Part shown: piece by piece, positions 1 through 64,000 of the stretch | Layout: the number at the start of each line of letters is the position of its first letter | Position numbering within the stretch: position 1 is the stretch's first letter | Assembly (NCBI GenBank): GCA_026770025.1 | Contig: JAMXDE010000037.1 | Coordinates: 558,001 to 622,000 of the forward strand | DNA length: 64,000 bases | Origin: Craspedostauros australis | Taxonomy: Eukaryota > Bacillariophyta > Bacillariophyceae > Mastogloiales > Achnanthaceae | Reading direction: 5' to 3' | The notes under the pieces: model-generated | Told to the model about the DNA's origin: nothing | Databases searched by the model: none | What the model saw: the letters and a program-made list of their open reading frames with translations, nothing else | Program-made: the position numbers and the translations under genes

Positions 1-1
1 A

Positions 2-823
2 AACTCCAAATACGTTGACTTTAATGAGTGTAAGCTCGCCAATGGGGGTGCCGATTTGTGCAGATGGCTGTCTCCAAACAACTGCGGCATCACCAGAGTA
101 TCCTTTGATAGCACCCGTATCACTTGCGATAGCTTGGCAAAGCTACTCCAGTCAAACAAGCGCATCAACCAGCTCGAAATCGATTGGTCGCGGCTCTCTA
201 ACGGCCAACGAATCTACTCACAACAAGAAATCGAGCGGATCATCAAACTCCTTTCAGATGCATCACACCTGAAGAGCCTAGAGGTTTCCAATCTTTGGAA
301 CGCGCTATCGCGACAACAGCAGGGTGCATGGTTCGACATTTTGATATCGCTCCTGGGAAACAAGAGCTTGTCATGTCTCACATACTGGGAAATGTGGAAG
401 CCCGACATGTCCACGGTTCCGCCTGAGACCCTCTCAGCACAAATGGAAGCATTTCAGCAAGCCTTGGAGCAGACTACCCAACTCACCTATCTCCGCATTC
501 GACCACACCCGCCTGGCAAACATGCCCATTGGTACTATGCACTTGTTAAACGTATCTTGCGGCGAAATTATTGCAACAAGGTGAGAGCAGCACTGTGTTC
601 CCTTCCAACATGGTCGCGGCCGCTGGCCCTGTTTGGGAAGATGCTGATGACAAGACGCCGACGTTGGAATATATTGGGTGCAAAGGATCCCATGAGCGAG
701 ACTTTCCATCTTCTTCTGCAGGGCAGTGAGATGTTGAAGCAGGCATGGGACGACAAGAGAGCGGGTCAGCTCGTCCAAGTTGAGAAGGATCCCACTGCCC
801 GAGAGAAGAACCAGCAAGGCTGA
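2..823 (+). CDS. LRR-like (RNI-like) family protein, copy 1, 5' end outside window
   Basis: The frame is open from base 2 and ends at 823, giving 273 visible residues. It is the C-terminal part of the protein encoded complete at 4107-5501: both share CKLANGGADLCRWLSPNN near the left edge, the repeat-like segment around SDASHLKSLEVS, and an LPTWSRPLALFG block near the end. Leucine-spaced stretches resemble ribonuclease-inhibitor-type repeats. No enzyme motif, signal peptide or membrane span is seen. An ATG at 56 lies inside the conserved region, so it is not the true start. Family function is unknown; such proteins usually mediate binding. The copy looks intact in the part that is visible. Confidence 0.75.
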   Translation, partial: NSKYVDFNECKLANGGADLCRWLSPNNCGITRVSFDSTRITCDSLAKLLQSNKRINQLEIDWSRLSNGQRIYSQQEIERIIKLLSDASHLKSLEVSNLWNALSRQQQGAWFDILISLLGNKSLSCLTYWEMWKPDMSTVPPETLSAQMEAFQQALEQTTQLTYLRIRPHPPGKHAHWYYALVKRILRRNYCNKVRAALCSLPTWSRPLALFGKMLMTRRRRWNILGAKDPMSETFHLLLQGSEMLKQAWDDKRAGQLVQVEKDPTAREKNQQG

Positions 824-1123
824 GATGTCGCCTGGAATAGATCAAAGCGCTTCTGCCAGAGCATCGGAAGTGATAACGGACTGGCCATACTCGTCAAAGC
901 GACGAAGGTTCCTCTTGACAGTTTGCAAAGCAAGGCGGAGTGCACCGATGATTGAGATAGTACGAGTACGTTCGATGTCACGAGTACAATAGGATACTTT
1001 GCAGCCTTACTCCGAATAATTATAATGCGTTGGTCGAGCATGGGCGTACTCGATGCATGTGTGCTCGTGGTCGTGGCACAGGATAAGGGAGATGGTTGGT
1101 TGATCAGTTGATTGATTGATCAG

Positions 1124-1195
<72 letters not shown>

Positions 1196-1337
1196 GAGGT
1201 GTTCGCTTGTGATTATGATTGCGATTGTGTGTTGTGGTTTGTGAGAAGTATGGAATGTCTAGATCGTACGAGTATGGCTAGTCCATCAACAACAAGCGAA
1301 AGCCGTCCATAGAACCTATCTGCACCACATCGCGATT
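824..1337. repeat. Duplicated 3' flank followed by a (TTGA)n microsatellite
   Basis: Bases 824 to about 1090 match the region after the second LRR gene (5502-5770), including the stretch from GCATGGGCGTA to the run around AGGGAGATG. Similarity then stops at a tetranucleotide repeat (TTGA, about 1095-1195, roughly 25 units). No gene is seen before the pseudogene that begins at 1338. A TACGAGTA box occurs near 960 and another near 1267. Confidence 0.75.
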
Positions 1338-3110
1338 TCACATCGCCATTTCACACAGCTCCATACATTCTCGTATCCTCAGAATGGCAGCATCCAGAAA
1401 GATCTTCTTCGCAACGCCCATCTTGTCCGTGATGAAGAAGAACACATCCCGGAACTTGGCAAACGATCCCAACGAGGTCTCTCGGTACCCCAATACACCA
1501 GCCTTGGCCATGATGCCGATGATGGCCATGATCTCGTGGTGGTGGACCGTCGCTTGTCCTTGGATTCTGTCTGCAGGATGTCTTCGAGGCTGTTCCCGCC
1601 ATTGGCTTGTTCATCGTACTGCATGGTATGCTGCTGAATGGCGTTGACCAGGAAGCATGCGTCTTGGATGGCCTGATTGGCGCTCTGTCCAAGGAATGGT
1701 GGCATGGCGTGCGCCGCATCACCGCAGACAGTCAGGATGGCGACCTTGTCTGCGCCGGTGCTTCCATTACAGTCACAGTTGCGATTTCCGTTGGTGGCCA
1801 TCATCGATCTGGTCCATCGCGCAAAGGTATTGTGGAGCTAGACCCCCAACTCGAAGAAACGATCGGCCTTGTCGATGAGTCGATCGATGATGGTCCTTGT
1901 GGCGTGCGTGGAGGTCTTGGCATCATCGATCTGCTGTCACATCTGTTGCTGGATGCGCTCGGCCTTGGATGATACCTTCCAAGTGACGTTCTCGTCATCC
2001 TTGCTGACGGCGGGCTTGGAGAAGAGCAAGGCGTTGCGGAAAATGATGAAGCAGCATCGGGTGGTGCCGCGCTTGATGCCGCTGCGGTAGTTACCAGCGA
2101 GGCAGTAGGTGCCGTTGCCAAAGTGTTGCTGCAGGACGGAATCATGTGTAGTTGTGTTCATTCCGTCGTCGCTACCGCGGTCGCTGTTGTTGTCGCTGTC
2201 CTCTTTGGCGACATCCTGGATGACGTACCGGATGCGGATGCCAGAGTTCACAGCTGGCGAATTGCGTTGATTGTCTGATGGCGACCGCGCATCGCCGTTG
2301 ATGTACTGCTTGACGACGTTGTTGGCACCATCAAAGCCCACCACCATATCGTACCAGTACGACCCTTCTCTCGTTCCATCTTCAAACGCGAGATGGATGG
2401 CATCTCGCTTCTCCATCTTTTCATATTCCACATTCATCACTTGCTTTGCCAAGATGCACGGGCGTCACCTCCACCTCCTCAAGCAGCGCCTCCTGCAACG
2501 CTCCTCGCATGATGGAGGACGGTACGCCATGACCTCGCCTTCCTCCTGGATCAGCGCTTTCGTCGTGGCGTCACTCCGCATCCATGGCCATCTGTCTGAG
2601 ATTGAAGTGCAACAGCTGGAACTCCTCGTTGGATGAGATCCAGTTGGTGGTCTTGCATCGCACGGTCGTCAACGGCAGCGTGACATTGGCCGCCGCACGC
2701 TGCAGGGACGGATAGATCTGCTTCAGCACCGCCATGCTGCCGTTAAGCTGCACACCCGCACCTGCGACGACGTCCAATTCTGGTTTCGCATCGAAGCATG
2801 TCACGTCGAAGCATGTCACATCGAAGCATATCACATCAATGTTGTGTGCATCGTTGATTTTGTTGTTGTCGAAGGCATGCGCCAAGGAGAGACCGGCGAT
2901 GCCACCGCCGATCACGGCAATCTTCCGCATTGGTTGGTGATTCTCATTCCCGTTGCTTCTGCTACTGCGACTCCTGCTGCTGCATTGGAGCGAGGATGAC
3001 AGGGATGGCGATGACAGTGAGGTCGTTGCCACCACCATGCACACGATGCAGATGGCACCAATCATCCTCTTTTGATGCATCAACCACGTCGTTGGTGCCA
3101 TTGCTGCCAA
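1338..3110 (-). pseudogene. FAD-dependent monooxygenase (aromatic hydroxylase/zeaxanthin epoxidase type), decayed
   Basis: Reading leftwards from 3110, a hydrophobic N-terminus leads to a Rossmann FAD motif (IGGGIAGLSLAHA, near 2900) and the conserved AGAGVQLNGSM segment. Further on there is FEDGT with VGFDGANN (about 2330-2400) and the FAD-pyrophosphate motif GDAAHAMPPFLGQSANQAIQDA (about 1660-1720). The order matches PHBH-fold flavin monooxygenases. The frame is broken: in-frame stops at 2571-2573, 1937-1939 and 1838-1840, single-base frame changes near 2455 and 2500, and another near 1530. None of these breaks is framed by a convincing GT-AG intron. The substrate cannot be told. Assembly indels could cause the frame changes but hardly the stop codons. 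Confidence 0.8.
2790..2842. repeat. Three tandem 15-base units inside the pseudogene
   Basis: TCGAAGCATGTCACG-type units repeat three times with one or two changes. On the minus strand they encode CFDVT, CFDVT and CFDAK. In related flavoproteins this strand is a single VFEAR/K-like segment ending the first Rossmann beta-alpha-beta unit, so two units look like expansion. Confidence 0.7.
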
Positions 3111-4106
3111 TGTTGTGATTCTTCTGGTTGTGGCTGTCTCTGTGGTTGGGCGATCAATGAGTGAGGAACCAAGTTAACCAGCTGGCATTGTTCGAAGTCT
3201 CTCTCCAGAAACAGAGAGAGTGTTGGTATCGTACTCTGTGGATAGACGCTTGATGGCAACGGTGATCATCAGTGACCGTTGTGGTTGTGACGATCTGTAT
3301 CAGTCTTCTGCAGCGATGTCTGCACCACCACCATGGCCATCGTCGTCACCACAAGTTCCATCGTTTCTCGATCGTTCCATGTTGATCACGGGACTGATAG
3401 TTGATTCATTCACTCGTGACGATTGTGCGAGGCGAGATGAGTCCTGGATACGTTTGCTGTCGATTGAAACACGAATGGTGTCACCATCATCATCACCATC
3501 GTCATGTTCTCGACAAAACGCGGGAAACGCCTCTGATTTCCACCGAAGAAGTCGTCGTGGTGGATTCGTCACATCGTGGATCCGCCCATTACGGTCGTTC
3601 AATGACATCCAACCGCCGAAGTACATAGTATGCATTCGTATGGCATACTGGTTGACTCCCCCAAGACCATCACAGAGGGATGTACTCATATTACACGAAC
3701 TATGGTATCACATGAAGAAGCGCGACTGCGCGGCGTGGCGAAGTTGGGCACGATCGAAGGTCGTATCGTGCAAGCGAGCGAGCTAGCCTGCTTCGGATCA
3801 TGATGTAGCTGTCCACGGTCGTACCATACCATACCATCGCATGGGATGCCATACACCGTGGTGGAACTGCGCAAGTCCATGCAAGCGTGTTGACTGACGA
3901 CACGTTGCTTCATGATCAATGCACAGGATCATGAAATGGAGGACAGCAAACTTGATCAGATGAGCTCACAATCGCCATCCAAGCGCAACTGATTTGGGAC
4001 CACATACGCTACCAGCACTACTCGTACGAGTGTACCGCCAATATCAACAATCACCAGCAGCACGGACAACAGCGACGACAGCAACGACAGCGACAACAAG
4101 AAAAGG
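3111..4106. other. Upstream module of LRR copy 2, duplicated in inverted form at 60613-61370
   Basis: From about 3400 to 4106 this sequence matches the reverse complement of the region upstream of the third LRR gene. Shared landmarks are GAGATGAGTCCTGGATACG, the block around CCCCCAAGACCATCACAG, and the stretch AGATGAGCTCACAATCGCCA. A palindromic box CTCGTACGAG lies at 4021-4030, about 77 bases before the start codon. Frames of 100-190 codons occur here but are not clearly coding. Bases 3111-3400 show nothing recognisable. Confidence 0.65.
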
Positions 4107-5501
4107 ATGAAGCGCAACATGTATGGTGACGCCAACACCAACACCAACAGCCATCATGATCCAGACTTCAAGACTTTCTGGAAACAGCTCCATGGAAAAG
4201 AGCTGCCACCGAAGACCGTGTTCGCTCCGCAGTACCCACACGCAGAGCAGACCGACTGCTACAGTGTCACATCCAAGCGGATGGAATACTGGGACATGGC
4301 CATCGAAGCAGGATTCACCTTTGTTGACTTGAAATCGATGCAGCGGCGGCACGAATACATTGCTTTATCACCTCATGTTCTGTTGAGAGGTGGTTTTGAC
4401 ATGGGCTACGCGCAGATGTACATTCGATCTCTGAAACTGGAATTTGGCACCATTGACCAATTCGGAGAAGAAGACAAGCAAGCAATTCGCTTCGTACTTC
4501 GATTGGCTGCTAAACATCCACTCAAATCTTCATTCGACGGAGGCATCTGCTTGAGTCCACCCTTTCCGAAGATGAAACAGCTCCACGACATCCCTCTTGT
4601 GACACATCGTGTAAAATTGTTGCATTGTGATCTTGTTGATTGCGACAAACTCATGTTCAACATCTCCCAAAACCCGAAATACGTTAAGTTTGAATGCTGT
4701 AAGCTCGCCAATGGGGGCGCTGATTTGTGCAGATGGCTGTCTCCAAACAATTGCAGCGTCACCGAAGTATCCTTTAAAATCACCCTTATCACTCGCGATA
4801 GCTTGGCAACGCTATTCCAGTCAAACAAGCACATCAACAAGCTCGGAATCAGTTTCTTTGGGGACTACAACCGGCAACGAACCTACTCACGACAAGAAAT
4901 CGACCAGATCATCCAACTCCTTTCAGATGCATCGCACCTGAAGAGCCTAGAGGTTTCTGGTATTTGGAACGGGTTATCGCGACAAGAGCAGGATACCTGG
5001 TTCGCCATTTTGGTATCACTCCTGGGAAACAAGAGCTTGTCATCTCTCACATACCAGGAGTTCTGGGATCTTGGCATGGTTGGGGTTCCGCCTGAGATCC
5101 TCCCAGCACAGATGGAAGCACTTCAGCAAGCCTTGGAGCAGACTACCCAACTCACCTATCTCGACATTCGACCACGCCCGCCTGGCGAACATGCCCATTG
5201 GTACGATGCGCTTGTTAAACGTATCTTGCGGCGAAATCATCGCAGCAAGGTGAGAGCAGTGCTGTGTTCCCTTCCAACATGGTCGCGGCCACTGGCCCTG
5301 TTTGGGGAGATACTGATGAGAACAAACAAACGTCGGGGTAGAATGGATACAGTGGGTCTAATGGGTACAATGGATCCCACGAACGAGACTTTCCATCTTC
5401 TGTTGCAGGGCAGTGACATGTTGAAGCGGGCATGGGACGACAAGAGAGCGGATCGGCTCGTCCAACTTGAGAAAGATTCCATTGCCCACGAGAAGAACTA
5501 G
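4107..5501 (+). CDS. LRR-like (RNI-like) family protein, copy 2, complete
   Basis: 464 residues, intronless. The start is supported by the third copy, which begins in the same way (MKRNMYGDANTN here, MNRNKDGVANTN there, both followed by DFxTFWKQL). After a short N-terminal segment, leucine-spaced stretches follow (VTEVSF, INKLGI, LKSLEVS, SSLTYQEF, LTYLDIRP), typical of RNI-like repeats. A conserved C-terminal region holds LPTWSRPLALFGEIL and a LLLQGSDMLKRAWDD helix. There is no signal peptide, membrane span or catalytic motif. Compared with copy 1, a short insertion near the C-terminus (RMDTVGLMGTMD) looks like slippage. Function is unknown; it may be a binding or scaffold protein from an expanding family. 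Confidence 0.8.
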   Translation: MKRNMYGDANTNTNSHHDPDFKTFWKQLHGKELPPKTVFAPQYPHAEQTDCYSVTSKRMEYWDMAIEAGFTFVDLKSMQRRHEYIALSPHVLLRGGFDMGYAQMYIRSLKLEFGTIDQFGEEDKQAIRFVLRLAAKHPLKSSFDGGICLSPPFPKMKQLHDIPLVTHRVKLLHCDLVDCDKLMFNISQNPKYVKFECCKLANGGADLCRWLSPNNCSVTEVSFKITLITRDSLATLFQSNKHINKLGISFFGDYNRQRTYSRQEIDQIIQLLSDASHLKSLEVSGIWNGLSRQEQDTWFAILVSLLGNKSLSSLTYQEFWDLGMVGVPPEILPAQMEALQQALEQTTQLTYLDIRPRPPGEHAHWYDALVKRILRRNHRSKVRAVLCSLPTWSRPLALFGEILMRTNKRRGRMDTVGLMGTMDPTNETFHLLLQGSDMLKRAWDDKRADRLVQLEKDSIAHEKN

Positions 5502-6229
5502 CAAAGACGAGATGCTGCCTGGGATAGATCAAAGCGCTTCTGCCAGAGCATCGGAAGTGACAGCGGACTGGCCATACTCGTCAAAGCGACGAAGGTTCCT
5601 CTTGACAGTTTGCAAGGAAAGGCGGAGTGCACCGATGATTGAGATAGTACGAGTACAATAGGATACTGTGCAGCCTTACTCCGATTACTTGTAATGCGTT
5701 GGTTGAGCATGGGCGTATTCGATGCATGTGTACTCATGCTCGTGGCACAGAGAAAGGGAGATGTTTGGTGGTGGGTATGTTTGTTGCTCTCTGTGCAGAT
5801 CTCCGTTCGCGATGGCGCAGATCGTTGTTTGATTTTGTGAGCGAAACAGACAGAAACCACGTGAAATGGAGCTATCGTGTTGCGCGCTGCGCTTGTCCGT
5901 GGCCTTGATCGTTCGAGTCGCACTGGTCGTTACTGTGAATTCGTCATCACTCTCGTGAATGAGGAAGGACCTTGCATCCGGGACTGAAGAACGCTTCACA
6001 AAAACCAATGCGTTGGTTGTGGTGAACAGAAACTTCTCGCTTCTTGGGCACAACACCGCTCTCGTGAACAACCCAGCAAAGATTCTGAAGACTGCATCCT
6101 CAACAGGTGACGTTCCTTCCCTCCCTTCATCATTGTCTCTCTGCTCTCGTCCAACCTACTAGTCCCCGCATCCTCAAACGAAGGAAGTCCCATACTTGGT
6201 TCCTGCCTTCGCCGCCGCTGCAGCTGACC
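5502..6229. other. 3' flank duplicate, then gene-free upstream region
   Basis: Bases 5502 to about 5770 repeat the flank of copy 1 (824-1090), including a GTACGAGTACAATAGG box near 5648. The rest up to the reductase start codon shows no gene or clear motif. Confidence 0.6.
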
Positions 6230-7581
6230 ATGCTTCACATCATCATTGGGGGATTGCTAGCCGTCCCGGCGCTCCTCGTGCTGGTTGTTTCCGGCATTGC
6301 CGTCGCCATCCTGTCCGTCCCGGCGCTGCTGTTCCTCGTCTACAGAAAGCCGGCCTCTGTCAGGGCGTCGTCATCATCCAAGCTCCCTGACCACGTGATC
6401 GTCACCGGCGGATCCAGCGGGATCGGTCTCAGCGTGGCCAAGGAGGCGGTGAGCCGAGGTGTCTCCAAGGTCACCATCATCGCGCGCACCAAGGCGAAGC
6501 TAGATGAGGCGCAGAAGCAGCTGGAAGAGCACCGCGAAAAGGTCAAGAAGCAGGTCGCCATCGAGAATCATTCCGTCTCCGTGTCGGACTACGACGCCTT
6601 GGCCAAGCTGGCCAAATCGATCTGCTCCCGCGACGACGCGACGATCCTGTTCAACTGCGCCGGTGTGCCCATCACGACGTACTTCGAGAGCGTCGATGCC
6701 AGCACGCAGTACGACAAGCTCGTGCAGACGAACCAGGTCGGCGCCATGAAGGTGACGCGGGCCTTCCTGCCGCACATGGGCAGCGGATGCGTCGTCTTCA
6801 CGAGCAGCGCGGCGGGGCAGGTCGGAGTGTTTGGCTACACCGCGTACTCGCCCACCAAGTTCGCGCTGCGTGGATTTGCGGAGGCATTGCACATGGAGCT
6901 GTGCACGTCGCCGGTTCATGTGCAGATCGCGTTTCCGGCCGATACCGACACGCCGGGGTACGCGTTGGAGTTGGAGACGATGCCGCCGGAGACGAAGGCG
7001 CTCAATGATGCTGCCGGGTTGGCCGATCCCGACGTGTAAGTTGCATTTGTGCAGTGCAGTGTATTGTAGGTGTCAATGGTGACACTCGCTTTCGTCGCAG
7101 GCCGCATGGCTGCGTATCTGCTCCGGCCATGTTCAAGTATCCTCACCATCACAATTCCAATTCCTTTGCCCACACAATGTTCGCTATCCCGCACCACGCC
7201 AATTCATCACACCACGCCCCCACCCGACTCAACCCCGCCTCGCCGAACAACAGTACCGCACGCAGCATGGTGAACGCCGCGTTCGCCGACAACCCGCCGT
7301 TCCTCGTGTACTTCACCTTCGAAGGCTGGATGCTGTCCAACCTGACCTCCGGCATGGGACCGGTCAGCTCCTTGGCCGATGCCGTCACGCAGGTCGCGCT
7401 GCTGTCCCTCTTCCGATTCATCTCCCTGTTCTACCTCAACGACTTTTGGCGCATCATCCAGAACATGCAGGCGACGGGCAAGACCAACAAACCGGGCTTT
7501 GCCAACGCGGAGGACGCCAAGTCCACGTCGTCGTATGGTTCCACAGACAGCGCCGCAAGGCAGTCGGAGAAGCAAGATTAG
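6230..7581 (+). CDS. 3-ketodihydrosphingosine reductase (short-chain dehydrogenase), two exons
   Basis: Reduces 3-ketosphinganine to sphinganine with NADPH at the ER membrane, the second step of sphingolipid synthesis. The model is join(6230-7035, 7254-7581), 377 residues. The donor is GTAAGT at 7036 and the acceptor CAG ends at 7253; splicing joins LADPDV to TARSMVN, as expected for the family. Residues 4-38 form a membrane anchor. TGGSSGIG (59-66) is the cofactor loop, NCAG follows, Ser192/193 is the catalytic serine, and Tyr206-x3-Lys210 is the active pair. Exon 2 encodes the KDSR-specific tail (TSGMGPVSSLADAV, then LFRFISLFYL). A CAG ending at 7100 would also keep the frame but would insert 51 residues. 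An ATG at 6107 exists, but the anchor fits the start at 6230. Confidence 0.87.
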
Positions 7582-8209
7582 GATCAGTTTGTACGGTAAT
7601 TGTCTGCACCTGCGAGATCAAGATTATGCGCAACATCAAGATGATGCGCATGGATGGTTGCGGTTCACAAGTACACATAGTACTCTGCTTACGACGCAAT
7701 TCAGCACCATAATCTACGATTACTCTAGCACAATAGTCGTCATGGCTCTCGCATGGAGCACGATCTACGAACAGCTATAGAGACCGTACGTGCGTACATT
7801 CGGTTGGCATTGTTGAGCTTCGCTCTACATTCGATGTGAGACTTGGAGGTCAGTCATGCGTTGCGGAACGACACATTGTATCTTTTGTGTCATTTCAATG
7901 TCACTTCTTGAACAGCGAAGAAACGCAGCTGTTGACGGTCATCTCTTCACTTTCGTGGAAAACAGTTCTTCGTCTGCAAATGAGTTGTGATGAATGCCTC
8001 GCCGTCTTTCTCCATGGTGGTTACTCTCTGCAATGGATGGCAACATCGGCTACTCCAGAGAATATAATATAGCATAACGTTATAGAGTAGAGTGATCTAT
8101 TGCATCAACGGATGCCTCGACGAGTATTGCATGGAGTTATAGATTAGTATCGTGGAATACCCATAGACCAACAGGCCGATAGACCAACAGACCAATAGAG
8201 AGCAGAGCG
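7582..8209. other. Gap without a recognisable gene
   Basis: No convincing coding region. Just before the sulfotransferase start (8155-8200) are imperfect repeats of ATAGACCAACAG. Nothing else is seen. Confidence 0.5.
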
Positions 8210-9733
8210 ATGGTCCGATCACGCGGAGGCAGCAAGCTTCACGACCGGACGTTGGGCAAGACGAGGAGGAAGAAGACCGTCAAGCCGATTTCCGCGTCGA
8301 CGAGGAAGGCACTCGCAAAGAAGCGCAGGACGAGATTCCACTTCGCTGGGTTTGCGATGCTCATGATGCTCGTGGTATTCACGGCCCTGGAGATTCTGTA
8401 CTTCATGCCCAAGGCGCTGAAGAAGCACCAGGCACAGCGGTTCGGCGTCGGAGATGCGCGCGTCAGCGAAGCAGTGGACCTCATGGCGCAGGCCCAATCT
8501 CCTGGCCAAACGCACACGGAGACCTTCGGCGGGTTCAACCTCATTCCGTACCAATGCTCCATCGAGTACTCGCCCCAACAAGGCTGGTACCCATACTGGC
8601 TCGACGCGGTCACGGCGGAACAGGCTGCCGCGGGGATGGACGGCTACTGCGACTTCTATCCCATGAAGGATGCGGCGAAATACGCGTCGAGCATGGGCAC
8701 CGTCGATAAGGAGGGAAAGCCGATAAAGGTGCAGCACCATGAGCTGCTGACGATGGTCCGCATTCCCAAGACGGGCAGCACGTCGCTGTTGGATTGGATG
8801 ACGCTGCCGCACAGCAAGGATGGCACCATCGAGCATCTCAACGACAAGTACGCGCGGACCAACAAAAAGCTGATGAACCGCAACAAGTGCCTCTTCATTC
8901 CGAAGGATCTCATCGGTTCGCACTATCCCTCCAGCACGTTCAAGGGCGGCAGCTGCCTGAACATCAACGTGGACAAGACGGTGGAGGACTGGATTGAATT
9001 GACGCGAGGGTACTCGCAGAATTACGACGTGCGCAACACCAACAATCACCGGTACACGCTGCAGTTCTTCACGATCCTGCGCGATCCCTTCGAGCGCCTC
9101 GTCTCCTACTTTCACTACGCCAACCAGGTCTACCCCGCTTGGAGCTCCGAATCGACGCCACCGGAAAACGCGCGCATCGAAGCCGGAGACATGACGGGAT
9201 GGTTGCAGACGATGGCGAGTCAGAATGAAAAGTACCTTCTGCACTCTCGAGTGGCCCCGTACCAGCTCACGATGGTCGGCAGTCCGGATCAGCTCAATGT
9301 CACGCTGTCCATGATCCAGCGGTACTACCTCAACAAGGAGAAGACGATGGTCGGCATGCCACCGATCACCCCGCTGCTCGCCGAGTGCTACGACGCGTCG
9401 ATCGCGCTGATGCAGACCGTGTATCCGCAGTACGTGCTGGACGCAGAGACGGCAGGCGACTCGCAAGAACGGCGGTGGATTCAGCGGCAGCCGGGTGGGG
9501 CAGGCACCGATATCGATCGCGCCGTGTGGCGCAAGAAGGCGATCGCTTGGTTTTGGGAAGATTACATCTTTTACCACGTCGCGGCGCATGAGTTCAACGT
9601 GTTGCTCGAGAACTATGGTATCGATGCGTCGATGCGGGATCAATGCCGAACGGCAACCAAGAAGCGGTTTGAGGAGGATGCGCGAGCACTTCCGGAGCTC
9701 CACGATTACGTCAAATGGGAGGAAGAGGAATGA
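8210..9733 (+). CDS. Golgi-type carbohydrate sulfotransferase, type II membrane protein
   Basis: 507 residues, intronless. It should transfer sulfate from PAPS to a glycan in the Golgi lumen. The N-terminal 42 residues are strongly basic and are followed by one membrane span (about 43-66), the type II layout. PKTGSTS (186-192) is the 5'-phosphosulfate-binding loop. ILRDPFERLVSYFHY, with Arg291 and Ser299, is the 3'-phosphate-binding segment. These motifs fit the heparan 2-O/uronyl sulfotransferase-like group (Sulfotransfer_2). Cysteines in the luminal part suggest disulfides. The acceptor sugar cannot be told. ATG 8210 is the first in frame. A long open frame on the opposite strand (8219-9703) is a codon-bias shadow. 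Confidence 0.85.
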   Translation: MVRSRGGSKLHDRTLGKTRRKKTVKPISASTRKALAKKRRTRFHFAGFAMLMMLVVFTALEILYFMPKALKKHQAQRFGVGDARVSEAVDLMAQAQSPGQTHTETFGGFNLIPYQCSIEYSPQQGWYPYWLDAVTAEQAAAGMDGYCDFYPMKDAAKYASSMGTVDKEGKPIKVQHHELLTMVRIPKTGSTSLLDWMTLPHSKDGTIEHLNDKYARTNKKLMNRNKCLFIPKDLIGSHYPSSTFKGGSCLNINVDKTVEDWIELTRGYSQNYDVRNTNNHRYTLQFFTILRDPFERLVSYFHYANQVYPAWSSESTPPENARIEAGDMTGWLQTMASQNEKYLLHSRVAPYQLTMVGSPDQLNVTLSMIQRYYLNKEKTMVGMPPITPLLAECYDASIALMQTVYPQYVLDAETAGDSQERRWIQRQPGGAGTDIDRAVWRKKAIAWFWEDYIFYHVAAHEFNVLLENYGIDASMRDQCRTATKKRFEEDARALPELHDYVKWEEEE

Positions 9734-12700
9734 GACCTCTGGTTAATCGAACGCAGCGTGCGAATGGATCAGCTTGCGATCGATGGAAGGGTGGAATTGG
9801 ATTGCGATATGCTGAATTTGCATTTGCGTTGCATTATGATGCAGTGCGCTGCATCCCTCCAGCATTTCGGCAAGCATGGATGAGCGGACGGAGGTATGCC
9901 TGCCGACGAGCACGATGGATCTGGCGCCGTACATTCCTGTGAGTGGAAAGCAACTGACCATCGAACGCGATGGTGTTGCGCCAATAGCTCGAGGGGATAG
10001 AAAAGTCTCCATCGTGGACAGGTGTTAATTTGAAGTTCGCAGAGGCGTGGAAGGCGGAGAGATTGGAATTGGGAAATGCAAGAGAGGAAGAGAATTGGAA
10101 GTCCATTCGGCCTTGAATCCAATCCTCCAGTGCCGCAAGTAATCATCCGAGATACGCACAACTGCGTCCGCCTTCGACATGCCCTCGAATCTGTCAGTAT
10201 CGTACGAGTATTGTGTTCTGCGATGTCGTACCATACGATACTTCCCGCATAGTCGTACATCTGCGACTGTAGCATCGCCACTATTTTCTGCTTGCGCTCT
10301 CATCGTCGCAAAAGGATAACCCCTCCCTCGATGAGGAAGAGCAACGTTGCGGTTCCATGAGCATGCCTGAAGAGATTGCGCATTCCTTCTAATACTACCT
10401 TCTGACAGTTTATGCGTCGACCTGGCAACGGATACGACGAGCTTGGAGTACGTAAGAGCAACTGTATCACAGCATGACGTCTTGGAGACAACGGAATGTC
10501 GGAACAATCCAAGCGCTCCTTTCTGTGTTCACTTTGGCGGGGTTGTAACACCATGGATACGAACGAATACTACGGGCCACTACGAGCAATCATGTTGCAC
10601 TTTCTGCAATGTGGAAGTTTCTCCACAAAATACTTCTGCGCCTTAAACTTCGCGATTGTATTACCTTGGGTTCGATCGAGAGCGACATCTTCTCCAGAGA
10701 GAGCTCTGTTGGCCTTCGTTTCGAATGATGTATTGTCCACCCATCATTCGAATGATGTATTGTAATAAACAGAGAGCTGGATGCCTGTGCCATACCTGCT
10801 CGTACATGCTCGCATCTCTCTGCGTGGGAGGTATGAGGAGACGGAAGGGATGGCAGGGCAGGGCAAACGGAGATTGGCGAGGAAAGGAGATAGGAAAACT
10901 TCGGCCAGTGGAGTCCAACATCATCCTCGCATCGAAGGCAGGCATCCTCGCGGTGGGCTCTTCGAGAAGGAGGCCAGCTGCGTTGTTGCGGGAGGGTCTT
11001 GGCTGCTCCATCCCGATGTCATGCGCTACGAAGGATACGTGCAGATACATGCAGATACGGGTATGCATGTGTGTATGCATGTGTGTATGGTCCGTGTGTG
11101 CGGTTGGTACAGTGACAAGAGATCTCTGGGCTTTCGGTTCGGTATTGGGACAGTCTGTGTGATCCCTCATCCTCTCTCTCTCTGGTAGCACCACACCAAC
11201 AGAATTCTCTTGCTTGCGTTGTCTGTCGATTGGTCAGATGTATGATGGCATGAGATCGACACCATCTTTTCTTGCGAAACATGGCACGCAAGGTTGCGAT
11301 GATCGAGGATCTGATAACCTCATGGACCAACTCTTGAAGTATTTGTGGAACAATGGTACAATGCATCAGTGGAGCCCGAATAGCCCACACTGCGACTTGG
11401 GGCGCAGCCAATACCACATCTCGAGCTCAGTTGTTCGGACGAGTGGGACCATGGGACTTTGAGCAGTGATGAATGAAGTGTTCTGGAGACCAATCGGCTC
11501 CTGCGAGCGATGGTTCGCCAAGTGTGCATGTATACCAGAGAAATAGGGGCAGCATTTGTATGAAAATGCAATTTCTATGCTCTTGGTGCTGTGGGATCGT
11601 TTGCAATTTCGCGAAGCCACACTTCATTCATTATTGTGAACACAAGCCCTCTTTTGCAGCATTTACGGAAAGTTTCCGACACCTCTCCATCTCTCTGGCT
11701 GCTGTGTCGGTTGCTGATGATGCACTGTGACGTCTAACGGAGGACACAAACACAAGCCCAAGAGCAGGCACACACAAGCCCGAGGAACTCAAAATGTGAG
11801 GAGGGCCAAATCAACCGAAGTTGCGTGGGCGAAGTTGGCGTCACGTTGCTGAAGCGGCTACGGATAAAAACAGCGCCGTATTCCGCGTTGGCCCTCGCCA
11901 GCGAAGAAGCCGAGTCCACACCACAAATTTTATTTCTCACAGGTGGCGATTCTTCTTTGTGCGTGAAATGTCTTCTATTAGCCTTGCGGCACAGCGGTTC
12001 GGAAGCCTGGCAAAAAGCCATGCAACCAAACAATGGGCGCCTATCATTTATGCGTTGGCCTCGATTGCGGTCATAGTTGTTATTTTCTTGTAGCCGAGTT
12101 TCGGCGACACTCCCCCTTCGGAGTTTTGCCGGCTTCGTTCCACGTGTGTCGTTCACATTTTAGGTTCCGTCCACAAAAGTACACGGGAATGTAAACGTGT
12201 GAGCGCGTGAATCGTGGTGTAATTTGGGTTTGTCTTTCGTGAATGGTGTGGAGGCTGCATGCTGTGCCAGTCATTTCACTGGTGCGCACGCCAAGCGGGG
12301 TGCTTCCTGATTTCCTCTCGCGACGAAAAGCGGCGCCACCATGACCACGAAGTGCAGCGACAAGTGTTTCGCCGCGGAAGAGAACTTCTTCGGCGCACCC
12401 ATGTTCGTCAGTGGAATGGTGGAGTGCCCAGGAGGAATAGTTGTGCCCTTCTGTGGGTGTGCTGGCGTTCGGGCCAATGCGCCCGTCAGCATCTCTTCTC
12501 TTCGCCTCTCTTCCCATGCGCATGACCAACGATGCAAGGGGGAAAGGCACATCTCTGCTGCGTCGCGCTCCACGTCTCCATCCACACATAAATTTTACTC
12601 GTACATTGGGCACAATTCTCACAGGTACGATCGATACACACAACAACAACGAACCAAACGGAACATAGGAAACACCACCATCCCAACCATCCCATCCAAA

Positions 12701-12750
12701 CCCACCATAAAAACAACAATCGACAACAACAACCAGCATCAACAATCACA
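9734..12750. other. 3-kb gene-poor region
   Basis: Several open frames of 80-220 codons exist on both strands, but none has a recognisable domain, and they overlap one another. Visible items are a TACGAGTA-type box near 10203, GT-rich repeats at about 11055-11100 (GTATGCATGTGTGTATGCAT), and a CA-rich leader (12630-12750) just before the next gene, probably its 5' UTR. Confidence 0.5.
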
Positions 12751-13821
12751 ATGAACATCTACCAACAACAACAAGAGCAACGCACATTCCCAGCGCTGCA
12801 CGAGAGCGCCATGCCCTGCTCTTCCAGCCAGCCCAACTTGTCATCGCTATCATCATCATCGTCGTCGTCGTCGTCCATCAGCGCTTCATGTGCAGACGAC
12901 AACTTCTTCTCCAACCTCGGCAAATCGATGGACGCATCAAACGTCCGGTTGGTTGCCGACATCGCCACAGGCATCGTCCCTCACAAGAGTGCCACCATCC
13001 AAAAGAACAACATGGTGCGCTTCTTCGAGGACAACCCCCATCGCGTCCGATCTGCATCCAAGCCATGCATCGACTGCACCACTGTGCATGCTGATGCCGG
13101 TTTGCAGCGAAAGCACAAGTCGGCGCCCGCCCTCCAAAGGGATGAATGTGCATCGCAAGCGCTGCCAAAGCTGCCCCGCCGGTTATCGGCATCCGCCTCG
13201 AACATCGAAGACATGAGGAACCAGCCATTCGCCCACGAGAGCGCAACAACTTCATCGATGCGTTCACAAGCAACTGGGTCTCCCAACTTCGATCTGATCC
13301 TCGACATCCTCAACGGCAACGACCTCGACAGGACAGGCAGCAAGAGCAGGGCCGGTTTCAAATCCTCCACTCCGAAGTCGAAGAGACGATCGTCCAGATC
13401 TATTGGCATGATGCACTCATTCGAAGCCCTTCGGTTGGAGACCGACACAATCCCAGAAGAAGAAGAGGAAGAGAAGGACGAGCACAGCGAAGATCCTGCC
13501 GATGGCGACGACGATGCCTCGATCTCGCTCTGCCGATGGATGGGGTCATCGCAGCACTCCACCCACACCCTTCCACCCATGTACCCACCCCGACTGGAGG
13601 GTCGCTCCGACAGTGGTACCAACTTCGAAGATGACGCCAACGTATTGGGCGACTCCTTCGGATCGTTCGAGATCTCCATCGCAACGCTAGACACTTCATG
13701 CGCCAGCTTCGCAGAAGCTTGGGACAAGCCCTCCTCCCCCGAGGTTGACTTTGACTTGTTTCCCTTGCCTGACCGCGTGGCGAACATCAGCATTGTGTCA
13801 CCAAACGCAGTCGCGGCATGA
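12751..13821 (+). CDS. Disordered Ser/Asp-rich protein, unknown function
   Basis: 356 residues, intronless, beginning at ATG after an AC-rich leader. I do not recognise a family. It has a poly-Gln start, a run of ten serines near residues 35-45, basic-Ser patches (KHKSAPALQ, PRRLSASASN) that look like kinase sites, an acidic run EEEEEEKDEHSED, and a C-terminus with LDTSCASFAEAWD. No membrane span. Codon use is GC-ended like the neighbouring housekeeping genes, which supports coding. It is probably nuclear or cytosolic and regulatory, but this is inference. Confidence 0.6.
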   Translation: MNIYQQQQEQRTFPALHESAMPCSSSQPNLSSLSSSSSSSSSISASCADDNFFSNLGKSMDASNVRLVADIATGIVPHKSATIQKNNMVRFFEDNPHRVRSASKPCIDCTTVHADAGLQRKHKSAPALQRDECASQALPKLPRRLSASASNIEDMRNQPFAHESATTSSMRSQATGSPNFDLILDILNGNDLDRTGSKSRAGFKSSTPKSKRRSSRSIGMMHSFEALRLETDTIPEEEEEEKDEHSEDPADGDDDASISLCRWMGSSQHSTHTLPPMYPPRLEGRSDSGTNFEDDANVLGDSFGSFEISIATLDTSCASFAEAWDKPSSPEVDFDLFPLPDRVANISIVSPNAVAA

Positions 13822-15223
13822 CATTGACGCGCGCATACATAACACACAACGTTAGAACAGCACCACGTTGATCTGAGAGTAGAATATCAACTATTACATT
13901 ACATAATACTCCAGACCAGTGTTTTGGTACAACAAAGTTTCCTCTTCCAATTCACGCAAACGTCTGAGGCACGGATGCGATCATCATAGTCTGACATGGT
14001 AGAATACTATTCTCAAGAGAGAGAGAGTGTGTGTGTGTGTGTGTGTCTGTATCTGTGTGTGTGTGTCTGTATCTGTGTGTGTGATAGTGTGATGCTATGA
14101 TGTTATACTGTGTGTAGGATGAGCATCGGAGAGGGTTATGAGGACAGGAGACGGATGGCTCTGTGTCTCCTGTGTGAGGGCCTTGCGGACCGTCTGTCCT
14201 TCGTCAGGCCCATGGGTATGCCAACAGTGTGTACTCCACTCAATGCCACCCTCGTGCATGCACCATGCAATGCTGTATTCAACCATTGACGCCAATGTGA
14301 ATAGGAACGGATGATGCGGCTAGACATACGAGTATGTTTGAACATGAAGATGCGTGATTCACAAGCGGGTAATCTCGTGCACATTGGAACAAGCATGAAG
14401 CACCATTGCTTCTGAACTAGTATAGTCTTCATATCAGGAGTCTCATTCGCTGTATGCATTGTCGGCAGTATTGCCTTGTTCATGAGTGTCTGGAAGCATC
14501 TGGACAGAACTCATCTCTGGAACTATTGTGGAGGGAAAGATACGCATTTGCAAATGTTGAAGTGAACAAGGGTCTTCGTCATCATTGTTGGTGCTGTTGG
14601 TGCTGGGTGCTCTTTGCGAGAGGGATTGCATCGCACGGCATCGCATTGAATGAGGTGGTTTCGAATGACGGCACAAGAAGATACACGAGTCTTTCGCTTC
14701 CTCCTCTCTCTTGAGACAGACTGAGAGACGCCATCGGTGGGAAGGTCGCGCATGCCTCTAAACTCCCAGAAAGGGTCGTTGTATGCACTGTTCTATTGAT
14801 AGTATGGCAGAAGAGGAATGCCGCAAAGCTCGCTCGATTCGAGCCGCACCTCAATGGACTCTATCAGACCTCGCGAATCCATGAAGGCTTTCACTTGCAC
14901 GCCTTGAGCAACCGCGCGGATTGATGTCGGCTGACACTGTCTTATACATACAGTCCATGACATTCCACGACACTGCCATCAAAGGTCTGTGTGTGCATGT
15001 ACTATTATACATGCAACGGTTTGAGCGCACGTAGTGGTGTGTCTTCAGCGCCGAGAACATCTGAGATGCCAAGATGCGATGACGCATCACGGGATCGCAA
15101 CTCTGGCCACCTCATCCATCAGCGAGCCAAGGCAGGATCAACCAACTTTCATGTTTTTATCGTTTGGCGCATTTCTCGGTGTATTTCCAGTCCAGGACTC
15201 GGGCATTCATTGATCACAGCACG
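13822..15223. other. Gap with (GA)n/(TG)n microsatellites
   Basis: A GA run passing into TG repeats with interspersed TCTGTATC units lies at about 14018-14085. A CATACGAGTATG box is near 14325. No gene is supported up to the transposon edge. Confidence 0.5.
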
Positions 15224-15266
15224 GGGAGTTGTCGGAAAAAGAGAAAATCGCGTTTTTTGTGTCGGA
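15224..15266 (+). repeat. Left terminal inverted repeat
   Basis: Begins GGGAGTTGTCGGAAAA, then GAGAAAA, a five-base variable spacer, a T run and a second GTCGGA. Pairs with 21225-21267. Confidence 0.72.
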
Positions 15267-16433
15267 GTCTGTTCACAAATGACAAGAAACTGCCAGTTGC
15301 CAGTTCGCCACACGTGATGGAGCGCACTCGATTCGAGATGTTCGACTCATACGACTACTACAAGAATGCCGAGTTGGTTCACGAGAGCAAACGATCATTT
15401 CTGAGTCCCGCATTGTGGCGTGTGTGGAGATGGGATTTCCTCGCTGCGGCGGTGTTTTGGTGTTGCTCATTCTCGTCACACTTTGCTGCGGTGGTCCGGA
15501 AAGCGCACTGTCGTCTTGGTTGGCAGAACAAGTCCTTGTCTTCTGGTTTGTTGGCTTGTACTACTGTTATATTGAACTCATCAAAAGCCCACCAGGGACG
15601 ATCGAGTATCGTTCCTGACCCCACGCCATTTACCTTCTTGACGATGTGATGCGTTTGATTCCCATCAGTGAGAGTTGCCTGTAGGGTAGAGTGCAAGGAA
15701 TCCACCAGCAGTATCGCACGGCAAAAAATCACCACAATGCGAGGTGGCCTGATGACCAACCACCAATCGTCACTCTTCACATCGTTATGCACTGGGTGTC
15801 ACTCTCATCCATCTTTGTGCAACATTGATAGCAGCAGACTCAAGGAGTAGCAGCCCAATCGATGTTGATAGAGTATGAAGCCTTGTCCCATGCAATGATG
15901 TCAGAGCTGATCACGCGCCAACACGCTACATTTTGTTGCAACATGTGCAGACCGCGCACGCACACCGCAGCATACTCCCTCTGGAGAGAGAGAGAGAGAG
16001 AGAGATCGTACCTCCATGGTCGCGTTGTTGAGTCTCGTATCGTTGAATACGAAGCAATGTTGTACACACTCAAGCGAAAGGGGTTCCTCGATTGGGTCTC
16101 CTTCGCTGCGCTTTGTTCTCGAGTTGACTGTCTGAAGAGCGCACACAATTTGGCGCACACAGAGTAGTGCAGCGCTTTCTCATCGTGCTGCGCTTACGTG
16201 CTCGTTGACGTCCTACCCATCCCAGAATTGCTGCATTGTCTCACAGTTTAGGACAAGGTGTGGTGTATCTGGTCAATAGAATAGTTGAGAATAGATCTAA
16301 TGCAATTATAGTATATGAGTGGTGGTGCAGTGCTCTTCTATTTGCCGGATTCGACGCGATTCAATCTCCTGGTTGCTGTTGCAAGATGCGTTCCAGACCA
16401 CGAATCCCTCAGTATTGTTGAAACTTGTATGAT

Positions 16434-17553
16434 CTAGTATTGTACTTGGAATAGAGAGTTGCCATGTTCGATTTGAAGCTGGGTTATAGTGACAATTGCT
16501 TTCATCACATGCTTGTGCAACATCAGGTCATGGCGGAAACGATGCTCCAGGATCTTCCAATTCTTGAAGCGGCCATTCACAGTCTCATGGCGAGCACGAG
16601 CTTGGCTTTTGGCTTGCTTCTCCGCCTCTGTAACAAAATCATCGGATGTTCGGACAGCTTCGTCACCGCGGTATCCACGATCAGCCTCCACCATCTCACC
16701 ATCATCCAAGTACTGTTTCAGCAAAGAGCGAAAGATCTTGAGGTCTGGGTGCCGCCCACAAGCAAACGGACCATTCATCCATACGATATCCCCCTTTTGG
16801 ATCGACACAGCGATCTCATATCTGATTCCAGCCGATCGGAACTTGTGCGAATACCACTTGCGGTCAAATGGGGTTGGCTCGTTGATCTTGAAATCAGTGC
16901 CATCAACAGTGACCAGGCACGATCTGTTCAAATCGCCTGAGTATCGGTTCTCCCACAGGATCTTTTCATGGTGACGTCGAAGAGAGACAAGCAGTGCAAA
17001 AGATGTGAGCTTGTTTGTTGCTGAATCAATTGTGAGTGAAATGCATTCCCCTTGGACTTACCACATCATTTTTCAAATCCGCTACAGCCTTGATGGCTGA
17101 CCAGATATGGAGCTTGAGAGTCTTATCTGTGGTCCGAAGGAAGACGCATGCCATGCGCACGGATGGGTAGTGCCGCATGTAGTAAAGGGCCCAAAGGAGA
17201 TGCTTTGGCTTCAGGTCCCCACGACGTGCTGCAAGTGCCCACAGCACAGAGCAGAGATGAGGCGAAATCCCAAATGCAACGGTAAAGTCCTCCCCGAATG
17301 CACCTGATCGGCATCGTAGATTGGTGATGCACTGACCAGGGGTGAGAAGGATGTAGCGCGCAAGATCAAGAAAGTCTTGCACGCTGCCGATGGAGTATCG
17401 CTGATCGTAGGCGCCATTCAACATTGGTTGGGTATTGGATCGAAGGAAGAAGTTGAAGCTGAAGTGATGGCTGTCCCTGCCTCTCCAAATCATGAAGGAT
17501 CGGCCAACTGACTTGGGAGAATCCGTGTCCAATGATGAAGTTGTTTGCTTCAT
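16434..17553 (-). CDS. DDE_Tnp_4 (Harbinger-type) transposase, two exons
   Basis: The model is complement of 17553-17062 joined to 16961-16434, 339 residues. The donor is GTAAGT directly after codon GTG, and the acceptor AG precedes ATC; the join gives NDV-ILWENRY, which runs into the catalytic domain. An RNase H-like fold is indicated by Asp184 (VTVDGTDF), Asp258 (VEADRGYRG) and Glu290 (ARARHETVNGRFK), the DDE triad of PIF/Harbinger and IS5-like enzymes. The N-terminal part has an FGISPHLCSVLWALA helix-turn region, probably DNA-binding. All three acidic residues are present and the frame is intact, so activity is possible. An extra upstream exon cannot be excluded. It should cut the element at the terminal repeats. 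Confidence 0.85.
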
Positions 17554-18763
17554 CTGTTCTCTTCTGTAAATGGTTGCTGGCTTGCACCAGTAGATGCAGC
17601 CACTGGCATGGAGCCATTCGCATCCCTCTACATTTGAATCGTTGGAAGCAGAGCATCACGTTGTGTTCGTAGCCTTTGGTTGATGTTGGCTGTGTGATGA
17701 TGGCGATGCGAAAACCGAAGAGCATGGTTCTGCGTTGACCAGAACATCCCAGTAGATGATGTCCTCCACCAAGAGACCACCTCCGGAAGGGTTGGATGGT
17801 GTTCTCCCTTTGTCTGAACTCAACGCAGGAGAGAGGAGCAAGAGATGTTGGTGCTCAACTTGAATCGTTGTTGTGAAGCACCACCCCTGGTTCGTGTGTC
17901 TGCTTCCATTGCATGTGGCAACGCAAATCGGAGAACAGGCCGATCGGCCAAAGCGCACCTCTGCGATGAGCTGTCGTGCGACAGGGTCAACATGCTGTTT
18001 GGTGGGACTGGCTTCGACACAAGCCAATGACAAGTAGAGTCGAGTACTCCACTCCACACCATTTCAAAAAGGCGTCCGACAAGTACACAATCCGCATCCG
18101 ACAAGTACACGATTTCCATCCGACAGATACTAAATAGGCAAGGAAAGTAACGTTTTTGTAACCGTCGGACTAGAACTTTTGACTCGTCGGACCAGAAATT
18201 GTGAACCACAAATTCTGTCTTTTGTTTTCTACGTGAGCTACTACTGACTGTTGCGTAGGAAAGCACACATGAGACTTGTCGGCGAAAACCAGGTACTTGT
18301 CCCCCCAAAAACGAATACCGTCGGTTCCTAAGAATTTCTTGTCGGAGGGTCAATATACAGATTTGAAGACATCATTCCAAGCGAGCCGTCCAAAGCACAT
18401 GAAGCTGAGTATGCTCACCAAATCCAACTGAGCTCCCACAAAAAGCAAATTCGACCCACGAGGAAGTTGCATTCCGAACCAAACAGGATGATGGCACCTC
18501 ATGCCCTCATGTACGCACCACGATCCTCCTCATCTGTGCAATACTGCTGATTGAAACAGGCAATGACGGATGTGACAGCCTGGATGCTTGCCGTAGTCTG
18601 GCTGCGTTGCTCCTACCTGCGTGTTTGAATTGAATAGACAGCTGATTGATCGATCGATGATACCATCTCCCAGCATTGGTCAAGTTGTTTGCAGCGTTGC
18701 ACTCGCAGTATCTGCTGTAACAGGGGTGTCCATCACAAGCCCACAATTCAGCTTACCTCCAAG
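17554..18763. promoter_or_regulatory. Central divergent promoter region of the transposon with GTCGG box arrays
   Basis: This region lies between the two divergent transposon genes. TCCGAC boxes at 18075, 18097 and 18119 are spaced by 22 bases within a near-identical 22-base unit (TCCGACAAGTACAC...). In the opposite orientation, GTCGG occurs at 18164 and 18186 (22 apart), then at 18278, 18299 (degenerate GTCCC), 18320 and 18341, spaced by 21. The same pentamer sits in both terminal repeats, so transposase binding is a reasonable inference. The frames that overlap here are not convincing. Confidence 0.6.
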
Positions 18764-20878
18764 ATGGCACAAATCCAAGTTGCTCGAGCTCAAAGGTGGT
18801 CACCCGCAGGAGATCACGCTGCTTACATCATCAAAGGCTTCATCTCCAATCCTCCTCGCTTCCAACCAACCAAGGAAGGCTTCTCGAACTTCTGGGAGTC
18901 GCACGTCGAGTGGCACAGTCTCTACAGCCAAAAGAACACGAAGAAGAATTTTCTCAATTGTTGGGCCCGTCTGCTGAAGTTCCTCGAGAGTGGAAAAGGT
19001 GCGTCCGTTTTGTGATGTTCTCTGTTGTGACTATTATTGTGATCGCCGACTGTCCTGACATGCTCGTGAACCAAATCTCTTCTCACACAGCTCTGATTTG
19101 CTTCGCTGTGCACAGGATTTGGATCTGATTTTCGCAAGAGGTGCGGTCTGGATTCCACAGAACGCCTCGCAGAGTTGCGTCAAGAACGCGGGATCAACCT
19201 CAACTACCGACCAGCACAAGGCGCTGTCAACAACACCAATGCCAATCACCCTCCTGCTGCTGATCTTGCTCGCGGTTCTTCTTCGGATGACGACGAAAGT
19301 TACCTTCCTTCTGTTCATTCTGATCGTCTCGGTTCTGCTGTATCTTCAGACAGCTTGGAGCTCGACCCAGGATTCGTTGACGACGATCTCTCTCAAGCTA
19401 CCCCACCATTCATTATGCCTCGTCGTGGAGTTCAAGGCCCTCGTGGACCCCCTGTCCGAGACGTGAACAAACCAACACCTCCTCCTGCCCCCAAGCGCGA
19501 CGCCACACCCAACGACAAGACCATCGTGGATGCCATGGGCAAGATGGGAATCCGTAGTGCAGATCGCGCCATGAGCCCTGCACTGGACATGGTCAAGCTC
19601 GGATCATTCACTGAACGTGCTTTTGATCCATTGACAGCTGCAAATGGAACAGGGCGCTACCGGGAGGGGATTCACATGTTTGTGGTCCTGGACGCAAAGG
19701 TGGATCCAGATTCTGTGGCACTGTCTACAGAGGATGAAGGATGGACACTGAAGCTGACCTACAAAGTGCCAAAGATGTACTTCACAGCAGAGTGCATCTA
19801 CGGAGTCTATGGTTATGATAAGGATTTTTCTACAAGCCTTGCGGCAGCTAAGAATTATTTCCAGGACCTCGCTCGAAAGGTCACCGATGATGCAGGCGAG
19901 CTCGTCGTCAGCTGCCAGTTCAGCCTCCCAAGGAAGATCGACAGTCTCTTCCGCAATGTCAAGACCAAGGACCTCGAGGAGCCCAACTTTGAGATAGTTG
20001 AGAACTATCTCGGCACCACCACACTGGTGACATTCTGCTTTTTTCAAGAGAGCTTCAATCAGCAGCAGTTTGGGACGGCTGGTCGTCGTGGCGTCCAAGG
20101 CTTGGATGGGATGGTGTACTCCTTCAATCCCACCATGCCTTTGCCTGCAGCCCCAACCGCACAAGGATTCGGATCCCACCCCTTTGGCCATCCTGCTCCA
20201 ACCCTACCAGGCGGCGCCAGCGGCAACCATCATCCTGCTCCGTTTGGATCTCCGATTCCCAATTCTGGTGGCGGGTTTGCCAGCCCTGCAGCAACCACCC
20301 AGAATGCTGCCCAGACTGCTGCGATTCGCCAGCAGATGGAGCGCGAGGCCGCGGCCCAAGTTGCTCGAGCGCAAGAGCTAGCTCGCAAGGAACGGGCCGA
20401 ATGCGAGGCTCTCTTGCGTGCGGCAAAAGAGCGCTCCCAGCTTGATGCCCAGGCCAAGGCCCGAATTGAGCATGAAGCTCGAACCCAGTTCGAGGCCATG
20501 CGCAACGAAGCTCTTGCTCGTGAGCAGCATGCGCAGGCCCGGCTGGCTGAGCTTGAGGCGCAGCTCCTTCAAGCTCACACCAACGCATCCCTGGCTGCCC
20601 ACAGCTCCAGCGGGTTGCCTGGTGGTGGCGTTCCCGACCCAGTCTGGAGCTCTTCTCAATCCAGCAGTGCTGGGAGCTCCATCCCCACTGTCGAGATGGA
20701 GATGACACCTCTGACGGGTTCTGTGCGCCCCCGCAATGGTGAGGACGCCCCGCGTCGTGATGATGTGCTCCGCCTGAAAGTGGATGAGGTATCAGGCGGG
20801 GCTGCAGCAGGAATGCCTGATGGAGTGAATGGCAGTGTTGTGTCTGCCGATGCAACAGGGCACACTGTGAACGCCTAA
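18764..20878 (+). CDS. Transposon-associated second protein of unknown family, two exons
   Basis: The model is join(18764-18998, 19116-20878), 665 residues. The donor GTGCGT follows AAAAG and the acceptor is CACAG; the junction codon gives Gly and the frame continues FGSDFRKRCG. Residues 1-110 are rich in Trp, Phe and basic residues and could bind DNA. Residues 120-220 are low-complexity (Ser/Asp/Pro). About 259-385 is a compact domain starting RYREGIHMFVVLDAKV, not recognised. Then a Gly/Pro-rich linker, an Ala/Glu/Arg coiled coil at about 479-567, and a disordered tail. Its position opposite the transposase within shared inverted repeats recalls the Myb-like second gene of Harbinger elements, but no Myb motif is clear. 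It could instead be captured host sequence. Confidence 0.7.
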
Positions 20879-21224
20879 GTGCAGCGCAACGCAGCACACC
20901 GCATCAGCCTGGATGCGTCAACAACAACAACAACAAAATCACCGCATCAGCGTGAATGCGTCAACACCAGAAACATCACACGAGAAGCAGCAAAGCACAC
21001 AGAAATCACAGACAGAGAGCACTACTCCCCAGAGTAGATCACACAGAATAACGACAACAGTACGAACAAAACCAAAACAAACACCAAAAAACAACGAAAA
21101 CAACAGAAACAGAAACACAAAGGAGAGAACTAACTAAGTACTCAATAGTAGTAGGAACAAACAAAGTACCATGATGGGTGCAAACCACATATTTATGTCT
21201 AATCAAGTACTTAGTCTTGCCAAT

Positions 21225-21267
21225 TCCGACATAAAAAGTAAGCTTTTCTCCTTTTCCGACAACTCCC
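21225..21267 (-). repeat. Right terminal inverted repeat
   Basis: Reverse complement begins GGGAGTTGTCGGAAAAGGAG and has a second GTCGG 30 bases inward, as on the left. Confidence 0.72.
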
Positions 21268-22067
21268 GGAACAAAGAAGCATCTTCTGTGAGCGAAATGC
21301 AACGTCGATTAAGCCATTGCAAACCCATTGACAAAGACGAATAGGCCCAATCAAAGAAACCAATAAGTTCTGTTGCGCGTCCGCTCACAAAATAAGTCGG
21401 ATTCTTCTGCTCACATTGGAGCTTGTGTGTGCCTTCCGAGAGCAACGCTTTTGCTTTTCGCACAACACGACAGCCAAATCAATCCGACACTGTGCGTTTC
21501 GGAACATTGCGATAGTTCCAAAATCTACCTTTGTCGTGACACGCAGTTGCAGACCGCACAACGGGATCCAGCAGTGCTGTCCCACGAGCTGCCCTACTAA
21601 AATACCCGTTCCTTCTCACATGTGGTGTTTGCGACCTCCGTTTGTATCGCTGCCTTTCGGTTTGGTGTGTGGCAGTGGATGACTCACCATCATGGGATTG
21701 ATGACTGGCTGATAACGGACGTCTCCCTTCACTCTGATCCGGTCGTGGCTGCTGCCCCAAGCCCCATCCAGAGAGAGAGAGAGAGAGAGGGACACCACGC
21801 GGGCGGGCAACATAAGACAAGGCGACACTTTCTGCTTTCCTCTTGGCTCTCCTTTTCTCACAATTCCACAAACACAAACTTTTGGCTCCAACGTCCCACG
21901 AGCCAACACGTACGATTACTCGACGAGTATTTGCAAACGAGTGCCATACCATAGTCAATATACTCACAGCACAATACGTACACTCGACTCTACTCGACTC
22001 GAATCGACCATCCCATCTTCGCATACCCACAAGCATCACACCATACACAGGAGAGGATAGTTGGAGA
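21268..22067. promoter_or_regulatory. Region upstream of the 22068 gene with palindromic CGAGTA boxes
   Basis: No gene is seen. A (GA)n run lies at 21772-21790. Close to the next start codon (21908-22000) is a cluster of CGTACGATTACTCG, CGACGAGTATT and repeated ACTCGACTCTACTCGACTCG, resembling the CGAGTA boxes before other genes. Probable promoter. Confidence 0.4.
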
Positions 22068-23117
22068 ATGGTTGTTGACGGTGACACCTTCTTGAGGAAT
22101 CAGATCACTGTGTCGACCACTACAATGAGCTCCAACGACGACGACGCCCACGATCTGCAAATCGGAACGCAGCCGTTGGCATCGTTCCTGCGATCGTTGC
22201 TGGATGCGAAGATCGATGGAAGTGTACCAATCGAGCATGGTTGTTTTCCCAGCCAAGACGAGGCTGAAGGTGATCATACCAATCGTGCCCAGGTCAACCT
22301 CGTCAGCGACCCTGCGCGATCTATCGGCCTCTTCCACTGCAGTTGCGACGAGAGCAGCGATGGTAGCATGTCCGCAAGCCTCGAAGCGATGCAGCTGCAG
22401 GAACGCAGCAGGAATGCCCCGTTGCTACCCATCCGAACGGAATCGCCACATTTCGTACGTAGAAAGCACGCCACGCACATGGCCTTTTCATCCAGCAGCA
22501 ACGGGAATGATGATGATGACGATACCTACGATGACGACGACGCACGAGAACTCGAGAGGCTCGAGAAGCGCATGCGGAGAAAGCAAAGACGGAGACAGAG
22601 ACGGCGAGGCAGATGCATAGAACGTGGACAGGATAATCGCACAACAAACAATCATTGCAACCGAGAATGTAACGACAACGGCGATGGCGATGCTGGATCC
22701 GGCGTGGATTACCGTTACCATCATTGGTCAGCCCAAGCACGCAGAAGCACTGCCATCGATCAACGCATGAATGAGCAGCGGTGGAAGGGGAGCGACCGCA
22801 GCCCCTCCAACAACAGCAAGAGTAACAACAGCGCAAAGGGTGACAAGAACCCCGCACACTCTCCACGATCGCCGATGCCAGTCCCGCCTCCCTTCCTCGA
22901 AGCTCTCTCGCTATCATCGTCATCGCTATCCATGGAAATCGTCGGGAATGAGGCATCGCTGGAGCACGGCGGCGATTGCATCCCCCGATCGCACAGCGTG
23001 CCTTCACTGTCCGATATGATCCGAAGGCATCCTTCCGCTCATCGACGATCCACAACCAGCTCGGTAACCTCGTCATCCACGCAAGGCACAAAGCGCTGCC
23101 GATGGACGCAATTGTGA
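22068..23117 (+). CDS. Disordered protein with acidic and polybasic tracts, unknown function
   Basis: 349 residues from ATG 22068. The frame is open farther upstream to 21843, but that part overlaps the promoter-like boxes and is unlikely to be translated. No known domain. Features are a Ser-rich beginning, an acidic stretch (NDDDDDTYDDDDARELERLEKRM), a polybasic tract (RRKQRRRQRRRGR, possible nuclear signal) near the middle, and a Ser-rich end with RSHSVPSLSDMIRRHPSAHRRS. It resembles in composition the proteins at 12751, 40568 and 56426, but I see no alignable domain. Likely nuclear; this is inference. Confidence 0.55.
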   Translation: MVVDGDTFLRNQITVSTTTMSSNDDDAHDLQIGTQPLASFLRSLLDAKIDGSVPIEHGCFPSQDEAEGDHTNRAQVNLVSDPARSIGLFHCSCDESSDGSMSASLEAMQLQERSRNAPLLPIRTESPHFVRRKHATHMAFSSSSNGNDDDDDTYDDDDARELERLEKRMRRKQRRRQRRRGRCIERGQDNRTTNNHCNRECNDNGDGDAGSGVDYRYHHWSAQARRSTAIDQRMNEQRWKGSDRSPSNNSKSNNSAKGDKNPAHSPRSPMPVPPPFLEALSLSSSSLSMEIVGNEASLEHGGDCIPRSHSVPSLSDMIRRHPSAHRRSTTSSVTSSSTQGTKRCRWTQL

Positions 23118-23724
23118 CTTTCACCATACGTGGTATTCGTGCACGGACACTGTTCGATCCCATGTATTGTAATCAACAGAATCAATTTGTATCACTCTAC
23201 TCCATTCCACTCTGCATGTACTCTGCCTGTACTCATGCCTTCAGGATGCATGGTACGAGTAGTTGTACGGCATTTCCTGTTGCGGTTCCACAAGCGTTTC
23301 CACATCGAGGCACAGTCAAGGAAGCCAGGTCTCGCGTGGCATCGCGTGATGCAAATGGAGGTGGTTGAATCGTTCGAGTCGACTTGTTTGCCGTACCACA
23401 TTCGGACAAGACTAATGGAACGAACAATCTGAGGATACCACAACCGGCCCTCATCAGGCATCGATTTAGGGACACACTGAGACGAAACCGACGGAATTGT
23501 GCTGAATCTGTTGTTTCAACACCACAACAGGGAGATGCGGAGCGAAAGAAGCTGCCATGGGAGCAATGATCACAAGAGGCACAGCTGGAAGCACGAGTCA
23601 CAACAAAGGATACAGAGGACGCAAGCAAAGATAACAATACCACCATCTCTAAAGGAGGATCATAAAGAATATCTATTATCATATAATATTATATCATATA
23701 GTACGATCGCATCGAAGAGCAACG
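23118..23724. other. Gap without a recognisable gene
   Basis: Contains a GGTACGAGTAG box near 23249 and an AT-rich segment (ATATCTATTATCATATAATATTATATC, about 23670-23700) just before the next start codon that may hold a TATA element. Confidence 0.45.
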
Positions 23725-25329
23725 ATGACACAAGGGGTGATTGATCTTGTCGTGGGAACGTGGAACACGTTGGAGGCGGGAGAAGGCGGAGCATGGTCCA
23801 ATGATTGGGGATGTCCCTTGGAGATCGAACGCAGGGATGAACGGCTCAAGCCAAAGGGCTGCGTTGCCAGAGACGGCGATAGCGGCAGCAACGATGGCAG
23901 CAACGATGGCATCAACGGTGGCGACGAAGACGAAGACGGCGATCAACACGCATGCCCCAGAACAGAGAAAGACCGCGTGCAGAACGAACTGTCGTACGAG
24001 CGATATCGCAGGATAGAGAGCTTTCTGTCGCAGGATGCTGCCGAGCATCGCGTGACGCCGCAGCGATCGCCGTCGATGCCGCGCGTCATCGATCAGTACG
24101 ATCTGCTCTTCGTGCAGGAGATCACTCCCAACATGTCGTGGGACATGCCGCGAGGCGTCCCCTTGCCGGCATCGCGATTCATCGATTGCGGGCATCGCAC
24201 CATCGGCACGGCGGCTCCGCCCGACGGAACGCAGTTCGAGCCGTCCATCCAGAGGATCTGGAGCAAGGGCGCCAAACTGCATTGGATCAACTCCATGGCG
24301 TTCGCCAATCAGGACATCCCGGGCTGCGTGGCGTCGTTCTGGGTCTACGACAGCAGCATCCTCATCGCGGCCAGCATCCACGCCAAAGCCGGCAGCATGC
24401 GCGACGATGAGACGCGTCCCGTCGTCCTGCAGAACATGATGCGCGAAGTGCTGGCCATCGCGCAGCAGATCTCCCCAGCCCGGACCGGCATCAATTTTCT
24501 CATCTGCGGTGATTGGAACGTCGAGCTGTCGGTGGTGGCGGCCGCGATCCAGGAATCGCCTCACGCGGACGGCTACGACGTGACGGTCGGGCTGTTGCCG
24601 CAGGATGGTGCACAAGGCGATTCCGCCTTCTCCACGAACCATGAATCGGGGTTCGTGGCGCAGTACGACGGGTGCATACTGTGGTCGAAGAAGTGGCTCA
24701 TCGTGGATGAGACCGCGGATCAGTCGACGTCGATGGATGGATCAAGTGGTGATTTTGGTGCATCGCATGGATCGATGGACGATGAAACGAGCGCAGACGA
24801 TGGACACAATGCGATGGAAGACCTCGTCACGACGAAACGAGAGACGACGGGGTTCATGCCGAAGGGAGTTGGTGGCAAGCTGACAGGGACATTTCAATAC
24901 CGATACCCGGATCCAACGAGGATGCTGGATGAGATGCCAAGGAGAATGGAAGACGCGATAGCAACGGAAACACCCGCCCTGCCTCCATCCGCGACGCCGG
25001 GCGTGTACCACGACGGCACGCTGATCCCCAACTCCGTTGCCGAACACGGTATGAGCGACCACATGCTGATCACGACCTACATCAGCATTCCCACGCATCA
25101 AGGCACATCGCCGACGCTCGCCATGCACCAGATCATCGTGTTCCTGGCGGGTATGTTCGCCGGTATTTACCTCCTCGTCAGCATCCTGGCCTGGCAGCTG
25201 CGTCTCCGCGTGCGGCGGCGTCGGCGGCGCAGGGATTATCACACCGTCGATACGTACAACCGGGATCATGATGATTACGAAGATGATGATGGGACGTCGA
25301 CGCCGGGATCTGAGATTGAACTGTCATGA
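23725..25329 (+). CDS. Membrane-anchored endonuclease/exonuclease/phosphatase (EEP) family protein
   Basis: 534 residues, intronless. The EEP signature residues appear in order: Trp13-Asn14 (GTWNTLE), Gln131-Glu132 (LLFVQEI), Asp263-x-Asn265 (CGDWNVE), Asp315 (AQYDGCIL) and Asp445-His446 (GMSDHMLI). This set supports a metal-dependent phosphodiester or phosphomonoester hydrolase. Acidic inserts (about 45-75 and 325-375) interrupt the fold. One membrane span (about 470-492) is followed by a polybasic RLRVRRRRRRRD tail, so the catalytic part should face one side of a membrane with the short tail on the other. No N-terminal signal peptide is seen. The substrate may be lipid, nucleotide or RNA; the sequence alone does not decide. 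Confidence 0.75.
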   Translation: MTQGVIDLVVGTWNTLEAGEGGAWSNDWGCPLEIERRDERLKPKGCVARDGDSGSNDGSNDGINGGDEDEDGDQHACPRTEKDRVQNELSYERYRRIESFLSQDAAEHRVTPQRSPSMPRVIDQYDLLFVQEITPNMSWDMPRGVPLPASRFIDCGHRTIGTAAPPDGTQFEPSIQRIWSKGAKLHWINSMAFANQDIPGCVASFWVYDSSILIAASIHAKAGSMRDDETRPVVLQNMMREVLAIAQQISPARTGINFLICGDWNVELSVVAAAIQESPHADGYDVTVGLLPQDGAQGDSAFSTNHESGFVAQYDGCILWSKKWLIVDETADQSTSMDGSSGDFGASHGSMDDETSADDGHNAMEDLVTTKRETTGFMPKGVGGKLTGTFQYRYPDPTRMLDEMPRRMEDAIATETPALPPSATPGVYHDGTLIPNSVAEHGMSDHMLITTYISIPTHQGTSPTLAMHQIIVFLAGMFAGIYLLVSILAWQLRLRVRRRRRRRDYHTVDTYNRDHDDYEDDDGTSTPGSEIELS

Positions 25330-26306
25330 AGGGCAGACGATCAGAAAGTCAACATGCATGCATCAACGAAGCGAATAGAGTCCACTTGGTGTCCCACACA
25401 CGCGTAGCATGCGATGCATCACACTAGTATGATTTTGGAGAATGGTCATGAACTAATTTGATCATCACATGACATCGGTGGAGGCGCTCTGCAAGCATGT
25501 TTGGGATGATGCATGGTTGAAGACAATTCATGAACATTCACGAAGCATGTATGCAGAGTGGGTGTCGAGCTCTTGAACAGAGAGAGAGAGCAATAGCGTA
25601 GCGTGGATGAATGAGGGTACTATGCTACTCTGTCTCCTGTGAGCGTAAAGTTGAATGTATTTGTGGTGGTCGATTTGTGCATGTAGTATTTGGTGTTGCA
25701 CAGAGAACACGTATGAGGCCTTTGGGGGACAGAAGTTCCACTTCTTCTGCTTTCGGCACAGTTGCGCATGATGGTGGAGGAAGAACTCCAGAGAACGCTG
25801 ACAGAACACAGCCTCCCACCTCTTACGGACTGCCTTCGGCGCAACGCTTGGCGACGAGCTATTCGCATTTGTTGGCACAGCAGACATGTCAGTCACGAAC
25901 ACAAAGACCGAGAAAGAGCCTCAAACAAATGCACGGTTTCCACTGCAAGGCGCTGTGAACCGCTACGCGCTTAAGTCGTGTACAGATTTCTCACAGACAA
26001 GACAAGACAAGACAAGACAAGATCACATGACCACATCACATCACATCGCATCGCGCGACAACACATCTGCCCCAGTCGGTTTCTTCTTCTACAACTCCAT
26101 CTCATACGTATCTCTGCTGTATGAGAATCCAATACTCCACAACATCACAATTCATCTCACACGTGTCCTCGCATAGTAGCCATACTCCAGACAGCAACTG
26201 CCTGCTGAGAAGTCAACGGCGAAGGCCAAGGCTCCCATCTCCTACCCTCTCATCATAAAACAGGAAGCCGATCAACTAAAAGTAACGCCAACTAAACTCA
26301 ACCAAC
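25330..26306. other. Gap with a (GACAA)n run
   Basis: About seven GACAA units lie at 25995-26022, followed by CACATCACATCACATCGCATCGC. A GA run is near 25580. No gene is supported. The last 60 bases before the next ATG are A/C-rich and probably form a 5' UTR. Confidence 0.5.
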
Positions 26307-27806
26307 ATGGGTTCATGCACAAGATGCCACAAGGCCAAAGTCAAATGCGACAACGAATGCGGCTTCCCCTGCAAGCGCTGCGCGCGGCTGAAGCTGGAAT
26401 GCGTGCCCCACGTCTCACGCCAAGGCAAGGGACGATCCAACCCCAGGCGCAAGCCGGAAGGCGAACGGGCGTCGTCACCATCGACATCGACGCAGGCTTC
26501 GGAGGACGTGGCTGTGTGCGTCACGTGCGAGATCGGTGTGCAGGCCGACCTTCCAACGGCGTCGCCAACAGTGCGGCCGCTGCCGTATCAATCGGACGTG
26601 ATCTCGCAGTTGGACAGGCCGCAGCCGGTCAATGGCAATAACAAGAACAAGTCGCTGCCGGATCCCGAGTACATGAAACGCATGATGGTCAAGATGGCGT
26701 TGCAGACGATATCGCAGACGCAGGACGACGACGACGATGACGATTTCGATCCGTCCCAACCACCATGCCCCATCGAAACGGAGGTCGTCCACACCATCCC
26801 GCGCGGCATCAGCAAGGACCATTTCGGTCTGCACCACGTGCTGCGCTCCTGGCTCTTCATGGCCATCCGCCAACGATCCTTCCCCATGATGGCCAAGGCG
26901 TCGCAGCTGGCCACGAAGGTCGACATCAGCATGGACGAACTCATGTCGTTGCATCATCTTGCCCCCGTGATCCCCGAACAAATGCGACGCATCGCGAAAG
27001 AGGCGATGCAAGAGGCCGGCTCCGCCTTCGCCACGCCGCTGGCGCAGCAACCCCGCATGAAACGACGTGTCCATCTCGATCAGATCCCGCTGCGCTACCG
27101 CGAGACCCTTAACATGATGGACGAGACCGGCGTCGGTAATCGCTGCATCGCCGTGCGCCGCAATCTGTGCGGCGTTGTCAGCGTCTACCTGTCGCCGCAG
27201 TTCGAAAAGTATGTCATGCCGTGGCACAAATTCGATAAGCTGCATAACGAGCAGCGCGTCGAACTCAAGGATATTCTGTTCGGCGACGACGTCGTGCGCA
27301 AGAAGATGGCGCTGGCGACGTTCCAGATCATGCAGTCGTGGCGGTATCCTCATTCGCAACCCAAATTCGTGCGCATACCCGATGTCAATCTCACGTTGGC
27401 CGAGAGCAACGAGGTCGTGCGGGCCGATACCTACTTCTGGGTCATGTCCGAGCATATCGACGAATCGTGGATGCATTTCGAGTTCATTCCGCTCGACGGG
27501 CGGTTGGGATCCAAGCAGCATCATCGCTATCATCTGCAACGTGATAAGGCGCAGAAGCGGGGGCGGCATAGTTGGGATGATGATGATGATCTGGTGGCGT
27601 TGGACAATCTCATCATCGATCCGGATTTCGATTGCGAGACGGGCAAGAAGCAGCGCGTGTGCGACAACGATGACAATCTGAACCCCATCCCGTTGACGGA
27701 ATGGGATGATGAGTTCCTTCCCCATCTGCCTCAGGATCGTATCGGCGATCTGCATATGGGGCCAGAACTTGCCGACTGGGTGTCGCTCTTTAGTACTTTG
27801 GAGTAG
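26307..27806 (+). CDS. Zn2-C6 (fungal-type) transcription regulator, paralogue A
   Basis: 499 residues, intronless. A binuclear zinc cluster opens the protein: Cys4, 7, 14, 22, 25 and 32, spacing C-x2-C-x6-C-x7-C-x2-C-x6-C, with an extra Cys18 in the loop, followed by a basic linker (SRQGKGRSNPRRKP). An acidic run DDDDDDDF lies near residue 145. A second conserved region begins KDHFGLHHVLRSWLFMAIRQRSF and continues to YLSPQFEKYVMPWHKF and VELKDILF. This region is shared with the protein at 52883-54508 and replaces the usual fungal regulatory domain. It should bind DNA in the nucleus; targets are unknown. The ATG lies three codons before the first zinc ligand. Confidence 0.83.
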   Translation: MGSCTRCHKAKVKCDNECGFPCKRCARLKLECVPHVSRQGKGRSNPRRKPEGERASSPSTSTQASEDVAVCVTCEIGVQADLPTASPTVRPLPYQSDVISQLDRPQPVNGNNKNKSLPDPEYMKRMMVKMALQTISQTQDDDDDDDFDPSQPPCPIETEVVHTIPRGISKDHFGLHHVLRSWLFMAIRQRSFPMMAKASQLATKVDISMDELMSLHHLAPVIPEQMRRIAKEAMQEAGSAFATPLAQQPRMKRRVHLDQIPLRYRETLNMMDETGVGNRCIAVRRNLCGVVSVYLSPQFEKYVMPWHKFDKLHNEQRVELKDILFGDDVVRKKMALATFQIMQSWRYPHSQPKFVRIPDVNLTLAESNEVVRADTYFWVMSEHIDESWMHFEFIPLDGRLGSKQHHRYHLQRDKAQKRGRHSWDDDDDLVALDNLIIDPDFDCETGKKQRVCDNDDNLNPIPLTEWDDEFLPHLPQDRIGDLHMGPELADWVSLFSTLE

Positions 27807-28310
27807 CGTGCCGTTTGTTGCAGTGCCATATATAGCAGGGGGATTAGATGGTGGCGAGATGTTGTCACAGTAGTGTTACCTATGTGAACGATTAATTAGA
27901 GGACGATATCCGGTCGTAGAGTACCATAGGGAGTACAGCCATGCTGTAGCGTGCAATACGTGAGAGTGTAGTTTGTGATAGTCGACTCAGTGGACTGCTG
28001 TAATGTTCCGATGTGGCATCGAAAGGGAGACGTCAGAGATTCGTGACACATCGCATCCATTCAAAAAGCGCGCAACAACGTGAAGAACAAGAGATGCATG
28101 TGAGGAATTGAATTGCATTCAACCATTGCGTATCATCACATCACATCGCACAGAATTGGGTTGAGTTCAATTGAGCAGAACTGAGTTGACTTGAGTTCAA
28201 TTGGAGGGAGATTACGTGTATCACACTCATTTCTCGTCATCAGGTTGAATCCGAACCAAACTTGCGAAGAGGAAGGCAACAGAGCGAAGAGCACCCATCA
28301 GTCGATAGAC
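27807..28310. other. Gap between regulator A and the cation transporter
   Basis: No gene is seen. The frame of the next gene is open back to 28191, but the more likely start is 28311. Short GAGTTGAGTTCAATTGAG-like repeats occur near 28150-28200. Confidence 0.45.
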
Positions 28311-29816
28311 ATGCCATCTTCATCCCCACACAACGATGAGAAGTCGTCTCTGCTGGCAGCGGCCTCCATGGAGCCTCGTCTCATGAGATCTCATGACAAT
28401 GGCAGTCTCCAGGGCATCAGCCTCCCTGGCATGGGCAGCGCTGGTCGCAATGTGGATGGCACCGACATCCATGCCAACAACAATGCCAATAGCAACGGCT
28501 ACAGCAATAGCAAAGGCTACAACAACGGAAACAAGATCAACCTCAACAACGCCATGCTGAACTTCTCCAAGAGCATGTCGGGCGACGACTTCACTGTGAG
28601 CTCCGTGCACTCCGGCAAGGACGGCAAGCCCAGCGAACCCTGGACGCTGCGCCGCGTGGCCCTGGAACTCAGCCTCTACTGCAACCTCTGCATCACCATG
28701 ATCAAGCTGGTGGCCTACGTGCGCACGCTGTCGCTGTCCGTGCTGGCCGCCCTGCTCGACAGCGTGCTGGACGTCGTCAGCCAGGTCGTCCTCAACTACA
28801 CGGAGAAGCACTCCTCGCTGCAGCGATCCTCGGCCTTCTATCCCGCCGGCGCCTCGCGGTTGGAGCCCATCGGCGTCCTCACCTGCGCCGCCCTCATGGG
28901 TATGGCCTCCTTCGAGGTCCTCAAGGAGTCCTGCACCACCCTCATCTACCGCACCGACACCCTCGAGGACCTCTCGTGGCATCAGGAGATCGTGTCCGTG
29001 TGGAGCATGTCCGCCATCGTCCTCGTCAAGATGGCCCTCCTCGTCCTGTGTCAGCAGGCCTCCCTGCAAAGGCATCGCAAGCGCCACCAGGCCATCCTGC
29101 GCGATGCTGCCAACGACGCCGCGTCGGTCGGAGGCAGCACCATCACCAGCTACACCACCAACCACGCCGTCTCCGGCAACGCCCATGCCAACGCGGCGCC
29201 CGCCAACTCCAACGGCGCGCCCATCAACTTCAGCAGCCGCGCCGGACTGCAATCGGCCGATCCCACCCTCGAGGCCCTGGCGCAGGATCACTGGAACGAC
29301 GCCCTCAGCAACAGCGTCGCCGTCGTCGCGCTGCTGCTGGCCCTCTACTCGCCGTCCCTCTGGTGGATCGATCCCTTCGGCGCCATCGTCATCTCCTTCT
29401 ACATCATCTACAGCTGGTACGAGACGGGCAAGGAACAGATCGAGCAGCTCACGGGCAAGTCGGCGCCGCAGGAATTCATCGAGGAGCTCCTCGAACTGGC
29501 CGAGCACTTCGATGAGCGCATCCTCGTCGTCGACACGATCCGGGCCTACCATTTCGGACCCAAGTTCCTCGTCGAGCTCGAGGTCGTTCTGCCGCGGCAT
29601 ACCCTGCTCGAGGAATCGCATGATCTAGGCATGGAGCTGCAGTACGAGATCGAAGGCCGCGAAGAGGTCGAGCGATGTTTCGTGCACATGGATTACGAGA
29701 CCAGGGATTACGATGAGCACGTCGTGTCCAAGGTGCCGGAGTTGCGGGAGCAGATACTCAGGCATCGGCGTCATGGCAGTATGCACACGTCGTCGGTACA
29801 GACGTCGTGCGTGTAA
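28311..29816 (+). CDS. Cation diffusion facilitator, Mn2+-type
   Basis: 501 residues. Exports divalent metal, probably Mn2+, from cytosol into Golgi or vacuole in exchange for protons. Two metal-site motifs are visible: Asp150-x3-Asp154 (LLDSVLDVVS) in the second membrane helix and Asp326-His-x2-Asp330 (DHWNDALSNS) in the fifth. The DxxxD/DHxxD pair is typical of Mn-CDF (MTP8-11) proteins, whereas Zn-CDFs have His in these places. YPAGASRLEPIGVLTCA matches the conserved loop after helix 2. A Ser/Asn-rich N-terminus and a central loop rich in Ala, Asn and Thr lie in the cytosol, and a soluble C-terminal domain (VVDTIRAYHFGPKFLVELEVVLP) closes the protein. An upstream ATG at 28191 would add 40 residues. 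Confidence 0.85.
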   Translation: MPSSSPHNDEKSSLLAAASMEPRLMRSHDNGSLQGISLPGMGSAGRNVDGTDIHANNNANSNGYSNSKGYNNGNKINLNNAMLNFSKSMSGDDFTVSSVHSGKDGKPSEPWTLRRVALELSLYCNLCITMIKLVAYVRTLSLSVLAALLDSVLDVVSQVVLNYTEKHSSLQRSSAFYPAGASRLEPIGVLTCAALMGMASFEVLKESCTTLIYRTDTLEDLSWHQEIVSVWSMSAIVLVKMALLVLCQQASLQRHRKRHQAILRDAANDAASVGGSTITSYTTNHAVSGNAHANAAPANSNGAPINFSSRAGLQSADPTLEALAQDHWNDALSNSVAVVALLLALYSPSLWWIDPFGAIVISFYIIYSWYETGKEQIEQLTGKSAPQEFIEELLELAEHFDERILVVDTIRAYHFGPKFLVELEVVLPRHTLLEESHDLGMELQYEIEGREEVERCFVHMDYETRDYDEHVVSKVPELREQILRHRRHGSMHTSSVQTSCV

Positions 29817-29839
29817 CGTCACAGTACTTTCAAATGTCT

Positions 29840-31609
29840 CTAAAATACATCATCCTCAAATATCCGCTTGCCTTTCAGGAAGGTCTTGTTGGAATTGTGC
29901 TTGCGGAAGGCGCCGCGCTGTCGCGATTTGCGTTTCAGCTGCTGTGCCACGCGCAATCGGGCCTGTTCTTGCAGCTGCTGCCGGGTCAGGTTGCGCAGTT
30001 CGTCCGATGCCAGGATGCGGCTTGCTGCGGAGGCATTTGTCATCGCGGAGGCCGTTGACATCATGGATTGGGTGTCGTCGTTGGGGTCCGCCATGCCCAG
30101 CGAGTCGTCATCATCATCTGCTTGGTCGCCGTCGTCGTGTTTCGTCGCGTCCTTGTCTTCATCGCTCTCATTATCTTCTTCGACACCGGCCAGCGCGTCC
30201 TTCTCTTTGGACTCGTTGTAGTAATAGTACAGCTCCGAATCTCGATTCGCATCCTCCTCGGAATACCCGCTCGCTTGCAATTCCTGATCCAGCCGCAACT
30301 GTGCCTTGCTGGCGAGACACACAACCTCCTCTTCTTCTCCTGCTTCTTCCGCGATACCGCCATCCCCCGTCTCCGCTTCGTCGCCGCCAGCACCGCGACG
30401 CATCAACCGCTTCTCCTCCATGCGGGCCTGACACGACTCCCACGTAAACAGCAACCGCTCCTCCTCTTCTTCCGGAATCTGACAATGCAACTTCTGCGTG
30501 AAGAACTTGTGCAGGCACTTCATGTCGCGCTCGTACAGCTCCTCCGCGTTGGGATGCTGCGTCGACACCATCTGCGGGAAATCGATCAACGTCACGATGG
30601 GCTTGGCCTCGCCGTTCTCCAGATACTGTTTCGGTTGTGGTGGTGCTTCTTCCTGCGGCGTGTGGGCCTGCTCCACGGTCTCGCGCAACTGGGCCTCGGG
30701 ACCGAACTGACGCGTGGCCTGATCTTCCCACGGACCGCGCGCGCTGAGCATGCCCGGATTCGATTTGGCCGCGACGGACATGCCGGAATGGCGCACGTAA
30801 GGATCGTGCTCCGAGTCCATGGCCAGCTGCTGGATGCCGGACAGGTCGACGAGGAGGTTGAACTCGTTGAGATCGCAGTGCACGAGGCCATGCTGGGCCA
30901 GGCGGAATGCCAAGTCCGAGGCCTGGTGGAAGATGGAGGCGGCCTGGTCGCCCGAGAGCTGCTTGGAGTGGACCTGGTAGAGGGGCACGCCGCGGATGAG
31001 GCTCATGACGACCATGTGGCGGTTGTGGGCCAGGGGTTGCGGCGTGGGGTAGTCGACGTTGTACAGGGCCTTCATGAAGGCGAACTCCTTGAGGGCGGAT
31101 TGGCGGCTGAGGAAGAGCCATGAGTTGGCGCTGCTGTTGGAGGGGAGGCGTCCGTTGCGCGAGGCCCTTCCGCGGTTGTGGTACTGGAAGTAGTCCCTCT
31201 TCTGCTTGACGTTGCGGAAGGAGGTGCGGCCGAGACGGTGGATCTTGAGGACCACCTGCGATCCGTTGGGATGCACGGCGAGGTAGACGTCGGACTCCTT
31301 TCCCGTGCCGATGCGGTCTCCGAAGCCCGCCAGGAAGCCCCTCTGCTTGAGGTTGTTGAGGGCCAGGATGTCGTAGCCGGCGTTGGTGAGGCGGTAGCCG
31401 TCGTAGCCGCAGCTCTTGTCGTGCGACAGCAGCTTGTCGCGCAGCAGGCTGGAGATGATCTTGCCCGTTCCTCCGTGGCGCAGCGAGGACATGGAGGCGA
31501 TCAGGGGGACCGGCACCAGAGCGTGCTTCGACATGCCCTTCTCCACCGCCTCCAGCACGCGAAAGTCCGTGCCTCCCATGGTGCGCAGCACCGTTGGATC
31601 GAGCTTCAT
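29840..31609 (-). CDS. RIO2: RIO2 atypical serine kinase/ATPase, 40S ribosome maturation
   Basis: 589 residues, intronless. RIO2 binds late pre-40S particles and drives their final cytoplasmic maturation. The N-terminal winged-helix domain (about 1-92) is followed by the P-loop GTGKESD (101-107), the catalytic loop HCDLNEFN (244-251, Asp246) and the metal-binding IDFPQM (Asp343). About 90 residues separate the last two motifs, against roughly 15-20 in yeast and human RIO2; the insert is polar and Pro/Gln-rich. The C-terminal half is acidic and ends in a basic KRKSRQRGAFRKHNSNKT tail. Its 3' end lies 23 bases from the convergent cation transporter gene, so their transcripts must overlap. Confidence 0.92.
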   Translation of the reverse strand: MKLDPTVLRTMGGTDFRVLEAVEKGMSKHALVPVPLIASMSSLRHGGTGKIISSLLRDKLLSHDKSCGYDGYRLTNAGYDILALNNLKQRGFLAGFGDRIGTGKESDVYLAVHPNGSQVVLKIHRLGRTSFRNVKQKRDYFQYHNRGRASRNGRLPSNSSANSWLFLSRQSALKEFAFMKALYNVDYPTPQPLAHNRHMVVMSLIRGVPLYQVHSKQLSGDQAASIFHQASDLAFRLAQHGLVHCDLNEFNLLVDLSGIQQLAMDSEHDPYVRHSGMSVAAKSNPGMLSARGPWEDQATRQFGPEAQLRETVEQAHTPQEEAPPQPKQYLENGEAKPIVTLIDFPQMVSTQHPNAEELYERDMKCLHKFFTQKLHCQIPEEEEERLLFTWESCQARMEEKRLMRRGAGGDEAETGDGGIAEEAGEEEEVVCLASKAQLRLDQELQASGYSEEDANRDSELYYYYNESKEKDALAGVEEDNESDEDKDATKHDDGDQADDDDDSLGMADPNDDTQSMMSTASAMTNASAASRILASDELRNLTRQQLQEQARLRVAQQLKRKSRQRGAFRKHNSNKTFLKGKRIFEDDVF

Positions 31610-31979
31610 CTTGCTACTTGATTGATGTTGTGTAATGCACTATTCTATTTATATGATATAATATGATATGATAGGTCTGTCCCCCTGCGAGTGGCCGTAT
31701 TGCACCTGTCTGCCTCCGATGGAACATTATGAATGAAGTGATGGCGAACAACGTGTTTCTTCACACTTCAACCTTTCGCAATCGCGTTGTTTTTTGTTGG
31801 CTTCCATCGAGTCCTTCCAAGACTCCACCAACAAAACACGTTGCGATTCCGAATTCCAGTTTGTAGCCTACCCGCAACGAATATAGACAACTATTGACAA
31901 ATACTGACTTGAGCACCTTGCCTCACAGTCTTTGGACACAAAATACTCGTGAGGACTCTTCAAGGTGTAATAGTGTACT
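31610..31979. other. Spacer between RIO2 and TRM61
   Basis: 370 bases without a gene. It holds the RIO2 promoter and the TRM61 terminator on the minus strand. An AT-rich TATATGATATAATATGATATG segment near 31650, about 45 bases before the RIO2 start, may act as a TATA region. Confidence 0.45.
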
Positions 31980-33404
31980 CTATGTATCCTTCTGATCATG
32001 TTCATCCAGAGGGTTGGGCCGCAGCGCATTGCCAGCCGTTGCGAATGTGAGGAAGGCGGTGTGACCTCTCATGTTGACGAATGGTCGGGAGACCAATGCC
32101 TTCGTTTTGGTCGGCGTGATGCCGGTATTGCTGGTGGCTACTGCACCCGCTTTCCTGCCATCTGCAATCTGGTTATTGTCACTGCTGTTGGTAGTAGCGT
32201 TATTGGTGGTCGCCGCTTTGTGCTGCCCAGTCTTGCTCATGCTGATGAGCTTTCCCTTTTCATCCGTCTTGACGAACGGATTCTTGGACGACGGCGGACG
32301 CTTATCCCGCGGCACCTTCTCCATCTCGTACTCATCGACGTAATGCTCCTTCAGCCGAAATTCCTTGGTGACGAAGGAATGAAAGCCATGCTCCTTCATG
32401 GCCACGAGCGTCTTCTGCGACTGCTCCACGCACGGGCTGTACGTCGCGATGCGCGCGTTGGATTTGAGCACATGCGCCGCGTGCGGGATGGCCCACCACG
32501 GCTCCGGCAGATCGAGGAACATGGCATCGACGCTGGCCTGCGGCAGATCGAAGCCGCCGCGATCGTCGGTGCCCAACCCGCACACGTCGCGATGATGCAC
32601 CTGCACGAGATGCCCCACGCGGTTCTTGGCAAACTCCCGCCGCGCCGTCTCGGCCCGCACGCCGTTGAATTCGTAGGTGTGCAGCGTGCCGTGCGGTGCG
32701 ATCGTGCGCAGGATGCAGTGCGACATGGCGCCGGAGCCCGTGCCCGATTCGACGACCGTCATGTTGGGGCGCAGATCGAGCTGGAAGACGATCATGCTGG
32801 CATCGAGCTCGTGCACGATCTGCGTGCGGTGCTTCAGCGAGCGGGCCCACAGCTCGGGCGTGGGCTTGAGGAGGTAGCAGAAGCCGTAGCCGCGGTTGTT
32901 GCGCGAGCGCATCTTGCAGCCGTACGGTTGGCCGATGAAGTCGTCGTGATGGAAGTTGCCGTTGCGATTGGAGAAGACCTTGCCTGGTTCGACGTACGTG
33001 AAGTTGAGGTTGTCGAAGGATTCGAAGATGACCACGAGATCGTCGGCCTGGATGGTGCCGCAATGCGGCGTCATGCGCTCGGAGTACAGCGTGGCGTCTA
33101 CCAGTCGCTTCTGCTTCTTCGTCAGCGGCTCCTCGGGTGCCACGCGGGGTCCCAGCAGGCAGTCGGCCGCGGCCTTGTTGGCGGCGCAGATCAGCCGCTG
33201 ATCCAATGACAGATCCTCCGTGTTGGCATCTTCGGCGTGATCGGGTTCGATGAATCGAAGCTTCGAACGAGTTGTCACCGATTCCACGTGCTCGTGATCG
33301 CGTGAGAAGTCCATCGTTGCACTAGTATCGTTGTGGTTTGTTACGACTATGATTCGGTCTGGTTGGGTTTCAGACACGGCCTCTCTGGAGATGCATTCGT
33401 TCAT
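31980..33404 (-). CDS. TRM61: tRNA (adenine58-N1)-methyltransferase catalytic subunit
   Basis: 474 residues, intronless, starting at ATG 33404. With TRM6 it methylates A58 in the T-loop of tRNA in the nucleus. The N-terminal beta domain (YVEPGKVFSNRNGNFHHDDFIGQPYG) precedes the SAM-binding domain: motif I ESGTGSGAMS (219-228) and the active-site segment FLDLPEPWWA around Asp298, then RIATYSPCVEQSQKT. A low-complexity insert (Lys/Thr/Asn-rich) separates the conserved EFRLKEHYVDEYEMEKVPRD block from the terminal strand GHTAFLTFA. A roughly 95-residue N-terminal extension is not part of the conserved core. It is tandem to RIO2 on the same strand, but 370 bases apart, so each has its own promoter. 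Confidence 0.9.
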   Translation of the reverse strand: MNECISREAVSETQPDRIIVVTNHNDTSATMDFSRDHEHVESVTTRSKLRFIEPDHAEDANTEDLSLDQRLICAANKAAADCLLGPRVAPEEPLTKKQKRLVDATLYSERMTPHCGTIQADDLVVIFESFDNLNFTYVEPGKVFSNRNGNFHHDDFIGQPYGCKMRSRNNRGYGFCYLLKPTPELWARSLKHRTQIVHELDASMIVFQLDLRPNMTVVESGTGSGAMSHCILRTIAPHGTLHTYEFNGVRAETARREFAKNRVGHLVQVHHRDVCGLGTDDRGGFDLPQASVDAMFLDLPEPWWAIPHAAHVLKSNARIATYSPCVEQSQKTLVAMKEHGFHSFVTKEFRLKEHYVDEYEMEKVPRDKRPPSSKNPFVKTDEKGKLISMSKTGQHKAATTNNATTNSSDNNQIADGRKAGAVATSNTGITPTKTKALVSRPFVNMRGHTAFLTFATAGNALRPNPLDEHDQKDT

Positions 33405-33890
33405 CAATTGTGAGCAATGATGGCATGCAGGTGATTGAGTTGATGTGTCTGGATTTTGTTGGATGTTGTTCGTGTCGTCCGCACGTCAGACAGACGATTA
33501 AGTCTACATCAACGAAAGCTAGAAAGAACAACAACAGCCACACACAACACGCGCGGCAGCAGGCCCCATCCAACCAAGGAACAATCAATTCTTGGTTGCT
33601 GACAAAGATCAAGATGAGATCATCCCTGGTGCCAACGCACTGCGAAGCAACGCATAGTCACATGTGCAATACCGTTTTGGGGAAGCAACTGGAGACTGGT
33701 GCGACTGGATCTATCAACTCAAAAACGTTCACCCTTTCAGTTTTATTGGACAGTTCGTCACTTCCATCCATTCTGTCTATCCGAGGTTCCATCTGCTTCC
33801 CCGATTGCGCTTCTTTCCTCTTCCTCGACATTTCTGACATCGCAGCACAGCATCGATCTGCTGTGCGAACAAAATTTTCCTGGTCCCACC
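33405..33890. other. Spacer without a recognisable gene
   Basis: About 490 bases between the globin 3' end and TRM61, which are both transcribed leftwards. No gene is supported. Confidence 0.4.
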
Positions 33891-35291
33891 TCATCGAACA
33901 CGATTGGGAACACCCTGGTTGAACAGCATACGATGATGTCTCGAGCCATTCCCCGAGTTGCTGTGCGCGCCGCCTTGCCCGCCCGCTGATTCAGCTGCTT
34001 CGGATGAGGATGATCGTCGCGTGGCGCTCCGCCTCTGCGGCAGTTGCGGATTCGTGTCAGGTTCTGCTTTCGGCAACGCGGGTGCTTGCTGCTGTTTGGA
34101 AGCATGTTGCGGATCACGACCTCCGATGTTCTGCGGGATGCCCGATGATGATGGACGTGACGACAGCGGCTTCCTTCGCAGGGTCTTGCCTCGCGTCAAC
34201 CTCGACGTGCCGGCGCTGGGTCGCAGGATGTGCAACCGCATGGTGGCGGACTTGTGGCGTTCCGTATCGCGACGCTGAATCTTGGTCAGCTCCAGCTCGT
34301 TTCCCGCTCCGCCCATCATGGCCGTGGCGATGAAGTTGTACGTCGCCTTCCAGCCTTGCTGCAGCTCCTGCGTCCACTCGATGTGTGTCGATTCGTCCAG
34401 AGCAGCGCATCCCGTCTCCAGCGTACGCAGAAAGGCCGGTCCCGCCATGGAGTAATGCGCGGGATGCACCCCGTACGTGACATGTCGAGCGCCAAGGCCA
34501 TGCAGCATGCGCGCCAATCGCTCGAGTTCCGTCGGCTCCTCGTGATGATACATGGCGTGAACGACGGATTCGAAACCTTTCACCACGATGATCGAATGAT
34601 CCTGGAAGATCTTCGAAGTGTACAACGATTCGGGGATTCGTCCGCTCTCGTCAATGTCAGCGCCGAAGCTGAACATCTCAATGGCGCCAGGTGCAACCTC
34701 GAACAGGCTGTGCGGGGACGAATGATGCGTGTGTTCGTTAGGTTTTGATGATGGGTCGCAGCACGGTAGTTGGTGATGGGATGTGATGGGACATCATGTG
34801 ATGCGAGATGGTGAGCCAAGTGTGACAGCAAGCAACGGGAGCAGTGAGTGGGCATGTTGACGCAGAGAATGGTGAGAAAGTGATGATTTCGCTATGCTGC
34901 TGGCCATGCCGAGCTGGAGCGTGGTGGAGCATCCTCTTCGCACATGCGCACGCAAAACAGAGCATGCTCAAAGATCATTCGCAATCACCAAGCTCTGTCA
35001 GCATTGGTAGGACGGCCGCAGCACTCACTTTCGGAAGAGGAGCTCTCCCACAACGCGGGGGTAGTCGGGGATGGTGGTGATTGCTTTCCAGCTCTGGTAC
35101 ACCATCTCGATGACGTGATACTCCAGATCCACCATGTTGCCGTTCATCGTTGCGACGGAAGAGGATTCCAAAGAATCGCAGCACGAGATGACGGCCGGGT
35201 CTTCCGCAAGCGACGAACTTTTGTCGCTCTCCGCGGTATGGGGGCAAGAGTGCTCACCCGGACGCCCACCGTGGTTGCTGTCTTCCATCAT
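33891..35291 (-). CDS. Globin-domain protein with a long disordered tail, two exons
   Basis: The model is complement of 35291-35029 joined to 34707-33891, 359 residues. The donor is GTGAGT and the acceptor CACAG; splicing fuses GELLFR to NLFEVAPGAIEMFSFGAD, which recreates the globin B-C-D region. The N-terminal part has VYQSWKAI (A helix Trp). Exon 2 holds KIFQDHSIIVVKGFESVVHAM (E helix) and GARHVTYGVHPAHYSMAGPAFL, where His163 is the expected proximal haem ligand, then a WKATYNFIATAMM H helix. About 120 further residues are rich in Ser, Arg, Gln and Pro. Oxygen or NO binding is expected. Start choice is uncertain: in-frame ATGs exist at 35408, 35336, 35291 and 35288. Confidence 0.82.
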
Positions 35292-38083
35292 TGCGTGGTT
35301 GTTTGTGTATGCGTGTGCTGCTCGTTTCGCGTGCATGATTGTGCTCGTCGTTGTTAATGTTGCAGACCTTGTGGCGATGATGTACGAGTACAGGTGCGAG
35401 TGTGGCACACGTGTAGCGTTGATTTGATTTGCAAGGCCCCTGGCTCGCTATCTGCGCTTCACGAAATGGAAGGAAGGAAGGAAGGAAAGCGGATGCGTGC
35501 GGGCACGAGATGATGCGAGAGCACTGGTGCGGATGATGGACGAATGGTGTTGGATCAACTGCCCCTGCCGCTGATTGTACTTGTGCGATTGTGATGCTTC
35601 CGGAGGCCCCCTTGTCTTTGTTGAATTTGTTGGTCGTCCTTCACCCAACCACGCTCTCTCTTTCTCTTTTCTGTCTCTTTCCGTCTTCCTGTCCTTGGTG
35701 CAACGTATGGGGTGTGGTTGATGGCTTGTCTCTGTGAATGCTGTGGTGATCATCAATGCAAGAGAGGAGACAGAGCGCTGGTGCGTTGCACGAACGCGGA
35801 ACTGGAATGGCCCAAGGCTGGACTTTCGATCCGTTTTCCTTGTGTGATTTGATGTGATGTTGGTGTCGATGTTGGTGGAATGAGGAGAATTGACAACAGG
35901 GTACTACTCCATCATAGCCGATGTCGTCTTCGTGATTGCCTCGTCGCGTAGCCCGTAGCTCGTACTCGTACTCGTAGTTCGCAGACAGGAGTATGACCTG
36001 CGAAACGCGAACAGAATTGTCAAGCAGCGATGGTGGCAGAGTCCTCGATCGTTGCTGTCCTGTTGCGCTTTCAATTGACAAAACGCAGTCCCTGCTCAAC
36101 CATGTGAAGAACCACACCACTTCCGTTGTTAATAGCAGAGGTAGTGCCTGAAGTCGCAGCTCGTGGTTCTGATTCCGTTGACAACAGAACGTCGTTTGCG
36201 GTGAAGGTGGCTTGCGCCAACAGCATCGCAACGAAAGCGTTCCGAGCAATGTCCCACTTCTCGTATTTTGGGAACAATCGACACGGCGCTTTTGCGACAT
36301 GACATCCCAAAACGAAGAAACTCGCGATGGACCACGCTAACCAGAATAGGAGTACAAAACCCTGGGGCATTCCGCAGAACACGTATCGTGATGATAAAGT
36401 TCTTTTCCTGTTTCAATACCTAATGAATGGCTCTTATTTTGGTATCATGTGACAAGACTGCGACGTCTTCGGGGCGTGCCAAGTACTCACTGACATTGAA
36501 CTTGGCGGAGCTGGTGCCGTCGCGACTATTTTCTGTTCACTTTATTATCGCCGGTTCTCGTCAAACGACACAAAGCCTTGTCACCCTGCACACCAGAGAT
36601 GGGAACGACACAAAACCGAACAGTCTCGACATTGGCAGGCAATAGCATGACACGACGATGAACTAAATCAAGGCTGGCGAGGGGGAACGGGCGCAGTTGT
36701 GGGCACGGAACAACAGAACGAACAACCATGAAGACAGCATCAGGGAACGAGAAGTGGCATCTCGTCATGTCCAGCAAGTCACGCATCGTATGCAATGATA
36801 GTGGCGCAGCAGCTGCCGCCCACACATTTAGATCCAAAGCGAGAGCGTGTTGATCGGTGGCCATGAAGGAGAGAGTCCTGGGCCGATGTCATAGTCATAG
36901 CTCGCACAGAGGCCAAGATCTACTCCATGCAAGGAGCGGAAGCGCGGATCTGCGATACGATCCATCTATCAAAAACGGTGCGAGGACGGTTCGCGGAGTG
37001 CGAGCAACTTCGGATTTGCGCCAAAGATCCATTGTTTCGCGTGCTTCCCATAATAGTACACTTTTGCTTCCTGTCCTCCTCGCGTGGGTGCATGATCTGC
37101 GCTCGTGTGGCGGCAGCTGCTACCGTTGTTGTTGCTGCTGCTGTTGCAGCTCGCAGGTATTCCCAGACGACAGAGCCTCATGGCAGGCAAGTTGGACAAA
37201 AGAGGAAAAAGCGCAACGATCACAAACCGAACACAGCCATCGTATCAGGCCCACCCATTTACGACCGAGGGCCCAGTATCACCGCTCAACACTGCATGGA
37301 CACCACCACCTGAATGCTCAGATGCGTGAGGGAGAGAGGGGTGCCCCAGGCGGGAGATGGGGGATGATTCGTTTGATCACCCTCATACATCCGTGATGCG
37401 GAACCGCCCTGTCTCCCCATGCAAACAGTAGTATGAGCTGTGGCAGACACCCATGCCATGGATGTGTTGGCATGCACCTGCTGCTGGTGAAGCCAGATCC
37501 TTGCTCCCCTCTTCCGTGCCTACCCCGCGAACGGCTTGTTGGTGCCGACATCATTCGCTCCAAACTACCTGGACGTCTGCGAGTACACACCACACCACTC
37601 GTGTCTGTCAGAGCGAAGAGCAGGGTCTCAACTACGTGATGGACGCCATTGTCCCTCAAGACACCACGCCACATCACATCACGCACGCATTTTACCGTAC
37701 TATTCGCACTGTGCTGTGCTGTGTCCACGAAAACATGGTAGACCGCGTCGTAGATGTGGTCAGCAATCGTCAACTCCAACAATGATTTATTTTCGTCTCA
37801 ATGGTGATGTTGTTGTGCGTACTCTGGCGCCATAGCTCTTCCAAACATGATGTGATAGGCATCAGTGGAGGGGTACGGTTCGTGGCAGTGTCGGCGTTGG
37901 GTGCTCGGACCGTCTTGAATCATGGGCAAGGTACGACTATCCCTCCTGCATGCGACGCCTCCCCACAACACGCCACCAACACACCATTGAAGGGTCTGGA
38001 TCAAAGAACGACCGCCGAGCGGACCTCAGACTAGATTGTCTGGTATAATACGATGGTAGACTAGCACGCATAGCTCGTAGAGG
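35292..38083. other. 2.8-kb gene-poor region
   Basis: A TGTACGAGTACAGG box near 35382 lies about 90 bases upstream of the proposed globin start, and CTCGTACTCGTACTCGTAG lies near 35960. A (TTG/CTG)n run is at 37128-37150. Overlapping frames up to 219 codons show no known domain. A 103-codon minus-strand frame at 36071-36382 starts with a hydrophobic stretch (GFVLLFWLAWSIASFFVLG), but there is no further support. Confidence 0.45.
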
Positions 38084-38102
38084 TTGGTCCATTCGATGGT
38101 TG
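38084..38102 (+). repeat. Target-site duplication, left copy
   Basis: TTGGTCCATTCGATGGTTG is identical to 40170-40188. The two copies bracket the retroelement fragment. Confidence 0.85.
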
Positions 38103-39883
38103 CCGACGAGGTGCGCGACCACCTGCCAGCACATGCCCAGCGTTCTTCCGTCCAATGCATGAGCCCCCGCGGGGTGATGCTCGCCGTGGTAGAGAAGCCG
38201 CGAGTGGGAGAAACATTGTCACCCACCCAGTGCAACACAATTGACAGTTCCACTCCAATCTGGGAGCGAGGCCAAGTTTCAGGCGATGCGTCCGACTCGG
38301 AGTTGCGAGCGGCCATTCGCAGGGGGGATCTTATGGCGGTCAGTGATGGCTTGTTTAAGAGCGGGTTTGGAACATCGGCCTACGTCTTGAGCATCATGGA
38401 CTCCAGTGTACAGCGCACAGGGTGCAACGTGGTACCTGGGGCGCGTGAAGTGCAGTCGGCATACCGAAGTGAGCTGGCTGGGGTAGCTGGAATCTTGCGT
38501 GAGCTAGTGCAGCTGGCGCAGGGCGGCGATCTCGGGCCAGGGCCGGTAGTGATAGGGTTGGATGGGATGAAGGCGATGGAGAACAGCCGGGATGGTGTGG
38601 CGCAGGTTGGCAGACTGTCGTTCGATATGCTGGATCATATTAAGGCGCTGCGGCGCAGGTTGGCCGTGGCAGTGAGGTTCCGATGGGTGCGTGGGCACCA
38701 GGACGACGGATCCAAGGTGCTGGATCGGTGGGTGCTTCTTAACGTCCACTGCGACACGGAGGCCAAAAGGTACTGGAACAAGATGGTGTGCAAGCCAACA
38801 CCCAAGTGGCGCAGCGAAGGCTCCTTTACTTGGAAGTTGTATGCGCGAGGTCTGAAGTCGTCTTGGGCAGCAGCCGGTATCCACGACGCGGTGGTGAGCG
38901 CAGCAGTTGAGGACTATTGGGACACAAAGATGGGACGTGTGCGGCAGGACAGCGCCTCTGTTGAGGCCCAAGGACGCCGTGCCGCGTGCAGGAGGGCGTC
39001 TTGGCAGCAGCGTTTGTTCGTGGCTAAGATGTCGACGGGTTTTATTGGGGTCGGCGCGAAACTGAAGCAATATGGTGCCGAGGAGCGGTGCCCATGGTGT
39101 GGGCAAGTCGAGTCCGTGGTGCACGTGGTCCGCTGTTCTGCTTCAGGGCAGGACTGGGAAGCGTGCTTTCAGCAGTATGTGGAGGAATTGGAGACCATTG
39201 GGACGAGCGGCCCGCTTGTCAGCTTGGTCTATTCCAGTCTCCGATCGTTCTGTGGGCGTACGGTGCGGGATGGCTTCCAGGAGTCGTCTCCCGTGCGGTG
39301 GTGGCCCGTTCTCATGGGTTGGGTACCGCACGTGTGGTGCGAGCAACAGCAGCAGTGGTTTGAAGAGCACGGGTCGGGCAGGCGGTTCTACACAGTGGAG
39401 TCTTGGGCCCGCGACGCGGTTCTAGCAGGCTGGCGCTTCGTGCACAGCTTGTGGAGGTGCCGTAACCAAGCTAAACAAAGGCAGGCTGCCGTCCTCGCCG
39501 GGTTGAGTGCGCAGCGGGAGGAGCAAGAAGAAGTCAGGGAGCGGGAAAGCGGTTTCGATGGGTGGGACAGGTGCGACTTGGCGGTGGCTGCAAGTGGTGC
39601 CGCGCCTAGTCCGGTGGCTGGCGCTGACACGAGGCGAGCATGGCTCAGGTTTGTACGGGCAGTGCGAGGCGGTTCCCCAAACAGTGCTGTCCCAGCGAAC
39701 GATGGCCCTGGCGATAGGGCGGGTGGTTCGATTCCCTCAGGGGCAGTGGAGTTGTTGGGGGCTGCAGAACGCGACGTACTAGGTATTGGCCACTCCCAAG
39801 GCAGTTCATTGGACACTACAGGCTGGGCATGGTGGGCGATTAAGATACAGGACTCCCGATGTCGGCGCATGGGTAGGCCCTAG
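38103..39883 (+). CDS. Retroelement polyprotein C-terminal part: RNase H and CCHC-like zinc motif
   Basis: About 593 codons, open from the insertion junction. The frame also runs into the host duplication, where an ATG at 38096 could by chance start it. The RNase H domain shows VSDG (Asp near 38345), YRSELAG (Glu near 38471), GLDGMKA (Asp near 38562), the RWVRGHQDD segment and HCDTEAK (Asp near 38754), a complete acidic set. About 100 codons on, CPWCGQVESVVHVVRC resembles the zinc motif that follows the RNase H or RT domain in many LINE-type proteins (zf-RVT-like). The rest is Trp/Arg-rich and unrecognised. Without RT and an endonuclease it cannot move on its own. Confidence 0.8.
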
Positions 39884-39962
39884 CCCCAGCCGAAGACGCT
39901 CCTACCCGCACCCAGGCCGCCTATGGCGGCCTGGGTGCGGACGGAGCGTCTTTGGCTGGGGC
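39883..39962 (+). other. Long GC-rich hairpin directly after the retroelement stop codon
   Basis: The arms 39883-39921 and 39925-39962 pair as 16, 8 and 12 bp blocks (one G-U) separated by one small internal loop, around a three-base TAT loop. The stop TAG ends at 39883, so the stem starts at the last base of the coding region. Possibly a recognition structure for the element's RT or an RNA-stability element. Confidence 0.8.
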
Positions 39963-40169
39963 CGTGGGCCCGTAGGAAGGCGGCAGGCTATCGAGGCCGG
40001 TCGTCGGTCTGGCAGCGTGGGCGGGGTGGGCGTTTGGCTCCTCATTGTTGCGCGTGGTGGGCGCTATTGTTTGTGGTGCTCGACCTGGCCGTCACTGTGT
40101 GGCGTGGCCGGGCGAGCCTAAAGCCCTCGGGGCATCCCTTTCTTGGGTTAGTCATTGTGGTTATTATTA

Positions 40170-40188
40170 TTGGTCCATTCGATGGTTG
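40170..40188 (+). repeat. Target-site duplication, right copy
   Basis: Identical to 38084-38102; follows the TTATTATTAT tail of the element. Confidence 0.85.
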
Positions 40189-40567
40189 GTCGCTGGCTAA
40201 AGTCGATGTATGCGTTTGCATTTCTCTAATTGCTTCATTCTATTCGTATTGTGTTATTGGTTCAAAACTGTGTGCGCGTGCGTGTGCGTGTATTGCGTGT
40301 ATCGTGCGCCCGCGGTAACCCTTTTTAAATTGGTTGGCTGGATACCTTGCGCTGATCTTTGTTCATTGTGTGACTTTCCCTTCACCTCTTCTTGGCAATG
40401 TTCTGCCTCCAGAGAGTGCGTGCGTTTGCGGGGCTTCACGACAAGCCCGTCGCTTCTTCGTTGGTTTGTGTGCTTGGTTGTTCAGTTGTTTGCACATATA
40501 GGTCGTATCCTTTTGCGAGCATCGATGCCAACGACCGAATGCCAAGTCGGCAGTGAAAGCAGGCAGC
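40189..40567. other. Spacer without a recognisable gene
   Basis: About 380 bases of host flank after the retroelement. GTGCGTGTGCGTGTATTGCGTG repeats lie near 40270-40300. No gene is seen. Confidence 0.4.
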
Positions 40568-41743
40568 TCACACGTGCTTGCGTCCGTGTTGTCGGGGAGC
40601 AAGCGGGATACCGGGCTGGTTCCTGCCGCCGGTGCCGCTGCGCGTCATACGTGGGCTCTCCCTTGCCTGCTGTGGCGTCTCTGATGAAACACAGAGGTCG
40701 TCGGAATGCTGCTTCCTAGTCCCAAGCATCATGGATGGTGAGTCTGGGTTGAACTGCCTTGTTGGTGGGAGGGGGATGTGGCGTCGTTGGAAGGTCTCGA
40801 AGGACATGCAGTCATCGAAACTACTTCGGGACTTTGGCTTGCTGTACTCCATCCTGAGGTTGTCGAGGCAGCTCGTGTCCAAGCTAGAGGTGCTCCAGTT
40901 CAGAGACGAATCAGGATCCCATCGGGAATCGCGGTGCAGAGCCGCAGATGGGGCTGGAGATGGCGTTCTCGACCGCGTGGATCTGGAGTATCGCGTGGAT
41001 CTCTTGGTCTTGTTCGAGCACGACGATGAGCTAGCCAATGGCAACGACAACAGCACCGCTGATGTGGACTGCGTCACCTCCTTGGTATTGGCTGTCATGT
41101 TGGTCTTCGTTGTTGCTGCCAGCACTTCTGGTGCATCCATCAGCGACACCGAGGATGGCGACGTCGTTGGCGATGGAGAGCGGTTGAAGAGGGGCAGGCG
41201 GGTGGGTGGGGAGGGGCTTCGGTGTCTCTGACTGCGGACGCTGCCGGACGGTCCGGAGATGCAGGCGAGCTTGCTGTTGACTCTTCGTGGTGGCGTGAGA
41301 AACATGTGCTGCAGCTGCTTCAGCTGCTGGTCTTGCGTCACCTTGAGCTGCGTCGTCTTGGGCGAATGCTCTGGTGTTGGGACTGGCGTCCTGTGGTTGT
41401 CTTCGAGCACCGTGACTGTGCGGTCGTTGACAAGTGTTCTCAGGAAGGAGGAGAGTGCTGACTGCGACTCTGCCCCACCTGCGCTTGATGTTGTCATCGT
41501 TGGTGTCCTTGTTGGCGGCGTTGTTGGCGGCGTTGTTGTTCTGGATGCTCTGCATGCTGACTTTGTCTTCAGAGTGGCCGGTGATGGGGTACGGAACCCT
41601 GACGATGGTGTCAAAGCTGATGGGGCATGGCGAGGAGAAGAGCCCGAGATGAACGGCTTTGGTGCCATTGGAGGTCTGTGTCTCTTCTGCATGGCGCGGT
41701 CGCTGTGGATCAACGGTGTAACAGTTGTGGTCAACGCCATCAT
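40568..41743 (-). CDS. Ser/Pro/Thr-rich disordered protein, unknown function
   Basis: 391 residues, starting at one of two adjacent ATGs (41743 or 41740). No domain is recognised. The composition is dominated by Ser, Pro, Thr and Arg with many proline-directed motifs (TPSP, RSPSP, RTPSP), typical of heavily phosphorylated proteins. A segment QQLKQLQHMFLTPPRRVNS and a C-terminal patch FQRRHIPLPPTRQFNPDSPSMM are the least repetitive parts. SSLDTSCLDNL recalls ATLDTSCASF in the protein at 12751, but this is too short to prove kinship. No membrane span. The even codon use and length support a real gene, but the call stays tentative. Confidence 0.5.
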   Translation of the reverse strand: MMALTTTVTPLIHSDRAMQKRHRPPMAPKPFISGSSPRHAPSALTPSSGFRTPSPATLKTKSACRASRTTTPPTTPPTRTPTMTTSSAGGAESQSALSSFLRTLVNDRTVTVLEDNHRTPVPTPEHSPKTTQLKVTQDQQLKQLQHMFLTPPRRVNSKLACISGPSGSVRSQRHRSPSPPTRLPLFNRSPSPTTSPSSVSLMDAPEVLAATTKTNMTANTKEVTQSTSAVLLSLPLASSSSCSNKTKRSTRYSRSTRSRTPSPAPSAALHRDSRWDPDSSLNWSTSSLDTSCLDNLRMEYSKPKSRSSFDDCMSFETFQRRHIPLPPTRQFNPDSPSMMLGTRKQHSDDLCVSSETPQQARESPRMTRSGTGGRNQPGIPLAPRQHGRKHV

Positions 41744-44700
41744 AGTAGTTGGGCAGTAACCGAGATTGAGCTGGAGATAGAGGGGGTCGACGTTTAGCGG
41801 AGTGCGCGCAAGTATGAGCTGATGTGGATGCAGATGTTTGCTTGTGAGAATGTGATTTTGTGAGTGGAAGCTGCACGTTTGCCACCAAAGGCTCGAATCT
41901 CAGACGGTGCCACTGCTGCAATCCACCACCTCCTGCTGACCCGACAAATGAAGGAGGAACAGAGAAGAAGAGGTGATCCCACTTCTCCTTCACACATGCA
42001 CGAGTATGGGTAGGAGTACCGACGCGGCTTCCCGTAAGGCACCGCATCCACGCACCTTACCTTCCCACCAGCGGGAAGATGCGATGCCGATCCTGAGTTT
42101 CTGGCAAATCGTGTGTTCTTCTCTCTTCTTCGCGGACGCTACCCTGCGCAACTCCAGCAGGCGTGATGGAGGTGCCGCGCCGCAGCTCGGAGGTACTCAT
42201 CGGTTGCAGGTGCATACCCTGCCGTTCCTGTTTCTGAGCGATGTGCATATATATTTTCATAGCGCGATGCGCAAGGATGCGGAGTCGATCTTGGGCGACT
42301 GCACGCTCTTGCAGTTGTCAAAACCACAAGAAGGCAACAAGCGATAGGTATGGGGGTACATTGATGTTTCCATCATTGGATATAACACAACCAAAGGCCT
42401 TTGCACACTTCCCACAAGCACACAAGCACACGCACACTAAGTTCCAATCCTGCCTCTGACGAAAGTTGTATCCATCAGTTTCTCTCGGGGACTGAAAACA
42501 GCAACTCTTCTCATTTCCTGTGTCGTTTGTATCGCTGGTCCAGAACGACATCCACAACCTCGTCCATGGACGTTGTCATTGTTTTGCTCTGCGCTGTGCT
42601 TTACCATCGATCGCGCTCCACACAAACGGGGCTTCACAAATACCCTTGATCGGAGGCAACTCACTCTTGCTGTTGCGACCCCAACACATCAAAAGCCGCT
42701 CTGCATTCGGGTCCTGACATTCGAGGCAGAACAAAGCATCAGCCCCCAACGACATCGACGCCTCGTTGGCACGTCCAAGATCAACGAGGTAGTTGAAGCC
42801 CAAATCACGGTGCGACCGAGAGTGTAGACGAAAAAAGCCAACCGCATCCATGCGTCATGAAATGATACGGAGCGGCTCGGCTGACTTTTTTGTGTATGCG
42901 TGACGTGTACTGGGTGATGGACCCAAACATTGTTGCTTGCTCTCTCCAGCCGCTCGCTCATGAGAAAGACAAGAAGAGAGCTGCGCGCGCAGAGGGCGGA
43001 GGACAACTTGTAATTGGTGGGAGTGTCCATCTGCTACACTTACTCTACTCGAATTTGCCCATCCAAAACAACACCCACACAACAACAAGGGTGAAGAGCA
43101 TGGATGGCACAAGACGTCAACAGTGACAACAAGAGCACAGGTTTGACATGTTCCACCAGAGAAGTAGAAACGCAACCCGTTCCCCCTTGAAGCAAACTCA
43201 AAGCGGACGTCTTGGACTGACACGATGGCATGATAGAGAGACGAACCTGTCCATTGTGCGGGTCTCGACTCTCAGTGATACTTTATATGTTCTCTGGCCT
43301 GGATTTGTTGCTGATTCAGACCCAAAGCATGCGCTTCGCATCATCCTGTTCTCCCCATTGTCGGCGATACTGTGTTGGTAGCAACCACAAGTGATACGAA
43401 GGGTTTTGTATCGAACACGCCGCTCTGCCTCTCGGTTTCTCGTGACGGCGAGAAAATGGCGCGAACCCTTCCATGTTGGCGCTTCCGAAGGTCGTGTCTG
43501 GTGGACGGGAGACGAAATCTCATTGCGCCACAGGCTATCGTCCAGGTATCCTCTTGTGCGTGGCGCCAACTTCAGCATCGTATCAACAAGCACCAAGCAC
43601 CAACGAACTTATCTCCCATGGACACGCAGAAAGGTCAACAACGATCAGGCTCCGTGATGGTGGCAACCGCGCGACATCAACCTATCGTGATCGTAAAGTA
43701 GAGAGACAGACAGGGAGAGTGTTCTGCTTTCCGAAGCGACGATGATGGCGATGGTGATACCAACGGAGACACAGAGACGCACCATGAGAAAGCAGCTCAA
43801 GTCTACGACCAGTGAAGCAGGATGTTCCCACCCTCTCTCTCTCTCTCTCTTGGACGAACAAGTCCCATGGGAACAGAATCCTGTTGTTTGTTTCGTTCTT
43901 GGTTGACAGCGTCTTTTCCCATCTCTTGACTCGAGAGACAAACACATGGGAGAGAGAGAGAGTGAAGGTTGTGTAGTAGAGCGGATGGAACAGTTTTCAG
44001 ATTGTCGAACTGGTGTCTGCCATCATGGTCGCTCGTCCTTGGTCACCTGATTGCTGGATAAGTTGAGACAGTGTTTTCTCTTTCTCTTGGCAGCACATCT
44101 GTGTTGCTACATCGGCGATGGATTCGGAACGCAAGGGCGGTTGTTGCTTTCTGCCCACCACTGCATCTGTGTTGCCACACTTGGTCGGCGCAGCGGAACG
44201 TACGCATTGGCAGGCAGCGCGAAAGACGATGGGCTTGTTTCTATTCTATTCTATTTCCAATTCCACCTTCGCAATCACGCTTTGGACTTCGACAGCGGAG
44301 CTTTTCCTCTCTTCATTCCTCTCCTTTCGCGCAATTCCTTGTGGCATTCCACTCCAACCTCTTGCGCCATAATTCTGAAGCATCGTGTTGGACTCGGATG
44401 CTTTGGATTGCGCCGAGAGGGGCTTCTATCTCGCATCCTTGCTCTACCTGTCTTGGAAGCCGCCCTCCCCCACGGCATCGTCACGCGAAGGGGCGAAGAT
44501 TCATCCATCCATCCATCCGATGAGGGCGGCTGAGACAGCATTCGCAAACCCAACCAAGACCAGAAGGACCCAGACGTGCTTTGGTTGTGATGTGAGAAAC
44601 AGGAACGGGAATGAGAAAGGTATCTGTCAATCCGGGAATGATTGTGATGTCATCGTTTCCTCGTGAATGAAATGAAAATGACCGGAAACAGGACTCATCT

Positions 44701-44922
44701 CCGACTAATTGCAGAAACTGACTCCTGCTGACGACACATCACGATGTTTCCCACCTCATGACGCCAGCATCAGAAACGGTTGGTGATGTGGTGGTGTGGA
44801 TGCCGATGATGCTGATGCTGATGGCGGTGCCGACGTTGATGATGATAGATGAGGGGGAGATCAGCACTCGTTCATACATACGGGTGGTCGTCTCGACAGC
44901 AACATCACCATCAACATCAACA
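41744..44922. other. 3.2-kb gene-poor region
   Basis: Only short, mutually overlapping frames (up to 160 codons) without domains. A GAGTATGGGTAGGAGTACC stretch lies near 42003, a CT/GA run at 43835-43850 and a second at 43953-43962, and CATCCATCCATCCATC near 44505. The frame of the PhoD gene is open back to 44758. Confidence 0.45.
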
Positions 44923-46470
44923 ATGAGGACCCACCGCTTGCATGGATTCGCGCCAGTCAGCAATGCGTTAATGTTCTGCACATGGCTTTTGCTTTGGACT
45001 GGACTTTCAGTGCAGAACGGATGTGCTGCGCAGTCGGATGACGCGATGCAATCCAACATCGTGGATTCCGCCCAAGACACAGAACAATCTCAAAGCACCG
45101 GAGACAGCCAAAGTTCAGCGGACTTTGTGCATCCGGACGTGCAACTGACCAAGCTGGCATTCGGATCCTGCCACAAGAATGCCAGGTCCGAGGTTCCGCC
45201 CATCTGGGATGCCATCCGCCGAGAGAACGTGGATGCCTGGCTGTGGACGGGCGACGCGGTGTATCCGCCCAAACGCAACAAGACGGTGATCGTCAATGCG
45301 ACGCAAACGCGCACATTGTCTTGGGCCGAGCGATACGGACCGACGGATCCTTCCGTCTTGCGACAACAGTTCCGCGAGCTGCACACGAATGACACCGTGG
45401 GATACAACCAGTTCCATCCGCCGCACGGCATTTACGGCGTGTGGGACGATCATGACTTTGGCGGCAACGACATGGGCAAGGAGATGCCGCAGAAGGCAGA
45501 ACGCAAACGTCTGTATTGGGAGGACATGCTGCGGTTGCCGGCGCCGACCAAGTTGCGGCACAGCGCAGCGCAGGAGACACGCGACGGAGTCTACCACAGC
45601 GTCGAATGGGGCGGCAGCAACGATGACGGGACCACCGTCAAAGCCATTCTGCTGGACACACGATGGTTCCGCGATGAGCACTGCATCCCGAGCGTGGCGC
45701 ATCGCATGCCGCTGGGCAATGGCTTCGCCTGCGTGGCGCGATGGGCCGTGGCTGGATTGCATCTGCATCGGTATGTGCCGCGACGCGACAAACCGAATTG
45801 CTCGGAGGCCAGCATCTTGGGCACGCAGCAATGGGAATGGTTGCAAGACCAGCTCGACGACACGCGCGCCAAGGTGATTGTGATCGTGAGCTCCATCCAG
45901 GTGCTGACGACGAACCCCGTGATGGAGTCGTGGGGGCACTTCCCCATGGAACAGAAGCGTCTCGTGGAGCTGATTGACAAGACGCAACGCAAACCCAACA
46001 CCCCCACCGTCGTGCTGCTGAGCGGCGACGTGCATCACGCCGAGTTCCTGGGTTCCGCTGGTATGGTCGAAGTGACGAGCAGCGGCATGACGCACGATTG
46101 TTCGCAGCTCAAACTGTACGGAAGCTTGTGCCGGCCATTGTTGCGGGCATTCGATCAGCATCGGCGGCTGTCGTCGCAAACGCAGGATTCGTTCTACATT
46201 GGTCGCAACTACGGCGTGCTGTCCGTGGATTGGGCGATGCAACGGATCGTGTTGGAAATCAAGACGCGGGTGGGACAGTCCGCGATGCGGTTGGAGTTGC
46301 CGTTGAATCGAGGCGGACAGAATGATGATGATGATGAGATGGATGTGTGGCGAAGTCTGCCGCAAGTGTGGGATGGTCATTTGATTCCTAAACTGCAGGG
46401 TGTTGTGGCTGTGGCGGTGTCCGTACTATGCGCAGTTGTGGTGTCGCGGGTCTTGCGGAAAAGCGGCTGA
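44923..46470 (+). CDS. PhoD-type alkaline phosphatase/phosphodiesterase, secreted and membrane-anchored
   Basis: 515 residues from ATG 44923. That start puts a signal peptide (ALMFCTWLLLWTGLSVQNGCAA) near the N-terminus; an ATG at 44758 would bury it. The metallophosphatase fold begins LAFGSCHKNA, followed by metal ligands Asp111 (WTGDAVY), the Asp175-Asp-His-Asp178 cluster (VWDDHDFGGND) and Gly-Asp369-Val-His371 (LLSGDVHHAEF). These match PhoD proteins, which hydrolyse phosphomono- and diesters with Ca2+ and Fe3+. A C-terminal membrane span (about 490-511) with a short basic tail suggests a type I protein in the secretory pathway or at the cell surface. Eukaryotic algae use such enzymes for phosphate scavenging; no phosphate-response site could be identified. 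Confidence 0.85.
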   Translation: MRTHRLHGFAPVSNALMFCTWLLLWTGLSVQNGCAAQSDDAMQSNIVDSAQDTEQSQSTGDSQSSADFVHPDVQLTKLAFGSCHKNARSEVPPIWDAIRRENVDAWLWTGDAVYPPKRNKTVIVNATQTRTLSWAERYGPTDPSVLRQQFRELHTNDTVGYNQFHPPHGIYGVWDDHDFGGNDMGKEMPQKAERKRLYWEDMLRLPAPTKLRHSAAQETRDGVYHSVEWGGSNDDGTTVKAILLDTRWFRDEHCIPSVAHRMPLGNGFACVARWAVAGLHLHRYVPRRDKPNCSEASILGTQQWEWLQDQLDDTRAKVIVIVSSIQVLTTNPVMESWGHFPMEQKRLVELIDKTQRKPNTPTVVLLSGDVHHAEFLGSAGMVEVTSSGMTHDCSQLKLYGSLCRPLLRAFDQHRRLSSQTQDSFYIGRNYGVLSVDWAMQRIVLEIKTRVGQSAMRLELPLNRGGQNDDDDEMDVWRSLPQVWDGHLIPKLQGVVAVAVSVLCAVVVSRVLRKSG

Positions 46471-46864
46471 TCGTGCTATTCACATGTACCTCGTAAGCGC
46501 AGAGTGAGAATGGGAAAGCACATGACACAAACACGAAGCATCTGGTGCCTGCAAGGGCGCAATTGCAGGAGAGTTCTGTGGCCGAAGGAGTTCAAAATTA
46601 ATAACTGCGTCTACTATGTACGTATACTCGTACCCGTACGGATAGTGCCGTATTTTAGCATGTTGGCTGCTGCACGATTGCGTGCTATCTCTACTGTTGC
46701 TGGCGTTGGTGCTTGTTGCGCTATGTTGCTCTGTGTTGCGTTGCTCTGTGCTGTCTGTCGCATGTTCTACTCGTAGTACTCTCTGGAGAGCAGTCTCTGG
46801 CGAGTATCGTATGGAAGACTCTGCATGATGGAAACCTGATCGTATGGTACTACCCGATGGGGAT
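46471..46864. other. Spacer between convergent genes
   Basis: PhoD and the glutaredoxin gene converge here. GTACGTATACTCGTACCCGTACGG near 46618 and TACTCGTAGTACTC near 46770 are further copies of the CGAGTA-type box, here in a 3' region. No gene is seen. Confidence 0.45.
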
Positions 46865-47815
46865 TCATTCCCTGGGTAAACGATTGGCCCCGGCCCGCTC
46901 CAGCATGGGCCACAACGCCCCTTGAAAGGCCAGCGTCAAAAGACCGGGCGCCTCGTCGCTGGGCCCGCCATCATAACCGCCGACGTAATTGCCCTTGATG
47001 AAGATCATGGGCACGGAGGATCGCTTGACGCGCTTGCCGATCTCCGCCCGCATGGGATCGCCATCCTCCTCGAACGGCACGACCTTGACCTGCACGCCCA
47101 TCGTCTCGAAGGCTTCGAGCGCGGCGCGGCAGGACGGCGACTTAGGGAACGTGAACATGACGCATGGAGCGCTCGTGATGTGATCGATGACCTTGCCCTG
47201 CACGGTGGGACGGTCGTACTCGCCGGCGGCCAGGCAGGTCTTGATGAGGTTGGCGTCGTATCCTTCGCGTTTGGCCTCCTCCAGGAGATGCCATCGGTGT
47301 CGCAGGCTGTTGCTGAACTTGGTGAGGAAGCCGCCCGTCATCGATTTTCGTCGTTTCTGTTGCTGCTGCAGTTGCTGTTGCAGCTGGTATTCGTCGACGA
47401 CCTCGGCGTCGATGACGGAGAGGCGCATGGGACGGCCGCGGGGTTCGGCGTGGAGGCGCGAGTCGTTCCGGCGTTGTGATTTGTTGTTGATATTGTTGTT
47501 GATGGGGTGGTTAATGGGATGGTTGATGGATTGGGAAGGAGCGTCGTGGGAGGATGCTCGTAGTGATGAAAGAGTTGGAGATGAAGATGGGAATGAAGAT
47601 GAACGAGATGGTGATGACCATGGGGATGCAGGAGCACTGATGGCTGGCTGCAGAGCCACAGTCTTCAATTGGAAGGCGTCACTGCATTGTGCCGTGAGTT
47701 GCAGGAGCAACAGAGCCAGGACGACTGACGATGATAGGCTGCTGCTGCTGCTGCTGCATGGAGGGGAGGAGACGCAGCTTCTGCGGTTGATGCTTGTTCC
47801 AGTTCTCGTGACCAT
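46865..47815 (-). CDS. Glutaredoxin-like protein lacking the nucleophilic Cys, probable plastid targeting
   Basis: 316 residues, intronless. The C-terminal 100 residues are a glutaredoxin fold: the strand PCVMFTF, the active-site position PKSPSC, the cis-Pro segment SSVPMIF and the GSH-binding GGYDG. In normal enzymes the active site is CPYC, CPFC or CGFS. Here the first Cys is Ser226 and only Cys229 remains, so ordinary dithiol or monothiol chemistry is not expected. The N-terminus carries a Ser-rich stretch, a hydrophobic core VVLALLLLQLTA and then CSDAFQLKTV with Ala47-Phe48, like the cleavage site of secondary-plastid preproteins. A Ser/Asn-rich linker follows. It may act in iron-sulfur handling or as a thiol-binding scaffold. 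Confidence 0.75.
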   Translation of the reverse strand: MVTRTGTSINRRSCVSSPPCSSSSSSLSSSVVLALLLLQLTAQCSDAFQLKTVALQPAISAPASPWSSPSRSSSFPSSSPTLSSLRASSHDAPSQSINHPINHPINNNINNKSQRRNDSRLHAEPRGRPMRLSVIDAEVVDEYQLQQQLQQQQKRRKSMTGGFLTKFSNSLRHRWHLLEEAKREGYDANLIKTCLAAGEYDRPTVQGKVIDHITSAPCVMFTFPKSPSCRAALEAFETMGVQVKVVPFEEDGDPMRAEIGKRVKRSSVPMIFIKGNYVGGYDGGPSDEAPGLLTLAFQGALWPMLERAGANRLPRE

Positions 47816-50454
47816 TGTTGTTGGATGATGTGGTAGATGAATGGTTGAATCAATAGTTGAATCGAAAGATGGATGGATAGATGGATGAAGTGCCTTGAAG
47901 TGCGTTGAATGAGGTGATGACGGAAGAAATGACCCTGCGTGATCGATCGGTGGTTGATGTGTGATGTGATCAACAATGTGGTCAACAATGTGACGTAATG
48001 ATGTGGATGAAGTGATGACAGTTTTTCAAATTTTATGAGACAAAGAGAGTGTTGAAGGGTCTGTCAGAGAAAGAGGGAGAGAGGTTGATGGAGCACTCGT
48101 CATACGTACTCTCATTCGATATATTTTTTTCTCATTTGTGTTGCCCAGTGTTGCCCAGTGTTGTTGTTGCTGCCATGAATCTGCACCAGCAACTTCTGCC
48201 ACATCAGCCTCATCAGCCTCATCAGTTGCGGCACTCACGTGAGTCGCACCAAATGAACTCCACATTTGGCATCCACAGATTAATACATCAGCACATCAGC
48301 ACATCAATGTACGAGTACTCACACGCGGCGGAATCTGTAGAATATAATTGATTGAATAGTGAATAGAGGCAGACACTGATGTCCAACCTGACGTCGATCG
48401 ACTCTCTGCTGCTCTGCTTTGCTTGTTGGGTATCGGATGATGGCGCTTCCACACACCAAGAGAAGAGAACAATCACACACGCACACAACGTTGCTTGACA
48501 ATGGATCGTACTCGCAGTATCGTCCACAAGTCGGAATGGATCAGCCTCGTTGCTGCCTGAACACTCAGCACATCACACGCAATCGCACACGTTGACACAT
48601 TGACACATCCGCATGGGTAGTACTCATACCACACGTGCACACGTGTACACACAACACAACGCAGAGAGAGGAACACACGAACGAGAAACCAGAACAACAG
48701 ACCAACAAGGAATCGCATGACGGAACTGCCGTCACTCTCCCGCCATCGTCAGGGTCATCCCATGACGTGAGCAAGCAAGCAAGTCTGCAACACTTAGATT
48801 CCGCCATCATCATCCTTCTCTGTCATTTCACGTCCAATGAGATTGTTCCATCATGACGTCATTTCCTTCACCCTAGCTGACGTCATGATACAAGACATCT
48901 GCCCAATCGCAGCGCGTTCAATTTTCGATCGAGATCGTCCTTTCTCGGATCTTGTTTGGCATCAGTCTTCTTGACACAACGACATTCTGACATCTCGTGC
49001 ACCCCCTCTCGGCGCAACATCTTGACACAACGTGGCTCCCACTCTTCACACAACGCAAAAGTCGGATCAGACCAAGCCGAATCAAGCCCAAAAATGAAGG
49101 TGGATGAACTGCCCCTAACCACGCTGCTCTCTACCTCCATGTACTCTAGTATATAAAGCACCTTTCGCAACCAACAGGGATGCGTGTAAGAGCTGCTGCA
49201 ATCGGCATCTCCAACGGCAAGCCCCATCTCTTCACAAACATTCGCAACTGGAGCGCTGCTGCCTTACTTCCTGTTGTCGCACTTCCATGATCTGTGCTTG
49301 TCCGCGGATTCTCGCGTGCATCTTGTTCGCAACGTTCTACTATGGCCAACCTAGAGACAGTTTGCATTCACGAATGAGGCACAACCCGTGAATGGACACA
49401 ACGCCTGGCACGCGCATGCGACACGCCAGTGCGGCCGGCAACGGTCGTTTTGAACTCCACCAATGCTCGTGCACGCCGAACGAGCCTCACAACAAGGAGG
49501 GGAGAAGTGCATTTCTTGCGTTGAGTTTTGGAGAAGCGTGCTGCTTGTGTCGTGGCTCTTCTCCAGAGTTGTGTGTTTGTCTTTGGGCAGAATAGTGGTT
49601 GCGCGGTGTTCGCTGTTATGCACGAAAGCGTTGGTGTCAACAGACGAATCCTGTTTTCTGTTCTGGCCAGTGCGGTCTCTTGATTTTGCGTTTGCCGAAC
49701 TGCGCTTTGAGTGGACTTGAGTGGAGGCTTCCTTTCTTTCTCTTGCGCTGCGTTCTGGTTGCCGTTGGCATCACCATTTCCACCAACGCCATCACCGCCC
49801 GCAACAGGAGGAGGAGGATAGAAGCAAGTGGCATTGGAAACTTCCTGCCTTTCCTTTCCGTGGGTCTCCATCATTCATCAAGCATCATCGGATTGGCAGT
49901 CCTCGTACAACAGGGAAAGGTTGAGTAGAGTAGAGTGGAATAGAGTAGAGTAGAGTAGAGTAGACAGGTTGGGCGGAAGTCGCGACAGTGCAGAACGATT
50001 CACATCGCAGCCATCAAGGATACCACTGCGCAGTCTGGAGTATTCGCACCATACCACTCTGTACCATACCATTCAAGTGCGATACCACAGGAGTGCTGAA
50101 CTCTGCCAACCCCATTCCACCTCATCTGTTCCAACGAAAGAGACGACGACGAACGTTCATTCATTCAAAGACAAGGGTGATACTCTGGAGAGTACTGTCG
50201 AAAGGATCAACAACGGGCGTGAGCGTGACCGTGACCGTGGATACGAAGTTGATTGTGAATGTGAACCCAAACATCGCAGTATCCCACACCACCACTTCAA
50301 CAGCTGCATCGGCTGGAGCATTCATTGGAAGCATTGGAAGCATTGAAAAGCACTCAACTTCACTGTAGCAGCAGCATACTGCAAGGACAACCACATCAGG
50401 ATCAACACACGGCAGAATACAACACTCCACATCATCGTCACCATCATCATCATC
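47816..50454. other. 2.6-kb gene-poor region with short tandem repeats
   Basis: Repeats include TGTTGCCCAG (two units, about 48138), CATCAGCCT (48203), CATCAGCA (48290), and TAGAG runs at about 49925-49963. A GTACGAGTACTCAC box lies near 48308. No frame is convincing. The last 100 bases before the exchanger gene are A/C-rich, likely its 5' UTR. Confidence 0.45.
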
Positions 50455-52611
50455 ATGGACATCGTCAGACATCTCAACGAGACCGATGACGCAATCACAG
50501 ACAGGATTGCTTTCTACTTCCTCATCTTCGCATCCCTGTTGGCGCTGGTCCTGGTGCTGGCGAAATGGCTGCATCATCAGCATCAAATCAACACGGTGCT
50601 GTCCGAGGCGGCGCTCGTGCTGCTCATCGGCATGTTCTGCAGTTTCGTCATCGAAGTCTCCATCAATAACGGATTTCAAAACAACGAGGCGTACGAAGCT
50701 GACGACGACACGGTGGATTTGACCTTGACCAACCCGCTGCTCTCCTTCAACACCAACATATTCTTCCTGGCCCTGCTTCCGCCCATCCTCTTCAACAGCG
50801 GGTACCAGCTGCGTCGCGAGCTATTCTACAGACACATCGCTCCCATCGTGTCTTTCGCTTGCATCGGCACCGTGCTGTCCTCGATGACGACGGCGTTGGC
50901 GCTCTACGGTCTCAAGCAAATTGCTGAACCAGAGACAATATTCGGCTTCGACCCATCTCTCCTAGAGCTCATTACCTTTGGGTCGCTCATCGCTGCCACT
51001 GACACTGTCAGCGTCCTCGGCATCTTCCAGCAGAAGCACGTGGATCCGCATCTCTTCAACTTGGTCTTCGGCGAGTCTGCCCTCAACGATGCCGTCTCCA
51101 TCGTCCTCTTCAAAACATTCTCCACGACGCTGGAGCGAAACACCATCCACGATCGCGAATCCCTCATCGATGTCCTCTTCGAGCTCGTGGCCGACATTCT
51201 CATCCAGGCCGTCTGCAGTCCGCTGCTAGGTATCGTCTGTTCCTTCGGTACGGCCATCCTCTTCAAGCACAGCAACTTCCAGGGATTGGTCATGCTCGAG
51301 CTCAGCCTCTACATCCTCATGATGTACTACCCCTTCATCCTGGCGGAGAACCTGGAATTGAGCGGCATCGTCACCATCTTCTTTTCGGGTCTCAGCGCCA
51401 GACGCTACATCGCGCCCAACATATCCCCCCAGAACAGAGAAACCGCCAACAAAATATTCAAGCTAACGGCGTACCTATCGGAGACCTGCATCTTTCTCAA
51501 TCTCGGGCTTTCCATCTTTGGATTCTCCGGATCCTTCCATTGGCGATTCATCTGCTGGGCATTCCTTTGCGCCCTCGTGGGCCGTGCCATGTCGGTCTAC
51601 CCAATCTCCATCCTCTACAACTTCTCCTTGCGAAAGCCCCTTGCTCATGAGCTGGAAGCGGCGAATCAGCGGGCGGCGCAGGAGGCGTTCAACTCCTCGG
51701 GTTTCAGCGGATGCGCCAGAAATCTCACCATGACCGAATCCACCGTGGCGGAGGACGTCACGGCGAAGAACGGTACTGTGCGAGACAAGGATGACGGCAG
51801 CGTCGGTTCCAAGGATTCGTGGGATTCCTGGACGTCATGGACCAGCAAATCGTCGTGGGTGACGCCCACCCGACGACAGGATAAGTACATTCCTGCTAAC
51901 TTCATGCACATGCTCTGGTTTGCAGGACTGCGTGGTGCCGTCGCGTACGCCTGCGCCCGTCAGTTCCCCGACGTCCACGGTCACAACGACGAAATCATTG
52001 CCGCCACCATGGCCATCGTACTCGTCACGATCATCATCATGGGTGGCTTCGTCGGTCCGCTTCTCAACATTCTCAAAATACAGGTCAATGTGGATGAAGA
52101 ATCGTACATGAAGGAATGGCATCGGCGGCGTAAGCTCCGCGGCATGTTCCACAAGATCGGTACGTTTTGTTGTTGTGTTGCGATGTGTTGTTTTGTATGT
52201 GCCAATGAACATGAACGGAGATGCTGACATGTTGTTGCTCTTCTCACACGTCCTTTTTCAATGAGCGCAGAATACAATTACATCTACAAGCGCGTCGTGC
52301 GAAGACCCGACAGAACAGCGCTGGAGAAGCACCTTTCCAGAAAGTCAAAGGAAAAGAAGAGACGAAAGCGTCAGGAACTGGAGGAGCAGGCCGCCGCGCA
52401 ATACGAAGAGTTCGTGGACCAAACTGGCATGGATGAGACGGATCGCATCCACAACAACGCAAGATCACCGCATGCGCAGAACACCGTTGTGATCGAGCTC
52501 GGTGACATGGGCGCCGACAATGAAGATACCCCATCGGATGAATACGCCAGACGACACACGAGCAGGTATCAGGCACCGAGCATTCCCTCCACTCACCATG
52601 AACTGATATAG
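50455..52611 (+). CDS. Na+/H+ exchanger (CPA1 family, endosomal NHE/NHX type), two exons
   Basis: The model is join(50455-52159, 52271-52611), 681 residues. The donor GTACGT follows AAGATCG and the acceptor is GCGCAG; the junction codon gives Glu, continuing YNYIYKRVV. It swaps Na+ or K+ for H+ across organelle or plasma membranes. About twelve membrane helices are visible. Conserved motifs are FFLALLPPILFNSGY (104-117, cation/amiloride site), FGESALNDAVS (205-215, with Asn211-Asp212 of the ion site) and FAGLRGAVAYACA (Arg493). A Ser/Thr/Trp-rich loop (about 405-465) lies before the last helices. Exon 2 adds a basic, charged cytosolic tail. The motif set is closest to NHE6-9/NHX5-6. Confidence 0.88.
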
Positions 52612-52882
52612 AAAAAGAAAAGTATCCATTGCATCATACTGTATGTGTTTTTGCACTTTGGGTGAATGAGCGAAGCGTTGTCGCTGTTGTTGTGGATGAC
52701 TGACGACGAGTACAAGTGGATTGTATCTTGACGATGAATCAATGTCATGGCACAGCCTGTATGGAAGCACTCTCATCGAGTACGATGGATGAGTACAAGC
52801 ATACATCGCAGGGAGTAACATCTGCATTAGATTCTAAAGTAATGTACTTGGAGTGTATGTACTTCTACTGCCACTGTCTGCG

Positions 52883-54508
52883 TCACCACAGATTCTTCAT
52901 TTGCATGTCGCTCAACCATCCGTCCAAGTCGTTGGTCCATTCCAATTCATCGACGTTGGCGTTGTAATCATCGTACTGCGGCATGGACTGTGTCGGATCG
53001 TACTGCTGACGTTGCACGTTGTTGCTGTTATTGTTGCCGTTGTTGTTCGAGATGATATTGAGACGCTGCTGTTGTTGCTGTAAGTTGTTGTTGTTGTTGG
53101 GAGTGTTGCGCAAGCTGGTTTCGCGCTTCATTGGAAGCATGGCATTGTTGGCGAACTGATGTTGTGCATTTTTATCCACGTTCATGGGTACGGGCATGCC
53201 TATGGAAGCTTTGTTGTTGTTGTTCGATACACCCCCGTTCAGTGCCAGCACATCCCTTCGTGACGTCCCAATGACATGATCCGGCGGTTTGTTCCTGACG
53301 GTGGATATGCCATCGTTGTTGTTGTTGTTGTTGTTGTTGTTCTGTGTCTTGCTCGCCTGATTTGTCTGCGACGACCCGGGCGTCCCGATCAGACGCGGGG
53401 AGTGATACTCGACAAAGTAGTAGCAATGATCCAACCCAACGATGACGAGGCAGACGATGCAGTCGCAGGCGATCTTCTGCCCGTTCTTCAAACGGATGCG
53501 CGTGTTCGTGATGCGGGCCGGATGCGGCAGGGTGTCGTACTTGTCCTGCACGGAGATCTGGTGGATCAATCCCTGCGTGTGACGGTACTTCTCCTCCGTG
53601 TCGACGGTCCAGATATCCTTGACTTCGATGGTGTTCTCGATGTAGGTGCGGTAGATGAGGTCGTAGGACGCGATGTCCTGCTCGAACTGCGGGGACACGA
53701 AGTATCGAGAGATTCCCTTCTTCATTTCGCGGACCTGCATCCACCGGCCGCTGAGGTTGGATAGCGAGGGGCAGTTGTAGATGGAGGAGAGGAGCTTGAT
53801 GGGGATCTCCGTGAGCTGCAGCGGCGGTCCCATGACCTCCTGCTCGCTGGCCTTCGTGGTGATGATCCTGCTCAGGAACTCCATGGCGCTGCCCTGGCCG
53901 TGGGAGGTCTGCGTGCGGATAGCCAGCGCCATGAAGAGGGGGTTGTTGCTGTTGTTACCGACGTCGGCGTTGCTGACGGGCTCGTCGACGCAAGGGATGG
54001 AAGCGAAGCGCTCGCATCCGCAGAGGACGTCGTCCATGGAGATTCCGTGTTTGCAGGCCAGGGAGCAGGCTCGACAGAGGAGGTTCAAGGAACGGCGTGT
54101 GACGGCGAAGGAGATCCATTGACGGATGATGAAGTAGAGGCCGAAGTGGTTGGGACTGAGCTTGTTGGTGTCGGAGAGGATGACCGATTCGGTGACGCCC
54201 TTGTTGCGCTTGGACGTCTTGACGAGTGAGTCGGAGGAGTCACTGGCGGAGTTGCGCCTGAGCCTACCAACCGCATTCCCGGTACTCTCAACTTGATTGG
54301 GCAGGGGACCCACGACGTCCATGTTGTTGCCATCATTCTGCTGTTTCGACACATTGGCGGACACTCGTTTTTTGCGCTTCTTCTTACCCTGTCCTTGACG
54401 TGACTTGTGCAGGACGCATTCGATGTCCAATCGTACGCACCTATCGCAGGGAAAGCCGTTGGGGCAGATGCATTTGACCTTGGCAGAGTGGCACGCAGCG
54501 CACGCCAT
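52883..54508 (-). CDS. Zn2-C6 (fungal-type) transcription regulator, paralogue B
   Basis: 541 residues, intronless. Zinc ligands are Cys3, 6, 13, 21, 24 and 31 with the same C-x2-C-x6-C-x7-C-x2-C-x6-C spacing as the protein at 26307 and an extra Cys15, then a basic linker (SRQGQGKKKRKKR). The shared second region reads PNHFGLYFIIRQWISFAVTRRSL, then ISMDDVLCGCERF and FVSPQFEQDIASYDLI with IEVKDIW. The C-terminal third is poly-Asn and poly-Gln (codon-repeat runs at 53041-53110 and 53315-53341) and may act in activation; repeat length is likely variable. The gene ends DLDGWLSDMQMKNLW. A TGTACTCGTACAGTAC box lies about 100 bases upstream (54608-54622). Confidence 0.83.
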   Translation of the reverse strand: MACAACHSAKVKCICPNGFPCDRCVRLDIECVLHKSRQGQGKKKRKKRVSANVSKQQNDGNNMDVVGPLPNQVESTGNAVGRLRRNSASDSSDSLVKTSKRNKGVTESVILSDTNKLSPNHFGLYFIIRQWISFAVTRRSLNLLCRACSLACKHGISMDDVLCGCERFASIPCVDEPVSNADVGNNSNNPLFMALAIRTQTSHGQGSAMEFLSRIITTKASEQEVMGPPLQLTEIPIKLLSSIYNCPSLSNLSGRWMQVREMKKGISRYFVSPQFEQDIASYDLIYRTYIENTIEVKDIWTVDTEEKYRHTQGLIHQISVQDKYDTLPHPARITNTRIRLKNGQKIACDCIVCLVIVGLDHCYYFVEYHSPRLIGTPGSSQTNQASKTQNNNNNNNNNDGISTVRNKPPDHVIGTSRRDVLALNGGVSNNNNKASIGMPVPMNVDKNAQHQFANNAMLPMKRETSLRNTPNNNNNLQQQQQRLNIISNNNGNNNSNNVQRQQYDPTQSMPQYDDYNANVDELEWTNDLDGWLSDMQMKNLW

Positions 54509-56425
54509 GGCGGTGATCTACAATAGTTGGATGCTGTCGCCGTTGCTTCTGCTCTTGCTTTGGATACAGATGTATTGTATCATATGATGCAATCAGAGCA
54601 GAGGATGTACTCGTACAGTACTTGTTGTGCGTGGATACTGGATACTGGATGCTGTTGCCAATGTCAATGGTGCTGCGGCTGTTGCCAATCTTGCTCGTAC
54701 CAGTACGTATTATATGAGCGGAGTGCTCCTGAAGTGAAATGGAATGAATCTGAAAGAAAGATCTGGTGTATAGTATAGTGTAATATGTACGTATGGTACT
54801 AAGACGAGTATGGTGGCAGAAGATAGCGTGTGAGATGGGATGTTACCGGAACAGACGTGGTGGACGGTGATACTTGGGGAACTCAGAGGAAGATGCGCCA
54901 CGGTGTGGCATCGTACGACTACGGCATGCCATTGTCTGCATTGGCGCACACGCCATCTTTCAACCATGAGCACCGATTCTACTGAGAGATGTAATATCAT
55001 CATGCATGCGAGTATGATGCCATAATCGTGGAGCGTGGCGATAGCGTACGATGATTGGGCGTGGTAGGACATCATTGAGCCCAAGGAGAGCAAGCACGAC
55101 CACAAAGTCACGCACATGATCACGAGGCAACTTGCATCTCGTGATGTGGTCTGTGCAATCAGAACGGATGGCGGCTTACCTCGGGAAAACGCAAATTCGT
55201 CAATGATGGCAGAAAGATGTGACGAAGCGAGCGTCCATCCACTCGATCGCAGACCACCGGACGAAGGGGATGGCAAGAAGCAAGAAAACTCTATTGAGAG
55301 AGCGTGTCTCGGCGTCTTTGGCGGCGAAGTTGGGGTTCAGATTATTGTGTTTCAGTCGGCGCTGTTGGTGTCGATTTCGTCCAACCTCGTTTTTGCCTCT
55401 GTTGCTGCGTACAAAATGCTCGATCGTTGTTGGCTGTGCGTTGCTCCCTTGTTGCTGTTCTCACCACGTACAGAAGAGGCAGCAACAACGACGCGATAAA
55501 CCACACAACGACGCGATAAACCAGACAACGACGCGACAGCCCAAGACAACACAGCACAGCACAACAAGACACGAGCGCAACGATACCACGCTCCCCAACG
55601 AAAAACCAGCCTGTGTTGCCCCGCGGTTGACTTGGTGCCAAAGAAGAAACAAACCCCAGAACAGAAGCGAACTTCCGGCGTTCACGGATTTTACATATGG
55701 ACAGAAGACATGTTCATGTCGCAGACGCCTCTCAAATAGGCCCTTTCATGAGCGTGATCATATTCGTGACTTGAATTGGCCCGAACTGTCCCCAACACAA
55801 TGACCGAAATGTAAGATGCAAATATTACGTCGGTGCTGCGTACGTCAAATCAAGCTTGTTTCGAAGGGGGCTTCGTAAGTACAATAGCATTCCACAAAAT
55901 GGAAGACATGTGTCAATCGCCAAAAAAGCATGGCGTGGAAGAGAAGTGTCGCAGGGTTTCACGTTGTTTCGCGTTGTTGCGCCCCTGCGAGTTCATCCAC
56001 GCGTTTTGCCATCATTCCACTGATACGAGTTCCCTTTCTCACAAAGCCCATTGAAGATACCCAGAGAGGTCTCGCCAGTTGCTGATCAATGCACTCCACC
56101 AGTACAGCCGTAGGAACAAAGCACAACAGAGGACAACACAACACAGCAGAGCAGAGCGCATCCCAATTCACTCACCACACTCGTACCCGCACTCAGGAAC
56201 GAAGCGAAAGAAGGACTCTTGAAAGAAGCGGCTGTGTCTTGTGGAGCCTTGGCGTTGACATCGTTGACGTTCGTGAAGCACGCGGCAGAATAGTGCTCTA
56301 GCACATGGCTTCGAGCTTTCTCGTGAAACGCATCAGCGCAGCCAGACCGAATCGGTTCAGATCAGAAGTGCGAAGCGAGCTCCCATTGTTCCGTGGTCCT
56401 CTCCGACAACCGAGCGGTGACGACG
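54509..56425. other. 1.9-kb region without a supported gene
   Basis: CGAGTA-type boxes occur near 54608, 54693 and 54800. Three units of about 17 bases (ACAACGACGCGATAAACC) lie at 55498-55545. No domain-bearing frame is found. A frame starting at ATG 56305 (65 codons) ends inside the next gene and might be a 5' exon of it. Confidence 0.45.
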
Positions 56426-57259
56426 ATGATCTCATCGAGAATGGTTCCAACGGATCGGGTTTCAGCATCTCACAGCGGTCGCAAGCACCATCGCGCGGAT
56501 GAGACCTTTGCGCACCTTGCCAAGAGGGTGCGCAGCAACCAATCCTGGCAGATGAATGCACCCATGTGCGAGCAGCGACAAGAGCAGGACCAATCCCATC
56601 GTGGTGGATCTGCCAGCAGTCTAGGTCAGATCGATGAGATCGCGGTGGCCGGGAAGCCGCCCGATTCCATATCCATCACCAGGAGACCGCCGACTGGTTG
56701 GCATGCCTTCAACCGCAGGACGACAAGCACGCTGACTGGTTGCAGCAGCGATGAGGATGACAGCGACAACGATGCAGATGTTGATAGTGATGAAAGCGAT
56801 TACAACGGCTTCGCATCTTCGAATACCAGCGAAGTCAGCATGAAGACTGGCCACACATCTGTCTGCAAGAACATGTTCCAGCCACTGCGCTCCATGGACA
56901 TCAATCCGCAGGTACCGCAATGGCAGAGCCGCTTCGCAATCACATCGACGACGAGCAACCATGAACTCCTACCGTCGTTGTCGTCTACAGCAGCGTGCAT
57001 CACGCACCACGACACAATGGGCCAAACTGGCAATGAGAATGCCACCGCTGCTTCTCTCGCGGCCTGCAATCCCCAGGTCGCCACGATCGATGATGTGGAT
57101 CAGCTGCTCGTCAATCGCATATCCAATTGGAGTCTTCGGAGATTCGAGGAACCCGCTGTGCCTCCATCGGCAGCATCGTCATCCTTCCGGCGCAAGCAGA
57201 AGCAGGCCAAGCGCGATGTCATGCGCATGCTCCTATCGTCGTCGTCACGCAAACCATGA
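56426..57259 (+). CDS. Disordered Ser/Asp-rich protein, unknown function
   Basis: 277 residues from ATG 56426; a second ATG at 56441 is equally possible and upstream exons cannot be excluded. No known family. It contains an acidic cluster (SSDEDDSDNDADVDSDESDYN), a moderately hydrophobic middle, the segment VATIDDVDQLLVNRISNWSLRRFEEP, and a basic end (FRRKQKQAKRDVMRMLLSSSSRKP) that could be a nuclear signal or short helix. No membrane span. It is similar in style to the proteins at 12751 and 22068 but shows no clear alignment with them. Confidence 0.5.
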   Translation: MISSRMVPTDRVSASHSGRKHHRADETFAHLAKRVRSNQSWQMNAPMCEQRQEQDQSHRGGSASSLGQIDEIAVAGKPPDSISITRRPPTGWHAFNRRTTSTLTGCSSDEDDSDNDADVDSDESDYNGFASSNTSEVSMKTGHTSVCKNMFQPLRSMDINPQVPQWQSRFAITSTTSNHELLPSLSSTAACITHHDTMGQTGNENATAASLAACNPQVATIDDVDQLLVNRISNWSLRRFEEPAVPPSAASSSFRRKQKQAKRDVMRMLLSSSSRKP

Positions 57260-57775
57260 TCTTCACGCAAATACAGAACAACCAATAAGGAAATGAAATG
57301 CACTGAGCACTAACAAACAACGTCTTCAACCATGAAACGGAACAAAACATAACGAAATACACATATCATATCAGATGGTGTGTTCGAAAGCATCCAAGTA
57401 TAGTAGTGTCACAGTTTTCTATACCCTCGTTGCGTCGGGTTGAAGTAGGATGGGAGGAGGAGTGCGCAGCATGATCAGCAGTGGCACGCATCGTCGCAAA
57501 GTGGTTGAAGTGGTTTGGAGAAGCTCAGCGAAGATGTAGACTTTGATTGAGTATAGGGAGAAACCCCACAATCCGAAGTGTGCGATATTTTTGGCTCATT
57601 TCTCAACGGATCCAATTCTGCCATCCACCACGCTTTGGAAGGACTCACACCAACGCAAAGCGATCATCGCACAACACATCGCCACAATCAGCAACGCACA
57701 GTATCACATCAAAGCATCCCCACTCCTCATCCGTTCAGCCATATAATAGATCGTACGCACCGAAGAGCGTCCAGT
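57260..57775. other. Upstream region of the SET-like gene
   Basis: No gene is seen. CATATAATAGATCG at about 57740-57753, some 25-35 bases before the likely start codon, resembles a TATA element. Confidence 0.4.
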
Positions 57776-58846
57776 ATGATGACTCGCACAAGAACGAGCA
57801 TGAAGATGCTGGCCGTCGCTCTCATTTGCGCGACGCTCCTGCCCTTCGTTTCTGCCGCTGATGCCGCCGCTGATGCTACGGCCGCTGATGATGCCAAACA
57901 GGAACAACCGAAGCAGGAACAGCAGAAACTGGATCCATGGCGCATCGACACCGTCTGCGACTCCTCCAACTGCACATACCCGCAGATGTGGCAAGGCCTC
58001 GGCTGCGACGCCAAAATCGAGGAGGAGCGCTTCAATGCCAACCTCTTCAACGAGTCCACGTGGATGCTGCTGCGCGGCACCTACCAGGGCACCATGGGAC
58101 CCACCGCATCCTCCCTCTCCACGCACGCCAACATGGAGTACGAAAACGACGTGCCGACGACCTCGGGCTTCCAGGTTCGCACGTACGTCGGCTTCATTCC
58201 CGGCGGCGGCAAGATCGTCTATGCCGGACAGAACATCGCCAAGGGCACGTGGATCTGGAACGGCGACGTGCAGGGCGCCGAGATTCCATCGGCCAAGCTC
58301 TTTCGCCATTTCGTGCTCAGTCTGCCGCCCACCTTGGGATGTCAGATGCTCATGCGGTGCTATCCGCAGGCGCTGGCCGACAGCGACGACGACAGCGTGT
58401 CGCAGGTGCGAGTTCCGTTCGATTCCGACCAAACGTTGGGCGTCTACATGATGTGCGACTTTGACGATGCGTCGTTCTTGGGGGAGAATCCGAATCCCAA
58501 CGTGGGGTGCTCCGTGTCCAATCTCGAAGAGCACAGCAGCATCGATTCCGGATGTCCGCGCAACCTGTTCGCGTTGGAGGATATTCCAGCCGGCGATCCG
58601 TTCCTCGTGGATATGTCCCAGCGCATGTACAAGCCGGGTTTTGGTCTGTTTGGGTTTGAAGACTTCGAATTCACCGAGAACATGAAGAATGAGGCCAGAA
58701 AAGTCAGCGATCCGGATGATGACGATGACGACGACGATGACGACGAAGAATATGATGGTGAGTATGAATACATCAATGTGGAAGATAGGGACCCGGAAGA
58801 GAAGGAGGCGGGTGGTTCCGGCGCAACTACAGGTGATGAGTTGTAA
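57776..58846 (+). CDS. Secreted or ER-lumenal SET-domain-like protein
   Basis: 356 residues from ATG 57776, giving a signal peptide (MLAVALICATLLPFVSAADA). The middle region fits the SET fold loosely: GGKIVYAGQNIAKGTWIWNGD at the start, then FLGENPNPNVGCSVSN from Phe234, at the place of the usual FxNHxCxPN loop, and RNLFALEDIPAGDPFLVDMSQ, matching the A-x-DIxxGEELxxDY strand. The His of NHSC and the final catalytic Tyr (here Met) are not conserved, so methyltransferase activity is doubtful. Several cysteines and N-glycosylation sequons (NCT, NES) agree with a secretory protein. The C-terminus is a ten-Asp run and an acidic tail. It may be a degenerate SET protein recruited to another role. 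Confidence 0.55.
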   Translation: MMTRTRTSMKMLAVALICATLLPFVSAADAAADATAADDAKQEQPKQEQQKLDPWRIDTVCDSSNCTYPQMWQGLGCDAKIEEERFNANLFNESTWMLLRGTYQGTMGPTASSLSTHANMEYENDVPTTSGFQVRTYVGFIPGGGKIVYAGQNIAKGTWIWNGDVQGAEIPSAKLFRHFVLSLPPTLGCQMLMRCYPQALADSDDDSVSQVRVPFDSDQTLGVYMMCDFDDASFLGENPNPNVGCSVSNLEEHSSIDSGCPRNLFALEDIPAGDPFLVDMSQRMYKPGFGLFGFEDFEFTENMKNEARKVSDPDDDDDDDDDDEEYDGEYEYINVEDRDPEEKEAGGSGATTGDEL

Positions 58847-59172
58847 AGTCTACACAGGAAGCGACCACAGGAAGCGAACGGAACTCTTAGAGTAGAGAGA
58901 GAGAGAGAATCGCAGAGTATGTAAGCAACAAGTCTCATCAGATCCAACGCATGGCGTGAAGATAGTGGCATGTCATGAGAGTATTCTGATCAAGTCAACG
59001 TAACAATTGGCACCGGTGTGAAGAATAAAAGATGTTGGTTTGTTGGTGTTTGTGGAATAACGGAGCAGAGGACTCTGCTCTCTACAACATGTTCCAGAGT
59101 ACGGTACTGCAATCGAGCATCTTAGTCGTATTGTACAGTACCAGACTTCATCATGCCTTTCATCATCATTAG
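58847..59172. other. Spacer between convergent genes
   Basis: 326 bases with a short GA run near 58898. No gene. Confidence 0.4.
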
Positions 59173-60612
59173 TCAGCCGGGCGTATCATCAATTCTTGGC
59201 TTGCTTTCCAGCCTACGAGCCACTCTGTTGTCCAGGCATGGGTACTTGCATGGCATCAAGTCGACACCGCTTCCTTCGTCCCTCCTCTTCATGATCCATG
59301 ACGAGCCTCTCTCATATTCTACCATTCGGACTGCCAAGTTGTCATTCCAGGCTCGTTTCAACACCTCACTGCTCTCCAGCAGGAAGCGGAACGTGCGGTC
59401 CGCAAATCTTCGCGAACAGACACGCGACAGCGCCTCCCCAAACAGCGCCAATGGCTGTGACCATGTGGATAGAGACGATAGTACACGCCGCACCTTGGTC
59501 TGGTAATTCCGTTGCAGGACCTGGTCAACAAGTGCATCGTACTCTAGCTTGTCGATTGGGCATGGAGAGATGCGTAGATAGGTGAGTTGATGGGAGCTTT
59601 GCAAAGTGCGGCGAAGTGCTTCTGTCCGTTCGCACAGTATCTCTGGTGTGACAGGATTGTTTGCATCTCGATAACTATGGTTCAAGCAATGCAGATATGA
59701 TAGGTTGCTGTTTCCCATTAGAGAGATCACATCATCAAACCGCTTGCTCCATGGCTCATTCTGGTCGGTACCAAAGTCAACTTCAAGTTCTTTGAGGTGC
59801 GTTGCATCTGAAAGAAGCTCGATGATCCGATTGATATCTTGTTCTGTGTAAAATCTTCCACCTCGGCGGTAGGGCCTTGCATTGAAATCGAAGGAGAAGT
59901 TGTCAATTTGCTTGTTTGACTGCAATAGCTTTGCCAAAAGGTCGCATGCGATGAAAGTCCATCGGAATGATAGTTTGGTGACTCTACAATCGCCGAGAGA
60001 CAGCCATCTGCACAGATCAGCGCCGTCGCCGGCGAGTGCGCAACGGCCAAACTCGACGCTTTTGGAGTTTTGGATGATGTTGAACATGAGCTTATCGCGA
60101 CCCACAAGATTACAATAGTGCAACTCCGTATGACTTGTGACAAGAGGGACATCATGAAACTCCTCTACATCCACGAAGTGTTGATACAATTCGATGCCTT
60201 GTCCGGCGCAAGCCTTGGCGGCCAATCGAAGGAGGAAGTGAAGCGTTTGTGCATTGGCGGCTCCAAGTTGGTCGTCACACTTCGCGAGAAGCAGTTGGAT
60301 GGATTCGATACACATTAGTTCGCCTCCACCGAACGAGCCATCGCACAATACCAGATGCGACGACAGCGCCACGTACCCGCAACTGTCCACCATCGATTCC
60401 AAGTCATCAAAGCTGAATCCTGCTTCGATGGCCATGTCCCAGTATTCCATCCGCTTGGGTGTGATGTCGCTGCATATAACTTCCATGTCGTCGTCGCCAT
60501 CCGCAACGACGGCGGTCGTCCATGACAACTGTTGTCCATAGAGCTGTTTCCAGAAAGTGTTGAAGTCCGGATGATAGTTGGTGTTGGCGACACCGTCCTT
60601 GTTGCGATTCAT
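59173..60612 (-). CDS. LRR-like (RNI-like) family protein, copy 3, complete
   Basis: 479 residues, intronless. It is homologous over its whole length to the protein at 4107-5501 but more diverged than copies 1 and 2 are from each other. Shared points are the start (MNRNKDGVANTN, DFNTFWKQLYG), KRMEYWDMAIEAGFSFDDLESM, ADLCRWLSLGDC, SDATHLKELEVDF and STWSQPLALFGEAL with LLESSEVLKRAWNDN. The leucine-spaced pattern suggests RNI-like repeats. The C-terminal end differs and extends about 35 residues further (SSWIMKRRDEGSGVD...). No signal, membrane or catalytic motif. It is in inverted orientation to copies 1 and 2, about 55 kb away, with its upstream region duplicated too. Confidence 0.8.
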   Translation of the reverse strand: MNRNKDGVANTNYHPDFNTFWKQLYGQQLSWTTAVVADGDDDMEVICSDITPKRMEYWDMAIEAGFSFDDLESMVDSCGYVALSSHLVLCDGSFGGGELMCIESIQLLLAKCDDQLGAANAQTLHFLLRLAAKACAGQGIELYQHFVDVEEFHDVPLVTSHTELHYCNLVGRDKLMFNIIQNSKSVEFGRCALAGDGADLCRWLSLGDCRVTKLSFRWTFIACDLLAKLLQSNKQIDNFSFDFNARPYRRGGRFYTEQDINRIIELLSDATHLKELEVDFGTDQNEPWSKRFDDVISLMGNSNLSYLHCLNHSYRDANNPVTPEILCERTEALRRTLQSSHQLTYLRISPCPIDKLEYDALVDQVLQRNYQTKVRRVLSSLSTWSQPLALFGEALSRVCSRRFADRTFRFLLESSEVLKRAWNDNLAVRMVEYERGSSWIMKRRDEGSGVDLMPCKYPCLDNRVARRLESKPRIDDTPG

Positions 60613-61370
60613 CCTTTTCTTGTTGTCGCTGTCGTCACTGTTGTTACGTCTGATGCCGATTGTTGCTGATTGTTGTTGTTGCTATTGGTGATACAATCAT
60701 GCGAGTAGTGCTGGTAGAGTATGTAGTCCCAAATCAGTTGCGCTTGGATGGCGATTATGAGCTCATCTGCTCAAGTTTGCTGTCCTCCATTTCATGATCC
60801 CGTGCATTCATTACGAAGCAACATGTCGTCAGCCAACACACCTTCATGGACTTGTGCAGTTCCACCACGGTATATGATGCGGTATGGTGTGGTATGGTGT
60901 GGTATGGTATTGTTCGACTATGCTGTGCAATGGTGTGGTACGATCGTGGACAGCCACATCATGATCCGAAGCTGGCTAGCTCGCACGATGCGACCTTCGA
61001 TGGTGCCCAACTTGGCCACGCTGTGCAGTTATGCCTCTTCATGTGATACCATAGATCGTGTAATATGAGTAGGCACATCCCTCTGTGATGGTCTTGGGGG
61101 AGTCAACCATTGTGCCGTACGAATGCATACTATGCGCTTCGGCAGTTGGATGTCATCGAACGACTCCAATGGGCGGATCCACAATGTGACGAGTCCATCA
61201 CGACGACTTCTTCGGTGGACGTCAGAGGCGTTTCTCGTGTTTTGTTGAGAGGATGATGACGACGACGATGACGACGGTGACACCACTCGTGTTTCAATCG
61301 ACATCAAACGTATCCAGGACTCATCTCGCCCCACCCAACCATCACGACCAACAATCAGTCGTGAATGAAT
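60613..61370. other. Upstream module of LRR copy 3, inverted duplicate of 3400-4106
   Basis: Matches the reverse complement of the region upstream of copy 2 (shared GCGCTTGGATGGCGAT and AGACCATCACAGAGGGATG). A minisatellite of GGTATGGTGT units lies at 60885-60912. Similarity fades near 61366. Confidence 0.65.
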
Positions 61371-62004
61371 CGGGTCACTTCTAGATATAATTGACTGGTT
61401 GATACAGCCGACCCATACGACTCCAGGGCATCATCCGCAGGAAGAAGACGGGACACACAGCGGGAATGCAAACCATGTGCATCACCCCGCAATGGAGACT
61501 CAAACTTAACGTTTATAACGGCCACACATGGGCCATGTCCCTAAGTAAGGACAATTCGAACCATGTGCGACAACGGCCATTTGATGGCAATGCGGAGCTC
61601 ACAAAATGATCACCCGCAGCGAAAAAGTCGACACACAAACAAAAACTCAAAAAACACGGAATGCGCTATCGACGACACCAATTGCAAACCCATCAGAAGA
61701 GATGCAATCGGATAGTGAAGCCGGACCAAGACCCGCTTCGAGCAAATGAGAAACGAAGGAGGTCGAACACGAGGAGACTGAGGAGCCTGCAAGAGAAAGT
61801 AGAAAGAGAGAAGAGAAACAACAAGCAGAGAAGCGATGCGACAAGCAACAACCGAAACGCGCACAATTTGGAAAAGACGACAGAATTGTCACACTCCTCG
61901 CTTCGGATAACGCTTCCCGCAACGCTTGCTCAGGGGTAACCTAGCAACAAAACAACGCCTTCTACACCACTTCACGTCTTTCACCTTCTTCTTGAGTCCT
62001 CACC
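61371..62004. other. Region before the gag-like frame, possible 5' end of a retroelement
   Basis: Bases 61430-61610 contain short related motifs (AACCATGTGC twice, AACGGCCA twice) of unknown meaning. No long terminal repeat can be tested because the element continues outside the window. A C/T-rich stretch lies directly before the ATG at 62005. Confidence 0.35.
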
Positions 62005-64000
62005 ATGACCGACCCACCCAATCTCTCCTCGCTTCTTGCGTCTGAAGCCTCCGCCTTCGCCAGTATGCCTCCGGCTGAGTCCGGGCCCGGGATTCCAGTA
62101 GAGACGGTATCCTCGGTGGCCAGCGGATCCGCCCGCTCTGGCGACATGGGCAGCGACACTCTCCTCGACCAAGTCGGGATCGGGATGGCCATCGGGCACG
62201 TCGTGGCTGACGACCGCATCTGCCTGGTCCGCCTCTCCTCCAAGTCGGAGGACGGCCACACTCTACTCTGCGCTAACTTGGCCAGCGAGTGCCGCCGCAG
62301 CAACCACCATGCCCTTTGCCGCGATCCTGACCGCCGTGGACTTTCGGGAGTGTACCAATGCCTCGACACAACCACGTTCGGCGGAGCACCCCGACGCGAT
62401 CTCATCGAGAGCAGCTACCAGAGCCGCGCCGCATACGACTCTACTCGGGCCGCCGCGCTCCGCGATCTCGAGGCTGTCGGCAAGATGGATATCACGGATG
62501 CCGCTGCCCGCAACGACAGCGACTCCAAAAGCGTCGGAGTGGTCGGATTCGACCTTGACACCAAGCCAGCAGGACGACCCGGTATCGATGTACAGCCGAC
62601 GCCACCCGTCCGCATCAAGACCAACCCCGCGGGCCTGCCACCGGCCACCCAGCCACTGGCATCCGGTCGCACACCCCTGGTCCCATTGATGCGCCCCGTC
62701 CCGGTCGTCTCCCGTCCAGTCCTCTCCTCCCAGCACGGAACGCACTACTCTCCTCCTGCTCTGGCCACCACCGCAGCTGACGAACTCATGCATGTGGTGC
62801 GCCATCAGGCATCCCTCAACCGTGAAGCGATGGAGCTCCACCAACGCAAGTCAGAGGAGACCACGCAAGCAATGTTGCGGGCACTGGCGAATCAGCAGGC
62901 GCAAATCACGCAACTGCTCCAACATGGCCGTCCCTCCCCGAGTCTCGCTCCCGCACCTGCCCCAACCACGGACACTGAGTGGTATGTGGCGATCGACGGA
63001 CGACGCCCTGGGGTATACACCTCGGCGGCTGAGGCCATCGCTCAAGCAGGCACCGGAAGCACTGCCCGAGTTCTTCGGTGTGCTTCCTTTGCCGAAGCCG
63101 ATGCCTACCTCCGTGCTTCAGCGACAACCGCGCCCACCTACAACCAACCGACGTCACACGGCCGCCCACACCCGGCAGAAGCGACACACCCAGGCAACAC
63201 ACCCGCCGAGTCCCAAGCGGCGACGGCCCCTCTCCCAGATCGGACCCCATCTGGCTCCACCAGTATGGGTATCGAACAGTTCCTGGGCGAAGACTCGTCC
63301 AAGGGCGACAAGAAACAGATCTTCGGCGAGGCCATCGACAACGAACGACGCATGCTCAAACACCTTGCCCCGCCACACGCCAGCCAAGAGATCCAGACTG
63401 AACTCGCCAAAGCCGCCATCGACGTCACCAGCCAACCAGGTAAGGTCACTGATGAACGCACATCCATCGAAGAACTCGCCTCCGCCTTCGGAGACATCCG
63501 CAACCAAACCGCTCGATCTGCCGGTCTCATCGCCACCGACTCTAACTGGCGCACCAAGACCCGTCACGCTCTCGGCCGCATCAAGACCTCCGAAGACCTC
63601 AGCGAACTCGCGGGTGACTTCAACAGCATCCGCGACGACGTGATGACCCGCTATCTCAATGATGTGGGTCACATTCTCCGCCACGGCTGCTACACCGACG
63701 AGCAAATCACTCTCTACCAGCAAGGCGGAGGATGGGTCGCCGTCCTCAAGCTGTTCTTGACGTACTATCACGAACTCCTCCTCAAACTCCAAGAGGAAGC
63801 CTTCAAGACAGCCAACGGATGGGAAGACTCTGCCGAGGTATACCTCGAGCACTACGCCAAGGCTCTCTTCGACGCACGCAACTTCGCGTCCTCCCGCAAT
63901 CTCATGATCTTTCGCACGTACATCATCGTACGCGAAGGAGCACGAGGCGGCTGGTGCAACCTGAAGGTCCTGGAGAAATTCCAGCAGCGCGCAATCGGCA
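62005..64000 (+). CDS. Gag-like protein with an RNase H1-type hybrid-binding domain, runs off right edge
   Basis: Open for 665 codons from ATG 62005 with no stop before the window ends, so the protein is longer. The first 300 residues are Pro/Ala/Ser-rich with a helical, Gln-rich stretch near 255-310. Residues about 325-371 (EWYVAIDGRRPGVYTSAAEA, then CASFAEADAYL) match the short domain at the N-terminus of RNase H1 and in viroplasmin-like proteins, which holds RNA-DNA hybrids. The part from about 425 on is helical and may be a capsid-like region (TRYLNDVGHILRHGCY). Codons are strongly C-ended, unlike the adjacent AT-richer spacer. Most likely the first protein of a retroelement. A host RNase H1 is unlikely because no catalytic domain is seen. 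Confidence 0.65.
   Translation, partial: MTDPPNLSSLLASEASAFASMPPAESGPGIPVETVSSVASGSARSGDMGSDTLLDQVGIGMAIGHVVADDRICLVRLSSKSEDGHTLLCANLASECRRSNHHALCRDPDRRGLSGVYQCLDTTTFGGAPRRDLIESSYQSRAAYDSTRAAALRDLEAVGKMDITDAAARNDSDSKSVGVVGFDLDTKPAGRPGIDVQPTPPVRIKTNPAGLPPATQPLASGRTPLVPLMRPVPVVSRPVLSSQHGTHYSPPALATTAADELMHVVRHQASLNREAMELHQRKSEETTQAMLRALANQQAQITQLLQHGRPSPSLAPAPAPTTDTEWYVAIDGRRPGVYTSAAEAIAQAGTGSTARVLRCASFAEADAYLRASATTAPTYNQPTSHGRPHPAEATHPGNTPAESQAATAPLPDRTPSGSTSMGIEQFLGEDSSKGDKKQIFGEAIDNERRMLKHLAPPHASQEIQTELAKAAIDVTSQPGKVTDERTSIEELASAFGDIRNQTARSAGLIATDSNWRTKTRHALGRIKTSEDLSELAGDFNSIRDDVMTRYLNDVGHILRHGCYTDEQITLYQQGGGWVAVLKLFLTYYHELLLKLQEEAFKTANGWEDSAEVYLEHYAKALFDARNFASSRNLMIFRTYIIVREGARGGWCNLKVLEKFQQRAIG

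Follow-up and report, generated by a model that had tools for sequence, protein, structure and literature searches.

The stretch 15225-21266 (6042 bp) of the DNA analysed here, a 64,000-nucleotide segment of a Craspedostauros australis contig (the window), belongs to a transposon family that, judged from the sequences of its copies, is real, recently mobile and of the autonomous type. We consider it probable (about 0.72) that the element is an autonomous transposon of the PHIS (PIF/Harbinger-ISL2EU-Spy) type whose partner protein binds a GTCGG box. An original prediction had described a two-gene DDE transposon, intact in appearance, autonomous in type and bounded by its ends, and this description held up: the tips are mostly paired in the genome, and the transposase copies match the loci that carry these ends.

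Ends, copies and target sites of the element

The ends of the element form the longest inverted repeat in the region, with arms of 43 nt that are 84% complementary and lie 5958 nt apart, in agreement with the inverted ends 6 kb apart described previously. The left terminal inverted repeat (15225..15266, plus strand) starts GGAGTTGTCGG and carries GTCGG at 15231-15235 and 15261-15265. The right one (21225..21266, minus strand) carries GTCGG on the minus strand at 21226-21230 and 21256-21260. The predicted pair of boxes 30 bases apart is thus present at either end, with starts at 15231 and 15261 on the left and complement starts at 21226 and 21256 on the right.

Two details of the prediction were corrected. 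The tips had been placed at 15224 and 21267, whereas the true tips lie one base further inside at each end, at 15225 and 21266. Because the tips had been set one base too far out, the target duplication was missed and reported as absent. The element is in fact flanked by CGG at 15222..15224 and again at 21267..21269; both were read from the flanks, and the left copy is further backed by four other family copies compared with gap-free empty sites.

The genome searched comprises 74.8 Mb in 90 contigs. Matches to the light-harvesting family PF00504 number at least 61, and one of them, when compared, resembled solved light-harvesting proteins, including fucoxanthin-chlorophyll proteins; this points to an alga of the red-plastid line, perhaps a stramenopile. 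An Rfam search of the window returned 0 matches.

A search of the genome for further copies, as the prediction had proposed, recovered 25 copies of the left end over all 201 bases and 28 of the right end with at least 94% identity. The exact 15-base tip was found at 63 places in the 74.8 Mb, compared with about 0.14 expected by chance according to our own arithmetic. Fifty-six of these 63 tips form 28 inward-facing pairs, 26 of which span 6031-6083 bp, so the ends do not occur alone as unrelated repeats. When up to two mismatches were allowed, the tip was found at 118+101 places in the whole genome, with no excess over a reversed control (109+96); as this pattern is indistinct from the control, we gave weight to exact matches alone.

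Both ends are present at 25 loci. Twenty-two of these copies have about 6 kb between tips that read GGAGTTG...CAACTCC, and three are rearranged or hold large inserts, with 12.96, 15.34 and 6.84 kb from tip to tip. Fragmentary copies, such as C46 and C3, also exist. Five copies (L009, L011, L012, L013 and L014) at five places show 0 differences over 6042 bases, which shows very recent movement. Two further copies are one base off these five and the window copy is four bases off, while older subgroups among the other copies are 95.8-98.4% identical to the window copy.

Matching 3-bp duplications flank all 25 copies with both ends, and 24 of them are of the form CNG (CAG 9, CTG 9, CCG 4, CGG 2 and GTG 1, including CTG, CTG and CCG at the three copies with inserts or rearrangements). 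The single GTG copy shows that the outer G and C are part of the duplication and not of the element. At 22 targets, the only base preferences were C before the middle base (21/22) and G after it (22/22). Matching 3-bp duplications were also observed in 5/5 copies of a sister family and in 4/4 more distant copies.

The prediction had also proposed aligning copies with an empty site, and doing so fixed both the tips and the 3-bp duplication. For 22 of the 25 insertions, the 60-base flanks were joined via one 3-base copy and searched against the genome. For at least four of the 22, a full-length paralogous match with a single CNG was found elsewhere without gaps (L009 200/200, L011 200/200, L028 198/200 and L020 186/200 identical bases). 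This number is a lower bound, given that the best 40 of 392 candidates were scored and one place was aligned per join; the other 18 joins yielded no full-length empty site among the matches listed. These alignments show precise insertion with a 3-bp duplication; they do not speak to excision.

Two divergent genes under purifying selection

Consistent with the prediction of a spliced DDE transposase and a divergent second gene, the element contains two intron-bearing genes arranged head-to-head, and both are open in 22 of 22 copies of about 6 kb. The transposase gene lies on the minus strand. Its first exon (17062..17424) is followed by a 100-nt intron (16962..17061, GTAAGT...GAAAAG), whose position and length are the same in the sister copies L034 and L035, and by a second exon (16434..16961, stop codon included) that encodes the catalytic core. 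An acceptor at 17010 was rejected, as it gives stops or frameshifts in 10/22 copies and the sister family supports the acceptor at 16962. The predicted protein has 296 aa with D141-D215-E247 in place. The triad had earlier been given as D184-D258-E290; the residues stand, and their numbering has changed with the choice of the start codon. A longer open frame extends to a Met at 17553, and a start there would frameshift 7 of 22 copies near 17435. We therefore prefer the Met 43 codons further in, which is common to the sister family and from which similarity to the sister protein is clear.

The transposase matches the Pfam families DDE_Tnp_4 (E 2.8e-11, residues 140-280, within the second exon) and DDE_Tnp_1 (E 8.7e-8, above its cut-off), the first of which we take to stand for the PHIS superfamily. 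No DNA-binding domain was found by Pfam in its N-terminus. The 25 transposases nearest to that of the window are exactly those of the 25 loci with these ends (among the best 150 of 357 candidates), so that no such copy lacks them. Many further DDE_Tnp_4 genes are present in the genome (best 150 of 227 candidates scored), and for two further transposase families (L046 and L047), a single copy each did not fix the tips.

In the PHROGs library, a phage-borne transposase was matched weakly (E 4.5e-5), and NCBIfam gave weak matches to two models of the IS5 family (E 1.1e-4 and 4.7e-3), scoring 21.7 and 16.4 against a curated cut-off of 140 bits. Scans of viral and prokaryotic records, from which records near this genome may be absent, confirmed no relative. 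The idea that close relatives came from bacteria or viruses was rejected, since none was confirmed in these scans. A search of solved structures returned best E values of 0.38 for the transposase and 0.69 for the second protein.

The second gene lies on the plus strand and encodes a predicted protein of 666 aa (670 aa in part of the copies). Its first exon (18764..18998) encodes the best conserved part of the protein, the presumed DNA-binding region. A 117-nt intron (18999..19115, GTGCGT...ACAG) separates it from the second exon (19116..20878), which encodes a linker, a conserved core, a proline/glycine-rich stretch and a probable coiled coil rich in Ala, Glu and Arg. Searched whole or in pieces, the second protein matched no Pfam family, with nothing Myb/SANT-like up to E 10; the hits obtained were below threshold, such as those of two relatives of its N-terminal region to Phage_int_SAM_5 (E 0.12 and 0.01).

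The N-terminal 79 residues of the second protein are identical at 22 places. A transposase is encoded in the same element or within about 4.5 kb at 41 of the 43 places that encode the N-terminal region, judged against the best 150 of 357 transposase candidates. For the remaining two, C46 and C4:2963636, no nearby transposase was found among the matches listed.

Compared with the sister copies L034 and L035, the transposase gave dN/dS values of 0.09 and 0.10, and the second gene 0.20 and 0.21. For the window copy against L017 or L030, they were 0.03-0.05 and 0.09-0.10, respectively. By these ratios, both genes are under purifying selection.

GTCGG boxes at the ends and in the divergent promoter

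Between the two genes lies a divergent promoter region (18076..18345) with eight GTCGG boxes, which start at 18076, 18098 and 18120 on the minus strand and at 18164, 18186, 18278, 18320 and 18341 on the plus strand. The boxes are partly spaced 22 bp apart, as 22-bp tandem units. The eight boxes fall within 311 bp, whereas 10,000 mononucleotide shuffles reached at most five, as did stretches of that length in the window beyond the element. The sister family, with 81% transposase identity, keeps the 30-bp box pairs at both ends while the intervening bases vary. Its promoter also has eight boxes, seven of which align with those of the window. Box bases were conserved between the two promoters at 38/40 positions, compared with 153/256 around them (Fisher p 3.7e-6), in a test on one pair of families and on a region delimited after the boxes were seen.

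Two-protein transposition offers a model for these observations. In PIF/Harbinger elements, Harbinger3_DR and Ping/Pong among them, two element proteins are needed, and the Myb-like protein of Harbinger3_DR binds both a 9-bp subterminal motif and the transposase (PMC9710019, PMC2836001). By analogy, the DDE transposase would cut at the tips and join the element into CNG sites through a staggered 3-bp cut. The second protein would bind GTCGG via its conserved N-terminal region and bring the transposase to the ends, the role of the Myb-like protein in Harbinger3_DR; on the promoter boxes, it might also set the expression of both genes. The element resembles Harbinger3_DR, Ping and Pong, as described in these sources, in its two-protein design, a subterminal and here putative binding motif, and a 3-bp duplication. 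It differs in that Ping/mPing duplicate TAA and not CNG, and in that the second protein of these systems has a Myb-like domain (PMC9710019, PMC2836001); no such domain was matched here.

The same transposon might also work in another way, with the transposase itself binding the end boxes. The matching promoter boxes would then act as decoys or in repression by the transposase. The second protein, which has no recognised DNA-binding domain, would serve another task such as nuclear import, target choice or escape from silencing. We regard this as unlikely, considering that Pfam gives no DNA-binding domain in the transposase N-terminus either and that DNA binding sits in the second protein of the PIF/Harbinger elements studied in the cited work (PMC9710019, PMC2836001).

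More distant relatives qualify the proposal that the partner protein binds the box. Copies L036-L039 (groups B and C) have the same kind of tip, GGAGTCATCG, and 3-bp duplications in 4/4 copies (CAA, CAG, CTG and CAG). Their promoter arrays, however, consist of TGTCGT in 7-11 copies, and this motif occurs 0, 1, 0 and 0 times at the tips of L036-L039. A weaker motif, ATCGYAAAA, alone occurs in both promoter and tips of these groups (2 and 2). The near absence of the promoter array from the tips speaks against a shared box as a general rule. It would also fit a promoter array read by a host transcription factor, with a likeness to the end boxes that arises only because both are short and similar. 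We consider such a coincidence quite unlikely, given that in the main and sister families alike no hexamer is more clustered, or commoner in the ends, than GTCGGA, and that the eight boxes within 311 bp exceed any count in shuffles or elsewhere in the window. Together, the comparisons make a strong case for a box common to ends and promoter in the main and sister families, and a weak one beyond them.

A reading of the copies as relics without mobility, or as a segmental duplication in which ends were included by chance, could draw on the three rearranged copies and the fragments, yet its probability is negligible and it is refuted as regards past mobility by differing flanks with matching duplications at 25 sites, by empty sites and by five identical copies.

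Relationship to known PHIS transposons and significance

The element has the feature of the PHIS superfamily in the wide sense, a DDE transposase that can be aligned over the catalytic region. The groups within the superfamily have been defined by the duplications TWA, AT, none, ANT, CWG and TNA (PMC4482050). Neither TWA, typical of the PIF/Harbinger group, nor ANT, typical of Pangu, was found among the 34 duplications examined (0/34 each), and the TNA within C|TNA|G of NuwaII was not seen among those examined. ISL2EU differs in its 2-bp AT duplication, compared with 3 bp of CNG type here, and no YqaJ match was obtained; Spy elements make no target duplication. Pangu has a second ORF without known motif, as here.

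The closest likeness is to NuwaI, which is described as having a CNG-type 3-bp target, ends that start with GG, and a DDE transposase with a second gene (PMC4482050). According to the same source, the target of NuwaI is CWG, whereas the target here overlaps with it and is wider (CWG 18/25, CSG 6/25, GTG 1/25). NuwaI tips are usually GGG, compared with GGAGTTG here, where the duplication was set by empty sites. In addition, the second protein lacks the Myb/SANT match, and NuwaI is reported in that account from animals only, whereas the present host is an alga (PMC4482050). Because the CNG target is wider than CWG, the tip reads GGA and no Myb/SANT domain was detected, we did not file the element in any named group. 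The prediction had suggested a possible new Harbinger-like lineage; judged by its target site and gene content, the element matches none of the named groups exactly, with NuwaI the nearest.

By the naming habits of such families, we take PI to denote an oomycete and TP a diatom. Harbinger4_TP, PIF_Harbinger-1_PI and Harbinger-29_CCri are among the Harbinger families placed near Nuwa and described with 3-bp duplications (PMC12730594), as seen in the element. If the first two do have these sources, they may be the nearest relatives, and the element could then be an ordinary member of their lineage. Harbinger elements of the brown alga Ectocarpus are likewise algal and two-gene; the autonomous ones are all described with tail-to-tail genes and ANT or TNA targets, in contrast to the head-to-head genes and CNG target found here (PMC12477816). 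The literature covered, largely titles and the openings of abstracts, contained no CNG-targeting Harbinger-type family in an alga.

A more far-reaching reading is tentative and, in our view, rather doubtful. The element might represent a separate algal PHIS lineage that targets CNG, in which a new family of DNA-binding proteins reads the box in two settings: as 30-bp pairs at the ends for complex assembly, and as a largely 22-bp-phased array in the promoter for dose sensing. Such an element would count its copies and limit its own expression. As groups B and C do not repeat their promoter box at the tips, we kept the odds of this regulatory reading low.

The interest of the element centres on its unexplained second protein and on the box common to ends and promoter. 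The role of the second protein of PHIS elements has been called unknown (PMC4482050), and a box common to both places makes a question testable, namely whether regulation of the element is a further role of the superfamily's second protein. A CNG target outside animals would broaden the known target range of the superfamily. Finally, with a set of identical and intact copies in the compact genome of an alga, the element is a promising candidate for a native transposon that works, and could serve algal mutagenesis and gene delivery.

Interiors of related copies

Three main-family copies elsewhere in the genome have an enlarged interior, with tip-to-tip distances of 12.96 kb (L026), 6.84 kb (L031) and 15.34 kb (L032), and in all three the target duplications still match on both sides. 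Within the stretch read, L026 is homologous to the element only as far as element position 3182 and L032 as far as 2313, so the interiors contain large inserts.

GA dinucleotide runs are found inside the element (window positions 15992-16005) and just to its right (21771-21790). The intergenic part of the sister-family copies carries GT/GA runs, the lengths of which differ between copies. In group C (L038, L039), a related family, both the transposase and the second gene have accumulated many changes and stops, and a segment of the element runs in the opposite orientation to that of group B, another distant family.

Insertion surroundings of an identical copy

L011, one of five identical 6042-bp copies, is inserted within a sequence that is present many times in the genome. 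Among the matches listed, repeats of this host sequence are close to other DDE transposase genes (273-aa frame; compare L046, a locus of a different transposase family), which suggests that L011 is nested in another transposon family.

Transposase abundance and tip-like sequences

Searches of the whole genome yielded 227 candidates with the Pfam DDE_Tnp_4 model and 357 with the window's transposase protein, of which 150 were scored in each case. DDE_Tnp_4 transposases are greatly expanded in this genome, with numerous families at 50-60% identity among the matches listed.

At L047, a locus of another transposase family, CAG followed by GGAGTT occurs twice (positions 708 and 2981) near the transposase gene. 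As candidate ends, these sequences suggest that CNG targeting and GGAGTT tips may extend to further families.
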